Positions 1 through 64,000 of a DNA stretch of 64,000 nt are shown here, piece after piece. The translations under genes and the position numbers were made by a program. The notes below the pieces were generated by a model that was not told where the DNA came from, ran no database searches, and saw only the letters and a list, made by a program, of their open reading frames with translations. Numbering within the stretch: position 1 is the stretch's first letter; every line of letters starts with the position of its first letter. The stretch is from Myxococcota bacterium (GTDB lineage Bacteria; Myxococcota_A; UBA9160; SMWR01): the NCBI GenBank assembly GCA_039030075.1, contig JBCCEW010000006.1:186001-250000 (forward strand). Direction: 5' to 3'.

Positions 1-774
1 CACTCGGCCGAGCTGGTGGGGCTGCCGCTGGAGCTGGACGCGGCGGCGATCCGCAGCGCCATCTGCGCGACGGTCCGCGCCAACCCAGGAGCGAAGGCGG
101 TCAAGGTCAGTGCCTATCTGCCTTCGATCGAAGTGGACGTGGTCCCGCTCGACCCACGCGTCACCGTCGCGATCGCGGCCTACGATCCCCAGGCGGACAT
201 CAACGCGGGGAAACCCCAGGCGCCTCACCGGCCCGAGACGCTCTCGATCTGGATCGAGAAGGCGGTGAAGAACCGCCGCGAGGACATCGTGCCGCCCCAG
301 GCGAAGGTCTCGGCCAACTACACGTCGCCGATGCAGGCGAAGTGGAACGCGCGCAAGGCGGGCTACGACGAGATCCTGCTGGTCGATGAAGCCGGTCACG
401 TTGCGGAAGGGCCCACGACGAACGTGTTCCTGGTGGATGCGGCGGGAACCCTGGCGACGCCCACCGAAGAGAAGGTGCTGCTCGGCGTCACGCGGCGCTC
501 GATCCTCGAGCTCGCCGTCGACGAGGGGTTGAACGTCGAAGAGCGCGGCATCCGACCCGAGGAACTGGCGAACGCAGAAGAGGCGTTCCTGACCGGCACC
601 ACCGCAGGCGTCTGGCCGATCGCGAAGATCGACGACAAGCCTCTCGGGGCCGCGGTTCCGGGCCCGGTGAGCCAGCGCCTGCGCGAGCGTTTCCGCGCGG
701 CCACCCGCGGCGCCGACCCCGCCTTCGCGCACTGGCTCACCTACGTGGATACCGAGCGGGCGGGTCGCGGATGA
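1..774 (+). CDS. Class IV PLP aminotransferase, branched-chain type, 5' end cut off
   Basis: PLP-dependent class IV aminotransferase, most likely acting on branched-chain amino acids; a D-amino-acid transaminase or aminodeoxychorismate lyase relative is possible. The frame is open from base 1 (HSAEL precedes the first possible GTG at 16), so the true start and part of the small domain lie outside the window. Visible family hallmarks are the PLP-binding lysine in AKVSANYTS, the EGPTTNVF cofactor loop and the TGTTAGVWPI segment near the C-terminus. Its stop overlaps the trpS start as ATGA, so the two genes are probably cotranscribed and translationally coupled. Substrate specificity cannot be read from the sequence alone. 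Confidence 0.82.
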   Translation, partial: HSAELVGLPLELDAAAIRSAICATVRANPGAKAVKVSAYLPSIEVDVVPLDPRVTVAIAAYDPQADINAGKPQAPHRPETLSIWIEKAVKNRREDIVPPQAKVSANYTSPMQAKWNARKAGYDEILLVDEAGHVAEGPTTNVFLVDAAGTLATPTEEKVLLGVTRRSILELAVDEGLNVEERGIRPEELANAEEAFLTGTTAGVWPIAKIDDKPLGAAVPGPVSQRLRERFRAATRGADPAFAHWLTYVDTERAGRG

Positions 775-1781
775 GCGCTCCCGAACCGAGTACGAAGGGC
801 CGCAAGAGGGTGCTGTCGGGGGTGCAGCCCTCCGGCGACTTCCTTCACATCGGCAACTACTTCGGGGCGCTGCGCCAGTTCGTGGAGCTGCAGGAAGCCC
901 ACGAGATGCTCCTCTTCATCGCGGACTACCACTCGATGAACAGCGTGCGTGACGGCGCCGCCCGGCGGACCTATACGCACGCTGTCGCCCTCGACTACCT
1001 GGCCTGCGGCCTCGATCCCGAGCGGGCGATGCTGTTCCGCCAGTCGGACGTCCCCGAGGTCACCGAATTGACCTGGATGCTCTCGACGGTGACGCCGATG
1101 GGACTTCTCGAGCGCGGCCATGCCTACAAGGACAAGGTGGCGGCGGGTCAGCCCAGTGACCACGGCCTCTTCGCCTACCCGGTGCTCCAGGCCGCCGACA
1201 TCCTGATCTACCACTCGGATCTCGTTCCGGTCGGCCAGGATCAGAAACAGCACATCGAGATGGCCCGAGACATCGCCCAGCGCTTCAACCACACCTACGG
1301 CGAAGACCTGCTCGTGCTACCCGAGCCCTACATTCCCGAAGAGGTCGCGGTGATTCCCGGCACCGACGGGCGCAAGATGAGCAAGTCGTACGGCAACGCG
1401 ATCTCGATGTTCGACAAGCCGAAGGCGGTGAAGAAGTCCGTGATGGGGATCGTCACCGACTCGACGCCGGTGGAGGAGCCGAAGGACACGTCCGGGCACC
1501 TGTTCCAGCTCTGGTCCCTGTTCGCGGATGCGGCCGAGCGCGAGGAGATGTTCGCGCGCGCCAAGGGCGGCGGGCTCGGCTACGGCGACGTGAAGAAGGA
1601 CCTGCTCCAACGGGTGAACGCCACCTTCGAACCGATGCGCGAACGACGGGCGGCGCTCGAAGCGAAGCCCGAAGAAGTCGACGCGGTGCTCGCCGACGGC
1701 GCGACGCGCGCGCGAGCGATCGCCCAGCCCGTGCTCGAACGCTGCCGCGAGGCGAGTGGTCTGGGCGCGGCGCGCTCCTAG
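771..1781 (+). CDS. trpS: Tryptophanyl-tRNA synthetase
   Basis: Cytoplasmic class I aminoacyl-tRNA synthetase that charges tRNA-Trp with tryptophan using ATP. The 336-residue length is normal for bacterial TrpS. The HIGN signature is at residues 26-29, following SGVQPSGDFL, and the KMSKS loop lies near residue 203. The start ATG overlaps the stop of the upstream aminotransferase gene (ATGA). The gene ends 10 bases before the convergent ABC permease gene, leaving no room for a separate terminator. Confidence 0.97.
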   Translation: MSAPEPSTKGRKRVLSGVQPSGDFLHIGNYFGALRQFVELQEAHEMLLFIADYHSMNSVRDGAARRTYTHAVALDYLACGLDPERAMLFRQSDVPEVTELTWMLSTVTPMGLLERGHAYKDKVAAGQPSDHGLFAYPVLQAADILIYHSDLVPVGQDQKQHIEMARDIAQRFNHTYGEDLLVLPEPYIPEEVAVIPGTDGRKMSKSYGNAISMFDKPKAVKKSVMGIVTDSTPVEEPKDTSGHLFQLWSLFADAAEREEMFARAKGGGLGYGDVKKDLLQRVNATFEPMRERRAALEAKPEEVDAVLADGATRARAIAQPVLERCREASGLGAARS

Positions 1782-1791
1782 CCAACCCTTC

Positions 1792-2970
1792 CTAGACGTG
1801 GCGCAGCGCTGCCACGATCTCGAGGCGCGCGGCCGAACGCGCCGGCAGGAAGCCGCCGACGCCGCCGATCAACGCGGCCATGATCATGCCTTGCGCGAGG
1901 CTTGCGCCGCCGACGTCGAGCTCGAACGCCATGCCGACCAGCGAGAGGGCGAAGCCGTCCCACGCAAAGGCGAGGCCGATCCCGAGGATTCCGCCCAGCA
2001 GGGAGACGAGCGTGCTCTCGAGCAAGAGCGACGCTCCAACGCGCCAGCGTCCAAAACCCAGCGCACGCAGGGTGCCCATCTCGCGAATGCGCTGGCTCAT
2101 CGTCGCGTACATGGTGTTCGCACCGGCGACGATCGCCCCCAGTCCCATCAGCGCACCGATCAGGTTGCCCAGGTAGACGAAGGCTACCGACGCGCGTTGG
2201 AGCCGCGCGTAGTACTCGGGTTCGGTCTTCGCGCTCACGCTGACCTGACGGGAGGTCTCGAGGCGCTCGACGAGGGCGACGGCTTCTTCGGGGCTCTCGG
2301 TTCGAAGCACGACGGCCGACGACTCGCGCCGACCGCTTTTGCCCCGGAGGTCCTCGATCGGCAGCCAGAGTTCACTCTCGAAGAATTGACCCTCCGCACC
2401 GAGGATGCCGACGACACGGTAGGCGCGATCACGAATCCGCAGCTCGGATCCCACCGAGACGTTGCCCACGTTCTCGGGCACGAGCCGTCCGATCAGCAGC
2501 TCGCCCGGGGCTGACGGCAGTCGCCCTGCGATCAGCCGCACGCCGGGGTGCACGAGGAACGCATCGGGCGTGTAGCCCCTCATCATGATGTAGCGCCGGT
2601 TCTCCGGGTTCTCGGGGTCGGTACCCGGCACCGGGACGCTCCGGTCGTCGAGGAGCTCGACGCTGGCGAGTGGGGCTCCCTCCGCGTTGCGGAGCACGCC
2701 GGCGGTGTAGCGGACGGCGTTCACGGTCGGCGTGTCCAGCCGCGAACTTTCTGCGCTGCTCGCGCCTTTCGAGAGCACCACGACGTTCGAGGGGTCTCCC
2801 GTGCTCGTCGCCATTCCCGCGAGAGAACGCGCGGTGGCGCCCATCACGACATAGACCATCACAGAAATCGCGACGCCGAACAGGGTGACGCTCGTCGCCC
2901 CTTTTCGGGCGAGCGCGTTGCGCCAGGCGTAGCGCAGCGGGAGGAGCGCGCGGCTGAAAGCGCTGCTCAT
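1792..2970 (-). CDS. ABC exporter permease, FtsX/MacB type (second permease)
   Basis: Integral membrane permease of the MacB/LolCE-like (FtsX) class. One N-terminal transmembrane segment (about residues 20-45) is followed by a large periplasmic MacB-PCD-type domain and three C-terminal membrane segments ending in LPARSAARLEIVAALRHV, which includes the usual cytoplasmic coupling helix. It is the last gene of a four-gene minus-strand operon (adaptor, ATPase, permease, permease), with 4-base start/stop overlaps at each junction. Two different permease genes suggest a heterodimeric channel. Substrate unknown; lipoprotein, peptide or small-molecule export are all possible. Confidence 0.88.
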   Translation of the reverse strand: MSSAFSRALLPLRYAWRNALARKGATSVTLFGVAISVMVYVVMGATARSLAGMATSTGDPSNVVVLSKGASSAESSRLDTPTVNAVRYTAGVLRNAEGAPLASVELLDDRSVPVPGTDPENPENRRYIMMRGYTPDAFLVHPGVRLIAGRLPSAPGELLIGRLVPENVGNVSVGSELRIRDRAYRVVGILGAEGQFFESELWLPIEDLRGKSGRRESSAVVLRTESPEEAVALVERLETSRQVSVSAKTEPEYYARLQRASVAFVYLGNLIGALMGLGAIVAGANTMYATMSQRIREMGTLRALGFGRWRVGASLLLESTLVSLLGGILGIGLAFAWDGFALSLVGMAFELDVGGASLAQGMIMAALIGGVGGFLPARSAARLEIVAALRHV

Positions 2971-4132
2971 TCGCTGTACCGCAGGGCTTCGGTGATGGTC
3001 ATGCGTACTGCGCTCCAGGCAGGCTGCGCACCGGCCAGAATGCCGAGCGGGATCGAGAGCAACGCCGACCGCAGCACCACGGAGGGGTCCGTGATGAATT
3101 CGAATCCCGCGCCCGGGATGCGCACTTGGCCGCTGCTGAAAACGGCGTAGGCGAACAGCGCCCCGATCACGCCGCCGGTCACGGCCACGAGCATCGCCTC
3201 GGCGAGCACCAGGCTGATCACGCGTTCTTTTCCGTATCCGAGCGCGCGAAGGGTCCCGATCTCGCGGGTGCGCTCGCGGACGCCGATCGCCACACTGTTG
3301 CCGACGACCAGCAGCGTGACGGCCAGGGCCAGGTAGCCCACCAGGCGCAACCCGTTCATGGCGTCCGAGAGGCCGGCAATGAACGGTGCGATGTGGCTCT
3401 TCTCGGTCACGGTCTCGGTGGACATCACGTAGTTCGCGAAACGCGCGTCGATGGCGTCGGCCGCGGCGGATGCGGTGCCCGCATCTTCGGTTCGGACCTG
3501 GACGAAGGTGACCCGGCCGGCACCCCCCATCACGTCTTCGAGGTAGTCGAGCCGGACGACCGCGACCCGATCGAGCCGATCTCCCTTCGCGATGTCCCCG
3601 GCGATCTCGAAGCTCAGGGGCGGAGTTCGTCCTCGCCCCCGGATCGTCACCCGCTCGCCCACCTTCCAGCCGTTGTCGGCGAGCAGACGCTCTCCGACCA
3701 GGGCGACGGTCCGCTCGGTGAGGAAGCGCCGCAGCTCCCCTCCGGTCACGCCCATCGGAATCCCCATCTTCAGATGGGAATCCGAGGTGACGCCCATGGC
3801 CACGGCGAAGCTCCCCTCGCGCCTGCCTTGGCCAAAGTGGAAACGCACCGGGGACGCGGCGCGCACCCCCGGAAGGCTCTCGACCTGCTCGGCGTAGCTG
3901 GCCGGAAGCCGGGCGCGCCAGCGACTGAGCCGGTCCTTGGGCTGGACGAAGAGCAGGGCGTCGCTCGACGTGCCGCGGACGACGTTGCTCATCGTGTAGA
4001 GCAGGCTCTCGAGGGAGGTGAACAGGAAGAAGGCGATCACCAGGCCGAGGAAGGTCAGCGCCGTGCGCCGCGGGCTGCGTCGGAGCTGCCGTCCGACCAG
4101 CGGCGCCTGACGGGCGAGTTCGTGCAGCACGC

Positions 4133-4136
<4 letters not shown>
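2967..4136 (-). CDS. ABC exporter permease, FtsX/MacB type (first permease)
   Basis: Partner permease of the tripartite exporter, with the same topology: an N-terminal membrane helix (TALTFLGLVIAFFLFTSLES), a periplasmic domain of about 200 residues, then three C-terminal helices and the AWSAVRMTITEALRYSE tail. The stretch RTREIGTLRALGYGKERV between helices is the characteristic FtsX coupling region that meets the ATPase. Its ATG overlaps the ATPase stop (ATGA), and its own stop overlaps the next permease start. Its periplasmic domain differs clearly from that of the second permease, which argues against a recent duplication. Confidence 0.88.
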
Positions 4137-4809
<673 letters not shown>

Positions 4810-4813
<4 letters not shown>

Positions 4814-6015
4814 GACGCGGGCAGGGCCACCGGGTCGCCATCGCCGAGACTCGGAGGCGGCGCCTCGACGAGCGGGGTGCCCTCTTCCGGGCCCTCGTCG
4901 ATCACGAAGAATCCGTCCTCGGTCTCGCGGCCGGTCACGGTCGCGGCGGTCACGCGCCCGTCTTCCACGCTGAACACGACGCGTCGTCCGCCGCGTTCCA
5001 CCACGGACGAGATCGGGACGGCCCGACGTACCTCGATCGGGGCGCTCGGCTCCGCTTCCAGGAAACTCACCTTCGCCGACATCTCGGGGAGCAGCTCGCG
5101 TTCGGGCTCGCGAATGCGCACGGTCACCGGCACGACGCCCTTCTGGCGGTCGGCCATGGCCGCGATCTCGACGACATCGGCAAGGTAGCGGCGTCGCGGC
5201 ATCGCTTCGGGGGTCACCAGGGCGACGCCGCCGAGCGCGACCTTGCGGATCTCGGTTTCGCCCACCTCGAGCGAGACCTCGAGGGAGGAGAGATCGGCCA
5301 GGGTCACGACCGCCGTGCCCGGGTCGCCCTCGGCGGTCACACCGATGGTCAGGAACTCGCCGACGTCGCGGATCTTGCGGATCACCGTGCCGTCGATCGG
5401 CGCGACGATCGTACGGTTGTCGTAGGCCACCTGGGCGAGATCGCGTCGCGCAGCCGCTACGTCGCGCTGGGTGCGGGTTCGATCGAGCTCGGCCTGCGAG
5501 GCGGCGCCGCGCTGCTGCAGGCGCTCGAGGCGGCGGAGTTCGCGCGTCGCGTCGGCGAACTCGGCGCGCGCGAGAGAAAGGTTGGCGCGCGCTTCGTCGC
5601 TCTCGAGTCGCGCCACCAGGTCCCCCACCACCACCTGTTGGTTCTCGGCGACGGACATCTCGACGATCTTGCCCTGGGCCTTGCTCGAGAGGGTGATCTG
5701 ACGGTGGGCTTCCAGGTAGCCCGACGCCGATAGCAGGACCGGCGGCGAGCCCACGTCGCGCCAGGCGACGGTGACCAGGTCGACCTCCGGAGGTGCGGTA
5801 AGGCGCCCCCAGACGATCCAACCGACTCCCAGGAAGGCGAGCAGACCGACGATCCAAGGCCAGCGTCGTCGCCGGCGCGGGCGCCCGGTGGCGTCCGGTC
5901 GGGCCTCGCCGCGCAGGACGGCGAGATCGCGGGCCAGGCCCTCGTCCGGCGCATTCGCCGGGCGCGGGCCCCGGGCCGCGGATGCGGCCGGGGGGGACGA
6001 AGAATCGGTGGACAT
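4810..6015 (-). CDS. Periplasmic adaptor (membrane fusion protein) of the ABC exporter
   Basis: HlyD/MacA-family adaptor of 401 residues. It has a charged, disordered cytoplasmic start, a single membrane anchor (about residues 50-66, WIVGLLAFLGVGWIVWG), then two half-motifs of the biotinyl-lipoyl-like domain (around YLEAHRQITLSSKAQG and NRTIVAPIDGTVIRK) flanking an alpha-helical hairpin, then beta-barrel domains. It would link the two permeases to an outer-membrane factor that is not encoded here. First gene of the operon. GGAG lies 5 bases before the ATG, and a TAGGCT -10-like hexamer is present at 6045-6050 on this strand. Confidence 0.88.
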
Positions 6016-6118
6016 CGGACTCCGGGGCGCAGGCGCAGCCGAGAGCCTAGCGATCCACCCCGAAGTCGGCCCGGCGGGAGACCCCGCCAGGAGCCCGCAG
6101 CCGTGACCGCGAGCCGTG

Positions 6119-6898
6119 TCAGCGCATCATTTCCCCGGTGTTCACCAGCAGGTTCTGCCCGGTGATCGCGCGGGCCCGGTCCGAGCAGAAGAAGATCGCG
6201 GCCTCGGCGACTTCCTCGTCGGCGGTCATGCGCTTCATCGCGAAGTCGCCGGTGATCTCGCCGACCACGTCATCGAGCGGGCGGTCCTCCTGCTTCGCGC
6301 GGGCCGACAGGAATCCCTCGACCGGCGGACCCCACATCCAGCTCGGTACGACCATGTTCACGCGGACGTTGTCGGGACCGAGTTCCTGGGCGAGGTAGTA
6401 CATCGAAGAGAGCAGGGCGCCCTTCGACGCGGCGTAGCCCGCCTGGGGCAGCGACGGCAGGAACATGGACTGGGAGCCGATCAGCACGATCGACCCACCG
6501 CCGGCCTTCTTCATGACCGGGTGGAGCGATCGCAAGAGCGTCCAGATGCCGACCACGTTGGTGTCGAAGGCCTTCCGCCAGTTCTCGAAGTCGGTGTCGT
6601 GAAGCCCGCCGAAGGCGTTCTCGTAGGCCGCCACGCCGACCAGAGCGTCGACGCTCCCGAAGCGCTCGACCCCTTCCGCGACGAGCGTGTCACAGGCCGC
6701 GCCATCGGAGATGTCGGTGGCCCGGTAGGCGACGCGTTTTCCGCTCGGGTCGAGCTCCTTCGCCGCCGCTTCCAGCGTGGCTTCGGTGCGCGCGGCCAGC
6801 AGCAGGTTCGCGCCGTCGCGTAGCGCGGTCTCGGCCACTTCACGTCCCAGGCCGGCGCCCACGCCAGCCACCAGAACCGTCTTGCCTTCGAGGATCAT
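6119..6898 (-). CDS. Short-chain dehydrogenase/reductase
   Basis: Classical SDR-fold NAD(P)-dependent oxidoreductase, 259 residues. The Rossmann glycine motif is VAGVGAGLG near the N-terminus, a catalytic serine follows GGSIVLIGS, and Tyr-Lys is in AGYAASKGA. The C-terminal TGQNLLVNTGEMM segment is typical of SDRs. The usual NNAG is replaced by a GVAAYEN sequence. I chose ATG 6898, not the upstream 6937 start, because GGGAG sits just before it and the family motif begins within ten residues. It lies 59 bases downstream of the DapB-like gene on the same strand, so the two dehydrogenases probably form one operon under the adjacent TetR. Substrate unknown. Confidence 0.88.
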   Translation of the reverse strand: MILEGKTVLVAGVGAGLGREVAETALRDGANLLLAARTEATLEAAAKELDPSGKRVAYRATDISDGAACDTLVAEGVERFGSVDALVGVAAYENAFGGLHDTDFENWRKAFDTNVVGIWTLLRSLHPVMKKAGGGSIVLIGSQSMFLPSLPQAGYAASKGALLSSMYYLAQELGPDNVRVNMVVPSWMWGPPVEGFLSARAKQEDRPLDDVVGEITGDFAMKRMTADEEVAEAAIFFCSDRARAITGQNLLVNTGEMMR

Positions 6899-6957
6899 GG
6901 GAGGTCTCCCTGCGACGTCGTCGCGAAAGTGGATCAAAGAGGGGAGGGCGCGGTCGT

Positions 6958-8025
6958 TCAGACCACGCGGTGCATGTTGCCGTGTCCGGGAACCAGCGGC
7001 AGATCGAGGGCCGAGAGAACGCCGGGCTCGGCCGCGCAGACGGCGGGAATGGCGTTCACCGCACGCATGCCCGTCGCGAGACAGCCGCCCGCGTTCGGAT
7101 CACCCCCAGCGCCGCGGAACGTGGTCTCCTGGACGATGTTGGGGCTGCCATCGATGATCACCCGGTAGGCGTCGTTCTCTTCGATCTTCGCGCGGGGCCA
7201 GTCGGGCGCGGCAGCGGTCGTGATGCGGTTGCAGTGCTCGACGACGATGCGCGGTTCGCCATCGACCCAACCGCGAATTTCGAAGCGTATGGCCGCACAG
7301 CAGCCGGGCTCGATCACCCCGTTCTGGTACTCGATGCGCTCGGGCGCTTCCCACTTCTCCCAGACCGTGTCGATCTGCTCGAGCTCGACACCGAGCGCAT
7401 CCGCGACCATCGGCACGGTGTGTCCCCAGGAGAAGATCAGCACCTTCGGCGTTTCGAGCAGCGCTTTCGTCTGCATCGGTTCGCCGAGCCCCATCGGACC
7501 GTAGTCGCCGGTGTAGCTGGCGTAGTCGAGGATCTCTTGAATGCGGACCCGGTCGACGCGGCCGCAGACCCCGATGAGGGTGAGCGGAATCAGATCGTTG
7601 GCGAACCCGGGGTCGATGCCGGTCGTGAAGCAGCTGGTGCCGCCCTCTTCGCAGGCCTTCTGGATCGGCTCGATCATTCCAGGCGGGCAGGCTTTCGGGT
7701 AGACGAAGGGCGTCATGGCCGTCGACACGACGTTCTTGCCTGCGCGCAGCGCGCGCGAGAGGTGGTCGATGTTCAGCGCGGCACGTTCCGCCGTGGGTCC
7801 GAAGTGGGCGACCGCGTCGGCGTCGAGGGCGAGCGCCGCGTCGAGGTCGTTGGTCGCGGTGACGCCGATCGGGTCGATGCCCGCGATCTCTCCTGCGTCC
7901 TTGCCGTGCTTGGCTTCGTCGCTGACGACGCAGCCGACGATCTCGAAGTCGGGGTGCTGGACGAGTTCCCGGATCACCATCTTGCCGACGAAACCCGTGC
8001 CCTGGACGATGACGCGGTAGGCCAT
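6958..8025 (-). CDS. DapB-like NAD(P)H-dependent dehydrogenase
   Basis: A 355-residue protein with an N-terminal Rossmann domain (VIVQGTGFVGKMVIRELVQH) like dihydrodipicolinate reductase and 2,4-diaminopentanoate dehydrogenase. It is much longer than true DapB (about 270 residues) and lacks the diagnostic DapB lysine/histidine stretch, so it is unlikely to be the lysine-pathway enzyme. Homologues in actinobacteria and proteobacteria are often annotated 'dihydrodipicolinate reductase' next to SDRs and TetR regulators. AGGAG precedes the ATG. Divergent from the TetR gene and cotranscribed with the SDR. An oxidoreductase of a catabolic pathway is an inference; no substrate can be named. Confidence 0.75.
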   Translation of the reverse strand: MAYRVIVQGTGFVGKMVIRELVQHPDFEIVGCVVSDEAKHGKDAGEIAGIDPIGVTATNDLDAALALDADAVAHFGPTAERAALNIDHLSRALRAGKNVVSTAMTPFVYPKACPPGMIEPIQKACEEGGTSCFTTGIDPGFANDLIPLTLIGVCGRVDRVRIQEILDYASYTGDYGPMGLGEPMQTKALLETPKVLIFSWGHTVPMVADALGVELEQIDTVWEKWEAPERIEYQNGVIEPGCCAAIRFEIRGWVDGEPRIVVEHCNRITTAAAPDWPRAKIEENDAYRVIIDGSPNIVQETTFRGAGGDPNAGGCLATGMRAVNAIPAVCAAEPGVLSALDLPLVPGHGNMHRVV

Positions 8026-8130
8026 GGAGGCTCCTGTTCATGCCGCTCGCGGGTGGCTGTGAGCGCTCCGAGCGGCAGCGGGGCCGCTGCGTGGCCGGCA
8101 GCGGCGGATTGGAGGAAATCGAAAGGAGGT

Positions 8131-8153
8131 TTACACTCTCGACCAAGGTGTAA
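8131..8153. promoter_or_regulatory. Palindromic operator between divergent dapB-like and tetR genes
   Basis: Inverted repeat TTACAC, 11-base spacer, GTGTAA, placed in the 131-base divergent intergenic region immediately before the TetR start. Size, symmetry and position are those of a TetR-family operator that could repress both its own gene and the dehydrogenase operon. Confidence 0.6.
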
Positions 8154-8156
8154 CGT

Positions 8157-8789
8157 TTGTCAACGAGCCCGAAACCGCACAGGAACCGGCCGAGCCGCTC
8201 ACGGCGTCGTGGCAGCGCCTGGGACGGCGATCGTCCGCAGCCGGCCGCGGCGCGCGAACGCTTGCTCGAGGCCGCAGAACGCTGCGTCGCCCGGGACGGG
8301 CTCGCCCAACTCGGGATCGCCGGGGTGGCGGCAGAGGCCGGGGTGAGCCGCCCGACCGTGTACCGCTACTTCCAGGACCGCCGCGAGCTGATCCAGGCCA
8401 CGTTGATGCGTTCGGGCGAGGCGCTCTCGTCGCGGGTGGCCGACCACCTCTCGGGCTTCGACGACCCGGGGGCGATGGCCCTCGAGACCGTGCGCCTCTC
8501 CCTCCGTGCCACCCAGCGCGATCCGCTCCTGCGCCAGGTGTGGACCAACGCTTCCCTCGACGCCTCGGCTCTGGCCGGCTTCACCCAGCCGTTCGCGATC
8601 GCCCTGACCGAACGCGCGATCCGACCGCTTGCCGACGCAGCGGGCTGGAGCGCCCGCGAATCCACCGAGGCGAGCGAGACGTTGATGCGGTTCGTGTTGT
8701 CCCTCCTGGCCGCGCCGGGGCCCTCCCGATCCGACGCGGCGCTGCGTGGGTACCTACGGCGCCGGTTGCTGCCGGCGCTCGGTCTCTGA
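8157..8789 (+). CDS. TetR-family transcriptional regulator
   Basis: DNA-binding repressor of 210 residues. The N-terminal helix-turn-helix is ARERLLEAAERCVARDG through VSRPTVYRYFQDRRELIQ; the C-terminal ligand-binding region is variable. The start is TTG 8157: an in-frame TAA lies two codons upstream (8151-8153) and no other start codon precedes the HTH. An AAGGTG ribosome-binding sequence overlaps the palindromic operator, so repressor binding would also cover the translation start region. It probably regulates the divergent DapB-like/SDR operon. Confidence 0.87.
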   Translation: MSTSPKPHRNRPSRSRRRGSAWDGDRPQPAAARERLLEAAERCVARDGLAQLGIAGVAAEAGVSRPTVYRYFQDRRELIQATLMRSGEALSSRVADHLSGFDDPGAMALETVRLSLRATQRDPLLRQVWTNASLDASALAGFTQPFAIALTERAIRPLADAAGWSARESTEASETLMRFVLSLLAAPGPSRSDAALRGYLRRRLLPALGL

Positions 8790-8833
8790 GCACCTACGGC
8801 GCGGCGCGTTTGCACGGGGTCGAAGCTCCTCCC

Positions 8834-8839
8834 TACGAT
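8834..8839 (+). promoter_or_regulatory. -10 hexamer TACGAT, leaderless-type
   Basis: TACGAT lies exactly 6 bases before GTG 8846, so transcription would be expected to begin at or next to the start codon. No clear -35 element is visible. The same spacing is seen before the MOSC gene. Confidence 0.45.
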
Positions 8840-8845
8840 GCCCGC

Positions 8846-10831
8846 GTGGGTCACCAGGGGATGGTCGGGATTCGGTGCGCGTGGCTCGTGCTGCTGCTGG
8901 TTTGGGGTGCGGCCTGCGCAGGGGCGCGGACACCCGAACCCCAGGACCCGGCGACGCGCGAGGCGGCCGCTGCCTTCCTGGCGAATCCGGCGTACACCCA
9001 CGCAGCGCTCTCCCCCGACGGGCGCTGGATCGCAGCGATCCTAGACGGCGCACCGCCGTCCTTGTTCGCGAAAGAGGTCAATGGGGACGCCCTGCGCCTC
9101 TTGCTGCGCCTGGATCAACCCGGTTCCCGCGTGCTCGAAGTCGGTTGGTCCGGTCGAGAGCGCATCGTCCTGCGCTTCGATGCCCCCGACCGGGAGCGCC
9201 GCGGTCGGGCGCGGCGCATCCACGCCATGGCGGTGCACCCGGATCGCCCGCCGACCGTCCGCTCGGATCGACTGCCCAGCGAAACGCTCTGGGACGTTCC
9301 CTTCTCGGCCCAGGGTGAGACGAAGGTCTTGCACTGGTTGCCCGAGGACGAAGAGCACGTGATCGAACAGCGCTACGACGCGAGTGTCGGCGGTGTTTCC
9401 GTCGGACGTGTGCACGTGCGGTCGGGTGTCTGGACCGAGATCGCGCCGGCACGCCCCGGTCTGCTGGCGTGGTTCACCGACGCGAGCGGCGCGGTACGGG
9501 CAGCCACGGGCCGGGGGCCGCAGGGACACGAACGCCTGGTCCTGGTTCGCGGGTCGGCGCAAGAGGAGTTCGAATCCCTCGTCGACACGGACGACCTGCG
9601 CGTCGCCGATCTCGGGTTCGCCGGCTTCGACGCGGACCCGGGTCGCATCTTCGTCCGCACCAGCGAGGACACCGGTCGGCAGGCCGTCTACCCGCTCGAC
9701 CTGGAGAGTCTGGAGCGCGGCTCCGCTGTCGTGACCGACCCGGAGTTCGATGTCGCCGCGGGCTACGTCGAGAGTGCGGAGGGCGGACTGGTCGCGGTCG
9801 AGGTCGAGCGTGACCGGCCCGGGCTCCAGTTCCTCGACGCCGATGCCGCCGCGGCGCAGGCGGCGATCGATGCGGCGTTTCCGCACACGACCAACCGCGT
9901 CGTCAGCCGCGACGCGTCGGGTCGCCAGCAGCTGGTCGAGGTGGCCGGAGATCGATCTCCGCCCGCCTTCTATCTGCTGCGGGCTGGGCTCGGCGAAATG
10001 GAGTTCCTCTACGAAGCGCTGCCGGATGTCTCTGCCGACCGCCTCGCCGAGACGCGCGCCGTCTCGTTTCCGACGCGCGACGGCAACACGCTGCACGGCT
10101 ACTTGACGCTTCCGCGCGGCGAGCGCGGTCCGCTGCCCGTCATCGTGATCGCCCACGGCGGTCCGAGTGCGCGCGTCTCGTGGGGCTGGGACGCCACCGT
10201 GCAGTTCCTCGCCGATCGCGGCTTCGCGGTCTTTCAGCCGAACTTCGGGGGCAGCACGGGCTACGGGCGCGCCGTCGAGCAGCGCGGTTGGCGCCAGTGG
10301 GGCCGACGCATCCAGGACGACGTCGACGACGGCGTCGACTGGCTGATCGAGTCGGGCATCGCCGCTCCGGGGCGGGTCGGGATCTACGGGCGGGGCTTCG
10401 GCGGCTACGTGGCTCTGGCGAGCGCGCTGCGCGAACCCTCGCGCTTTCGGGCGGTGGCGAGCTTCGGCGGGCTCACCGACCTGCGCGCCCTGGTGGATGC
10501 GCCTCGCGAATACGTGAACCTCGATCCGAACGGGCCGGTCTACGGGACGCTGCCGAGCGATCTCGAGCTGCTCGAAGTGATCTCGCCGGCGCACCAGGCC
10601 GAGCGCATGCGGGTTCCCGTTCTCCTGGGGCATGGGACGAAGGACCCCTTCGTCGACGTGGCCCAGACCCAGCGCCTGGCAAGGGCTCTCGAAGCGGCGG
10701 GGCGTCCCCCGGAGCTCTTCTTGTACCGCGGCGCGCTCGACGTGTTCCTCGAGGCCGAGCAGCGGATCGATTTCCACATGCGCCTGGCGCGTTTCTTCGA
10801 GGCGCACCTGCGCGCCGTCGAACCGCTCTGA
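8846..10831 (+). CDS. Prolyl-oligopeptidase (S9) homologue lacking catalytic Ser and His
   Basis: About 661 residues: an N-terminal signal peptide (CAWLVLLLVWGAACAGA, possibly a weak lipobox at the Cys), a beta-propeller-like domain starting YTHAALSPDGRWIAAI, and a C-terminal alpha/beta-hydrolase domain with the conserved VIAHGGPSAR, FGGSTGYGR and DDVDDGVDWL blocks of S9 peptidases. The nucleophile elbow, normally GGSxGG, reads YGRGFGGY, so glycine 517 replaces serine. The acid is kept (GHGTKDPFVD, Asp600). The histidine block, normally GHGF, reads GALDVF, so Asp632 replaces histidine. It is therefore probably a non-peptidase with a binding or scaffolding role. The start could be GTG 8846 (after TACGAT) or ATG 8861. 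Confidence 0.82.
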   Translation: MGHQGMVGIRCAWLVLLLVWGAACAGARTPEPQDPATREAAAAFLANPAYTHAALSPDGRWIAAILDGAPPSLFAKEVNGDALRLLLRLDQPGSRVLEVGWSGRERIVLRFDAPDRERRGRARRIHAMAVHPDRPPTVRSDRLPSETLWDVPFSAQGETKVLHWLPEDEEHVIEQRYDASVGGVSVGRVHVRSGVWTEIAPARPGLLAWFTDASGAVRAATGRGPQGHERLVLVRGSAQEEFESLVDTDDLRVADLGFAGFDADPGRIFVRTSEDTGRQAVYPLDLESLERGSAVVTDPEFDVAAGYVESAEGGLVAVEVERDRPGLQFLDADAAAAQAAIDAAFPHTTNRVVSRDASGRQQLVEVAGDRSPPAFYLLRAGLGEMEFLYEALPDVSADRLAETRAVSFPTRDGNTLHGYLTLPRGERGPLPVIVIAHGGPSARVSWGWDATVQFLADRGFAVFQPNFGGSTGYGRAVEQRGWRQWGRRIQDDVDDGVDWLIESGIAAPGRVGIYGRGFGGYVALASALREPSRFRAVASFGGLTDLRALVDAPREYVNLDPNGPVYGTLPSDLELLEVISPAHQAERMRVPVLLGHGTKDPFVDVAQTQRLARALEAAGRPPELFLYRGALDVFLEAEQRIDFHMRLARFFEAHLRAVEPL

Positions 10832-10841
10832 GGCACCGGAC

Positions 10842-11570
10842 ATGACAATGCCCGCCGAGCCCCACGTCGAGTCCGGACGCTCGGGTCTCTGGTGGAAGGG
10901 CGCGCTCGTGGTGCTGCTGCTGGTGGGACTCGTCGCAGTCGATCGGGTCTTCGGTGACGTCGACTGGTTCGCCACCGAGCCCCTGGTCGCCTTGCTCGAG
11001 CGCAGCGGCTTCTGGGCGCCGCTCGTCCTGATGGCCGCCATGGTGCTGGTCGTGGTGGCGGCGCCGCTGCCGAGCCTGCCCCTCGATGTCGCAGCCGGCG
11101 TGCACTTCGGATGGGTGGCGGGCGGGCTCTACGCCGCGGTCGGCGCCACCGTCGGTGCGCTGATCAGCTTCTGGATCGCGCGCAAACTCGGGGCGGAGTT
11201 CGTCTCCCGCGCGCTCGGGGGGCACGTGACCTTCTGCCCCGCCTGCTCGGACAAGCTATTGACCGGCGTGGTCTTTGCGTCGCGTCTGATCCCGGCGGTG
11301 TCCTTCGATCTCGTCAGCTACGGCGCCGGCCTGACGTCGATCAGCCCGCTGCGCTTCGGTGTCGCGACCTTCCTGGGCATGCTGCCTATCACGCTCGTCT
11401 ACACCTACTACGGACCCGAGCTGAGCTCCGCTGCGCGCGGCTCGCTGTGGATCGGCGTGGCCGTCGCCGTCGCCCTTCTGCTGGTGCCGCGCGCCATCGA
11501 GAAATGGGACCTGCTGGGCATGGCGCGCTTCTTCCGACACGACGCACCGAGCCCAGAGGAAGCGACGTGA
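10842..11570 (+). CDS. VTT/DedA-like (TVP38/TMEM64) membrane protein
   Basis: A 242-residue inner-membrane protein of the SNARE-associated/VTT-domain group. It has an N-terminal membrane helix (ALVVLLLVGLVAV), the re-entrant-type segment around PLPSLPLDVAAGVHFGWVAGGLY, the GATVGALISFWIARKLG motif region, and a C-terminal GMLPITLVYTYYG helix pair. VTT proteins are linked to lipid scrambling and membrane homeostasis. A CxxC pair (Cys132, Cys135 in FCPACSDK) sits in the loop after the central motif and is unusual. It begins 10 bases after the S9-like gene and overlaps the next gene by GTGA. Confidence 0.8.
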   Translation: MTMPAEPHVESGRSGLWWKGALVVLLLVGLVAVDRVFGDVDWFATEPLVALLERSGFWAPLVLMAAMVLVVVAAPLPSLPLDVAAGVHFGWVAGGLYAAVGATVGALISFWIARKLGAEFVSRALGGHVTFCPACSDKLLTGVVFASRLIPAVSFDLVSYGAGLTSISPLRFGVATFLGMLPITLVYTYYGPELSSAARGSLWIGVAVAVALLLVPRAIEKWDLLGMARFFRHDAPSPEEAT

Positions 11571-11986
11571 CCGACACCGAGTTCCTGGCCGCCTTCGAGT
11601 CGGCGGCGATCTCCTCCGACGACTGGACCCATCGCGATCACATTCGGATGGCGTTCCTCTACCTGCGCGATCTCCCCTGGGACACCGCGCTCGAGCAGAT
11701 CCGGACCGGGATCCAGCGTCTCAACCGCGCGAACCGCGTCGAAGAGACTGCCGTGTCCGGCTACCACGAAACGGTGACCGTCGCGTGGGCCCGGGTGATC
11801 GCCGCACAGCTGCATCACCACGGTCCCGGCGAACACTTCGACACCTTCGCCGCAGCGAACCCACACCTGCTCACGAAGACGCTGCTGCGGCTCTACTACA
11901 CCCGCGCACAGATCCTCACGCCGGAAGCGAAGGCCGGTTTCGTCGCGCCCGACCTGGCGCCGCTACCGGACGCGCCTGCGGCCTAG
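11567..11986 (+). CDS. Conserved hypothetical protein of 139 residues
   Basis: Small soluble, probably all-helical protein starting at GTG 11567 in a GTGA overlap with the VTT gene. The N-terminal TDTEFLAAFES and the DWTHRDHIRMAFLYLRD block recur in an uncharacterised bacterial family; conserved His/Asp (HRDH) and GYHETVTVAWA suggest a metal- or ligand-binding pocket. No function is known to me. It is translationally coupled to the membrane protein upstream, and its last 24 bases overlap the convergent PEP-CTERM gene. Confidence 0.7.
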   Translation: MTDTEFLAAFESAAISSDDWTHRDHIRMAFLYLRDLPWDTALEQIRTGIQRLNRANRVEETAVSGYHETVTVAWARVIAAQLHHHGPGEHFDTFAAANPHLLTKTLLRLYYTRAQILTPEAKAGFVAPDLAPLPDAPAA

Positions 11987-12607
11987 CGCCAGGCCACCGA
12001 GGCCGAAGAGGAGCAGTGCGCCCGTCGTGGGTTCGGGTGAGATGGTGACGCTGATGCCGGGCAGCGAGACGTTGGCCTCGTAGCCATATTGCCTAGACGT
12101 GGCGCCACCTGGCCCGCTCAGCTCGCCGAACCAGATGAAGTTCCTGAATTCGAACTCCGCGACGTTACCGCTCGGGGCGATCGCTTGGAACGAGAAGCGG
12201 GAAACGACCGCGGTGGGGTCGACGGTCTCTATGCTGGGGAAGGTGATCTGGTCGATTGCTCGACAGTAGTTCGGGTCGTGTTTGTCCCCGGAGCAACTGC
12301 CTTCGAGCGCGCTTCGGATCCACGGAGCCGCGCCCGAGAACGAGGTGAGAATCTCCGCTGCCTCGGTCTGGCCCAGTGGCAGAACGATATTCGGGTCGTA
12401 GGAGAAGAACGCCAGCCCGCCCGGCAAAGTGGGGTCACCGTCCTCGATCACGCCCCGTACCGTGATCGTGAAGATCTCTCCCTGCGACACGACGAGCTTG
12501 TCACTGGACAGAGTCAGACTTCCCGCGTCTGCGCGGGTCGGAAGCAGGGCGCCGGTCGAAAGCAGCATCGCGAGCACGAGGGCGCGGAGAAACGAATCTC
12601 GGAACAT
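11963..12607 (-). CDS. PEP-CTERM surface/secreted protein, cohesin-like
   Basis: A 214-residue exported protein with a signal peptide (ALVLAMLLSTGALLPTRADA), a beta-sandwich region resembling cohesin/bacterial Ig-type folds (FTITVRGVIEDGDPTLPGGL, then FSYDPNIV), and a C-terminal sorting signal: a PEP motif in SPEPTTG, a hydrophobic stretch (ALLLFGLGGLALG) and a basic tail RRRVR. PEP-CTERM proteins are recognised by exosortase/EpsH machinery, which is not in this window. Two cysteines in the middle may form a disulfide. Transcribed alone, with a leader that contains an inverted repeat at the ribosome-binding site. Confidence 0.88.
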   Translation of the reverse strand: MFRDSFLRALVLAMLLSTGALLPTRADAGSLTLSSDKLVVSQGEIFTITVRGVIEDGDPTLPGGLAFFSYDPNIVLPLGQTEAAEILTSFSGAAPWIRSALEGSCSGDKHDPNYCRAIDQITFPSIETVDPTAVVSRFSFQAIAPSGNVAEFEFRNFIWFGELSGPGGATSRQYGYEANVSLPGISVTISPEPTTGALLLFGLGGLALGRRRVR

Positions 12608-12613
12608 GACGTC

Positions 12614-12642
12614 TCCCTGGGATCGGCTCTCCTTCCCAGGGA
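12614..12642 (-). promoter_or_regulatory. Leader hairpin covering the PEP-CTERM ribosome-binding site
   Basis: Perfect 9-base inverted repeat TCCCTGGGA / TCCCAGGGA with an 11-base loop, directly upstream of the PEP-CTERM ATG at 12607. In the mRNA the start-proximal arm contains most of the GGGAGA ribosome-binding sequence, so folding could restrict translation. Confidence 0.5.
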
Positions 12643-12662
12643 ACGCGACTCACGCGTTGGAA

Positions 12663-12689
12663 AGCCTATCAGGTTTGCATCGCATGCAA
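12663..12689 (-). promoter_or_regulatory. PEP-CTERM promoter with overlapping palindrome
   Basis: On the minus strand TTGCAT (-35-like) is followed after 15 bases by TAGGCT (-10-like, 12668-12663). The -35 lies inside a perfect palindrome TTGCAT-CGC-ATGCAA (12675-12689), which looks like an operator. It is conspicuously less GC-rich than its surroundings. Confidence 0.45.
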
Positions 12690-12952
12690 GTGTAGGAAAA
12701 CAGCCCGCAACCCCGCTGGCAGGCCCGCCGCGGGCCCCGCAGGGTGCGCACCGGGCGGGATACCGCGTCCACCGCCGTCTACGCCCCTTCCGCGCGACGC
12801 GGCGCGTGATGCCGCGTCCGGACCCTCGTCCTGCGCCTGTGACTTGGAGGCGCGGTCCCTCCGAGGACCAGCGTGGCCCCCGGCTTCGGCGGACGGGTCA
12901 GGCCAGTTGGTCAGGCAAGAGATAGCGACCGGGTGTCGGCGCGGGTCCGAGG

Positions 12953-12958
12953 TAGACT
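12953..12958 (+). promoter_or_regulatory. -10-like TAGACT upstream of the sulfotransferase
   Basis: TAGACT followed by a GC-rich discriminator, 41 bases before the sulfotransferase ATG. No clear -35 is visible and the leader lacks a strong ribosome-binding sequence. Confidence 0.35.
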
Positions 12959-12999
12959 GGCGCGGCTTCGAGCTCCCTCCCACCGCGCGATCCTCCCCC

Positions 13000-14178
13000 A
13001 TGTGGTTCCACTTCCACTTCGCGAACTACTTCCGCATGCTCCGCCTCGCCTGGGCCGAGCCCAACGCCGGCGTGCGCGGCTACTACCTCGCGAAGCTGTT
13101 GTTCTGGATCCCCCCGGTGTCCGCGTTCCACGCGGTGTGCTTCTTCCTCGATGGGATCCTCTTCCCGGGGCTCCACCGGATCGAGATCCGCGAACCCGTG
13201 TTCGTGATCGGCCACGCACGCAGCGGCACGACGCTCGTGCATCGACTCATGAGCAACGACGGCGATCGGTTCGGCTCGTTCCGGCTCTACGAGATGTTCT
13301 TCCCGTCGCTCCTGCAGAAGAAGGCCATCCGCGCGCTCGCGCGCTTCGACGCGGCGGTGCTGGGCGGGAGCATCGAGAAGCGCCTCCGGAAGTGGGAGGA
13401 GACCCACTACGAAGCGAGCCGAGCCGCCCACCCGACGGGCCTGACCGAGCCCGAAGAGGACGACCAGGTCCTCTACTACTCCTGCGCCTCGGGTTTCTGG
13501 ATCACGAAGATGCCCTACATGGGCGACCTGGATTTCTACTACGTGGATCGCTGGCCCGAGGCCGAGCGCAAACGCCTGATGCGCTTCTACGCCGACTGCA
13601 TCAAGCGGCAGCTCTACCTGAACGGTTCGAACCGCATCCACCTCAGCAAGAATCCCGTCTTCCCCGGCCGCACTCAGACGTTGATCGACACGTTTCCCGA
13701 CGCGCGCTTCGTGGTGCCGATGCGCAACCCCTACGAGACGATCCCCAGTCTCCTCAGCCTGGTGCAATCGGGATGGAAGCGGCTGGGTTGGCCGCCCGAG
13801 CGTCAGGAGCGCTGCCTCAAGATCCTCGCCGATCAGTCCTTCGACACCTATCTCTACCCGCTCGAGGTGTTCGAGCGGAACCCGGAGACGCGCGTCTCGA
13901 TCGTCGACTACCGCGATGTCGTCGCCGACCCGGCGGCCGCGATCGAAGGGGTGTACCGGGATCTCGAGATCCCCGTCTCGGCGGCCTACCGCGAGCGTCT
14001 TCTCGCCGAGGGAAAGCGGGCGCGGAAACACAAGTCGTCGCACCGCTACAGCCTCGAGCGCTTCGGCCTCGAGCCCGACGCGATCCGCGCCGGCCTTTCC
14101 GAACTCTTCGATCGCTACCAGTGGGACGCGGAAGACGACGTCGACGCGCCTTCCTCGGAGGACACCGATGGCCAATGA
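13000..14178 (+). CDS. PAPS-dependent sulfotransferase family protein
   Basis: A 392-residue member of the bacterial sulfotransferase family. The 5'-phosphosulfate-binding P-loop is FVIGHARSGTTLVHRL, and the 3'-phosphate-binding region is FVVPMRNPYETIPSLL. The reaction is transfer of a sulfuryl group from PAPS to a hydroxyl of a lipid, sterol-like or polyketide acceptor; the acceptor is unknown. ATG 13000 is the only start near the conserved N-terminus, while an upstream in-frame extension is promoter DNA. A hydrophobic segment around residues 30-50 suggests membrane association. The gene overlaps the DUF1214-like gene by 11 bases, so the pair is cotranslated. Confidence 0.87.
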   Translation: MWFHFHFANYFRMLRLAWAEPNAGVRGYYLAKLLFWIPPVSAFHAVCFFLDGILFPGLHRIEIREPVFVIGHARSGTTLVHRLMSNDGDRFGSFRLYEMFFPSLLQKKAIRALARFDAAVLGGSIEKRLRKWEETHYEASRAAHPTGLTEPEEDDQVLYYSCASGFWITKMPYMGDLDFYYVDRWPEAERKRLMRFYADCIKRQLYLNGSNRIHLSKNPVFPGRTQTLIDTFPDARFVVPMRNPYETIPSLLSLVQSGWKRLGWPPERQERCLKILADQSFDTYLYPLEVFERNPETRVSIVDYRDVVADPAAAIEGVYRDLEIPVSAAYRERLLAEGKRARKHKSSHRYSLERFGLEPDAIRAGLSELFDRYQWDAEDDVDAPSSEDTDGQ

Positions 14179-15574
14179 TCCGACCGCGATCGCCGACGCG
14201 CAGAAGGAACTCCGCGCGGCTTGGGACGACATGCTCCGCGAGTTGGAGCGAGCGCGAGACGGCATCGATCAGCCCGAGCTGATGCCGGCGCCCGCCAACG
14301 ATCGCAACCTCGCCGAGGGCTATCGCTACCTCGCCGGGTTCATGCACCACGCCATCGAGCGTGCCTTCCACGGAGACGCCCGTTTCCCGTTCTTCCGCAA
14401 CGCCCTCTCGATCATCAACAAGGCGACCATCGAGAACGCGGACGCGATCTACTTCATGGCGCCGATCGATGGGCGCGAGAGCTACATCGTGCGTGGCAAG
14501 GTCGACGACCACCGCCACTGGCGCGGAGAAGAGCGCGCGCCCGAGGGGCGCCTCGCGCCCCAGTACCTGATCTTCGAACTCTCCCAGGGATGCATCGCTG
14601 GCGATTCGGGCAGCCTGGCGGAGCTGCGCCCCGGCGTGAAGGCCCAGACGGGTCGCCTCGACTCCTCGCACATCGAGGTCGACGCCGATGGGACCTTCGA
14701 GATCCTGCTCGCCCCCGAGCGACCCGAAGGCCACACAGGGAACTTCATCTCGAGCTATCGCAAGACGTCGCGGCCGAGTCCCGACGATCCCACCGGCAAT
14801 GTCGATCGCTACGCCGAGTGGGTGAGCGGGCGCCAGCTCTTCTACGACTGGGAGCGCGAAGACGCCGCGCTTCTCACGATCACGCGGGTGGGCGCCGACG
14901 GCGAACATCCGCCGGCCTACGATCCGGCCGAAGCCGCCGCTCAGCTCCGCAAGATGGGCGAGCTCGTGCGCGGCCAGATGCATTTCTGGAACGAGTTCTA
15001 CACCGTGCTGCTCGAGGTGTACGGCAAGCGCGACGGCAAGGAAGGCGAGCGCTTCATGCCGCGCAACGCGTTCAATGCGCCGAACGCCGCCTCGGGGGCG
15101 ACCGGTGGCGGTCAGAGCACCAACATCTACGCGGGCGGCGTCTACGAGCTCGAGCCCGACGAGGCGCTGATCATCGAGGCGCGCGTCCAGATTTCGCCCC
15201 AGTACATGGGCTTCCACCTCGGGAACCTGTGGGGCGAGTCGATCGACTACGCGCATCACCACAGCAGCCTGAACGGGTTCCAGGTGGAATGCGATTCGGA
15301 TGGCGTCTACCGCTACGTCGTCGCCCACCGCGACCCGGGCGTTCCCAACTGGCTCGACACCAGCGGCCATCGCGAGGGTTTCCTGACCCCGCGCTGGGCC
15401 TACACCGAGCAGCCGCCGCCGGATCAGTGGCCCACGATCCGCGCCGAGAAAGTGCCCTTCGACGCGATCCGCGCGCATCTGCCCGAGGACGTGCGCGAGG
15501 TGGGCCCGGACGAGCGGGCGGCTCGGGTGCGGGGCCGGGCCGAATCCGTGCAGCGGCGTTTCCGCGTGTTCTAG
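14168..15574 (+). CDS. DUF1214-like protein coupled to the sulfotransferase
   Basis: A 468-residue soluble protein of unknown function. Regions such as YIVRGKVDDHRHW, GTFEILLAPERPEGHTGNFI and RQLFYDWERED resemble the DUF1214 beta-rich domain (often found with DUF1254); a second C-terminal beta domain includes NIYAGGVYELEPDEALII. The ATG at 14168 lies inside the sulfotransferase reading frame (11-base overlap). Such proteins recur next to sulfotransferases in actinobacteria and deltaproteobacteria, which suggests a role in handling the sulfated substrate; this is an inference. No signal peptide. Confidence 0.7.
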   Translation: MANDPTAIADAQKELRAAWDDMLRELERARDGIDQPELMPAPANDRNLAEGYRYLAGFMHHAIERAFHGDARFPFFRNALSIINKATIENADAIYFMAPIDGRESYIVRGKVDDHRHWRGEERAPEGRLAPQYLIFELSQGCIAGDSGSLAELRPGVKAQTGRLDSSHIEVDADGTFEILLAPERPEGHTGNFISSYRKTSRPSPDDPTGNVDRYAEWVSGRQLFYDWEREDAALLTITRVGADGEHPPAYDPAEAAAQLRKMGELVRGQMHFWNEFYTVLLEVYGKRDGKEGERFMPRNAFNAPNAASGATGGGQSTNIYAGGVYELEPDEALIIEARVQISPQYMGFHLGNLWGESIDYAHHHSSLNGFQVECDSDGVYRYVVAHRDPGVPNWLDTSGHREGFLTPRWAYTEQPPPDQWPTIRAEKVPFDAIRAHLPEDVREVGPDERAARVRGRAESVQRRFRVF

Positions 15575-15606
15575 CGGGGGTTTAGGGCGATCCCGCTGCG
15601 CTCGTG

Positions 15607-15632
15607 CGCTCCCCCCGCCCGGGGGGAATTCG
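15607..15632 (+). terminator. Hairpin downstream of the DUF1214-like gene
   Basis: Stem TCCCCCC / GGGGGGA with a GCCC loop (15610-15627), extended by flanking GCG/CGC, 36 bases after the stop. No T-tract follows, so it is a plausible but not canonical intrinsic terminator. Confidence 0.4.
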
Positions 15633-15716
15633 CACCCCAAGGCGCGCCCCGGCTGATAGAATCCCCGTCCGGCGACCGCCCCAGGCGACGCCCGCGGACC
15701 CGCCCTTCGAGGAATC

Positions 15717-16121
15717 ATGAGAAAGCAACGCGCCCAGACCCAGGAAGACAGCGAAGTCAATCTCACGCCCATGTTGGACGTGGTGTTCATCATGCTGATC
15801 TTCTTCATCGTGACCGCCTCGTTCGTGAAGGAAGCGGGCATCGAGGTCGAGCGGCCGAAGGCGGCTACGGCCGAGCGGCGTGAGCGCGGCAACATCCTGG
15901 TGGCGATCACGGCGAACGATCAGATCTGGATCGATCGCAAGGAAGTCGATCCGCGTGCACTGCGCGCGAACATCGAGCGCCTCTTCTCCGAGAACCCGCA
16001 GGGCCAGGTGGTGATCCAGGCCGACAAGGGCTCGAAGAACCGCCTGCTCGTCGAGGTGATGGACGCCGCCCGTCAGGCCGGCGTCGAGAACGTCTCGATC
16101 TCGGCGCGCGTCGTCGACTAG
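15717..16121 (+). CDS. ExbD/TolR-family biopolymer transport protein without adjacent ExbB
   Basis: A 134-residue single-span inner-membrane protein: short cytoplasmic N-terminus, membrane helix VVFIMLIFFIVTASF (about 22-38) preceded by the essential aspartate Asp21 in LTPMLDVVF, and a periplasmic domain ending in VENVSISARVVD. ExbD/TolR form proton channels with ExbB/TolQ and energise TonB or Tol. No ExbB, TonB or TolQ gene is nearby, so the partner must be elsewhere. TAGAAT at 15657-15662 may be its -10. It converges with the kinase gene, with 21 bases between stops. Confidence 0.9.
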   Translation: MRKQRAQTQEDSEVNLTPMLDVVFIMLIFFIVTASFVKEAGIEVERPKAATAERRERGNILVAITANDQIWIDRKEVDPRALRANIERLFSENPQGQVVIQADKGSKNRLLVEVMDAARQAGVENVSISARVVD

Positions 16122-16142
16122 CGCCGAGAGCCGTCGGGGACC

Positions 16143-18863
<2,721 letters not shown>

Positions 18864-19013
18864 GGCGGCTCCTCCTTCTTCGGACGCTGCGAGGCCGCAG
18901 TTGAGAGCGTCCACGGCACTTTCCGGCGCGAGTTGCCGCCGCGGCGCGACCGGCCCGACGAGCGCCCGCGGGGCCCCGGGGCTAGCGTCCGCGGGCGTTC
19001 CCGAGGCCCCCCG

Positions 19014-20309
19014 TTGTCCCTGATCCACGGCGACCCGCCGCTCCGCAAACTCTTCGGATCCGTCTACTACGGCTGGATCGTTGCAGTGGGAGCGTCCCTG
19101 AATTCCTTCGTGGTGGTGGGAATCGGCTTCTACGCGATGGCCGTCTTCCTCGACGCGCTGTCTGCCGAGCGCGGCTGGTCCCGCACCGAGGTCTCCTTCG
19201 CCACCACGCTGTATTTCGTGACGTCCGGGCTTGTGGGGCCCTGGGTCGGGCGGGCCGTGGATCGGTTCGGCCCGAGGGTCGCGATCGGGGTCGGTGCGGC
19301 GATCATGGCGCTCGGCCTCGTGTGGCTGGGGCGCATCGAGCGGCCGGGTCAGCTGGCTCAGATCTACCCGGTGTTGGCGATCGGGTTCGCGCTGGCGAGC
19401 GCCATTCCGTCGTCTGCCATCGTGACCCGCTGGTTCGAGCGACGCCGCGCTCAGGCGATGAGCATCGCCCAGACCGGGGTGTCGGTCGGCGGGGTCGTCC
19501 TCGTACCGCTGATCACCGCTTCGCTCCTCGAGCGGGGTCTCGCCCATACCACGGCATTCCTGGCGGGGTTGCTTTGTCTGGTGGTGTGGCCGGTGACGGC
19601 GCTGCTCCTGCGCAACGACCCGCGCGCCGTCGGCCAGTCGCCCGACGGGCAGTCGCCGGCCGAGTCGCGACCGGCCTTCGCCGCCGGCGAACTCTGGACC
19701 CAACGCGCGGCGGCGCGCACCACCACGTTCTGGCGGCTCGTCTTCGCGTTCAGCGGCATTCTCTTTTGTCAGGTGGGCGCGGCCATGCATCAGCTCTCGG
19801 TCGTGCGCGAGCATCTTCCGGCCGAGGTCGCTTCTCTCGCGCTCTCGACGACCGCGGCCGCCAGCATCATCGGGCGCTTGATCGTCGGGTCCTTCGCGGA
19901 CCGCGTCGATCAGCGCGTGCTGACGGTGGGTCTGGTTGCCCTGCAGGCTGCGGCGATCGCAACCCTCGGGTTCGCCGAGACCGCGCCCGCCCTGTTCCTC
20001 GCATCGGCGGCCTTCGGCTTCACGATCGGCAACGTCTTCATGTTGCAGTCGCTGCTGGTGGCGCAGCTCTTCGGTGTGCGTTCCTTCGGCACCGTCCTCG
20101 GGCTCGTGCAGCTGCTGACCCAGACCGCGAGCGGGTTGGGACCGCTCGCGCTCGGGGCGATGTACGCGTGGCTCGGGTACGGGCCGGGCCTCGGCGCGCT
20201 GGCGGGCATCGCCGCCTTGGGATCGGTCGCTCTGGTGGGGGCGCGGCCCGCCGTGGCGCCAGAGCCCGATCAGGCCGGGACGTTGGCGCCGCGGAAGTCG
20301 GGGGCGTAG
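19014..20309 (+). CDS. MFS transporter (monocarboxylate/OFA-like)
   Basis: A 12-helix major facilitator of about 431 residues, beginning SLIHGDPPLRKLFGSVYYGWIVAVGAS, with the motif-A-like GPWVGRAVDRFGPRVAI between helices 2 and 3 and a second copy GRLIVGSFADRVDQRV in the C-half. The YYGWIVAVG start is common in OFA/monocarboxylate-type transporters, so an organic acid is a reasonable but unproven substrate. The start is TTG 19014; no ATG or GTG lies between the promoter and helix 1. Divergent from the kinase gene across 150 bases. Its last 40 bases overlap the convergent DUF4328 gene. Confidence 0.85.
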   Translation: MSLIHGDPPLRKLFGSVYYGWIVAVGASLNSFVVVGIGFYAMAVFLDALSAERGWSRTEVSFATTLYFVTSGLVGPWVGRAVDRFGPRVAIGVGAAIMALGLVWLGRIERPGQLAQIYPVLAIGFALASAIPSSAIVTRWFERRRAQAMSIAQTGVSVGGVVLVPLITASLLERGLAHTTAFLAGLLCLVVWPVTALLLRNDPRAVGQSPDGQSPAESRPAFAAGELWTQRAAARTTTFWRLVFAFSGILFCQVGAAMHQLSVVREHLPAEVASLALSTTAAASIIGRLIVGSFADRVDQRVLTVGLVALQAAAIATLGFAETAPALFLASAAFGFTIGNVFMLQSLLVAQLFGVRSFGTVLGLVQLLTQTASGLGPLALGAMYAWLGYGPGLGALAGIAALGSVALVGARPAVAPEPDQAGTLAPRKSGA

Positions 20310-20992
20310 CTCGGCTCGCTCAGGGCGGCCTTGGCTTCCTGGGCACTCTGGATCCCGTTCACCAGGAAATAGCCGAGGCTCGCCGAGACGGCGGCGCAGG
20401 CATCGGCTACCAGCGAGACGCCATAGGCGATCTGGATGCTGCGCAGGTCGCTGGCGAACTGCAGCGTCAGCCCCGAGAGCGCTTCGAGCAGGAGCCAGGC
20501 CAGGAGTGCACACCACCAGGCGAGGACGAGTCGGAAAGACGGGACCGACTGCCAGTCCAGCGGCGCGCGTGCGTCGGGGTCGCTCGCCCGCCAGATCTCG
20601 TTCACGACCTGGTAGGGCCGCCAACAGTTGAGCCCGGGAATCAGGAAGGCGAGCACGGTCCACCCGCGACGAAAGCGCATTCCCGCAGCGCCCAGGGACC
20701 GCACGTTCGCGCGCATCCGGTAGAGCCAGGGCAGGAACGCGGCCGCCAGGAACACGGCCATCAGCGACTGGGCCCAACCGAGGATCGTCCCCGCCTTCGC
20801 GTGCGCGAGTCGCTCGGCAGGTTCCAGACTCTCTCCGCTCTGGATCGAACTCACGACGCGGATCTCGCCCAGGTCGTAGCCGGCTGCGATCCAGGAGACG
20901 ACCGCTCCCAGCACGAAGACGGCGGCGACGACCTGCGAGAGGGTGCGGGTCGGCACGTAGGGCGGGGTCAGGCTCAGGCGGTCGGAACTCAT
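20270..20992 (-). CDS. DUF4328-type membrane protein
   Basis: A 240-residue multi-pass membrane protein with helices at about residues 20-42, 75-98, 122-138 and in the C-terminal third. The pattern FLPWLYRMRANVRSLG and GMRFRRGWTVLAFLIPGLNCWRPYQ (separated here) is typical of DUF4328 proteins: a membrane helix followed by a P-x-x-x-x-x-P-Y-Q segment. Function unknown. The ATG overlaps the stop of the SpoU-type methyltransferase gene (ATGA), so the two are translationally coupled. The 3' end overlaps the MFS gene by 40 bases in convergent orientation. Confidence 0.75.
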   Translation of the reverse strand: MSSDRLSLTPPYVPTRTLSQVVAAVFVLGAVVSWIAAGYDLGEIRVVSSIQSGESLEPAERLAHAKAGTILGWAQSLMAVFLAAAFLPWLYRMRANVRSLGAAGMRFRRGWTVLAFLIPGLNCWRPYQVVNEIWRASDPDARAPLDWQSVPSFRLVLAWWCALLAWLLLEALSGLTLQFASDLRSIQIAYGVSLVADACAAVSASLGYFLVNGIQSAQEAKAALSEPSYAPDFRGANVPA

Positions 20993-21708
20993 ACGGATGC
21001 GTTCCCCAGTTGACGCAAGCGTTCGGCGGCGAGCATCGCGACGGCCGCTTGCAGGTTGTAGGAGGTCACGAAACCGGACATCGGGATGCGGACGACGTCG
21101 TCGCAGCGACGCAGGAGCGTGGGGGGAACGCCTTCGGACTCGCCGCCCACGACGCAGAGCACGGATTCGGCGAGCGCACACTCCCAGGGAGCGAGCGCGC
21201 CGCTGTCCTCGACGCCCACGATGCGTTTTCCCGCGCGGCGCGCAGCGCCCAGGACCTCTCCTGCCGACTCCCAGGCGAAGGGAAGGAAGCGGTCCGCGCG
21301 CATCGAGGCGCGTCGCGTCTCGCGACGCTGCTCGTGGTCGAAACCGTTGTCGACGTAGACGCCGTCTGCGCCGCTCACTTCCGCGGTGCGGACGGCGGTG
21401 CCGATGTTCCCGGCGTAGGCGGTGCCCACCAGCAGCCAGACCGCTCCGCCGCGCGCCATCACCGCGTCGAGAGGCGCGTCGACATCGGGGCCGACCAGAG
21501 CCGCGATCTCCGCGTCGCCCAGGAGCCGCCGTTGCCGGTTGCCCGCGACGCGGTCCACCGGAACGCCGCTGGCTTCCGCGCGCGAGACGAGCTCGGCGAG
21601 GGCCGGCTCCGCGTCTTCGGCCACGACCAGGCGGCGCACCAAGCGCTGTTCGTCGAGCGCGCGTCCGACCTCGGCCGCGCCGCTCACCCGCGTGCGCGCG
21701 TCACTCAT
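20989..21708 (-). CDS. SpoU/TrmH-family RNA 2'-O-methyltransferase
   Basis: SPOUT-class, SAM-dependent RNA ribose methyltransferase, 239 residues. Motif 1 is NIGTAVRTAEVSGADGVYV with the catalytic arginine, motif 2 is VVGGESEGVP, and motif 3 is IPMSGFVTSYNLQAAVA. In motif 3 the usual S-L-N is T-S-Y-N, a modest departure. The N-terminal segment resembles the small substrate-binding domain of the RlmB/TrmH group. Target rRNA or tRNA nucleotide unknown. ATG 21708 gives the family N-terminus. A TAGACT -10-like hexamer on this strand (21906-21901) implies a leader of about 190 bases that contains a duplicated 13-mer. Confidence 0.85.
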   Translation of the reverse strand: MSDARTRVSGAAEVGRALDEQRLVRRLVVAEDAEPALAELVSRAEASGVPVDRVAGNRQRRLLGDAEIAALVGPDVDAPLDAVMARGGAVWLLVGTAYAGNIGTAVRTAEVSGADGVYVDNGFDHEQRRETRRASMRADRFLPFAWESAGEVLGAARRAGKRIVGVEDSGALAPWECALAESVLCVVGGESEGVPPTLLRRCDDVVRIPMSGFVTSYNLQAAVAMLAAERLRQLGNASV

Positions 21709-21834
21709 CGCGGGGGCTCTGCGCGGACACGCCCGTGCCGCACTTCCTGCCGCGGAGACCCACACCAACTGGATGTCACCCCAGCCCCTGCACCCACCCT
21801 CGCGCTCGTATCGCGCGAAGCGTCGGGACGCCGT

Positions 21835-21878
21835 GATCGGGGGGAGGTTGGAAGAAGAGGGGGCCGATCGGGGGGAGG
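21835..21878. repeat. Two direct copies of a 13-mer in the trmH-like leader
   Basis: GATCGGGGGGAGG occurs at 21835-21847 and again at 21866-21878, 31 bases apart, in the 206-base gap between the two methyltransferase genes. It may be a protein-binding site or a chance G-rich duplication. Confidence 0.6.
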
Positions 21879-21914
21879 CTCGGTGGAGCCCGGGCTGCGG
21901 AGTCTACAGCTCCC

Positions 21915-22673
21915 TCACGAACCGCGAAAGACGAAGTAGTCGTTGCCCGCGCCGCGCTTGCCATCGGCCTGATAGCGCTCGACGAGCAAGACGCCTCGCT
22001 CGGCCAGCCCGGCCGAGAGCCGTTCGAGCTCGGCCTCCTCGAACGCGTGGAAGTAGCGCACGGCGTCCGGGGCCTGGTCCCAGGGGAGCAGGTGGTCGCC
22101 CGCCTCGAGGTCGTCGACGTCCAGGGGCCCGAAACGCGCGGTGTCCCAGGCCGACCACCGGCGGATCCGGGACACGAGTCGCGGGTCGGCCAGCGCGCGC
22201 CAGGTGGTGAAGACCAACAGGCCACCCGGCAGGAGCCGCTCGGCGCAAGCCTCGAGGAGACGTTGGCGTTCGCGTTCCCCCGGCATGCCGTGAAGGACAC
22301 CGAAGGCGACCACGCTGGCATAGGGGCCGCGGGGGAGTGCGTCGGGCCCGGCGAAGTCGATCTGATCCCAGCGGCAGTCGCCGAGCTCGCGCGCCCGTGC
22401 CCGAGCGAGGAGCCCGGCGCTGGCATCCACACCGTGGAGGGTCCAGGCGGCGAGCGCCGGTGCTGTGCGCAGGAAGGCGGCGAAGCGTCCGTGGCCGCAG
22501 CCCAGATCCAGGAGCCGGGGTGCGTCGGTGTCGCGCCCCAGGTCTTCGAGTCGGGGCAAGAGGGCGTCCCAACCGCGCCAGGGCCGTTCCCGCTTGCCGG
22601 CGAAGGCCTCGGCGTGGTCCCGGTAGAAGCGCCGGTTCACCTCCAGAAGGGTCGCGCGGGTGGCCGGCTTCAC
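21915..22673 (-). CDS. Trm9/ALKBH8-like SAM methyltransferase, candidate tRNA U34 enzyme
   Basis: Class I methyltransferase of 252 residues. The start region has the Trm9-like pattern VNRRFYRDHAEAF, then RERPW; motif I is LDLGCGHGRF (55-64), followed by GVDAS and the acidic loop. The C-terminal block RYFHAFEEAELERL, with a late N-D-Y-F, matches the RYYHxFxxGEL...NWYV signature of Trm9/ALKBH8 methyltransferases, which methyl-esterify cm5U34 to mcm5U34 in tRNA. The neighbouring, divergent gene encodes Elp3, which makes the cm5 precursor; this strongly supports the assignment. The likely start is GTG 22673, only 27 bases from the Elp3 start; GTG 22640 is an alternative. Confidence 0.68.
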   Translation of the reverse strand: MKPATRATLLEVNRRFYRDHAEAFAGKRERPWRGWDALLPRLEDLGRDTDAPRLLDLGCGHGRFAAFLRTAPALAAWTLHGVDASAGLLARARARELGDCRWDQIDFAGPDALPRGPYASVVAFGVLHGMPGERERQRLLEACAERLLPGGLLVFTTWRALADPRLVSRIRRWSAWDTARFGPLDVDDLEAGDHLLPWDQAPDAVRYFHAFEEAELERLSAGLAERGVLLVERYQADGKRGAGNDYFVFRGS

Positions 22674-22700
22674 GCGGTCTCGCGATACCCTGACGCCGCC

Positions 22701-24494
22701 GTGCAGCGCAGCCCCCGTGCCGCCTTCGATCCCGCCCCCCATCGTGACACACTGTGTCGGTTGATCGATGCGCTGGCGACGACCGAGCCGCTCGACGCCA
22801 AGACCCTCGATCGGCTCGTGAAGCGCCATCCAAAGGACGGGCGGGGGCTCTTCTCGAAGACCGAGATCATCGCCGGGTTCCGCGCGTTCGGAGCCCGCGC
22901 CGACATCAGCGAAGCCGACTTCGTCTCGCGGCTGCGCATGCGGCCCGTCCGCACGCTCTCGGGTGTCACGCCGGTCACCGTCCTGACGAAACCGTTCCCG
23001 TGTCCGGGGACCTGCATCTTCTGTCCGAACGACGTCCGCATGCCCAAGAGCTACCTCGCCGACGAACCGGGGGCCCAGCGCGCAGAGGACAACCGCTTCG
23101 ATCCCTATCTCCAGACCTGGAACCGCCTCGACGCGTACCGAAGCATGGGACACCCCACCGACAAGGTCGAGTTGATCGTGCTCGGCGGTACCTGGTCCCA
23201 CTATCCCGAGCGCTATCAGCGCTGGTTCGTCACGCGTTGCTTCGAGGCGATGAACGACTTCGGCGCGGGGCGCGATCGGCGCGATGCCGCGGGCAGCGTG
23301 GATGCCGATTTTCGCCGCGTGCCCGCCATCGAGGGGGCGTCGGTCGAGGTCGGAGCGTACAACCGAGCGATCGGCGCGCATCTCGAGTCACAGCACGGGG
23401 CTCTGCTCGATGCGACGGAGTCGGCAAGCGGGGAATCGCTGACCGCGGCGCAGCGCGAGAACGAGCACGCGGGCACGCGCTGCGTCGGTCTGGTGCTCGA
23501 GACGCGTCCCGATCGCATCGATCCGGACGAGGTGCAGCGGCTGCGTGCACTCGGGGCCACCAAGGTCCAGCTCGGCGTCCAGAGCCTCGACGACGACATC
23601 CTGCTCGCGAACCAGCGAGGGCACGACACCGCTGCGACCCGCCGTGCCTTCGCTTGTCTGCGACGCGCCGGCTTCAAGATCCACGCGCACTGGATGCCGA
23701 ACCTGCTCGGGGCCGACGCCGCATCGGACGCGCGCGATTTCCGCCGACTCTTCGACGATCCCGCGTTCCGTCCCGACGAGCTGAAGCTCTACCCGTGCAT
23801 GCTCATCGAGAGCGCCGAGCTTGCGCGTCATCACGCGCGCGGCGAGTGGTGGGCCTACGACGACGAGACACTGGTCGATCTGCTGGGAGAGTGCATCGCT
23901 GCGACGCCGCGCTGGTGTCGTCTCACCCGGGTGATTCGGGACTTCTCCTCTCATGACGTGGTTGCCGGCACCCACACAGCGAACCTTCGCGAGGTCGCGG
24001 AGCGCCGGCTTCACGCCGCCGGGACGGCGATTCACGAGATCCGACGTCGCGAGCTGCGCGGCGAGGCGCCCGCCGCAGGCGGGCTGCGGCTGCACGAGAC
24101 GCGCTTCGATACCGAGGTGGGGACCGACTGGTTCCTGGAATGGGTCGACGCGGAGGATCGGCTGGCGGGTTTTCTGCGGCTCACACTTCCCACCCAGGTG
24201 GACCTCGCAGAGCTCGAGGGCGCCGCACTGATTCGCGAGGTGCACGTCTACGGCGCGTCGCTGCCGCTGGGCCGACGGGACGCGCGCGCTCCACAGCACT
24301 CCGGGCTGGGGGCGCGGCTCATCGATCGAGCGGCGAGGATCGCGAGCGGCGCCGGCTTCGAGCGGCTCGCGGTGATCTCGGCCATCGGGACCCGCGCCTA
24401 CTACCGCCGCCTGGGATTTCGGGACGGAGCGCTCTACCAGTTTCGGGGCGACATCGGCCGTTCCGGCAATGGCGAGAGCGTCAGGCCCGTCTGA
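22701..24494 (+). CDS. Elp3-like radical-SAM/GNAT tRNA U34 carboxymethyltransferase
   Basis: A 597-residue Elp3 homologue. The N-terminal helical region KRHPKDGRGLFSKTEIIAGF matches bacterial Elp3. The radical-SAM domain has CxxxCxxC (Cys101, 105, 108 in PCPGTCIFCPND), followed by RMPKSYLADEPGAQRA and LIVLGGTWSHYPERYQ. The C-terminal GNAT acetyltransferase fold includes GLGARLIDRAARIA and TRAYYRRLGF. Elp3 uses acetyl-CoA and SAM radical chemistry to place a carboxymethyl group on tRNA wobble U34. It is standard in eukaryotes and archaea but uncommon in bacteria. GTG 22701 is the best start; no good ribosome-binding site is visible and the divergent gap is tiny. Confidence 0.92.
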   Translation: MQRSPRAAFDPAPHRDTLCRLIDALATTEPLDAKTLDRLVKRHPKDGRGLFSKTEIIAGFRAFGARADISEADFVSRLRMRPVRTLSGVTPVTVLTKPFPCPGTCIFCPNDVRMPKSYLADEPGAQRAEDNRFDPYLQTWNRLDAYRSMGHPTDKVELIVLGGTWSHYPERYQRWFVTRCFEAMNDFGAGRDRRDAAGSVDADFRRVPAIEGASVEVGAYNRAIGAHLESQHGALLDATESASGESLTAAQRENEHAGTRCVGLVLETRPDRIDPDEVQRLRALGATKVQLGVQSLDDDILLANQRGHDTAATRRAFACLRRAGFKIHAHWMPNLLGADAASDARDFRRLFDDPAFRPDELKLYPCMLIESAELARHHARGEWWAYDDETLVDLLGECIAATPRWCRLTRVIRDFSSHDVVAGTHTANLREVAERRLHAAGTAIHEIRRRELRGEAPAAGGLRLHETRFDTEVGTDWFLEWVDAEDRLAGFLRLTLPTQVDLAELEGAALIREVHVYGASLPLGRRDARAPQHSGLGARLIDRAARIASGAGFERLAVISAIGTRAYYRRLGFRDGALYQFRGDIGRSGNGESVRPV

Positions 24495-24522
24495 CGAGGT
24501 CCGGCGGGGGCCGGGGATCGAC

Positions 24523-24528
24523 TATGAT
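24523..24528 (+). promoter_or_regulatory. -10 hexamer TATGAT for the hydrolase/thiolase-like operon
   Basis: Near-consensus TATGAT 27 bases before ATG 24556. GAGGA precedes the ATG at good spacing, so this transcript carries a normal leader. No convincing -35 element. Confidence 0.45.
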
Positions 24529-24555
24529 CGCGCTCCCTTCCACCCCCGAGGACCC

Positions 24556-25446
24556 ATGGCGAGCCCCGAGTACGAGCAGCTCCGCAAGGCCCTGAAGCCG
24601 GGCCTGGCAATCCCCGAAGATCCGCCGGACCTGGTGCGCGAGAAGATGCATCGGATCCATCCGACCCAATACCCCGACGACGTGCGGGTCGACGAGGTCG
24701 CGATCGGCGGGGTGCCGTCCGCTTGGGTGTCGACACCCGAGAGTGACGAGAGTCGTGTGATCCTGATGGTGCATGGTGGCGCCTTCGTGTCGACATACGT
24801 CGAGCACTACATCCCCTATCTCGCGACGCTCACCCGCCACTTCCAGGCGCGCGGCGTCGTGTTCGGTTACCGGCTTGCGCCGGAGCACCGCTATCCCGCC
24901 GCGCTCGACGACACGCACGCGGTCTATCGGGCCTTGCTCGCCGAGGGCATCGCGCCCGACCGGATCGTGGTGGCCGGCGACTCGTGTGGCGGCGGCATCG
25001 GCATCGCGCTGCTCTTGCGACTGCGCGACGCCGGCGAGCCGCTTCCGGCCGCCTTCGTCGGGCTGACGGGCTGGTACGACCTCGAGGCCAGTGGCGACGC
25101 GGCCGCCAACCCCCGCGGAGTGGACCCCTACGTGCACCCCGACTGGATCCGCGCGCGTGGCCGCGACTATGCGGGGCCCGACGGAAACGTGCGCGATCCG
25201 CTCCTGTCGCCGATCCATGCCGACCTCGCCGGCCTGCCCCCGCTCTTCCTGTCATGCGGAGAGATCGACATCACGCGTGACGACTCGACGCGTCTGGCAG
25301 CATGCGCGGGTCGCGATGGAGTGGCCGTGACCCTCGAGGTGAATCCCGAGATGATCCACGGCTTCCACGGCCTGGCGGTGCTGATTCCCGAAGGCCGCGC
25401 ATCGCTCGATCGTGCCGGCGCCTTCGTCCGGGCAGAGATTCCGTGA
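24556..25446 (+). CDS. Alpha/beta hydrolase, hormone-sensitive-lipase type
   Basis: A 296-residue esterase of the HSL/alpha-beta-hydrolase-3 group. The oxyanion motif is HGGA (73-76), the nucleophile elbow is GDSCGG (Ser143), the acid is in GEIDITRDD, and the histidine is in HGFHGL; all triad positions are present. The YRLAPEHRYPAALDD segment is diagnostic. It hydrolyses short or medium acyl esters; the natural substrate is unknown. ATG 24556 has GAGGA upstream and gives the usual N-terminus. The stop overlaps the start of the thiolase-like gene (GTGA), so ester cleavage and an acyl-CoA step may belong to one pathway. Confidence 0.9.
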   Translation: MASPEYEQLRKALKPGLAIPEDPPDLVREKMHRIHPTQYPDDVRVDEVAIGGVPSAWVSTPESDESRVILMVHGGAFVSTYVEHYIPYLATLTRHFQARGVVFGYRLAPEHRYPAALDDTHAVYRALLAEGIAPDRIVVAGDSCGGGIGIALLLRLRDAGEPLPAAFVGLTGWYDLEASGDAAANPRGVDPYVHPDWIRARGRDYAGPDGNVRDPLLSPIHADLAGLPPLFLSCGEIDITRDDSTRLAACAGRDGVAVTLEVNPEMIHGFHGLAVLIPEGRASLDRAGAFVRAEIP

Positions 25447-26915
25447 GCGACGCGGCCCCGACGCCGATCCTCGTCGGAGTCGGACAGATCCTGCAGCGAG
25501 AAGACGACTGGCGCGACGCCGAAGAGCCGCTCGCGCTGATGATCCAGGCCGCGCGTGCGGCGGCCGACGACGCGGGCTGTCCCGCGCTCCTCCAGCGCGC
25601 GTCGAGCGTGCGAGTGATCCGCGGCGCGTGGTCCTACGAAGATCCGGGACGCGCGGTCGCGCAGGAGCTCGGCTGCCCCGGAGCCGAGACCGCGATCTCT
25701 GCCTTCGGGGGCAACTTCGGCCAGACCGTCGTCTCGAAGAGCTGCCTGGCGCTCCAGCGCGGCGAGCACGAGGTGATCGTCGTGACCGGGGCCGAGTGCG
25801 GACGCTCCCGCGCCATGGCGAAACGCGCCGGTGAGCGCCCGAGCCGGCGCAAGGCGCCCGGTACGCCGGACCTCGTATTCGGAAGCGAACTTCCGCTCGG
25901 TCACCCGGCGGAAGAGGCGCGGGGTGTGCTGGCGCCCGTGCAGGTGTACCCGATCTTCGAGATCGCCTTGCGTCACGCCCGCGGCGAGAGCGTCGATGCC
26001 CATCGCGAGCGCATCTCGAAGCTCTGGGCGAGTTTCAGCGAAGTGGCGGCCGGGAACCCGACGGCCTGGATCCGCGATCGCAAGACGGCGCACGAGATCG
26101 CCACCCCGGGGCCCGACAATCCCGCCGTCAGCTTTCCCTATCCGCGCTTGATGAACGCGAACCCGCGGGTCGACATGGCCGCCTCGGTGATCCTGACCAC
26201 CGAGGCCGTGGCGATCCGCCTCGAGATCCCCCGTGAGAAGTGGGTGTACCCGATCGCTGCCACCGACGGTCGCGACCACGAGTTCGTCTCCGAGCGCCAG
26301 TCGCTGGCCGAGTCGCCGGCCATTCGCCGTTGCGGCGAGCGCCTGTTCGCGTTGGCCGACGTGGCGCCCAGCGAGATCGATCACTGCGACCTCTACAGCT
26401 GCTTCCCGGTCGCGGTCCAGGTATCGGCCGCCGAGCTCGGCCTCGACCCGACGCGCCGACTGACCGTGACAGGGGGCCTGACCTTCGGAGGTGGGCCGCT
26501 CAACAACTACACGTTGCACGGGATCGCGCGCATGGCCGAGGTGTTGCGCGCCGATGCCGGGGCGCTCGGGCTCTGCACCGGCAACGGCGGCTACCTGACG
26601 AAGCATGCCCTCTGTCTCTACAGCACCGAGAAGCCGCAGAGCCCGTTCCGCCACGCGGATCTCCAGGAAGAGCTGGATCGGGTTCCGAAGCGAGAGGTCT
26701 GCGTCGACGCAGAGGGTAGGGTCGACGTCGAGGCGTACACCGTGATGTACGAGCGGGGTGCGCCCAAGACGGCCCATGTCGCGTGTCTGCTTCCCGACGG
26801 CCGCCGCACCTGGGGCAACGTGACCGACGCGGACGCACTCGGAGCGCTCGTGAGCGAAGAGGGTTGTGGTCGCACGGGTCGGCTCGACGGCGCGGGCGTC
26901 CTGACCCTGGGCTGA
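25443..26915 (+). CDS. Type-1 thiolase-like protein (SCP2-thiolase family), no nucleophilic Cys
   Basis: A 490-residue thiolase-fold protein. Where thiolases carry the acylated cysteine in a CxSG block, this has AFGGNFGQTVVSKSCLALQ, so the nucleophile is missing. The C-terminal CTGNGGYLTKHA glycine-rich loop and the preceding FGGGPLNNYTLHG are present. A further C-terminal beta domain (VEAYTVMYERGAPKTAHVAC) corresponds to the extra domain of mycobacterial thiolase-like protein type 1. Such proteins may bind CoA esters without classical thiolysis. Start GTG 25443 overlaps the hydrolase stop. Cytosolic, lipid or sterol side-chain metabolism is a reasonable inference. Confidence 0.85.
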   Translation: MSDAAPTPILVGVGQILQREDDWRDAEEPLALMIQAARAAADDAGCPALLQRASSVRVIRGAWSYEDPGRAVAQELGCPGAETAISAFGGNFGQTVVSKSCLALQRGEHEVIVVTGAECGRSRAMAKRAGERPSRRKAPGTPDLVFGSELPLGHPAEEARGVLAPVQVYPIFEIALRHARGESVDAHRERISKLWASFSEVAAGNPTAWIRDRKTAHEIATPGPDNPAVSFPYPRLMNANPRVDMAASVILTTEAVAIRLEIPREKWVYPIAATDGRDHEFVSERQSLAESPAIRRCGERLFALADVAPSEIDHCDLYSCFPVAVQVSAAELGLDPTRRLTVTGGLTFGGGPLNNYTLHGIARMAEVLRADAGALGLCTGNGGYLTKHALCLYSTEKPQSPFRHADLQEELDRVPKREVCVDAEGRVDVEAYTVMYERGAPKTAHVACLLPDGRRTWGNVTDADALGALVSEEGCGRTGRLDGAGVLTLG

Positions 26916-26945
26916 AGGCTCCGTCCACCGTCCGCGGCGACCGGC

Positions 26946-26951
26946 TAGCCT
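26946..26951 (+). promoter_or_regulatory. -10 hexamer TAGCCT, leaderless-type, for the MOSC gene
   Basis: TAGCCT ends 6 bases before ATG 26958, placing the expected transcription start at the start codon. There is no ribosome-binding sequence between them. Confidence 0.45.
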
Positions 26952-26957
26952 CCGCGC

Positions 26958-27617
26958 ATGCGTATTCTCTCCGTCAATGTGGGCCTCCCTCGCGACGTTT
27001 CGTGGCGCGGGAAGACGGTACGTACCGGAATCTTCAAGCAGGCCGTCTCGGGCGCGGTGCGCGTCGAGCGCGTGCACCTGGAGGGGGACGGGCAGGCGGA
27101 TCTGGAGGTGCACGGGGGCGTCGACAAGGCGGTCTATGCCTATCCGAGTGCGCACTATGCGCATTGGAGCGAGTGGCTCGGTGAAGCCGAGCTCGCCTGG
27201 GGCGCCTTCGGTGAGAACCTGACCCTCGAAGGGGCGCTCGAGGACGAGGTGAACCTGGGGGACCGGTTTCGTGCGGGGACCGCGCTGCTCGAGGTGACAC
27301 AGCCGCGGATCCCGTGCCACAAGCTCGGTCTCCGCCACGGGCGTCCCGATCTCCCGAAGGCGTTTCTCCAGAGCGGCCGGTCGGGGTTCTATCTGCGGGT
27401 CCTCGAGCCTGGACGGGTCGAGGCCGGGGATGCGTTCGCACGCGAAACGATCGGGCGCCCAAAGGTCTCGATCGCGCAGCTCCAGTCCTTTGCACGGGGA
27501 GAAGGCGACGCGGATCTGGCGCGCCGGGCCATCGAGCACCCCGCGCTCGCCGATGCCTGGCGCGACCACCTGGTGCGCCGCTTCGGATCGGCTGCCCAGC
27601 ATCGAGCCGACGATTGA
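26958..27617 (+). CDS. MOSC-domain protein, YiiM-like
   Basis: A 219-residue single-domain MOSC protein resembling YiiM. It has the molybdenum-cofactor-carrying cysteine in RIPCHKLGLRHG, and GQADLEVHGGVDKAVYAYP and FGENLTLEG as conserved blocks. YiiM reduces N-hydroxylated bases and related compounds using Moco; the same activity is likely but unproven. The C-terminal helical segment SIAQLQSFARGEGD is the usual family extension. The ATG follows a -10-like hexamer so closely that the mRNA may be leaderless. Cytoplasmic; no operon partner. Confidence 0.88.
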   Translation: MRILSVNVGLPRDVSWRGKTVRTGIFKQAVSGAVRVERVHLEGDGQADLEVHGGVDKAVYAYPSAHYAHWSEWLGEAELAWGAFGENLTLEGALEDEVNLGDRFRAGTALLEVTQPRIPCHKLGLRHGRPDLPKAFLQSGRSGFYLRVLEPGRVEAGDAFARETIGRPKVSIAQLQSFARGEGDADLARRAIEHPALADAWRDHLVRRFGSAAQHRADD

Positions 27618-27646
27618 ACTAGGGTTCGCGGCCGCAGGGGGAATTC

Positions 27647-28627
27647 GTGGGCAGACCCAGTGGGGTGAGGTTCGGGCTCGGTGTTGCGCTGTTTCTCGTG
27701 GGGATCGTGGCGGTCGCGTCCGAGTCCGAGATCGCGCCCGCTGCATCGAATGGGACTGCCGCGTCGAATGGGGTCGCCGCATCGAACGGCGCGGCCGCCG
27801 AAGGGGTGCCCCACGAATTGGCGACCCTGCTGGACGCGAAGCAGCGCACGGCATGGCGCAAGGCCTATGCGCGTGAAGTGGCCGGAGACTTCGACTCAGC
27901 GATTGCAGGCTACGAGCCCCTGGCGCGCGCCCACCCCGATTCCGCCTTCATCGCCTGGCGCATGGCGCGCAACCACTGGCGCTCCGGGGAGATGCTGCCC
28001 CTCAACGCGAAAGAGCCGCGACGACAGGCGTTCAACCGAGCATTGGAGTGGGCGGATCGCTCCCTCACGGCGGCGCCGGAATGCGGTGAGTGCGTGTTCT
28101 GGAAGATGGCCTCGATGGGACGCCTCGCCACGACCGTCGGCGCCCTCGAGTCGGCTCGCCTGGCCCAGCCCATGGCCGAGCTGATCGATCGTGGCATCGC
28201 GCTCGAGCCCACCTACGCCGACAACGACTGGAACCACACGAAGGCGAACCTTTACCTCGCCGCTTCTTCCTTCTATCGGTTGCTCCCGGAGTGGTTCTGG
28301 CTCGAGTACGCGATCGGTGTTCGCGGCGACAAGAAGCGCGCCCTCGGTTACATCGAGCAGGCGATGGCGATCACGCCCGACCGGATCGACTATCACCTCG
28401 AGATGGGAGCGGTGCTCTTGTGTCTCGCGTCTCGCGAAGAGACCCACGACTACGCAGCGCGGGGCCGACAGGTGCTCGAACGCGCGCGTACCCTCGAGCA
28501 CCGTCTGACCACGGACGCCATCGATCAAGAGCACGCGCAGCTGCTGCTCGATCAGCCCGACACGGCCTGCGGCTACTCCCGCGACGGTTTCATGGACTTC
28601 TCGGGGATCAAGGAAGGCCAGATCTAG
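27647..28627 (+). CDS. Exported TPR-type protein of unknown function
   Basis: A 326-residue protein with an N-terminal export signal (FGLGVALFLVGIVAVASESE), a short repetitive linker (AASNG-type hexapeptide three times) and a helical region with TPR-like pairs: KAYAREVAGDFDSAIAGYEP, then NRALEWADRSLTAAPECGEC and KKRALGYIEQAMAITPDRID. Sequence features recall periplasmic TRAP-associated or RMDN-like TPR proteins, but I do not recognise a named family. The start is GTG 27647 with AGGGGG upstream. Its stop overlaps the convergent WYL gene by 4 bases (CTAG). Confidence 0.72.
   Translation: MGRPSGVRFGLGVALFLVGIVAVASESEIAPAASNGTAASNGVAASNGAAAEGVPHELATLLDAKQRTAWRKAYAREVAGDFDSAIAGYEPLARAHPDSAFIAWRMARNHWRSGEMLPLNAKEPRRQAFNRALEWADRSLTAAPECGECVFWKMASMGRLATTVGALESARLAQPMAELIDRGIALEPTYADNDWNHTKANLYLAASSFYRLLPEWFWLEYAIGVRGDKKRALGYIEQAMAITPDRIDYHLEMGAVLLCLASREETHDYAARGRQVLERARTLEHRLTTDAIDQEHAQLLLDQPDTACGYSRDGFMDFSGIKEGQI
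27740..27793 (+). repeat. 18-bp tandem repeat, three copies, coding
   Basis: Three imperfect 18-base units (27740-27757, 27758-27775, 27776-27793), each encoding Ala-Ala-Ser-Asn-Gly-X, form the linker after the signal peptide of the TPR protein. Third-base differences show the copies are not brand new. Confidence 0.8.
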
Positions 28628-29343
28628 CGGGCCACGTCTCTCGGTCGTCGCCATTCGCGCGGATCGAGTGCCAGCGGCTTCGGGGCGAAGCGCTGTTGCA
28701 GTACCCGGGGGCGCGAGATCCGATCCATCCGAAACATGCGGCGCGCGTCCTTTTCGACGTCGATCGCCAGCACGTACCAGACCGGTAGCTCGACGTAGAG
28801 GCCGTGAGGTTCGACCCGGCGTTGGGTCCGGGCGCCCATGCGGTCCACGTAGCCGAACCCCAGGCAGCGTTCCTCGCGGAACGCGCGTTCGAACGCATCG
28901 AGGAGCGAAGGCGAAGTCGGACCGGCCGACGCCCGTAGGCTCGGCGTGGCCGGGTCGCCGACCTGGATGCGGTCGCACAACCTCCGCAGCTGATGGCGTC
29001 GCTCGTCGGGGAGCCGTGCGAGGAGCTTGTTGACGCCCGCGCTTCCGCCCCGCGAGAACGGCAGCCCGTGGATGCGTCGGGCGATCTCGACCGAGAGCCA
29101 CAAGCTCACGGCCTGTTCCTCATCGAGTTGAATCGGGGGGAGCGGCGCGAAGCGGGCGAAGCGAACGCCGCCGCCCCGACCGCGCTCGCCCTCGATGTCG
29201 AACCCGCGTCGCCGCAATGCAGCGACGTCGCGGCGCACGGTTCGCACCGAGACGCCGAGCGCTTCGGCGAGGTCGGTCATCGACGCGCCGCGGCGCGCCC
29301 GGAGTTCGGCGATCAACGCGTCGTGGCGCTCGGTGCGGTTCAA
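28624..29343 (-). CDS. WYL-domain transcriptional regulator (HTH_11, YafY-like)
   Basis: A 239-residue regulator. An N-terminal winged helix (LNRTERHDALIAELRARRG, MTDLAEALGVSVRTVRRDV) is followed by a WYL ligand-sensing domain (RRVEPHGLYVELPVWYVLAI, then RRMFRMDRISRPRVL). The start is TTG 29343: GGAGGAG lies 7 bases upstream and the resulting NRTER N-terminus is typical. The longer frames at 29394 or 29442 run into the operator. It is divergent from a SnoaL-like gene, and the region between them carries a perfect palindrome, so it probably autoregulates and controls that gene. Confidence 0.87.
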   Translation of the reverse strand: MNRTERHDALIAELRARRGASMTDLAEALGVSVRTVRRDVAALRRRGFDIEGERGRGGGVRFARFAPLPPIQLDEEQAVSLWLSVEIARRIHGLPFSRGGSAGVNKLLARLPDERRHQLRRLCDRIQVGDPATPSLRASAGPTSPSLLDAFERAFREERCLGFGYVDRMGARTQRRVEPHGLYVELPVWYVLAIDVEKDARRMFRMDRISRPRVLQQRFAPKPLALDPREWRRPRDVAR

Positions 29344-29385
29344 ACGCTTGCTCCTCCGGCCGGCTCGGTCCCAGTGTGGACAAAA

Positions 29386-29406
29386 ATAGGACATTTCGTG
29401 TCCTAT
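29386..29406. promoter_or_regulatory. Perfect palindromic operator of the WYL regulator
   Basis: ATAGGACA, 5-base spacer TTTCG, TGTCCTAT: a perfect inverted repeat of 8-base arms in the divergent region between the WYL gene and the SnoaL-like gene. An additional GGACA half-site lies at 29378-29382. The region is markedly AT-richer than its surroundings. Confidence 0.65.
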
Positions 29407-29471
29407 CTGCGGATAGCCTCCCGGTGAATCGGCAGGGGGCACGCGCTTCCCCGCCCATCGGAGGAAACGAG

Positions 29472-29846
29472 ATGAACGCGACGGAGATCGGAACGGAACT
29501 CGTGCGGCTCTGCCAGCAGGGCAAGACCCTCGAGGCGGTCGATACGCTGTACGGCGAGAAGGTGGTCAGCCTGGAGGCTGCGGATCAGGGTCCCTTCAAG
29601 GCCCGGACCGAGGGCCTGAGCGCGGTGCGCGAGAAGAACGTCAACTGGTCGGGGATGCACGAAGTGCACGAGACGAAGGCGCTCGGGCCCTTCTGCGGCG
29701 GGGATCCGGCGCGCTTCGCCGTGCTCTTCGAGATGGACGTGACCCACAAGCCGACCCAGGAGCGCAATCGGCTCGTGGAGGTGGGCCTCTACACGGTCGA
29801 GTCGGGGAAGGTCGTCCAGGAAGAGTTCTGGTACGCGATGGGATAG
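29472..29846 (+). CDS. SnoaL-like/NTF2-fold small protein
   Basis: A 124-residue cytosolic protein of the SnoaL-like (NTF2-fold) group. The pattern AVDTLYGEKVVSLEAADQ, then GLSAVREKNVNWSGMHEVHE and a final QEEFWYAMG are typical of these cone-shaped proteins, which act as isomerases, cyclases or small-molecule binders. No catalytic assignment is possible. ATG 29472 is preceded by GGAGG at good spacing. Divergent from the WYL regulator and probably its main target; this pairing recurs in other bacteria. Confidence 0.8.
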   Translation: MNATEIGTELVRLCQQGKTLEAVDTLYGEKVVSLEAADQGPFKARTEGLSAVREKNVNWSGMHEVHETKALGPFCGGDPARFAVLFEMDVTHKPTQERNRLVEVGLYTVESGKVVQEEFWYAMG

Positions 29847-29900
29847 AGCGGGGCGGGGGGCGGCTGGATGTCGCTCCCCGCGTACCGCGCGCTTTCGGCC

Positions 29901-29906
29901 TACACT
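29901..29906 (+). promoter_or_regulatory. -10 hexamer TACACT just before the MFS start
   Basis: TACACT ends 9 bases before ATG 29916. If used, the mRNA has a leader of only 2-3 bases and the upstream in-frame ATG 29868 cannot be the start. Confidence 0.4.
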
Positions 29907-29915
29907 GCGGCGCCC

Positions 29916-31103
29916 ATGGACGCCCGCACCCGCGGCATCGTTGCCGCCACCTTCGCCGCTCAGGCCGTTGCCATCGGTTCGACGATCGGAGCCTTCAGCC
30001 TCTTCGTGCGCCCGGTGGCCGAGGCCTTCTCGGCCTCGACCCTGGCGGTGAGCGCCGGCGTCTCGATCATCACGCTGATGCTCGGGGTTTCCGGGGTTCC
30101 GGTCGGGCTCTGGCTGGATCGGGGCACGCCGCGGCACGCCATGTTCGCCGGCACTTTCGTGCTCAGTACCGGGTTCTGGTTCGCTTCCCAGGCCGAGAGC
30201 CTTGCGTCTCTGGCCCTGCTCTGTGTCTACATCGGCGGAGCGGTGCCAACGCTCGGGCCGCTCACCACGATGGCAGTGGTTGGCAAGGCGGTGGCCGATG
30301 GCCGCGGGCGCGCCTTGGGCATCGCCAACATGGGTGTCCCGCTGGGTGGACTCCTGTTCGCGGCCCTGGCCGGCGTCGTCATCGAGAGCTGGGGCTGGCG
30401 CACCGCCCTCCAGCTCTTCTCGATCGTCACAGCGGTGGTCTGCGTGCCTGCCGTGTTCTTCGGGATCCCGCGCGAACTCCATCCCGCGACGTCGGAGACC
30501 GTCCCCGAAGCCCCAGAGGGGGCTCCCACCCCGCTCGCCTGGAATCCGGCTTTCTGGCTGGCGGCGCTCGCGTTCGGCGCCGGGGTCGGCGTGCTCAGCA
30601 GCTGGTACTCCCAGGTGGGACCCTTCCTGGACGACATGGGGTTGGGGTCGCGTCAGGCGGGGCTCCTGCTCGCGTTCTCTCAGGGCATCGCGGTCATCGG
30701 AACGCTGGCGCTCGGCGCACTCGCCGATCGCGTGCCACCGTCGCTGATCATGGGGTCGATCCTGGCCGTGGTGGGTCTGGGCTTCGGGGTGCTCGCGACG
30801 GGGCCCGGCTTGCCCTGGGTGATCGCGACCCTCGTCATCACCGGCGTGGCGACCGGCGGCACCATGCCCGTCTTCGCGGCGCTGCTCGCGAAGCGTTTCG
30901 GGGCGGGCGCGCTGGGAAGCGGCGTCGGTCTCGCGAACGTCTGTCTGCTTCCCTTCGGTGCGGCGCTGCCACTCCTGGCGGGGGCGATCCGCGACGCACA
31001 GGGGAGCTACGCCTCGTTCCTTTTCGTCTGCCTCGGTCTCGTCGTCGTGGCGCTCGGGCTGCTGGTCGCCTCCGTGCGTCGCAGCGACGCGCGTTCCGCC
31101 TGA
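29916..31103 (+). CDS. MFS transporter
   Basis: A 12-helix major facilitator, about 395 residues from ATG 29916 (411 from ATG 29868). It begins DARTRGIVAATFAAQAVAIG, with helices throughout and motif-A-like sequences VGLWLDRGTPRHAM after helix 2 and LGALADRVPPSLIMG in the second half. It resembles YbfB/OFA-type permeases; the substrate is unknown. I prefer 29916 because a TACACT hexamer lies just upstream and the helix 1 position is normal. It ends 4 bases from the convergent aminopropyltransferase-like gene. Confidence 0.85.
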   Translation: MDARTRGIVAATFAAQAVAIGSTIGAFSLFVRPVAEAFSASTLAVSAGVSIITLMLGVSGVPVGLWLDRGTPRHAMFAGTFVLSTGFWFASQAESLASLALLCVYIGGAVPTLGPLTTMAVVGKAVADGRGRALGIANMGVPLGGLLFAALAGVVIESWGWRTALQLFSIVTAVVCVPAVFFGIPRELHPATSETVPEAPEGAPTPLAWNPAFWLAALAFGAGVGVLSSWYSQVGPFLDDMGLGSRQAGLLLAFSQGIAVIGTLALGALADRVPPSLIMGSILAVVGLGFGVLATGPGLPWVIATLVITGVATGGTMPVFAALLAKRFGAGALGSGVGLANVCLLPFGAALPLLAGAIRDAQGSYASFLFVCLGLVVVALGLLVASVRRSDARSA

Positions 31104-31107
31104 CGCG

Positions 31108-33339
31108 TCACCGGGGGCGTGGGCGCGCGTAGGCCTCACGGCCCGCGGCTGCTCCGAGACGCTCCATGTTCTCGCGGAGCACCCGTCGGCTTCGGGTGCC
31201 ATCCATCCCCGCGCGCAGCGCGCTGTACTGCAGGAGCTGGTTGTCGTCTGTGATCAACGGGTGGCCCTCCGCGAAACGGCGCAGCGCCTTCCCATCGAGC
31301 CACAGGCTCCGGCGGATCTCTTCGGCCGAGAGGGTGGTCAGTCGTTCGGGTTGGCGGCGGGACAGGCCGGGCCACTCCTGGCCGAGCGCTCGGTCGCCGC
31401 TCTCCCGCCGACCGAGCAGGATGCCGGTGGGCGAGATCGGATCCATCCAGATCACGCTGTCGGGAAACACGGCGGCGAAGGTCGCGGCGATGCTGGCGGC
31501 GTGCTCCGGCGTGACGAGATGGATCGGGAGCCATTGGGCCACGACGCCTCCGGGCGCGAGGCGCTCGCTCACGATCTCGTAGAACTCGCGCGAGTACAGG
31601 GAGTTCACGCCAGCGAAGTTCGGAGGCATCGGTTCGAGGGTGATCACGTCGTAGCCGCGCTCGTTCCGTCGCAACCAAGCGCGACCGTCCATCACGACCG
31701 GCGTGACGCGCGGATCGTCGAGCACGGCCGAGTTCGAGCGAAACAGGGGGGCCAGCTCGAACACCGCCGGACTGACGTCGACGAGGTCGACCGCACGGAG
31801 TCCCTCGTGTCGCAGCGCGTTCGCCGTTTGACCGGTGCCGAAGCAGATCACCAGTCCGGTCTCGGGGCTCGGGTGGAGGACGGCGGGCAGGCTGCCCATC
31901 CACACCATGTAGTGGCTGAACCAGTCCTCCGACGTGGCGGAGAAGCCGTCGATCAGGAGTCGTCTGCGCCCGGAGGGCGATTCGAGCACCGACGTCGTGA
32001 AGTCGGGACCTTCGGCGTGGGCGACGATGCGCTCCTGGGACTTCCCGCTGCGGTACAGCCGGTCGCGTCCGGGGCTCGAGGCGAACGCGGCGGCCAGCGC
32101 GAGCGACACCGCCGCGGCGGTGAGGCCCTGCCAGCGGGGCCGCGCTCCCACCAGGGTGGCGACAGCGATCACCAACACCCCCACGAGCCACGCGCTGCGT
32201 GCAAAGCCGAGGACGGGCAACAGCAGCCAGGCGGCGACCAACGAACCGACGACCGAAGCGAACGTGTTGACCGCGTAGAGTCGTCCGGTGAACCCGCTCT
32301 CCGGGAAGGCCTCGAGGCACCAGGGCAGCACCGTGGCGAGACACAGCACGGCTGGGCTCACGAGCAGTAGCGAGGTGAGAAACCAGCGCGTCGTCACCCA
32401 GGCCTGAGAGCCCGCGACCTGGGTCACGAGATCCATGCGCTCGATCAGCGGCGTGGCCAGCAGCGTTGCGACCCCCGCGGCCATGAGGAGCGTCGTTGGG
32501 CGCCAACCACGCGTCCGCAACCACGGAACCCAGCGCGCCCCGAGCGCCAGGGGGATCAGGACGGCCGCCAGGGTGATTGCGAAGGTGGCCACCGTGCTCC
32601 AGAAGGCGGTCCGCAGCGCGCGAAACCAGGCGACTTCGAGCGCGAAGGTCGCGAACCCGGTGCACGCCACCAGCCAGAGGGCCTGTTGCCGTGACAGGAT
32701 CGGAAGGCCTGCGGTCGCGGATTCCTCCTCGGGGGCGTGTACGCCGACCGACCGGGGCAGCATCGCGATCGCCGCGACGGCGAGGTTGACGCCGGCGATG
32801 CAGAGCACGGTCCGTGATACTCCGAGCGCGGGCATCAGCGCGAAGCTCATGCCGAGCACTCCGGCGGCCGCGCCCGCGGTGTTGCTGGCATAGAGCGTCG
32901 AGATGCGGACGGCGTGCCGCTGGGCGATCTGCTGGAAGACGGGAACGCTCGCACCCATCGCCAGCGTGGCCGGTGCCAGCAGAAGCGCGATCGCAGGGCC
33001 CTGGAGCCAGGGCCCCCAAGCAGGTGACCACGCATAGAGGGATGCGTCGAGCGACTCCAGGGCGCGGAAGCCTGGCAACATCCAGAGGCCGCTCCCTCCG
33101 ATCAGCGCTTCGAGTGCGCCGTAGGCACGCAGCGGGTGTCGAAGCGGGCGAGAAGCGAGCCAGCGCCCGGCACACAGGGAACCCACGCCGAAGCCGCCGA
33201 GTGTGACCGCCAAGGTGAGCGCGGTGCCCAGGGCCGAGACTCCGAACGCGAGACTCGCCTGGAGCTGCCAGACGATCTCCCAGGACAGCGCAGCGGTGCC
33301 GCCCAGGAAGACGAGGACATAGATCAAGCCGGCACCCAT
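31108..33339 (-). CDS. Membrane-fused aminopropyltransferase (spermidine-synthase-like) protein
   Basis: A 743-residue fusion: an N-terminal transporter-like region of about 12-14 membrane helices (residues 1-430), then a cytoplasmic Rossmann-fold aminopropyltransferase domain (about 450-700). In the latter the nucleotide-binding loop is ICFGTGQTANALRHEG and VDLVDVSP follows, but the catalytic DxxDP site of true spermidine synthases reads ITLEPMPPNFAG. It shares the LYSREFYE block. Such 'fused MFS/spermidine synthase' proteins are common and their activity is unsettled. The start is ATG 33339. Transcribed alone, convergent with the MFS gene. Confidence 0.82.
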   Translation of the reverse strand: MGAGLIYVLVFLGGTAALSWEIVWQLQASLAFGVSALGTALTLAVTLGGFGVGSLCAGRWLASRPLRHPLRAYGALEALIGGSGLWMLPGFRALESLDASLYAWSPAWGPWLQGPAIALLLAPATLAMGASVPVFQQIAQRHAVRISTLYASNTAGAAAGVLGMSFALMPALGVSRTVLCIAGVNLAVAAIAMLPRSVGVHAPEEESATAGLPILSRQQALWLVACTGFATFALEVAWFRALRTAFWSTVATFAITLAAVLIPLALGARWVPWLRTRGWRPTTLLMAAGVATLLATPLIERMDLVTQVAGSQAWVTTRWFLTSLLLVSPAVLCLATVLPWCLEAFPESGFTGRLYAVNTFASVVGSLVAAWLLLPVLGFARSAWLVGVLVIAVATLVGARPRWQGLTAAAVSLALAAAFASSPGRDRLYRSGKSQERIVAHAEGPDFTTSVLESPSGRRRLLIDGFSATSEDWFSHYMVWMGSLPAVLHPSPETGLVICFGTGQTANALRHEGLRAVDLVDVSPAVFELAPLFRSNSAVLDDPRVTPVVMDGRAWLRRNERGYDVITLEPMPPNFAGVNSLYSREFYEIVSERLAPGGVVAQWLPIHLVTPEHAASIAATFAAVFPDSVIWMDPISPTGILLGRRESGDRALGQEWPGLSRRQPERLTTLSAEEIRRSLWLDGKALRRFAEGHPLITDDNQLLQYSALRAGMDGTRSRRVLRENMERLGAAAGREAYARPRPR

Positions 33340-33379
33340 CGCGACGGACCACCCTACGCGATCCGGTGCTCGGGGATCC

Positions 33380-33412
33380 AGTCCTCAGGGGGCGCATCCG
33401 CCCCCCTGGACT
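33380..33412 (-). terminator. Hairpin terminator after clpB
   Basis: Stem built from AGTCC/GGACT (outer) and GGGGGCG/CGCCCCC (inner) with a CATC loop, overlapping the clpB stop codon. Strong but without a U-tract. Confidence 0.55.
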
Positions 33413-35993
33413 AGGCGGCTCGGAAGCTCAACGCCTCGTCGTCTGCGTCGATCTGGACCTTCGCGCCCTCGGGATACTCGCCCTCGAGGATCTTCATCGC
33501 GAGCGGATCCTGGAGCATCCGCTGGATCACACGCTTCAGCGGTCTTGCACCGTAGTGCGGGTCGTAGCCCTTCTCGGCCAGCAGATCCTTCGCGCGGTCG
33601 CTGACCTCGATCTCGATGCGACGATCGCTGAGCAGACGCTTCACGCGATCGAGCTGGATGTCGACGATCCGATGGAAGTGCTCGCGGCCGAGCTGATGAA
33701 AGACGATGGTCTCGTCGACGCGATTCAGGAACTCGGGCTTGAAGTGGCCCCGCAGCGCCTCGTCGACCCGTCGCAGCATCTCGTCGCGCTGGTCCTCGCC
33801 GAGCTCCACGATGTGCTGGCTTCCGATGTTCGACGTCATGATCAGGACCACGTTCCGAAAGTCGACCGTGCGCCCCTGTCCGTCAGTCAGGCGACCGTCG
33901 TCGAGGATCTGAAGGAAGACGTTGAACACCTCCGGGTGCGCCTTCTCGATCTCGTCGAAGAGCACCACGCTGTAGGGGCGGCGGCGGACCGCCTCGGTCA
34001 GGGCGCCCCCCTCTTCGTACCCGACATAGCCGGGGGGTGCGCCGATCAGGCGCGACACCGAGTGCTTCTCGCCGAACTCGCTCATGTCGATCCGCACCAT
34101 CGCCCGCTCGTCGTCGAAGAGGAACTGTGCCAGGGCGCGGGCCGTCTCGGTCTTCCCGACGCCGGTCGGTCCGAGGAAGATGAAGGAGCCGATCGGGCGA
34201 TCCGGGTCCTGGAGGCCGGCCCGCGCGCGGCGCACCGCGGACGAGACGGCGGTGAGCGCGGCGTCCTGTCCGACCACCCGCACCCGCAGCTGCTCCTCCA
34301 TCGACAGCAGCTTCGCCTGCTCGCTCTCGAGCATCTTCGAGACCGGGATGCCGGTCCACTTCGACACGATCTCCGCCACTTCCTCGGCCGAGACTTCCTC
34401 GGAGAGGAGCGAGCCTTCCTTCTGAATGGCGTCGAGGCGGGTCTGTTCGGCCTCGAGATCCTTCTCGAGCTCTACCAGCTCGCCGTAGCGAATCTCGGCG
34501 GCGCGCTCGAGCTGTCCCTGCTTCTGAGCGCGCTCGAGCTCCGCGTTGAGCTCTTCGCGACGTCCCTTCAGTTCCTGGACATGGGCGATCGCGCTCTTCT
34601 CCGTCTCCCAGCGGGCCTTCATGGCGTCGGACTCCGAACGGAGCTCCGCGATCTCGCGCTCGACCGCCTCGAGGCGCGATGCGCTGGCCTCGTCCGACTC
34701 CTTCTTCAGCGCCTCGCGCTCGACCTCGAGCTGCAAGCGCTTGCGCTCGAGCTGGTCGAGATCCTCGGGCATCGAGTCGATCTGGACCCGCACGCGGCTG
34801 GCGGCTTCGTCCACGAGGTCGATGGCCTTGTCTGGGAGGAAGCGGTCGGTGATGTAGCGGTTGGAGAGCACGGCGGCCTGGACGAGCGCGGCATCCTGGA
34901 TGCGAACGCCGTGGTGGACCTCGTAGCGCTCCTTCAGCCCGCGCAGAATCGAGATCGTGTCCTCGACGCTGGGCTCGCCCACGTGGACGGGCTGGAAGCG
35001 GCGCTCGAGGGCGGCGTCCTTCTCGACGTGCTTGCGGTACTCGTCGAGGGTGGTGGCGCCGATGCAGCGCAGCTCTCCCCGCGCGAGTGCGGGCTTCAGC
35101 ATGTTCGCAGCGTCGGCGGCGCCCTCGGCGGCACCCGCGCCCACGATCGTGTGGAGCTCGTCGATGAAGACGATCACCTGGCCGTCGGCCTCGGCGACCT
35201 CGCGCAGCACCGCCTTCAAGCGGTCTTCGAACTCGCCGCGGTACTTGCTCCCCGCGATCATCGCGCCGATGTCGAGCGAGACGAGCTGGCGCTCCTTCAA
35301 GCTCTCGGGCACGTCGCCGGCGACGATGCGCTGGGCCAGGCCCTCGGCGATGGCCGTCTTGCCCACGCCGGGCTCGCCGATCAGCACCGGGTTGTTCTTC
35401 GTGCGACGCGACAGAACCTGGACGACCCGACGGATCTCTTCGTCGCGCCCGATCACCGGATCGATCTTCCCCTTGCGGGCGACGTCGGTGAGGTCGCGTC
35501 CAAACTTCTCGAGCGCCTGATACTTCGACTCCGGGTCGGGGTCGGTCACGCGGGCGCCGCCGCGGACGGATGCCAAGGCCTTCAGGATGGACTCGCGGTC
35601 CACGCCGAGCGCACGCAGCGCGCTCCCCGCGGCGTCGTCCTTCTCGGCGGCGATCGCAAGCAGCAGGTGCTCGGTCGAGACGTACTCGTCCTTCAGCTGC
35701 TCGGCTTCGCCAAAGGCCTTCTCCAGTACGCGGGACGTGCTGCGCGCCAGCTGGGACTGGGCACCGCCGGACACCTTCGGAAGCGTCTCGAGGACCTCCT
35801 CGAGCTTCCCTTGGAGCATGTCGATCGGAACGCCGAGTTTCTGGAGCACGGGGACCGTGCTGCCTTCGGGCTGCCCGATCAGCGCGCCGAGCAGGTGCGC
35901 CGGGAGGATCTCGCTATGTCCCCGGGAGCCCGCCGTCGACTGCGCTTCGGCGAGGGCTTCCTGGCTCTTGATCGTGAGCTTGTCGTATCGCAT
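33411..35993 (-). CDS. clpB: ClpB disaggregase
   Basis: Hexameric AAA+ chaperone that, with DnaK, solubilises aggregated proteins after heat stress. The 860-residue length is normal. Clp-N repeats occupy residues 1-150; NBD1 has Walker [10 protein letters not shown] and Walker [11 protein letters not shown]; the coiled-coil M-domain is about 400-525 (rich in Glu/Arg/Leu, e.g. [20 protein letters not shown]); NBD2 has GPTGVGKTE and [10 protein letters not shown]; the C-terminal D2-small domain ends [10 protein letters not shown]. All key ATPase motifs look intact. Monocistronic, with a hairpin at its stop and a group of htrA genes downstream of its own promoter side. Confidence 0.97.
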
Positions 35994-36099
35994 GGCCGAA
36001 CCCTAAGCACGGGTTTCGGCGCTTCAAGGCCCGAAGGCGAGAACGGCGACGCGCTTCTACGGAGTGCGCTCGCTCTCGCCCATACGCAAACGAGCGGCA

Positions 36100-36114
36100 G
36101 CTCCCCGCGGGAGC
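36100..36114 (-). terminator. Small hairpin after the first htrA gene
   Basis: Stem GCTCCC / GGGAGC with a CGC loop, 25 bases beyond the stop of the htrA gene at 36139. A candidate terminator without a U-tract. Confidence 0.4.
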
Positions 36115-36138
36115 ACCGCCCGTTGCCGCACCGAAGTG

Positions 36139-37644
36139 TCAGCCGGCGCGCTCGACCGTCATGTAGAGCTGGTTCTCGCCGCGTCGGATCAGCATGAGCG
36201 CGCGATCGTCGGCGTTGGCCAGGACCTGTTCGAGCTCTCCTGCGTCGTCGATCTCGTTGCGATCGACTTCGAGGATCACGTCGCCCCGGCGGATGCCGGC
36301 TTCGCGAGCCGGACCCTCGGGATCGACGGCCGAGACGACGACGCCCTTCGTGCTGTCGAGGCCGAGCTGCTCGGCCACGTCGTCCGACAAGTCCTGGACC
36401 CGAAGGCCGAAGGCGTCGGCGCCGGACTCGGTGGTCGGCGTGACGGAAGCGAGCTGCGCTTCGGGCTCTTCGAGGACCGCGATCTTCGGACGCAGCGTGA
36501 CGCGCTTTCCATCTCGAAGGACCTCGATCTCGACCCGCTTGTTCACGGGCGTGGAGGCGACGATGCGCGGAAGGTCGTCGTAGTCGTCCACGGACTGACC
36601 GTCGAACTTGCGGATGACGTCCATCTTTTCGATGCCCGCGTCGTCCGCCGGGCCGCCCTCGACCACCTTCGAAACCAGCGCGCCGGCCGCCTCATCGAGG
36701 TCGAGTTCTTCGGCGATCTCGGGGGAGACCCCCTGGATGACCACGCCCAGCCAGCCGCGCGTCACGCGTCCGTTGGCCTTGAGCTGCGGCAGGATGCCCT
36801 TCGCCATGTCGATCGGCACGGCGAAGCCGATGGTGTTGGCGCGCGGGTTGATCGCGGTGTTGATGCCGATGACCTCGCCCGCGAGGTTCAGCAGCGGTCC
36901 GCCCGAATTCCCGGGATTGATGGCGGCGTCGGTCTGGATGTAGTCGTCGTAGGCACCGTGGTCGATGTCGCGGTGCTTCGCGCTCACGATCCCGGCGGTC
37001 ACCGTGTGCTCGAGCCCGAACGGGTTGCCGATCGCCACCACCCACTCGCCGGGACGCACGCTCTCCGAGTCGCCGAGCGGTAGGGCGAACAGCGGTCGGT
37101 CCGAATCGACCTTGATCAGGGCGATGTCCGTCTTCGGGTCGCGGCCGACGATCTCGGCGGGAAGCTCTTCCCCATCCGAGAATTTCACGGTGATCTTCTC
37201 GACATCCTCGATCACGTGGTTGTTGGTGACGATGAAGCCTTCCTTCGAGATGACGAAACCCGTTCCGAGGCTGGGCACGCTGCGTTTGCGCTCGCGGAAT
37301 TCGGGCTGTCGGGGCAGCCGGAAGGGCAGGTTCGGGCCGAAGAAGTCCTCGAGCGAGTGACCGACGACCGTCTTTTCGGTGCTGATGTTCACGACGCCGG
37401 GCGAAGTGGCCTCGGCGAGATCGGCAAAGGTCCCCGGGACGCCTCGCGGAACGACCGGTTCCCGGTTCGAGCCCTCCTGCCAGAAGGGTTCGCCCGCGGC
37501 GGCCACGTCGGTGTCGTCATCGTCTCCGAAGAGGTCGAGGGCCACGGCTTCGTTCGGGTTCCAGCGGACCTCGAACATGCCCGTCGCGACCACGGCGGCG
37601 AGCGCCAGCCCGCCGAGCACCAGAAACTTGCCGATCGTTTTCAT
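36139..37644 (-). CDS. Periplasmic HtrA/DegP-family serine protease, two PDZ domains
   Basis: A 501-residue trypsin-like protease and chaperone of the periplasm. N-terminal membrane anchor or signal (FLVLGGLALAAVVATG), an acidic linker, then the protease domain with a complete triad: His143 (TNNHVI), Asp173 (KTDIALIKV) and Ser247 (GNSGGP). Two PDZ domains follow (about 290-385 and 405-500). The LGTGFVISKEGFIVTNNHV block is classical DegP/DegQ. It degrades or refolds misfolded envelope proteins. Third and last of three tandem protease genes on this strand, separated from the next by a 234-base gap with a hairpin, so it probably has its own promoter. Confidence 0.93.
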   Translation of the reverse strand: MKTIGKFLVLGGLALAAVVATGMFEVRWNPNEAVALDLFGDDDDTDVAAAGEPFWQEGSNREPVVPRGVPGTFADLAEATSPGVVNISTEKTVVGHSLEDFFGPNLPFRLPRQPEFRERKRSVPSLGTGFVISKEGFIVTNNHVIEDVEKITVKFSDGEELPAEIVGRDPKTDIALIKVDSDRPLFALPLGDSESVRPGEWVVAIGNPFGLEHTVTAGIVSAKHRDIDHGAYDDYIQTDAAINPGNSGGPLLNLAGEVIGINTAINPRANTIGFAVPIDMAKGILPQLKANGRVTRGWLGVVIQGVSPEIAEELDLDEAAGALVSKVVEGGPADDAGIEKMDVIRKFDGQSVDDYDDLPRIVASTPVNKRVEIEVLRDGKRVTLRPKIAVLEEPEAQLASVTPTTESGADAFGLRVQDLSDDVAEQLGLDSTKGVVVSAVDPEGPAREAGIRRGDVILEVDRNEIDDAGELEQVLANADDRALMLIRRGENQLYMTVERAG

Positions 37645-37679
37645 GCGTTTTCGCCTTTTCGAAGCGTGCCGCGAGGCCT

Positions 37680-37702
37680 GGCCCGCGCGTCACGAGCGGG
37701 CC
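37680..37702 (-). terminator. Hairpin between two htrA genes
   Basis: Stem GGCCCGC / GCGGGCC with a 9-base loop in the 234-base gap upstream of the 36139-37644 htrA gene. It may terminate the preceding protease transcript or be part of a regulated leader. Confidence 0.3.
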
Positions 37703-37878
37703 CCCCTCTCGGCTGGCCGCGGAGCCCGCCGCGCGTGGCGGGGGCGGACGGCGCTGGAAAGTCGAACCCTTGGACGACCGAGCCGGCGCGGGGGTTCACA
37801 CGAGGACGCAGTTTCCCGCTGGGCCGGTCAGGAGCTCCTAGGGTATCCGCCGATCCCGAGACCAACCACGCGGCCCGA

Positions 37879-39240
37879 TCAGAGCAAGGGGAGGGCGACG
37901 TGGTATCGCCCGTTGCCGCGGGCCACCACGACCAGCGCCCGCGCCTGGCCGCGCAGGGCGAGCACCGCACGCCGCAGCGCAGCGGGGCCATCGAGCGCCC
38001 GTCCCCCCATCGAGAGGAGGACGTCCCCGGGCCGCAGTCCGATCTCTGCAGCGCCACTCTCCGGCCGGACCGCGTCGACCCGGTAGCCCCCGCGTTCGTG
38101 GGGAACCAGCGTGAGCCCGGTGCGCTCGCGGGTCACCGTGGCGATGAAGTCGTCCGGGATCTCTTCGACCCGCACCCGGCGTTCGAGCGGCTTGCCGTCC
38201 CGCAGCAGGCCGAGCGCGAGCTGCTGGCCATCGGTCGCGCGTTCGAGTCGCTCGAAGAAGTCGCGCGCCGACTGGAGTCGCTGGCCATCGAAGCGGGTCA
38301 CGATATCCCCCCGCTGGATGCGCGCGCGCGCGGCGGGGCTGTCGGGCCGAACGCGGCTCACCAGGGCTCCTTGGGTTTGCGCTGGAAGCTCGAGCGCGGC
38401 GATCAGGCCGGGTTCGAGGTCCTGGAACTCGAGCCCGAGCCAGACGGGGGAGACCTCGCCGTGATCGATCAGCTCCTGCACGACGCGCTGCGCTTCATCG
38501 ATCGGGATCGCGAATCCGATCCCCTGGGCCTGGTTGTAGATCGCCGTGTTGATTCCGATCAGCCGCCCTTCGGCGTTGAGCAGGGGCCCCCCGGAGTTTC
38601 CCGGGTTGATCGACGCGTCGGTCTGCAGGAAGCCGTGGTAGACGCGGTTCTGGGTGCGCAGCGAACGACCTGTTGCAGAGATCACACCCGTTGTCACCGT
38701 GTGGGACAACCCGAACGGATTGCCGATCGCGATCACGGGCTCACCGACCATCAGGTCGTCCGACCGACCGGGCTCGATCCACGGGAGCTTCTCCTCGGTA
38801 TCGACCTCGAGCACCGCGATGTCGTGGTTGGGGTCGGCGCCGATCAGGCGGGCATCGAACTCGCGCCCGTCCGAGAGGGAGACCCGGATCCGACTGGCCT
38901 GGCTGACGACATGCTCGTTCGTGAGGACGTGGCCGTTCGCATCGATCAGCACACCCGAGCCGAGGTTCTCTCGCGTCTCCGGACCCCGCGGCTCGAAGAA
39001 GTCGCGGAAGAACCGATCGAAGATCGGGTCGCGCGCGAAGGGGCGGAAGGGGTTGCCGCGGGCCACGCGCTGCTCGGTCGTCACGTTCACGACCGCGGGA
39101 CTCGCCTGTTCGACGACCCGCACGGTGGTGGTGCGGCGAAGGAACGGGTCATCGGCTGCAGCCGTCGTGGCGACCAACGCGGCGCACGCCAGACCCGCGA
39201 CCAGCCAGGCCCGCGCTCTCTGCCCCCTCTCGCGCATCAT
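37879..39240 (-). CDS. Second HtrA/Deg-family serine protease
   Basis: A 453-residue periplasmic protease with a cleavable signal (LVAGLACAALVATTAAADD) and a complete catalytic triad: His110 (LTNEHVV), Asp140 (HDIAVLEV) and Ser217 (GNSGGP). Two PDZ domains follow. It contains the FRPFARDPIFDRFFRDFFEPRG LA-loop region typical of DegQ/DegP proteins, here split by Arg residues. Only about 34 bases separate it from the upstream htrA gene (39275-40600), so these two are probably cotranscribed. The three proteases are clearly diverged, indicating specialised substrates or an old duplication. Confidence 0.92.
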   Translation of the reverse strand: MMRERGQRARAWLVAGLACAALVATTAAADDPFLRRTTTVRVVEQASPAVVNVTTEQRVARGNPFRPFARDPIFDRFFRDFFEPRGPETRENLGSGVLIDANGHVLTNEHVVSQASRIRVSLSDGREFDARLIGADPNHDIAVLEVDTEEKLPWIEPGRSDDLMVGEPVIAIGNPFGLSHTVTTGVISATGRSLRTQNRVYHGFLQTDASINPGNSGGPLLNAEGRLIGINTAIYNQAQGIGFAIPIDEAQRVVQELIDHGEVSPVWLGLEFQDLEPGLIAALELPAQTQGALVSRVRPDSPAARARIQRGDIVTRFDGQRLQSARDFFERLERATDGQQLALGLLRDGKPLERRVRVEEIPDDFIATVTRERTGLTLVPHERGGYRVDAVRPESGAAEIGLRPGDVLLSMGGRALDGPAALRRAVLALRGQARALVVVARGNGRYHVALPLL

Positions 39241-39274
39241 CGCCGCCCGAGTGTGACCGGGCCCCCGCCGCTTG

Positions 39275-40600
39275 TCAGGGCCGCGCGTCCCGATCGCTGC
39301 GACCGCGCTTCGCCGGCTTGACCAACAGGAACTTCAGCTCGTCGCCTCGGCGCGCGAGCAGCAGGAAACGCTCACTCGCTTCCACCGAGTCCAGCGCTTC
39401 GCGGAATCCGTCCAGATCCGCGACCTCGGTTTCCTCGACGCGGACGACCACGTCGCCGACCCGCAGGCCCGCCTCGCGCGCCGGCGAGCCATCCGCGACG
39501 AAGGTCACGAAGGCGCCCTCGGTGGTCGTGAGCCGGTGGGTTCGCGCGAGATGGGGCGTGATCTCCTGCACGTGGAACCCGAAGTCGCTTTCTTCCTCGG
39601 CGCCCTCGAGTGCCGGCTGGTCTCCGACCACGAGCTTCGTGCGCTGGGTTTCTCCCGAGCGGAGGTATCGGATTTCCACCTCGGAACCCGGGGCGACGCG
39701 GGCGACCAGGCGCTGGAAGGAGCCCAGGTCTTCCTGTTCCTCGGCCTCGACGTCCCGACCATCGAAGCGCGTGATGATGTCACCGGTCTCGAGGCCTGCC
39801 TGCTCGGCGGGCGAACCGGGGAGCACGTGGTTGATGAGCACGCCCGTCGCGTCCGCGACCCCGAAGTGGTCGGCCAGATCGCGGTCGACCGACTGGAACA
39901 TGATGCCGAGGAAGCCGCGTTCGATGCCGCCGGCCTCGAGCTGGGCCATCACGTCGCGCGCCGTATCGATCGGAATCGTGAACCCGATGCCGCGGCCCTG
40001 ACCTCGCGAGTTGATCCCGACCACCCGTCCCGCCAGGTCGACCAGCGGGCCGCCCGAGGAACCCCGGTCGATCATCGCATCGGTCTGGATGAAGTCGTTC
40101 AGGAGATCCGGGATCTCCAGATTGCGGCCCTTCGCCGAGACGATTCCCAGGGAGACGGTGCCGTCGAGTCCGTAGGGGTTGCCGATCGCGAGCACCCACT
40201 GTCCGACCCGCACGTCTTCCTCGGAGAGCACGGCGGCCGGGAAGGGTTCATCCGACTGAATCTGGAGTAGCGCGATGTCGGTCTGGCGATCGGTGCCGAC
40301 GAGTCGTGCCGGGTACTTCCGCTTTCGACCCGGAATGCTGACGGTGATCTTCTCGGCGTCGTTCACGACGTGATCGTTGGTGAGGATGGCGCCGTCCTCC
40401 CGGACGATCACACCCGAGCCCGTCGCCTGGCTGCGCCGGTCGTTGACCTTCACGATCGCTTCGATGTGCACGACCGACGGTTTGATCTTCTCCGCCACCG
40501 TCACGATGCGCTGCTCGAGTTTCGTGCTCGGCGCGGAGGCGGCGCAGGCGAAGAAAGAGAGCGTCGCCAACAGGGCGATCGCGGCCACGCGGTCAGACAT
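39275..40600 (-). CDS. Third HtrA/Deg-family serine protease, coupled to thiE
   Basis: A 441-residue exported protease. Signal with a possible lipidation cysteine (ALLATLSFFACAASA), triad His77 (LTNDHVV), Asp108 (QTDIALLQI) and Ser182 (DRGSSGGP, where the usual GNSGGP is GSSGGP), then two PDZ domains. It lacks the long LA loop of DegP, placing it nearer DegS/HhoB-type proteins. ATG 40600 overlaps the thiE-like stop by 8 bases, so translation is coupled to the thiazole operon. The longer frame to 40990 is the overlapping thiE frame and is rejected. Confidence 0.9.
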   Translation of the reverse strand: MSDRVAAIALLATLSFFACAASAPSTKLEQRIVTVAEKIKPSVVHIEAIVKVNDRRSQATGSGVIVREDGAILTNDHVVNDAEKITVSIPGRKRKYPARLVGTDRQTDIALLQIQSDEPFPAAVLSEEDVRVGQWVLAIGNPYGLDGTVSLGIVSAKGRNLEIPDLLNDFIQTDAMIDRGSSGGPLVDLAGRVVGINSRGQGRGIGFTIPIDTARDVMAQLEAGGIERGFLGIMFQSVDRDLADHFGVADATGVLINHVLPGSPAEQAGLETGDIITRFDGRDVEAEEQEDLGSFQRLVARVAPGSEVEIRYLRSGETQRTKLVVGDQPALEGAEEESDFGFHVQEITPHLARTHRLTTTEGAFVTFVADGSPAREAGLRVGDVVVRVEETEVADLDGFREALDSVEASERFLLLARRGDELKFLLVKPAKRGRSDRDARP

Positions 40601-41237
40601 CGAGAATCTCCCGGAGTGCGCGGGCGGGCCCGCTGGGGTCGGAGGCGGAGGAGAGTAGGCCGGTGATGGCGACGCCGGACGCGCCCGCTTCGATCGCGGG
40701 GCGAGCGTGCTCGAGATCGATCCCGCCCTGGGCCAAGACGGGTACCCCATGCCGCGCGGCTTTGCGCAGCACGGCGAGGCCGAGGGCCGGACGCTCGGCG
40801 GGTTTCGAGAGCGGATCGAAGATCGGCGCAAGATGGGCGTAGGAGATGTCGGGCGTCCGGGCGAGCTCTTCGGGCGCGTGGGCCGAGAAGCCGACGACCG
40901 CTTCGGAGCCGAGCAGGGTCCGCGCGTGCCCGGGCGGGACCGCGTCGAAGCCGAGATGGACCCCGTCAGCGCCGGCGGCGAGAGCGACATCGAGTCGGCG
41001 ATTGACGATCACCCGCGCCGGTCGCTTCGCCGGGCGCGCGGCGCTGCAGGCGAGGTCGACGATCTCGAGCAGAGTCGCGGTGTCCCCGCTGCGTTCACGG
41101 ACCTGTAGCCAGTCGACACCAGCGTCGAAGCTGCGCGTCAACCCTTCGCGTCCGATCCGGTGCAGCGTCGCTCCGTCGGCGACCCAGCAGAGGACCGGCG
41201 CACCGGGCGTGCCCGTGGGCGGGAAGTCCGACGTCAG
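40593..41237 (-). CDS. ThiE/TenI-like thiamine-phosphate synthase or thiazole tautomerase
   Basis: About 214 residues of a TIM-barrel ThiE/TenI protein. Visible blocks are [55 protein letters not shown] and [14 protein letters not shown]. ThiE normally has IVND, GPIFPTxTK and GxSTH; here these read [14 protein letters not shown] and GFSAH. These departures and the position directly after thiS-thiG favour TenI (thiazole tautomerase), but either is possible. No ATG, GTG or TTG lies between the thiG stop and the first conserved strand; the only candidate is CTG 41237, overlapping the thiG stop as CTGA. The 3' end overlaps htrA. Confidence 0.7.
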
Positions 41238-42013
41238 AACGACGCGACGCCGTCGAGCGGGCTCGATGCGTTGGCGTACAGGCGTCTCGGCATCCGACCG
41301 GCCTCGTAGGCAAGGCGGCCCGCCTCGACGGCGTGCTTCATGGCCGTGGCCATCTTCAAGGGGTCCTTCGCGCCGGCGATGCCGGTGTTCATGAGGACGG
41401 CGGTCGCGCCCAACTCCATCGCGACCGCCGCATCGCTGGCCGTGCCGACACCCGCATCGACGATCACCGGGACCTGCACGGTTTCCAGGATGATGCGCAG
41501 ATTGGCCGGGTTGCGGATGCCGAGGCCGGAACCGATCGGGGCCGCGAGCGGCATCACCGCGGGGCAGCCCATTGCCTCGAGGCGCTGGCACGAGACCGGG
41601 TCGTCGGTGATGTAGGGCAGGACGGTGAAGCCGTCGTCGACCAGGATCTTCGCCGCCTCCAGGGTCGCGGCCACGTCGGGGAAGAGCGTGCGTTCGTCGC
41701 CGATCACCTCGAGCTTTACGAGGTCGGTGTTCAGGAGCTCGCGACCCAGGCGCGCCGTGGTGATCGCGTCCTCCGCCGTGAAGCAGCCGGCCGTGTTCGG
41801 AAGGATCGTGAATCGGTCCGGCGAGACGACGTCGAGGAGTCGGGTGCCGGGCGGGCCGTCGAGCTTCGTGCGGCGGAGGGCCACGGTCACCATCTCGGCG
41901 CCGCTCGCCTCGGCGCACGCGAGGTTCTGTTCGAAGCTCTCGTACTTGCCGCTGCCGATGATCAGGCGCGACTGGAACGTGTGAGAACCGAGGCTGTACG
42001 ACTCCATCTTCAT
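41234..42013 (-). CDS. thiG: Thiazole synthase
   Basis: ThiG makes the thiazole phosphate moiety of thiamine from deoxyxylulose 5-phosphate, dehydroglycine and ThiS-thiocarboxylate. At 259 residues it is of normal length. Conserved blocks include [30 protein letters not shown] (Schiff-base lysine region), PIGSGLGI and [12 protein letters not shown]. It overlaps thiS at its start and the tenI-like gene at its stop, each by 4 bases, so the three are translationally coupled. No ThiF, ThiO/ThiH or TPP riboswitch is in the window; the adenylating and glycine-oxidising partners must be elsewhere. Confidence 0.96.
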
Positions 42014-42237
42014 CCTCCTCCGACGGCTTCCAGGATTTCCACCCGATCGCCGGGCTGCAGCTGACGCGTCTCGAACTCGGAACGCGGAACGACATCGCGT
42101 TGGATCGCCACCGCGATACGGCGTCCATCGAGCTCTAGCAGCTCGAGGAGCCCGCGCACCGTCGCTCCCACCGGAACCGCGCGGGTTTCCCCGTTGACCG
42201 TCACCGAGAGCGGCTCTTCACGCGGTTGGGATGCCAA
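42010..42237 (-). CDS. thiS: Thiamine sulfur-carrier protein
   Basis: A 75-residue ubiquitin-like sulfur carrier: [11 protein letters not shown] at the N-terminus, [11 protein letters not shown] in the helix, and the C-terminal Gly-Gly-Gly tail that is adenylated and thiocarboxylated by ThiF. It feeds sulfur to ThiG, whose gene overlaps it by ATGA. A ten-residue N-terminal extension before the first strand is longer than usual; a later start is possible. First gene of the thiazole operon. Confidence 0.93.
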
Positions 42238-42265
42238 TCGAACTCGTCCCTCGACTCGTCTCGCC

Positions 42266-42308
42266 CGGAGCCGGGGTTCGGGGCTCCGAGGGAGACCGAT
42301 GATAGGCT
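42266..42308. promoter_or_regulatory. Hairpin and -10 element between divergent thiS and alr
   Basis: A 7-base stem CGGAGCC / GGCTCCG (42266-42288, 9-base loop) followed by GATAGGCT, whose TAGGCT (42303-42308) is the same -10-like hexamer seen before the PEP-CTERM and exporter genes. The hairpin could be an operator or a 5' leader of thiS; I see no TPP-riboswitch sequence. Confidence 0.35.
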
Positions 42309-43511
42309 ATGCCGCTCGAGGGAGAGGGGGGAGTCGCGCTGTCCACGTCTGCCGTGCGCGCCCCGGCGCGGGGGCATGCCGTCGCGTCGATCGATCTGAC
42401 TGCGCTGCGCGCCAATTTCGCCGAGGTGAAGCGCCTGGCGGGTGGCGCGGCGGTGATCGCCGTCGTCAAGGCGGACGCCTATGGCCACGGCGCCGAGCCC
42501 GTGGCGCGGACCCTGGTCGATGCCGGCTGCGATCAGCTCGCCACCTGGAGCGTCTCGGAAGCCGCGACGCTTCGGGACGCCGGGATCCAGGCTCCCATAC
42601 TTGTACTGGCCGGAGCCCAGGACGCGGCGGAAGCCGAGGCCGCCGTTGCCACTCGGCTCGTGCCCGTGGTGCACGACGAGGGCGGGCGCGAGCGACTGGT
42701 CGGCGCCGCGAGGCGGCTGGGCGGGGCGCCCGCCCCGGTTCACGTCGAGATCGACACGGGGATGCGCCGGATGGGGCTCCCGGCCGACGCCGCCGCGGAC
42801 TTCTTGCGCGAGGTGCACCGGGAACCCGCACTGCAGCTTGCCGGGGTGATGACCCATTTCGCCCGCGCGGACGAGGCGGACCTCGAGCCGACGCGCGAGC
42901 AGTGGAGCCGCTTCCAGGCGGTGCTCGGTCCGCTCGCGGGCGAGGTCCCGCTCGGGTCGGTGCACGTGGCCAATTCGGCCGGCCTCGTCTCGTGGCCCGA
43001 CCTCCAGTTGGCGGGGCCTCCGCCCGACGCGGTCCGACCCGGGTTGATGCTCTACGGCGCCCAGCCCTGTGTCACGCGCAGCGCGACTCTGCGTCCCGTG
43101 ATGAGCCTGCGGGCGCCGGTCGTGGCCGTCCGCCGCGTGCGGGCCGGTGACGCGGTGGGCTACGGGGCGCGCTATCGGGCGCCCCGTGACACGACGGTGG
43201 CGACGCTCGGTCTCGGCTACGCCGACGGTCTGCCGATCTCCCTCACCAACCGCGGCGCGGTGTGGCTCGGGGGCGGGCTGCGGCCCCTCGCCGGGCGCGT
43301 GTCGATGGACAGCGTCGGCGTCGACGTCGGAGACGCCCCGATCACCGTCGGAGCGCTCGCGACCGTCTTCGGCGTGGCGGAGCCCGGCGGGCCGGTCGTA
43401 GCGCCGATCGAGACGGCCGCGGCCCACGCCGAAACCCTCTCCTACGAGCTCCTGGTGCGCGTGGGCCAGCGGGTCCCCCGGGTGTATGCAGAATCCGGCG
43501 CGAGCGTTTGA
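42309..43511 (+). CDS. alr: Alanine racemase
   Basis: PLP-dependent conversion of L- to D-alanine for peptidoglycan. The PLP lysine is Lys54 in VVKADAYGHG; MRRMGLP and the catalytic Tyr in VGYGARYRAP are present; RVSMDSVGVDVGD is the usual dimer-interface block. About 400 residues from ATG 42309. If TAGGCT at 42303 is the -10, translation must begin later; GTG 42354 (VRAPARGHAVASIDL) keeps the whole conserved domain. It is divergent from the thiazole operon and 81 bases upstream of purH. Confidence 0.95.
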   Translation: MPLEGEGGVALSTSAVRAPARGHAVASIDLTALRANFAEVKRLAGGAAVIAVVKADAYGHGAEPVARTLVDAGCDQLATWSVSEAATLRDAGIQAPILVLAGAQDAAEAEAAVATRLVPVVHDEGGRERLVGAARRLGGAPAPVHVEIDTGMRRMGLPADAAADFLREVHREPALQLAGVMTHFARADEADLEPTREQWSRFQAVLGPLAGEVPLGSVHVANSAGLVSWPDLQLAGPPPDAVRPGLMLYGAQPCVTRSATLRPVMSLRAPVVAVRRVRAGDAVGYGARYRAPRDTTVATLGLGYADGLPISLTNRGAVWLGGGLRPLAGRVSMDSVGVDVGDAPITVGALATVFGVAEPGGPVVAPIETAAAHAETLSYELLVRVGQRVPRVYAESGASV

Positions 43512-43592
43512 CGCCAGCGCAGCCCCTCGGTACACCTCCGCGCGACTTCCCCCCCAACGCCCGCTTTTCGTCGCTGCTGCGAGGAGATGCGC

Positions 43593-45161
43593 ATGACCCC
43601 CCAGAACCCCGCGCGCCCCGTCGGGCGCGCGTTGCTTTCCGTTTCCGACAAGACCGGGCTCGTCGACTTCGCCCGGGGCCTGCGTGAGCAGGGCGTCGAA
43701 CTCGTCGCCTCCGGCGGCACGGCCAAGGCGCTCCAGGACGCCGGCCTGGACGTCACCGAGGTGGAGCAACTCACCGGCAGCCCCGAGATGCTGGGCGGCC
43801 GCGTGAAGACGCTGCACCCCCGGATCCACGGCGGGATCCTCGCCCGCCGCGACCACGACGGTGATCAGGCCGATCTCGCGGCCCACGAACTCGCCACCAT
43901 CGATCTGGTCGTGGTGAACCTCTACCCCTTCGAGGAGACCGTCGCGAACCCGGACACGACCCTCGCCGAGGCGATCGAGAAGATCGACATCGGCGGTCCC
44001 TCGATGATCCGGTCCGCGGCGAAGAACCAGGCCTACGTCGGCGTGGTCGTCGATCCCGCCGACTACGATGGCATCCTCGCCGAGCTGGCCGAGCACGGCG
44101 GGCTCCTCGAAGCGACGCGGACCCGCCTCGCCCTGACCGCCTTCGAGCGCACCGCGCGCTACGACACCGCCATTCACGCCTGGCTCGCGGCCCGCGCGAG
44201 CGAGGGCGACGATCCGTTCCCGCCGCGCCTCGAAGTCGAGCTCGCGCGCTCGGCGTCGCTCCGGTACGGCGAGAACCCGCACCAGCGCGCCGCGCTCTAC
44301 GGCCGCTTCCTCGAAGTGGCCGAGCCGCTCCACGGCAAGGAGCTCTCCTTCAACAACATCGTCGACGTGCAGGCGGCTCTGGCCCTGATCCAGGAGTTCC
44401 AGGACAGCCCCCGATCGGCGGTGGCGATCCTGAAGCACAACACGCCGTGCGGCGTGGGGCTGGGGGACGACCCGGCCGAGGCATATCGACGTGCCTTCGC
44501 CACCGACCCCGAGTCTCCCTTCGGCGGGATCATCGTCGCGAACCGCCCCTTCGACCTGGCGATGGCCCAGGCCGTCGACGAGATCTTCACCGAGGTGTTG
44601 ATCGCTCCGGGGTTCGAGGACGACGCCCTGGCGCTGCTGCAGAAGAAGAAGAACCGCCGGCTCCTGCGTTTCCATCCCGAGCGGATGCCCCAGGCCGAGC
44701 TCGATCTGCGCCGCGTCTTCGGCGGTGTGCTGGTCCAGGAGACCGACCTCGCCCTCGAAGACGTCGCGGCGAGTCAGGTCGCCACCCAGCGCAAGCCGAG
44801 CGAGGAGGAGCTTCGCGCGCTCGCTTTCGGCTGGGCCGTGGTGAAGCACGTGAAGAGCAACGCGGTGGTGTTCGCCACGGCCGAGGGCACGCTGGCCATT
44901 GGCGGCGGTGCGACGTCGCGCGTCGACGCGATTCACCACGCCACCGAGAAGGCGAAGCGCGTGGGCCTCGACCTCCGCGGCTCGGCGCTGGCCAGCGACG
45001 CGTTCTTCCCGTTCCCGGACGGTCTCGAAGTGGCGGCTGCGGCCGGTGCCACCGCCTTCGTGCAGCCGGGGGGCTCGGTGCGCGACGACGAGGTGGTCGC
45101 CGCGGCCGATCGACTGGGCGCCACGATGGTGTTCACGGGGAAGCGCCACTTCCGCCACTAG
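43593..45161 (+). CDS. purH: Bifunctional AICAR formyltransferase/IMP cyclohydrolase
   Basis: Final two steps of purine synthesis: formylation of AICAR from 10-formyl-THF, then ring closure to IMP. Residues 1-140 form the IMP cyclohydrolase ([31 protein letters not shown]); the C-terminal two thirds is the AICAR transformylase ([19 protein letters not shown], ending [12 protein letters not shown]). 522 residues, normal. Two in-frame ATGs exist at 43587 and 43593; GAGGAG at 43581-43586 favours the second. purD follows by 29 bases. Confidence 0.97.
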
Positions 45162-45190
45162 CGTCTTCGCACGCTTCCGAAGGAGTCGCC

Positions 45191-46468
45191 ATGCGCGTAC
45201 TGGTGGTCGGATCCGGCGGCCGTGAGCACGCCCTCGCGTGGAAGATCGCCCAGAGCCCGAAGGTCGAGGCGGTCCTCGCCGCGCCGGGCAGCGATGCGAT
45301 GGCCAGTGTGGCGCGCTGCTTCCCCGACGTGTCCGCGGGAGACATCGAGGCGGTGGTCGCGCTCGCCCAGCGCGAGAACGCGACCCTCGTCGTGGTGGGC
45401 CCCGAGGATCCGCTGGTGGACGGCCTGGCCGACCGCTTGCGCGAGGCAGGCATCGCGACCTTCGGCCCCTCGGCCGCCGCCGCACGCCTCGAGGGCAGCA
45501 AGTCCTTCGCCAAGGCGTTCATGCAGCGTCATGGAATTCCGACCGCCGAGTTCGCCGTGTTCGACGATCTTGCCCAGGCACGCGAGTACGTGTCGCGGTT
45601 CCCGGCGGGCTGCGTCGTCAAGGCCGACGGGTTGGCGGCAGGGAAGGGCGTGACGGTGTGCGAGAACGTCGCGCAGGCCCAGGCCGCTCTCGACGAAGCG
45701 ATGGGCGACCGGCGCTTCGGCGACGCCGGGGATCAGGTGGTGATCGAAGAACGCCTGCTCGGAGAGGAGGCGTCCTACTACGCCATCTCCGACGGCGAAC
45801 ACGTCGTCACCCTCGCGCCGGCCCAGGACCACAAACGCGCCCTCGACGGCGACCAGGGAGAGAACACCGGCGGCATGGGCGCCTACGTGCCGGCCCCGGT
45901 GGTCGACGACGCGGTCGAGAAGAAGATCCTCGAGCGGGTCGTCCATCCGGCGATTCGCGGGCTGGCGAGCGACAGCATGCCCTACTGCGGCGTCCTCTTC
46001 GTCGGATTGATGATCGACTCCGCGGGCGATCCCTTCGTGATCGAGTTCAACGTGCGCTTCGGTGACCCTGAGACCCAGCCCCTGATGGTCCAGATGGAGA
46101 GCGACCTGGTGCCGCTGCTCGTGGGCGCCGCCGAGGGTGGGCTCGAGCAGGTTGCACCGCCGACCACCCAGGGCGCCGCCGTCTGTGTGGTGCTGGCGAG
46201 CGAAGGCTACCCGCGCAGCTATCCGAAGGGGCGCGCGATCGAGGGCCTCGACGTCGCGGAGACCCAGCCCCAGACCGTCGTCTTCCACGCCGGCACGGCG
46301 AGTGGCGCGGAGGGTGCCTTCGTCACGAAGGGCGGCCGCGTGTTGGGCGTGACGAGTGCCGGGTCCGACGTGGCCGAGGCCCGCGCGCGGGCGTACGCCG
46401 CGGTCGACGCGATCACTTTCGAGGGTGCGCAGCACCGCACCGACATCGCCGACCGGGCGCTGCGGTGA
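45191..46468 (+). CDS. purD: Phosphoribosylamine-glycine ligase
   Basis: ATP-grasp enzyme making GAR in purine synthesis. A 425-residue protein starting [19 protein letters not shown], with DGLAAGKGV and [20 protein letters not shown] as nucleotide-binding blocks and [12 protein letters not shown] as the metal site. ATG 45191 has AGGAG upstream. It lies just after purH, and its stop overlaps the threonylcarbamoyl-AMP synthase start by GTGA, so purine and tRNA-modification genes share a transcript. Confidence 0.97.
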
Positions 46469-47109
46469 GCGACCTCGGTCTCGACGCTGCGGTGGCGTGG
46501 GTGCGCGATGGCCGCGTGCTCGCCTATCCCACCGAGACGCTGTGGGGCCTCGGGGGGCGTGCCCAGGACGCCCAGGCCGTCGAGCGCCTGCAGCGGGCGA
46601 AGGGCCGCGCGGGTGACGCACCCATCTCGATCCTGGTGCCTGCGCCAGGTTCGCTCGCCTCGCTCGGGTTCGATCTGGACCCTACGGCCGAGGCCGTGGC
46701 CGCGCGCTTCTGGCCGGGCCCTCTCACGCTCGTGTTGCCCTGCCGCGGGCGGTTCGGACCGGGCATCGCGCGCGCGGACGGGGCCGTCGGCGTGCGTTGC
46801 TCGCCGCACCCCGAGGCGATGGCCTTGGCACGTGCCTGTGAGGACGCCGGGTTGGGGCCGCTGACCGCCACCAGCTGCAACCGCAGCGGGGAGCCCGCGG
46901 CCGAACGACGCGAGGACGCGCGCCGCTTCGCCGAGACCGACTCCGAGGTCGCCGTGCTGGACGGAGCGCCCGACGCGCCGCCGACCGGGACGCCGCGCCC
47001 CGCCAGCACCGTCCTGGATCTCACTGCGCCGCGCGCGCGCGTGCTCCGCTGGGGCGCGATTCCCGAAACCGAACTGAGCCCGCTGCTCGAGGAGCTCGCT
47101 GCCGCATGA
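46465..47109 (+). CDS. Sua5/YrdC-type L-threonylcarbamoyladenylate synthase
   Basis: Makes threonylcarbamoyl-AMP from threonine, bicarbonate and ATP for the t6A37 modification of ANN-decoding tRNAs. YrdC domain with the [10 protein letters not shown] motif, LQRAKGR (KRp.. region), [12 protein letters not shown] and [12 protein letters not shown]. The length of 214 residues fits TsaC (single domain) rather than full Sua5. GTG 46465 overlaps the purD stop; its own stop overlaps the DUF1015 start (ATGA). Confidence 0.92.
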
Positions 47110-48377
47110 CCCAGGTTCGTCCCTTTCGCGCCCTTCGCTACGACCCCGACCGCGTCGATCTCTCGAAGGTGATCGTGCCTCCCTACGACGTCGTCGCCGC
47201 CGAGGATCGCGAGGGCTTCTTTGCACGCGATCCCCACAATGCGATCCGGCTCGAGCTCACCCGCGACGTCGCCGATGAGGCGGGCACCGACTACGCGGAG
47301 GTCCGGACCACCCTCGATGGCTGGATTCGCGAACAGATCCTGACCCGCGATGGCGAGCCCGGCTTCTACCCGCTGCGCCAGAGCTTCGACGCGCCCGACG
47401 GCACGCGACAGTCGCGCGACGGTTTCTTCGCACTGATCCATCTCGAGGACTACGAGAAGCGCATCGTGCGTCCCCACGAGCGCACCCTGGCGGGCCCGAA
47501 AGCCGACCGCCTGAAGATCCTACGCGCGGCCGAGGCCAACCTCTCGGTCGTGTTCATGCTCTACGAAGATCCCGACGAGGAACTCGCTCCCTTGCTCGAT
47601 GCGGCCCTCGAAAACAGTGCGCTGGGCACGGCAAGCGAGCAGAGCGGCGCCGAGCATCGGCTCGCCCGCCTCACCGACGCCAGCGCCGTCGACAAGATCA
47701 CCTCCTTCTTCGACGACCGATCCGTGGTCATCGCGGATGGCCACCACCGCTACGAAACGGCACTCAACTACCGCAACGAGCAGCGCGAGGCAGGCGCCGG
47801 GGATGGGCTCGACGCACCCCATGAGTGGCTGCTCGTCTATCTCGCGAACGCGTTCGCGCCCGGCAGCCTGCTGCTGCCGATCCATCGCTTGATCCTGAAG
47901 GGATCCTTCCCGAACGACGCGGGGCTGCGCGAGCGTCTCGCCGAATGGGAAGTGCGCGAGGTCGACGTCCCGAGTGCCGAATCCATCCCGGAGCTCCTCG
48001 AGACCCATCTCGAGCCGCTGCGGGACCGCCACGCCTTCGCCGCCGACGATGCGTCGGGCACCCTACGGATCTTCTCGCGGCCCCGCGAGGACGACACTCT
48101 GACCGTGCGGGTGATCCACCAGGAAGTGATCGCTGACGTCTTCGATCTCGACGAAGACGCGGTGCGGGGCGGGGCGATCTCCTATCCGAAGTCGGCGTTG
48201 CAGACCGCGCGCGACCTGCGCCGCGGACACGGTGCCGTGGCGCTCTACCTGAACCCGCTGGCGCCCGAGGACGTCTTCCGCGTCACCGCCGCGGGTGAGG
48301 TGCTGCCGCAGAAGTCGACCTTCTTCTTCCCGAAGCTTCCGAGTGGGCTGGTGTTCCGCCCGCTCGACGGCGCGTGA
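47106..48377 (+). CDS. DUF1015 family protein
   Basis: A 423-residue cytosolic protein matching the DUF1015 family: RPFRALRYDPDRVDLSKVIVPPYDVV at the start (here in two parts), HNAIRLELTR, DGFFALIHLEDYE, HERTLAGPKADRLKILRA, and the central VIADGHHRYETALNY. Members are widespread in bacteria and some resemble HTH/kinase-associated proteins, but their function is unknown. The His-His-Arg-Tyr block suggests a catalytic or metal site. Embedded in an overlapping chain of genes with purine and tRNA-modification enzymes. Confidence 0.88.
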   Translation: MTQVRPFRALRYDPDRVDLSKVIVPPYDVVAAEDREGFFARDPHNAIRLELTRDVADEAGTDYAEVRTTLDGWIREQILTRDGEPGFYPLRQSFDAPDGTRQSRDGFFALIHLEDYEKRIVRPHERTLAGPKADRLKILRAAEANLSVVFMLYEDPDEELAPLLDAALENSALGTASEQSGAEHRLARLTDASAVDKITSFFDDRSVVIADGHHRYETALNYRNEQREAGAGDGLDAPHEWLLVYLANAFAPGSLLLPIHRLILKGSFPNDAGLRERLAEWEVREVDVPSAESIPELLETHLEPLRDRHAFAADDASGTLRIFSRPREDDTLTVRVIHQEVIADVFDLDEDAVRGGAISYPKSALQTARDLRRGHGAVALYLNPLAPEDVFRVTAAGEVLPQKSTFFFPKLPSGLVFRPLDGA

Positions 48378-48682
48378 GCCGCCACAGCCGCAAGGGGCCG
48401 CCCGAACGGGTGGGGTCTCTGGTCCCCCGCGTGCTTCGCGACCTCGGTCTCGGTGAGTCGGCCCGGGCCATGCGCATTCACGACTGCTGGGAAGAGGCGG
48501 TGGGCGCCGAGGTGGCGGCTCACTGCGAGCCCGTGGCCCTGCGGGACGGGGTGCTGGAGGCGAAGGTGGACTCGAGCACCTGGTGCCAGATGCTGCGGAT
48601 GCGGACCCCGGAGCTCCTGGACGCCCTGGCCGAGCGCCTCGGCGACGACGCCCCCACGGATCTGTGGCTCCGGATTGGCTGA
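48374..48682 (+). CDS. DciA/DUF721-like protein
   Basis: A 102-residue basic protein of the DUF721 group, whose best known member DciA loads or activates the replicative helicase DnaB in bacteria lacking DnaC. The pattern IHDCWEEAVGAEVAAHCEPV and LRDGVLEAKVDSSTWCQML is typical (WxxxVG, then a beta-strand with D-S-x-W). It consists of the conserved domain with little extension. Start GTG 48374 overlaps the DUF1015 stop. Role in replication here is an inference from the family. Confidence 0.82.
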   Translation: MSRHSRKGPPERVGSLVPRVLRDLGLGESARAMRIHDCWEEAVGAEVAAHCEPVALRDGVLEAKVDSSTWCQMLRMRTPELLDALAERLGDDAPTDLWLRIG

Positions 48683-48742
48683 GTGCGGTGTCGAATCGGC
48701 TGAAGCCGGGTCGGATGGCGGGACAAGGGGCGGGCAGGCCGG

Positions 48743-48748
48743 TACCCT
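48743..48748 (+). promoter_or_regulatory. -10-like TACCCT before the zinc-ribbon gene
   Basis: TACCCT ends 8 bases before ATG 48757; if functional, the transcript is almost leaderless. A weak match, reported because of the recurrent spacing. Confidence 0.3.
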
Positions 48749-48756
48749 CGGCGCCG

Positions 48757-48945
48757 ATGAGCGACCCCTCCGAGGCCGAAGACACCCTGTTGCACTGCGA
48801 TTTCTGCGGGTCCGAGACCTCTCGGGTCCGGCGGGTCGCCCTCGATGGCGACTACGACCGGCTCCAGAAGCCCCACCAGGTCCAGTACGCCTGCCCCGAG
48901 TGCTCCGAGCGGAAGGAGCGCGAACGGACCGCTTCGGCGGGCTAG
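48757..48945 (+). CDS. Small zinc-ribbon protein
   Basis: A 62-residue protein with two Cys pairs, CDFC near residue 14 and CPEC near residue 47, forming a probable zinc ribbon, with a basic C-terminal tail (KERERT). It may bind nucleic acid or protein. Not a ribosomal protein I recognise. It lies in the 380-base stretch between the dciA-like gene and rpsP and is too short for most gene finders. Confidence 0.65.
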   Translation: MSDPSEAEDTLLHCDFCGSETSRVRRVALDGDYDRLQKPHQVQYACPECSERKERERTASAG

Positions 48946-48963
48946 CGCCCGGCGCACCGCCGC

Positions 48964-48992
48964 TTGACCCGACCAGGGCGTTTCCCTAGCAT
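48964..48992 (+). promoter_or_regulatory. Sigma-70-type promoter of the rpsP operon
   Basis: TTGACC (-35, 48964-48969), 17-base spacer, TAGCAT (-10, 48987-48992). The best -35/-10 pair in the window, giving a leader of about 60 bases before rpsP. Confidence 0.7.
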
Positions 48993-49061
48993 CCGCGCCT
49001 ATTTCGGCCACCGGCCCGTCCGAGAATCCCCCGGCGCGTCGCCCGTGGTGAGGTGTTCTTC

Positions 49062-49319
49062 ATGGTAAAGATCCGACTGACGCGCGCTGGCGCGAAGAAG
49101 CGTCCCTTCTACCGCATCGTCGCCATCGACGAACGCAAGGCGAGGGATGGCCGACCGCTCGAGTTCCTCGGGACCTACGACCCGAAGACGAAGCCCGAGC
49201 AGGTTTCGCTGCGATCCGAAGCGATCGACGCCTGGGTGGCGAAGGGTGCGCAGCTCTCGCCCACGGTGAAGTCGCTGATTCGTCGCGCGGGTCGCCACGC
49301 GGCTGGCGGAGCGGCCTGA
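49062..49319 (+). CDS. rpsP: 30S ribosomal protein S16
   Basis: Small-subunit protein S16 that stabilises the 16S rRNA 5' domain. 85 residues: MVKIRLTRAGAKKRPFYRIV, then FLGTYDP and the WVAKGAQLSPTVKSLI tail. ATG 49062 is preferred over the in-frame GTG 49053 because GAGGTG precedes it by 6 bases. First gene of the classic rpsP-khpA-rimM-trmD-rplS operon; overlaps khpA (TGATG). Confidence 0.97.
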   Translation: MVKIRLTRAGAKKRPFYRIVAIDERKARDGRPLEFLGTYDPKTKPEQVSLRSEAIDAWVAKGAQLSPTVKSLIRRAGRHAAGGAA

Positions 49320-49546
49320 TGGCGAAGCCCGCCGAACTGGTCGAGTTCCTCGCGAAGGGCATCGTCGACAACGCCGACGACATCGCCGTGCGCGAGGAAG
49401 ACGGCGGACGCCTGCTCGAGCTCGAGACGCATCCCGACGATCGCGGTCGCGTGATCGGTCGTCAGGGGCGGGTGGCGAAGGCCATGCGGGCACTGCTCGG
49501 AGTGTCGCGCAATGGGGCGGACTGCCGACTCGACATCGTCGACTGA
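49319..49546 (+). CDS. khpA: KH-domain RNA-binding protein
   Basis: A 75-residue KH domain protein (YlqC/KhpA). The RNA-binding loop is GRVIGRQGRVAKAMRALL (the G-x-x-G loop being GRQG). In other bacteria KhpA pairs with KhpB (Jag) and affects small RNAs and cell elongation; khpB is not in the window. Starts at 49319 overlapping the rpsP stop and is itself overlapped by the rimM start. Confidence 0.94.
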   Translation: MAKPAELVEFLAKGIVDNADDIAVREEDGGRLLELETHPDDRGRVIGRQGRVAKAMRALLGVSRNGADCRLDIVD

Positions 49547-50123
49547 GAAATCCGGACGCGTACTGGCACCGGCTCCGGACGGAGTGGTGCTCGGGCGCGT
49601 CGTCGGGGTGCACGGACTTCGCGGAGAACTGCGGGTGCGCCTCCTCGACGAACACGACCGAAACCTGCGGGTCGCACCTCGCGTGCGTCTCGCCGAACGA
49701 CAGGGGGATCCGAAAGCAGTCGAAGCCCGCGTGCGGGCGGTCGGCAAGGGACGGCGCGGAGAAGCGCGGCTCTCGCTGGAAGGCCTCGACGATCGCGACA
49801 CCGCAGAGTCGCACGTCGGTCGGGTCGTTCTGGGTGACGCGGAACATCTGGTTCCTCTCGAAACCGGCGAGTTCTACCAGTACGAACTGGTGGGCTGCCG
49901 GGTCGAAGACGGGAACGGAGCGACACTCGGGACGGTGCATGGGTTCTGGGAAACCGGGGCTCCCGACGTGATGCTGGTCCGAGACGACTCGGGCCACGAG
50001 GTGCTGATCCCGGCGGCCGAGTCCTGGCTCCGCGAAGTCGACGTCCTCGAGAAGCGCTTGCGCGTCGAGCTCCCAGACGGGCTCCTGAGCGCGGCCGAAG
50101 AGGATGCGACCGATGGCGACTGA
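49512..50123 (+). CDS. rimM: 16S rRNA processing factor RimM
   Basis: Ribosome maturation factor acting on the 30S head, binding S19. A 203-residue protein with the N-terminal [18 protein letters not shown] barrel and the C-terminal PRC-barrel region ([36 protein letters not shown]). The first ATG (49512) overlaps khpA by 35 bases; GTG 49584, immediately before LGRVVGVHG, is a plausible alternative start. Canonical position before trmD. Confidence 0.95.
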
Positions 50124-50874
50124 CACGGAAACCGAGGCACCGCGAGTGCGCATCGACGTACTCACGATCTTCCCCGGACTCTTCGAGCGCTTCCTGCGCG
50201 AGTCGATCCTGGGGGCCGCGGTGGCCGACGGCCGCATTGCCATCGAAGCCCACGACCTGCGCCACTGGACGACCGACCGGCACCAGGTGATCGACGACGC
50301 GCCCTACGGCGGCGGACCGGGCATGGTGATGAAGCCCGAGCCGCTGGTCGCTGCGATCGAGGAACTCGCCGGCCCGAAGGGGCCGGGACGCACCGCCCGG
50401 GTGGTGCTGATGACGCCCCAGGGCGTCCGCCTCGAGCAGCGGCACCTGGCCGAGTTGGCCGACCACGCGCACCTGGTTTTGGTGTGCGGTCGCTACGAGG
50501 GCATCGACCAGCGCGTCATCGATCTGGCCGTCGACATCGAGATCTCGATCGGGGACTACGTGCTCTCCGGCGGCGAGATCCCGGCGATGGTGTTGATCGA
50601 AGGGGTGACACGACTGCTGCCGGGCGTACTCGGCAATCCGGATTCCGCGAAGACCGAATCGTTTCAAGAAGGACTACTGGAAGGACCCCAATACACACGG
50701 CCTGCGAACTTTCGTGGCCACGCCGTCCCCGAGATCCTGCTCTCGGGCGATCACGGGGCGGTGGCACGCTGGCGAGAGGAACAGGCCCGGGCGATCACCC
50801 GCGGACGCCGTCCCGATTTGTGGGAAGCAGTCAGCGGGGACCCTGCCTCCGGGAGTCCGGGAGAGAAGCCATGA
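50113..50874 (+). CDS. trmD: tRNA (guanine-N1-)-methyltransferase
   Basis: SPOUT methyltransferase forming m1G37 in tRNAs reading CNN and some other codons, preventing +1 frameshifts. 253 residues: [61 protein letters not shown] (knot region). ATG 50113 is chosen over ATG 50104 on spacing from GAGG. Overlaps rimM at its start and rplS at its stop (ATGA). Confidence 0.97.
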
Positions 50875-51389
50875 ACCGCATCGACGCCATCCACCCCACC
50901 CCCACACGCCGCGACCTGCCGCCGTTCCGTCCGGGCGACACCGTGCGCGTCCACGTCAACATCACCGAAGGCGACAAGCAGCGCATTCAGGTGTTCGAAG
51001 GCGTGGTGATCCGTCGCCGCGGGGGCGGAGCCTCGGCCACCTTCACGGTGCGCAAGGTCTCCTACGGCGTGGGCGTCGAGCGTGTCTTCCCGATCGAGTC
51101 GCCGTCGGTGACGAAGGTCGAGATCAAGGCCCGCGGCCACGTCCGCCGCTCGCGCCTCTACTACCTCCGCGAGCTGCGCGGCAAGAAGGCGCGGCTGCGC
51201 TCGAAGGTCCGCGACCTCTCCGGTCTGATCTCCGAAGAGGAGGCCGAGCTGGCAGCCGGCGGCGGGACCGCCGCGACCGCCGAGGCGATCGACGTCGTGC
51301 CGCCGGAAGAGCCCGAGGCCGCCGAGGAGACGGCCGACGAAGCGCCGGCCGAAGAGGCCGCGACGGACGACGACGCGAAGCAGGACTGA
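50871..51389 (+). CDS. rplS: 50S ribosomal protein L19 with acidic C-terminal extension
   Basis: L19 lies at the 30S-50S interface. The core (residues 1-120) has [32 protein letters not shown] and [18 protein letters not shown]. It is followed by about 50 extra residues rich in Ala, Glu and Asp, ending DDDAKQD; typical L19 ends near residue 115-120. The tail is probably disordered and may be lineage-specific. Last gene of the rpsP operon. Confidence 0.96.
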
Positions 51390-51396
51390 GCGCGCG

Positions 51397-51768
51397 CTAG
51401 CCGTCGGCTTCGAACGCCGCCGGCCAGTGCTCGATGCGAAAGCTCCCTTCCGCCGCGGGCGTGCAGGTCACGACGTCGAAGCGCACCCGGCGCGGGCGTC
51501 GATTGGCCTCGCGCAGCCAGGCCCGTGCGCCGCGCACCAGGCGGGCTTGCTTGCGGCGGTCGACCGCTTCCGCGGCGCTTCCGTGGCGCGATCCGCGCCG
51601 CGTCTTGACCTCGGCGAACACGAGGACTCCCGCGCGTTCGACGATCAGGTCGATTTCGACCCCGTCGGCGCGGACGTTGTGGGCGACGAGGCGATAGCCC
51701 CGAGCCCGCAGATGACGGGCGGCGGCAGCTTCCCCGGCGGCGCCCAGCGTTTGGCGTGCGTTCGGCAC
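51397..51768 (-). CDS. YraN/UPF0102 family nuclease-like protein
   Basis: A 123-residue protein of the PD-(D/E)xK superfamily. The motif EIDLIVERAGVLVFAEVKTRRG holds the predicted catalytic Asp, Glu and Lys. The start region is QTLGAAGEAAAARHLRARGY, a classical YraN N-terminus. GTG 51768 is the start; the longer frame upstream would run into the divergent mtnP promoter. Its cellular role is unproven; it is often near rnhB/rplS, as here. Convergent with rplS by 7 bases. Confidence 0.88.
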   Translation of the reverse strand: MPNARQTLGAAGEAAAARHLRARGYRLVAHNVRADGVEIDLIVERAGVLVFAEVKTRRGSRHGSAAEAVDRRKQARLVRGARAWLREANRRPRRVRFDVVTCTPAAEGSFRIEHWPAAFEADG

Positions 51769-51815
51769 AGCAGACTTCCGCGGACCGGGGCGCCTGAGGG
51801 TAGCGCGGCCTGGGC

Positions 51816-51821
51816 TACGAT
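51816..51821 (+). promoter_or_regulatory. -10 hexamer TACGAT for the mtnP operon
   Basis: TACGAT 30 bases before GTG 51852, with GGGAGGAG between them as ribosome-binding site. A normal-leader promoter with no clear -35. Confidence 0.4.
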
Positions 51822-51851
51822 CGCGGCCGCGAACCAGAGGGAGGAGCGCCC

Positions 51852-52712
51852 GTGATCGGCGTGCTGGGCGGCAGCGGCGTCTACGAACTCGAGGGGTTGG
51901 AAGAAGCCCGCTGGGAGTCGTTCGACTCTCCGTTCGGCACACCCTCGGACGCCGTCCTGCGCGGACGACTCGACGGGGTCGAGTACGCATTCCTGCCGCG
52001 CCACGGCCGGGGTCACAGGATTCCCCCGACCGAGATCAACTACCGCGCGAACATCGATGTGCTGAAGCGCGCCGGTGTCACCGACCTGATCTCGGTGTCG
52101 GCCTGCGGATCGCTTCGCGAGGAGCTGGCTCCGGGGCAGTTCGTGCTGGTCGACCAGTTCATCGATCGCACCTTCGCCCGCGAGAAGACCTTCTTCGAGA
52201 GCGGCTGCGTGGCCCACGTCTCGATGGCCGACCCCGTGTGTCCGCGCCTGCACGAGGCGTTGGTCGCGTCGGCGAACGCCGCCGGCATCTCGCTCGTCCG
52301 GGGCGGCACCTACCTCGTGATGGAAGGGCCCCAGTTCTCGTCGCGCGCCGAGTCCGAGCTGTATCGCAGCTGGGGCTGCGACGTGATCGGCATGACCAAC
52401 ATGCCCGAGGCGAAGCTCGCCCGAGAGGCCGAGCTCTGTTACGCGACCGTCGGGATGGTGACCGACTACGACTGCTGGCACCCGGGTGAAGCCGACGTCG
52501 AAGTCGCGGACATCGTCGCCGTGCTCACCGAGAACGCCGACCGCGGCCGTCGCCTGGTGGCTGGACTCGCGAAGGAGCTCGGCCAGCGGCCGGTGCCGTG
52601 TCCGGCCGGCTGTGATCGCGTCCTCGACACGGCGCTGATCACGCCCCCGGAAGCCCGCGACCCGGCGCTCCTCGCACGCCTGGACGCCGTCGCCGGGCGC
52701 GTGCTCGCCTGA
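51852..52712 (+). CDS. mtnP: S-methyl-5'-thioadenosine phosphorylase
   Basis: Cleaves methylthioadenosine, a by-product of polyamine synthesis, to adenine and methylthioribose 1-phosphate. 286 residues with IGVLGGSGVYELEGL, RHGRGHRIPPTEINYRANI and VMEGPQFSSRAES. The substrate loop TNMPEAKLAREAELCYA and VTDYDCWH match MTAP rather than purine nucleoside phosphorylase. Start GTG 51852 with a strong GGGAGGAG site. Both products are handled by the next two genes (apt for adenine, mtnA for the sugar). Confidence 0.95.
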   Translation: MIGVLGGSGVYELEGLEEARWESFDSPFGTPSDAVLRGRLDGVEYAFLPRHGRGHRIPPTEINYRANIDVLKRAGVTDLISVSACGSLREELAPGQFVLVDQFIDRTFAREKTFFESGCVAHVSMADPVCPRLHEALVASANAAGISLVRGGTYLVMEGPQFSSRAESELYRSWGCDVIGMTNMPEAKLAREAELCYATVGMVTDYDCWHPGEADVEVADIVAVLTENADRGRRLVAGLAKELGQRPVPCPAGCDRVLDTALITPPEARDPALLARLDAVAGRVLA

Positions 52713-52761
52713 GAAGTTCCTCCCGTTCCCATCCCGCCTCGCGAGGCCGCTGGAGACCGAC

Positions 52762-53289
52762 ATGCCGATCAAGTCCCGCATCCGCACGATTCCGGATCAC
52801 CCGAAGCCCGGGATCCAGTTCCGCGACATCACCACCTTGCTCCAGGACCCGGTCGGGCTGTCGCTGTCGGCGCAGCAGACCGCCGAGGCGTACAAGGGCG
52901 TAACGGTCGACAAGGTCGCGGGGATCGAAGCGCGCGGATTCATCCTCGGCGGCGCGGTCGCGATCGCGCTGCAGGCCGGCTTCGTCGCCGTGCGCAAGCA
53001 GGGGAAGCTGCCCTACACGACCCTGGGCCAGGACTACGAGCTCGAGTACGGCACCGATCGCGTCGAGATCCACACCGACGCCATCGCGCCGGGCGAGCGG
53101 ATCCTGATCATCGACGACCTGATCGCGACGGGCGGGACCGCCGAAGCGACGGTCGACCTCGTAGAGCAGGCCGGCGGCGAGATCGTCGGCTGCGCGTTCA
53201 TCGTCGATCTCCCGGATCTCGGCGGCGCCGATCGCCTGCGCGGGCGGGGAATCGAGGTGCACTCGCTGTGCGCGTTCGAGGGCGAGTAG
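52762..53289 (+). CDS. apt: Adenine phosphoribosyltransferase
   Basis: Converts adenine and PRPP to AMP. 175 residues: IPDHPKPGIQFRDITTLL, EARGFILGGAVA and the PRPP loop ILIIDDLIATGGTAEA. In this context it recaptures the adenine released by MtnP. It starts 49 bases after mtnP and ends 4 bases before mtnA, so it sits in the methionine-salvage operon. Confidence 0.96.
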   Translation: MPIKSRIRTIPDHPKPGIQFRDITTLLQDPVGLSLSAQQTAEAYKGVTVDKVAGIEARGFILGGAVAIALQAGFVAVRKQGKLPYTTLGQDYELEYGTDRVEIHTDAIAPGERILIIDDLIATGGTAEATVDLVEQAGGEIVGCAFIVDLPDLGGADRLRGRGIEVHSLCAFEGE

Positions 53290-53293
53290 CCCG

Positions 53294-54385
53294 GTGAACG
53301 TCGGCGGTACGCCCCGGCGGACGCTGTGGCTTGGCGAGGATGGACACAGCGTCGAGATCATCGACCAGACGCGCCTCCCCCATGCCTTCGAGACCGTCTC
53401 CCTGCGCGGTCTCGAGGACGCCGAACGCGCGATCCGCGACATGCTCGTGCGGGGCGCCCCGCTGATCGGCGTCACGGCGGCCTACGGCGTGTGTCTGGGC
53501 CTCCGCGAGGACCCGAGCGACGCCGGACTCGAACGCGCCTGCGCGCGCCTGCTCGCGACGCGTCCCACCGCGGTCAACCTGCGGTGGGCCCTCGAGGAGA
53601 TGCAGACGCTGCTGGGGCCCGTCGCGCCCGAGGCCCGCGTCGATCGCGCCTATGCGCGCGCGTCGGAGATCGCCGAGGAAGACGTCGCCCTGTGTCGCGC
53701 GATCGGCGAGCACGGCGCGAAGTTGCTCGCCGACCTGCCGCGTCGTGGCGATCGGCCGCTGCAGGTGCTCACCCATTGCAACGCCGGCTGGCTCGCCGCG
53801 ATCGACTGGGGCACCGCGCTCGCCCCGCTCTACGTCGCCCATGAGCAAGGGCTGCCGCTCGAAGTGTGGGTCGACGAGACGCGGCCGCGCAATCAGGGGG
53901 CGAGCTTGACGGCCTGGGAGCTCGCCGAGCATGGCATCTCGCACCGGGTGGTCGCGGACAACGCTGGCGGTCACCTGATGCGCACCGGCCAGGTCGACGT
54001 CTGCATCACGGGCTCCGACCGCACGACCGCCGACGGCGACGTCTGCAACAAGATCGGCACGTACCTGAAGGCCCTCGCGGCCCACGACAACGGGATTCCC
54101 TTCTACGTGGCGCTTCCCTACAGCACCATCGACTGGACCCTCGGAGACGGTGCCGCGATCGAGATCGAGGATCGCGGCGAAGCCGAGGTGCGGTGGATCT
54201 CCGGCCGCGACGCCGACGGGCGGATCGTCGCCGTCGATCTCCTTCCCGCCGAGAGCGGCGCGGCGAACCCGGCTTTCGACGTCACGCCCGCGCGGCTGGT
54301 GACGCGGCTGATCACCGAACGGGGTGCCTGCGAAGCGTCGCGTGCCGGGCTCGAAGGGCTCTACCCCGAGCGCGTGCGCGCCTGA
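53294..54385 (+). CDS. mtnA: S-methyl-5-thioribose-1-phosphate isomerase
   Basis: Isomerises methylthioribose 1-phosphate to the ribulose form in methionine salvage. 363 residues: IIDQTRLPHAFE, RDMLVRGAPLIGVTAAYG, LTHCNAGWLA, WVDETRPRNQGASLTAWEL, GSDRTTADGDVCNKIGTY and FYVALPYSTID. The catalytic Cys is in LTHCNAG and the Asp in GSDRTTADG. Start GTG 53294. Downstream salvage enzymes (mtnB and on) are not in the window. Confidence 0.95.
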   Translation: MNVGGTPRRTLWLGEDGHSVEIIDQTRLPHAFETVSLRGLEDAERAIRDMLVRGAPLIGVTAAYGVCLGLREDPSDAGLERACARLLATRPTAVNLRWALEEMQTLLGPVAPEARVDRAYARASEIAEEDVALCRAIGEHGAKLLADLPRRGDRPLQVLTHCNAGWLAAIDWGTALAPLYVAHEQGLPLEVWVDETRPRNQGASLTAWELAEHGISHRVVADNAGGHLMRTGQVDVCITGSDRTTADGDVCNKIGTYLKALAAHDNGIPFYVALPYSTIDWTLGDGAAIEIEDRGEAEVRWISGRDADGRIVAVDLLPAESGAANPAFDVTPARLVTRLITERGACEASRAGLEGLYPERVRA

Positions 54386-54395
54386 GCGGCGCCCC

Positions 54396-55220
54396 ATGGC
54401 CACCCTCTTCGTCGTCGCCACTCCGATCGGGAACCTCGAGGACACCACGCCGCGGGCGCTCCGGGTGCTCGCCGAGGCGCGGCTCGTGCTCGCCGAGGAC
54501 ACCCGCCAGACCCGCAAGCTCCTCGATCACTTCGAGGTGTCGGCGAAGCCCGTGTCGCTCCACGGTCACAACGAGGCGCGGCGCGTCGACACCGTCCTCG
54601 AAGTGCTCGAGGCCGGCGGCGACGTCGCCCTCGTGAGCGACGCCGGAACGCCCCTGGTCTCGGACCCGGGCGAGCGCGTCGTGCGCGCCGCACTCGACGC
54701 GGGACACACGGTCAGCCCGGTGCCCGGGGCGTCGGCCCCGGTCGCGGCGCTGGTGGCGTCCGGGCTGCCCACCCTGCCGTTCCTGTTCGCCGGCTTTCCG
54801 CCCCGCAAGACCAAGGCGCGCGCGGCCTTCTTCGCCGACCTCGCCCCGCGACCCGAGACGCTCGTCTTCTTCGAATCGCCCCGGCGCCTCGCCGACACGT
54901 TGGCCGCCATGCTCGACGCCTTCGGGCCGCGGCCGGCCTGCGTCGCCCGCGAGCTGACGAAGCTCCACGAGACGATCACCCGGGCACCCCTCGACGAACT
55001 GGTTCGCCAGTTCGAGGAGCCGCCCCGCGGCGAAGTGACGCTCGTGGTAGCCGGGCGACCGGGCCCGGCCCCCGCCGCCTCGGAGGCGGTGCTCGCCGCG
55101 GCGCTGCGTGCCCGAGAGGCGGCCGGCGGATCGCCGTCGGAGATCGCGCGCGACGTCGCCAGGGCTACGGGCCTCCCCCGCGCGGAGATCTACGCGCGGC
55201 TGCTCGAACGCGGCGACTGA
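54396..55220 (+). CDS. rsmI: 16S rRNA (cytidine1402-2'-O)-methyltransferase
   Basis: RsmI methylates C1402 in the ribosomal P site. 274 residues: LFVVATPIGNLEDTTPRAL, VLAEDTRQTRKLLDHF, ALVSDAGTPLVSDPGERVV, SPVPGASAPVAAL, FLFAGFPPRK and FESPRRLADTLA; all diagnostic motifs are present. ATG 54396 is 10 bases after mtnA, so it is probably expressed with the salvage operon, though functionally unrelated. Confidence 0.95.
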   Translation: MATLFVVATPIGNLEDTTPRALRVLAEARLVLAEDTRQTRKLLDHFEVSAKPVSLHGHNEARRVDTVLEVLEAGGDVALVSDAGTPLVSDPGERVVRAALDAGHTVSPVPGASAPVAALVASGLPTLPFLFAGFPPRKTKARAAFFADLAPRPETLVFFESPRRLADTLAAMLDAFGPRPACVARELTKLHETITRAPLDELVRQFEEPPRGEVTLVVAGRPGPAPAASEAVLAAALRAREAAGGSPSEIARDVARATGLPRAEIYARLLERGD

Positions 55221-55304
55221 CCCCCGCCCCGCGCGCCGCCGGCGCCGTCAAGCGGTGTCGCCGCTCAGCCGATGCCGAGGAGGCTCTCCCCGGAGGTGTC
55301 TCCC

Positions 55305-55943
55305 ATGACCCATTCCATCTGGTACGACGAGAAGGCGATCTTCGACGCCCTGGTCGTGCTGACCGACGAGACGGTCTACGTCGCGAACCCCACCGCGAAG
55401 CAGGGTGCCGAGCTCAAGGCGCGTCTCGACGCTGGGGAGCCGCCGCGCCAGGTGCTGAAGGACGAGGGGCAGCGGATCCCGCTCGCTTCGCTGACCCGGA
55501 TTCGCTGGGACCAGAAGTCCGACGACATCGACCTCGACTACCGCGAGGGCAAGGAGAAGGACTCGAAGAACATCACTTTCGAGCGACGCGAATGGCGCGA
55601 CGCCTTCGCGGCCGAACTCCAGCAGGCCCATGCGGATTGGGAGGCGAAGACGGTCGAGTACTCGGTCTTCCGGGCGATCCTCGGGCCGGCCGTCTTCGGC
55701 GCGTTCGTGGCCGGCGTCACCTGGCTCCTGCATCTGGCGGCGGTCGAGATCGCCGCGGGCGAATCCGCCGAGATCTCGGGCCGACACGCCCTCGTCAAGA
55801 AGCTCCTGGCGCTCGGCCTCGAGTGGGTCGGTCCGGCGGGCGTGCTCGTGATCGGGGGGCTGATGCTGGCGGCGACGGTGTTCGTCCTGGGCCAACGGGC
55901 CGGTGACCCGCCGATCGTAACCACGCTGCGCCCGCCCCGCTGA
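55305..55943 (+). CDS. Hypothetical membrane protein
   Basis: A 212-residue protein with a soluble N-terminal half (beta-strands around TDETVYVANPTAKQGAELK and LASLTRIRWDQKSDDIDLD, resembling a pleckstrin-like strand pattern) and two C-terminal membrane helices (about 130-152 and 175-205). No family is recognised. ATG 55305 has an ideal GGAGGTG site. It is 7 bases from the next hypothetical membrane gene, so the two are probably a functional pair. Confidence 0.75.
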   Translation: MTHSIWYDEKAIFDALVVLTDETVYVANPTAKQGAELKARLDAGEPPRQVLKDEGQRIPLASLTRIRWDQKSDDIDLDYREGKEKDSKNITFERREWRDAFAAELQQAHADWEAKTVEYSVFRAILGPAVFGAFVAGVTWLLHLAAVEIAAGESAEISGRHALVKKLLALGLEWVGPAGVLVIGGLMLAATVFVLGQRAGDPPIVTTLRPPR

Positions 55944-55950
55944 GCGCATC

Positions 55951-56406
55951 GTGACCATCGCAGCGGTCGGCAACTTCATCGTCTACGGAATGTTCGCCTT
56001 CTTCGGCGGCATCTTCGCGTTGATCGTCCTGGCCGTCCTGTTCGGCAAGCGCATCGAGCGCAAGTGGGACTACGAAGCGGATTTCCGGGACGAGCGCGGC
56101 CGCGAGATCGGCGAGCTCGACGTCGAGCTCTTCCGCGTCATCGAAGACAAGCGCGCGGCGGTGCAGCCCGACTTCCAGCTGAAGGTGAAGTTCGTGCTGC
56201 GCCACCCGGCCTTGACCCCGGGGCAGGGGCTCGTGGTGCGCCTCGCCGGAGAGCCCATCTTCGAGCAGACCCTCTCCGAGTCGGGCCGCGTCCTCCTGCG
56301 TGAGGACGCGCTCTGCAGCCAGATCAAGTCGCCGCGCGTGGGTGACCTCGTCACCGTCGAGGTCGGGGGCGCCGAGCTCTTCAGCGAGCCGCTTCGCCGG
56401 GACTAG
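55951..56406 (+). CDS. Hypothetical membrane-anchored protein
   Basis: A 151-residue protein with an N-terminal membrane helix (MFAFFGGIFALIVLAVLFG) and a C-terminal soluble, beta-rich domain (LDVELFRVIEDKRAAVQPDFQL, HPALTPGQGLVVRLAGEPI). Function unknown. GTG 55951. Cotranscribed with the preceding membrane protein; a hairpin 31 bases beyond the stop closes the unit. Confidence 0.72.
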   Translation: MTIAAVGNFIVYGMFAFFGGIFALIVLAVLFGKRIERKWDYEADFRDERGREIGELDVELFRVIEDKRAAVQPDFQLKVKFVLRHPALTPGQGLVVRLAGEPIFEQTLSESGRVLLREDALCSQIKSPRVGDLVTVEVGGAELFSEPLRRD

Positions 56407-56437
56407 GCCCCGTTCCACGAGCCGACGCACTTCGGTT

Positions 56438-56453
56438 TCCCCCATCCGGGGGA
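56438..56453 (+). terminator. Hairpin after the two membrane protein genes
   Basis: Stem TCCCCC / GGGGGA with an ATCC loop, 31 bases after the stop at 56406. Short, and without a T-tract. Confidence 0.35.
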
Positions 56454-56557
56454 GAGGCCCGCGCCCGGTCCGCCGGCTTGCGTCTTGCGCCGCGTCGCGC
56501 GCGGGGTTCAGAATCGGTATCGAGCCGACTCTGGCTCGCGCGCCCACGGAGGATGCC

Positions 56558-59434
56558 ATGCGCTCGACCCTGCGATTGATGTGGCTCGTGCTTCCGATCT
56601 CCTTCTCGCTGGGAATCGGTGGCTGTCCGGGAACCGAGATCGAGCTCCCGGGCCTCGAGGATCGCGTGAAGCTGACGACCGATCGCAACGGCGTCTGGCA
56701 CATCGAAGCGGAGAACGACAACGATCTCGCGATCGCCCAGGGCTACGTTCAGTGCCGCGATCGTCTCTTCCAGATGGATCAGACCCGGCGGCAGGTGGAT
56801 GGAACCGAGAGCGAGCTGTTGGGGCTCTCTCGCCTGAACGCCGACATCCAGGCCCGTGTCGTGGGGCTACACCGTGCCGCCCAGCGATCCCTCGACGCCG
56901 CGCCCCCCGAGTTCCAGGCGCTGCTGCAGGCGTTCGCCGACGGCGTGAACCACTGCATCCTGACGGTGCCGCTCCCGCCCGAGTACGCGCTGCTCGAGCT
57001 GACGACGGTGCGCCCTTGGGAGCCCCTCGACAGTCTGAAGATCGGCAAGGCGATCGCCGCGAACCTCTCCCTCGACATCGATACGGGTCCAACCCAGCAG
57101 CTCTTCGCCTACACGGCCGCCGGGATCGCGAACGGCTTCGACGGACAAGCCCTGTTCTCCGAGGACGTGTTCCGCGCAGCACCGATGGATTCCGCATCGA
57201 CGGTGCCGGACGCCACGAACGGAACGCCCTTCGCGGTCGATTGGAACGCGGCGAAGGCGCGGCACCTTGCGTCGGCGTCGAAAGCCGCCGCGCGCGCGGC
57301 CCGCAAGCTCGATGCGCACCCGATGTTCTCGCTGGCGATGAACCGCCGGGAGAGTTTCGTGGGAAGCAACGAATGGGGTGTGACGGGGAGTGCCGCGCGC
57401 GGCGGGAAGCCGATCATCGCCAACGACCCGCATCTCTCCCTCAACGCGCCGTCGACCTTCTGGGAGTGGCACCTCCGGGTCAACGACGATCCCGACAACG
57501 GGTCGATGAACGTGAGCGGTGTGGGTTTCCCCGGTACACCCGGCGTGATTCTCGGGCAGAACGAGCGCGTTACCTGGGGCGCAACGACCAACCCGATGGA
57601 CGTCGCCGACGTCTTCCAGGATCGGCTGCTCGTCGCCCAGGCCGACTGTCTGTTGATCGGTGCCCTCGCCTGCATCGAGAGCCCTCCGGGCACGTTCCAC
57701 CCGGTCGAACTGGAACTCGGGGTGACGTATTTCTTCAACGTGGTGGGCGACGGAGTCCAGGACAACCTGATCCAGGCGACGGGCCTGCCGCCGGAGGCGG
57801 AGATCATCGCGACGGTTCCCTTCCGCAGCTTCGGCCCCGTCCTCGACATCACGGATCCGAGCGTCCTTCAGCCTCCCTTCGGGACGACCGAGGTGCTCGT
57901 GCTCCAGTACACGGGTTTCCACGCCACCCAGGAGCTGCAGACCTTCGTCGCCTGGAATCGTGCGTCGAACCTCGCCGAGTTCGTAGCGGCGCTGCAGGAC
58001 TTCGACGTCGGCTCCCAGAACTGGGCCTACGCGGATGTCGACGGCAACCTCGCCTACTACGCGAGCGCCGAGATGCCCCTGCGAAGCGACCTGGAGCAGG
58101 GCGTCGTTGCCGGAGTCCCGCCGTACATCGTGCGCGACGGCATGTCAGGAGCGAACAACTGGGTCCCCGATCCCGCGCGCAGTCAGGGGCAGGCGATCCC
58201 CTTCGCGATCCTGCCCTTCGACGAGATGCCCCAGACCCTCAACCCGGAGAACGAGTTCTTCGTCAACGCGAACAATGACCCGGCCGGGACGACCCTCGAC
58301 AACGACCCGCTGAACCAGGTGCGGACCTCGAACCCGAATGCGATCTACTACCTGAACCCGGGCTATGCCCTCGGCCTGCGCGCCGGCCGGATCACCCAGC
58401 TCATCGAGGACGAGATCGCGAGCGGCCGCGTCTCGTTCGCCGAGATGAAGAAGTTCCAGGCCAACACCCAGCAGCTCGATGCCGAGCTGCTCGTGCCGTT
58501 CCTGCTCGACGCCTTCGCGAACGCGAGTGAGCCCGCAGCGCCGGCGGCGCTCGCCGCGCTCGCCGCGGACCCGGGCGTGTCGGAAGCGCTGGGCCGCCTC
58601 GAACACTGGGACTTCTCGACGCCCACGGGTCTGGACGAAGGTTGGGACGCGTCGGACTTCTTCGGCTTCCGCTTCCCGCTGAATCACCGCAAGGGCGGGG
58701 GACAGGCCGAGATCGACGCCAGCGTGGCGGCCACTCTCTACAACATGTGGCGCGGCTTCGCGGTGCGGAACATCGTCGACGCACGCCTCGCGGGGTTCGG
58801 GCTCGGTGCGGGGTCGACCGAGGCGTTGAAGGCGCTGCACAACCTGCTCGATCAGGCCCCCTACACGGGAATCGCAGCAGCCGGGATCGACTGGATTCCG
58901 GAGCCGGCCGCCCTCGACGCCGAGGATCGGCGCGACCTCGCGTTGCTCCAGGCCATGCGCGACGCCCTCGACCAGCTGGCGTCGAACGACCTCGCCCCCG
59001 CCTTCGGCAACTCGACGAACCAGGAGGACTACCGCTGGGGGAAGCTCCACCGGATCGTCTTCGATCACCCCTTCGACGACACGCTCAGCATCCCGCCGAA
59101 GGGCGGCTTCGACGACGTCAGCCCGGAGCTGCGCGGCGTGGCGCGGGACGGCGGCTACAACGTCGTGAACGCCTCGGGATTCTCGGCCCGAGCGACCGGG
59201 CTCGACAGCTTCCGTTTCGGGGGCGGCCCGGTGCGCCGCTACGTCGGGACGCCGAACCGGGGTCGCATCTTCGGCGTGAACCAGGTGCCGGGCGGGCCGG
59301 CGGGGGATCCGGACGATCCCGACTACGCCACCCAGCTCGCCGTGTGGCTGACGGCCGACTACCACCTCGTCAACATGACGCGGATCATCCCCGGCGAGCG
59401 CGAGACCTTCGTGCCGCCGCCGCCGGCTCCCTGA
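56558..59434 (+). CDS. Penicillin-acylase-family (Ntn hydrolase) lipoprotein
   Basis: A 958-residue periplasmic N-terminal-nucleophile hydrolase. Signal with lipobox IGGC (Cys23). The alpha-chain region GVWHIEAENDNDLAIAQGYVQCRDRLFQMDQ matches the family. The beta-chain nucleophile is Ser270 in FVGSNEWGV, released by autocatalytic cleavage after Gly269; NDPHLSLNAPSTFWEWHL and GVILGQNERVTWGATTN follow. All core residues are present. The family deacylates beta-lactams, acyl-homoserine lactones and N-acyl amino acids. It is longer than typical members, with insertions in the beta chain. GGAGG precedes the ATG. Monocistronic with a strong bidirectional terminator. Confidence 0.92.
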   Translation: MRSTLRLMWLVLPISFSLGIGGCPGTEIELPGLEDRVKLTTDRNGVWHIEAENDNDLAIAQGYVQCRDRLFQMDQTRRQVDGTESELLGLSRLNADIQARVVGLHRAAQRSLDAAPPEFQALLQAFADGVNHCILTVPLPPEYALLELTTVRPWEPLDSLKIGKAIAANLSLDIDTGPTQQLFAYTAAGIANGFDGQALFSEDVFRAAPMDSASTVPDATNGTPFAVDWNAAKARHLASASKAAARAARKLDAHPMFSLAMNRRESFVGSNEWGVTGSAARGGKPIIANDPHLSLNAPSTFWEWHLRVNDDPDNGSMNVSGVGFPGTPGVILGQNERVTWGATTNPMDVADVFQDRLLVAQADCLLIGALACIESPPGTFHPVELELGVTYFFNVVGDGVQDNLIQATGLPPEAEIIATVPFRSFGPVLDITDPSVLQPPFGTTEVLVLQYTGFHATQELQTFVAWNRASNLAEFVAALQDFDVGSQNWAYADVDGNLAYYASAEMPLRSDLEQGVVAGVPPYIVRDGMSGANNWVPDPARSQGQAIPFAILPFDEMPQTLNPENEFFVNANNDPAGTTLDNDPLNQVRTSNPNAIYYLNPGYALGLRAGRITQLIEDEIASGRVSFAEMKKFQANTQQLDAELLVPFLLDAFANASEPAAPAALAALAADPGVSEALGRLEHWDFSTPTGLDEGWDASDFFGFRFPLNHRKGGGQAEIDASVAATLYNMWRGFAVRNIVDARLAGFGLGAGSTEALKALHNLLDQAPYTGIAAAGIDWIPEPAALDAEDRRDLALLQAMRDALDQLASNDLAPAFGNSTNQEDYRWGKLHRIVFDHPFDDTLSIPPKGGFDDVSPELRGVARDGGYNVVNASGFSARATGLDSFRFGGGPVRRYVGTPNRGRIFGVNQVPGGPAGDPDDPDYATQLAVWLTADYHLVNMTRIIPGERETFVPPPPAP

Positions 59435-59445
59435 GCGAAGGGAGA

Positions 59446-59476
59446 TCGTCGGAGGCGGGCCCCCCGCCTCCGACGA
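59446..59476. terminator. Bidirectional terminator between convergent genes
   Basis: Perfect 14-base stem TCGTCGGAGGCGGG / CCCGCCTCCGACGA with a 3-base loop, between the acylase stop (59434) and the convergent hydrolase stop (59490). The strongest hairpin in the window. Part of the right arm is duplicated 17 bases further on (59480-59490). Confidence 0.8.
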
Positions 59477-59489
59477 CAACCGCCTCCGA

Positions 59490-60347
59490 CTACAACCGAG
59501 ACAGGAAGCTCCGCATCGCCTCGACGAGTGGCTCGGGCCGATCCTCGGGGACGAAGCTCCTGCTGTCGTCGATCCACACGACCTCGGCGTGGGGGAGGCG
59601 GTCGGCCAGGGCGCGCGCATGCTTGGGCAGGAAGACCTGGTCTTCGCTCGCCCACGCCAGCAGCGTCGGCTTCGTGAACCCTTCGAGCTTCGCGGCCGCT
59701 TCGAGGGTGATGCGGGGGTCGATGCTGCGCACGAGCTTCCCGGCATCGCGTCGGATGCCCGCGTCGCGCAGCACCGGGCCGACGTAGCTCTCGGCGATCT
59801 CGGGCGGCAGGCGCCGCTTCACGAGGCCGCCGAGCACGAGCGGCGAGTAGCGGATCGCATCGAAGCGGAGCGTCTGGAGCGTGAGGTCGAAGAGCGTTTG
59901 CGACTTCGCCAGCCACTCGAGAGGCCGGAAGCGCGGCGGCAGGAAGTTCTCGAAGGCGTCGCACGGCGTGAGCACGATGCCGCCGACGCGTTCGGGCTGG
60001 GTGGTGATCAGGTGCTGGGTGATGGCGCCGCCCGTGTCGTTGGCCACCAGGACGACGTCGTGGAGATCGAGCGTTTCGAGGAACTCGGCCACGCTGGCGG
60101 CCACGGTCTCGATCGTGTGCTCGGCGTCGGCGGGGCGCGCGACGTCATGGGAGCCGAGCGGCCAGTCGGGTGTGATGCAGTGCGCGACGTCGGAGAGACC
60201 CGGGACGACCTTGCGCCACAGGTCGCCGTTCACGAGCAGTCCATGCACGAAGACCAGGGGCCGGCCTTCGCCGCGCTCGCGGTAGGACAGCGGGCCGGAA
60301 GAGAGGGAAACCGAACGGCACTCGCCGAGGTCGGGAGAGATCGGCAT
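59490..60347 (-). CDS. Alpha/beta hydrolase, haloalkane-dehalogenase/epoxide-hydrolase-like
   Basis: A 285-residue alpha/beta hydrolase. Oxyanion region LVFVHGLLVNGDLW. The nucleophile elbow is VANDTGGA, so the nucleophile is Asp104, not Ser. A later acid in WASEDQVFLPKHA is present. At the position of the usual catalytic histidine the sequence reads IDDSRSFVPEDRPE, without a His. This His-less variant recurs in actinobacterial and related hydrolases. ATG 60347 with AGGAGG upstream. Divergent from the TetR gene across a perfect 29-bp palindrome that should control it. Confidence 0.82.
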   Translation of the reverse strand: MPISPDLGECRSVSLSSGPLSYRERGEGRPLVFVHGLLVNGDLWRKVVPGLSDVAHCITPDWPLGSHDVARPADAEHTIETVAASVAEFLETLDLHDVVLVANDTGGAITQHLITTQPERVGGIVLTPCDAFENFLPPRFRPLEWLAKSQTLFDLTLQTLRFDAIRYSPLVLGGLVKRRLPPEIAESYVGPVLRDAGIRRDAGKLVRSIDPRITLEAAAKLEGFTKPTLLAWASEDQVFLPKHARALADRLPHAEVVWIDDSRSFVPEDRPEPLVEAMRSFLSRL

Positions 60348-60419
60348 GCAGCCTCCTGGGCCTGGCGCTGGCGCCAACGGGGCCCTGAGCCCCGTGTCGC
60401 CAATCGCGTGGAGGCCTCA

Positions 60420-60448
60420 ATTTACATACAAACAGTTTGTATGTAAAT
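60420..60448. promoter_or_regulatory. Perfect 29-bp palindromic TetR operator
   Basis: Arms ATTTACATACAAAC (60420-60433) and GTTTGTATGTAAAT (60435-60448) around a single central A, in the 123-base divergent gap between the hydrolase and tetR genes. Every base pairs. It is AT-rich in GC-rich DNA and resembles AcrR/TetR-type operators. Confidence 0.8.
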
Positions 60449-60470
60449 GATCTGGAGCTAGAGTTCGCCC

Positions 60471-64000
<3,530 letters not shown>

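Follow-up and report, generated by a model that had tools for sequence, protein, structure and literature searches.

A divergently transcribed elp3 and Trm9-like methyltransferase gene pair as a candidate wobble-uridine modification module in Myxococcota and other bacteria

The locus and its Elp3 protein

The window analysed here, a 64,000-nucleotide stretch that corresponds to positions 186001-250000 of contig C6 of its own genome (G000; 5.76 Mb in 55 contigs), contains a gene for a predicted Elp3 and, transcribed away from it, a gene for a class I SAM methyltransferase (Table 1). The coordinates, the strands and the 27-bp spacing that the initial annotation had assigned to this pair are all correct, and the start of the methyltransferase agrees with that of its relatives, whose proteins open with MxxxT at the equivalent position. 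The relatives that were retrieved by name are metagenome-assembled genomes with the labels Deltaproteobacteria, Myxococcales or Myxococcota, and the host therefore most likely belongs to an uncultivated class of Myxococcota. Directly downstream of the methyltransferase gene, and on the same strand, lies a gene for a SpoU/TrmH-type 2'-O-methyltransferase (20989-21768, minus strand). The product of this gene falls below every NCBIfam equivalog cut-off, and a SpoU/TrmH-type homolog accompanies the pair at 10 of the 21 class loci examined, that of the window included.

Table 1. Features of the divergent gene pair, in positions of the window; residue counts refer to 114 aligned methyltransferases or 75 aligned Elp3 proteins.
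Feature	Position	Strand	Details
Elp3, radical SAM/GNAT tRNA U34 carboxymethyl enzyme (predicted)	22701..24494	+	597 aa, GTG start 22701
Radical-SAM 4Fe-4S motif C101-x3-C105-x2-C108	23001..23024	+	invariant, 75/75
Insert of ~55 residues in the radical-SAM half	23271..23429	+	not in Dehalococcoides/Methanocaldococcus Elp3
GNAT/KAT acetyl-CoA-binding domain	24126..24419	+	PF00583 match, residues 476-573
Intergenic space between divergent start codons	22674..22700	.	27 bp
Trm9-like class I SAM methyltransferase	21915..22673	-	252 aa, GTG start 22673
N-terminal motif R28-x-x-P-W (yeast Trm9 R29..W33)	22578..22592	-	R 114/114, W 102/114
His128 (yeast Trm9 H115)	22290..22292	-	H 112/114
R206-Y-F-H209 (yeast R241-Y-Y-H)	22047..22058	-	R 114/114, Y 109/114, H 111/114
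Asn244 of the terminal N-x-Y (yeast Trm9 N271)	21942..21944	-	N 109/114

The Elp3 protein scores 448.8 bits against TIGR01211, for which the cut-off is 350, its top matches in the PDB are Elp3 structures (5l7j and 6iad) together with eukaryotic Elp3 chains, and its AF2 model has a mean pLDDT of 84. Both the radical-SAM cysteines and the GNAT domain that had been recognized at the outset are present in a protein that lies above the family cut-off. The counterparts of K150, K266, Q461 (Glu in the Dehalococcoides mccartyi protein, E386) and Y517 of Methanocaldococcus infernus Elp3 (MinElp3), residues that contribute to the binding or hydrolysis of acetyl-CoA (PMC6367351), are invariant in the 75 aligned Elp3s. 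The position of H463 is kept in 74 of the 75, and an H463 mutant of MinElp3 is still active (PMC6367351). Judged from the sequence, the radical-SAM cysteines and the residues of the acetyl-CoA site are intact.

Bacterial Elp3 was known before, from Dehalococcoides. The branch of Elp3 to which the window's protein belongs resembles the D. mccartyi (Dmc) and M. infernus (Min) enzymes in having radical-SAM and KAT domains and identical catalytic residues, but it is only about 40% identical to Dmc Elp3, whereas Dmc and Min Elp3 are 51% identical to one another. It also differs from them in its insert (the region has a median length of 64 residues in this branch versus 7 in Dehalococcoides and 5 in Methanocaldococcus) and in the zinc cysteines, which are replaced by I, E and R in the window's protein and are mostly lost across the branch; its gene has a divergent Trm9-like partner. 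Eukaryotic Elp3 is also without the zinc cysteines (PMC6367351), and their loss therefore does not exclude membership of the Elp3 family.

A methyltransferase resembling Trm9

Searches with the methyltransferase as a single sequence (phmmer against the PDB, Pfam and NCBIfam) returned generic methyltransferase matches only and would on their own have spoken against a Trm9-like identity, which emerged once a profile was used. The methyltransferase is 32-50% identical to its orthologs in the class, 40 of which make up this profile (A1). Against 177,635 PDB sequences the best match to A1 was Trm9 from Yarrowia lipolytica (5cm2; E=1e-13, 54 bits), the next scoring 45 bits. When the comparison was turned around, yeast Trm9 scored 55.7 bits and Yarrowia Trm9, the sequence of which was taken from the PDB match, 52.7 bits against A1, versus 20.8-51.2 bits for the 18 generic methyltransferases that are most Trm9-like in the genomes of relatives. 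None of these 18 matches A1 before position 32, whereas the match to Trm9 begins at position 14 (yeast) or 26 (Yarrowia, a truncated sequence) and, for Yarrowia, runs to position 221. The Trm9 match includes N- and C-terminal parts that the generic enzymes leave unmatched, and the family does not behave like a generic small-molecule methyltransferase. A Trm9 query against 61 relatives placed Elp3-adjacent methyltransferases at 14 of the 17 top matches; in the window's own genome the best single Trm9 match is a generic methyltransferase and not the one adjacent to Elp3.

The protein was initially singled out for an RYxHxFxxAEL motif and a terminal N-x-Y; these are present as RYFHAFEEAEL and NDY, and both RYxH and N-x-Y show almost no variation across the 114 aligned methyltransferases. 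Like the eukaryotic Trm9/ALKBH8 proteins, which act with Trm112, the bacterial proteins are class I methyltransferases with TRxxPW, HH, PW, RYxH and a terminal N-x-aromatic motif in the same order, and the equivalents of R29, H115, R241 and N271 of yeast Trm9 are conserved in them. The position of yeast Y243 is occupied by Cys in 90 of the 114 proteins and by Phe in that of the window; Ala and Val also occur. In the yeast sequence used here, all five residue identities agree with those published (PMC5372719). Mutation of R29, H115, R241, Y243 or N271 cripples yeast Trm9, with R29A impairing it (PMC5372719).

Unlike Trm9, to which they are 19-29% identical in its yeast form, the bacterial methyltransferases are without the long yeast-type loop before RYxH, have mostly Cys in place of Y243, and are encoded by a gene paired with that for a single-subunit Elp3. 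They are also not co-distributed with Trm112. Co-distribution was ruled out by the patchy occurrence of Trm112-family (PF03966) proteins, which are missing from many pair-bearing genomes, as far as can be told with a short profile that could miss distant members. Trm112 is therefore unlikely to be an obligate partner of the methyltransferase.

The AF2 model of the methyltransferase has a mean pLDDT of 95.4. When it was used as a Foldseek query, 5cm2 ranked 36 by E-value, with several small-molecule methyltransferases above it, and had a target-normalised TM-score of 0.74, the highest among the 50 matches listed. In phylogenetic trees the bacterial family forms one clade with 97-98% support, and Trm9 joins this clade apart from the generic methyltransferases with modest support (78/54, and 80% of bootstrap trees) that is weaker in a larger tree of 49 rows. 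The kinship with Trm9/ALKBH8 rather than with generic methyltransferases that the initial annotation had envisaged is favoured, at 78-80%, and less clearly so in the larger tree; the protein is here named Trm9-like rather than Trm9.

Recurrence of the pair and distribution of MnmE and MnmG

We examined 118 genomes of the phylum, 91 of them from the window's class (its own genome included) and 27 from other classes. The methyltransferase is present in 64, Elp3 in 63 and both in 62. Within the class, 62 of the 65 genomes that have either gene have both; two have the methyltransferase only and one has Elp3 only, and all three show fragmentary matches in fragmented assemblies. The two genes lie on one contig in 61 class genomes and are divergent in every one of these, with gaps of 22-241 bp between their aligned parts in 57 of the 61. 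A separate scan of a collection that overlaps the window's class in part yielded 80 methyltransferase loci, the others belonging to Chloroflexota, Acidobacteriota and Patescibacteria, or to single MAGs that carry the labels Verrucomicrobia, Phycisphaera and Desulfuromonas. At 57 of these loci an adjacent, divergent Elp3 gene was found, 4 loci end near the contig edge, and 19 are without an adjacent Elp3 so arranged. In a Thermoflexus MAG (L108) the two genes are linked. The divergent pair therefore recurs beyond chance, in 61 class genomes and at 57 of 80 scan loci, and its co-occurrence across genomes, named at the outset as a check, extends to several phyla.

Adjacency does not account for the association. 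Fifty methyltransferase-positive genomes from the scan (mainly Chloroflexota, Acidobacteriota and Patescibacteria) were searched whole and all 50 contain Elp3, which in two is split over fragments. Among 199 evenly sampled Acidobacteriota, the methyltransferase and Elp3 occur in the identical 10 genomes, in two of which (G319 and G349) the genes are unlinked or on separate contigs; since co-occurrence persists where the genes are unlinked, the association is independent of adjacency. In five loci from Thermoanaerobaculia/Acidobacteriota/Holophagales (L096, L102, L115, L122 and L142) a gene for a short-chain dehydrogenase, oriented as the methyltransferase gene is, lies between the two. A third component of the module was considered for the gap in Thermoanaerobaculia and set aside, the dehydrogenase being probably unrelated.

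Not one of the 91 class genomes, among them all 62 with the pair, has MnmG above its cut-off, versus 19 of the 27 that represent the phylum's other classes; for MnmE, which was searched for in the window's phylum, the corresponding counts are 0 and 16. In the window's own genome neither full-length MnmG nor full-length MnmE exceeds the cut-off. Weak partial MnmG matches in the class are, to read from their position and length, probably TrmFO. Among the Acidobacteriota, MnmG exceeds its cut-off in none of the 10 pair-bearing genomes versus 164 of the other 189 (164/199 overall), a contrast that would have a chance probability of 1.4e-9 for independent genomes, an assumption that does not hold here. 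That the absence is an artefact of the search was ruled out, as MnmG is detected by the identical search in 19 of the 27 other-class genomes and in 164 of 199 Acidobacteriota. Of the 50 other methyltransferase-positive genomes, one has MnmG. The one genome among those tested to have MnmG, Elp3 and the methyltransferase is a Desulfuromonas sp. SDB MAG (L129/G154), in which the pair is not adjacent and Elp3 lies on another contig; it may represent either a genuine exception or a mixed bin.

The converse does not hold. About 26-28 class genomes (for example G022, G023, G025, G026 and G035) are without full-length MnmE and MnmG and likewise without Elp3 and the methyltransferase, and 20 Acidobacteriota are without both the pair and MnmG (no MnmG match at 1e-60). 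Loss of MnmEG thus does not require the pair, and the notion that the one always accompanies the other was ruled out. Several genomes from the phylum's other classes are likewise without either U34 system. The rule is one-way: genomes with the pair are, in nearly all cases, without MnmG, and genomes without MnmG need not have the pair. Of the initial proposal that the pair is parallel or alternative to MnmE/MnmG, "alternative" is favoured by the absence of MnmG from pair-bearing genomes (62/62 in the class, 10/10 Acidobacteriota and 49/50 others), and "parallel" fits less well.

A candidate route to mcm5U34

In bacteria, MnmE/MnmG-dependent modification of U34 counts as the standard, and mcm5U is seen as a signature of eukaryotes. 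It is established that Elp3 makes cm5U34 and that Trm9 esterifies cm5U34 (PMC6367351, PMC5372719). We propose, with a probability of about 0.72, that the pair is a bacterial wobble-uridine module in which Elp3 makes cm5U34 and the methyltransferase esterifies this to mcm5U34 or a closely related nucleoside, a route that would take the place of MnmE/MnmG. Elp3 would use acetyl-CoA and radical-SAM chemistry to carboxymethylate U34 at C5, and the Trm9-like protein would then methylate the carboxylate of cm5U in a SAM-dependent reaction to give mcm5U; alternative products would be mcm5s2U, should a thiolase act as well, or a closely related derivative. Such a module would operate without Elongator subunits and its methyltransferase without an obligate Trm112 partner. 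The substrate, product, order of steps and Trm112 independence of the methyltransferase are what we infer. A role of the module as a substitute for the MnmE/MnmG pathway to cmnm5U is suggested by the absence of MnmG from nearly all genomes that carry it. MnmE-MnmG(-MnmC) has the nucleotide and the decoding role in common with the proposed module, acting on the C5 side chain of U34, but reaches cmnm5U/mnm5U by unrelated chemistry.

It is possible, though unlikely, that Elp3 makes cm5U34 and the methyltransferase methylates a different group or a subsequent intermediate, or belongs to a branch that ends in an amide or another ester. The Cys found in 90 of 114 proteins at the position of Y243 suggests that the substrate pocket differs from that of Trm9, and archaea make other nucleosides from cm5U, such as ncm5U in Thermoplasma (PMC5372719). 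Nevertheless, the other four residues that orient the substrate in Trm9 are conserved at 96-100%, and the strict tie of the methyltransferase to Elp3 suggests that cm5U is the substrate.

We regard as improbable the idea that the methyltransferase is no tRNA enzyme at all and is instead a small-molecule or protein class I methyltransferase whose linkage to elp3 reflects chance or a shared promoter. Although Pfam and NCBIfam indicate only a generic methyltransferase, and the top Foldseek matches by E-value are small-molecule enzymes, the co-occurrence holds where the genes are unlinked (in G319 and G349; 19 of 80 loci are without an adjacent Elp3, and all 50 genomes tested have Elp3) and the Trm9-specific N- and C-terminal motifs are conserved. 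It is more improbable still that the Elp3 itself is not a U34 carboxymethylase, being a protein acetyltransferase or a radical-SAM enzyme for another RNA, with the methyltransferase following it. Such a role would accord with the insert of about 55 residues, the loss of most zinc cysteines and an identity to Dmc Elp3 (40%) below the 51% shared by Dmc and Min. Against it, every catalytic residue tested is invariant or nearly so, bacterial, archaeal and eukaryotic Elp3s all respond specifically to tRNA (PMC6367351), and the anticorrelation with MnmG points to U34.

A 2017 review of Trm112-dependent methyltransferases described bacterial homologs of these enzymes as undetectable (PMC5372719). A search of the literature, in a body of papers with few subscription journals and no preprints, turned up no bacterial Elp3-Trm9 unit, and the initial remark that no described unit was known stands to that extent, with an archaeal precedent: an elp3-trm9 cluster has been noted in Sulfolobus, and predictions exist for Haloferax (PMC2584109, PMC5372719). 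The archaeal candidates, compared here by description only, resemble the bacterial pair in the proposed cm5U-to-mcm5U-type route and, in Sulfolobus, in the clustering of the genes, and differ in their archaeal context and limited distribution.

With less assurance than we attach to the module itself, we favour the broader view that a complete Elp3-Trm9-like mcm5U34 pathway takes the place of MnmE/MnmG in Myxococcota, Chloroflexota, Acidobacteriota, Patescibacteria and a small number of further lineages, without Elongator subunits or obligate Trm112. If this is correct, two U34 chemistries would be alternatives within bacteria, and U34 modification in many bacteria that are without MnmEG would be explained. 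As a model, the pair would also reduce to two proteins a pathway that requires at least 15 in yeast, where it leads to mcm5(s2)U.
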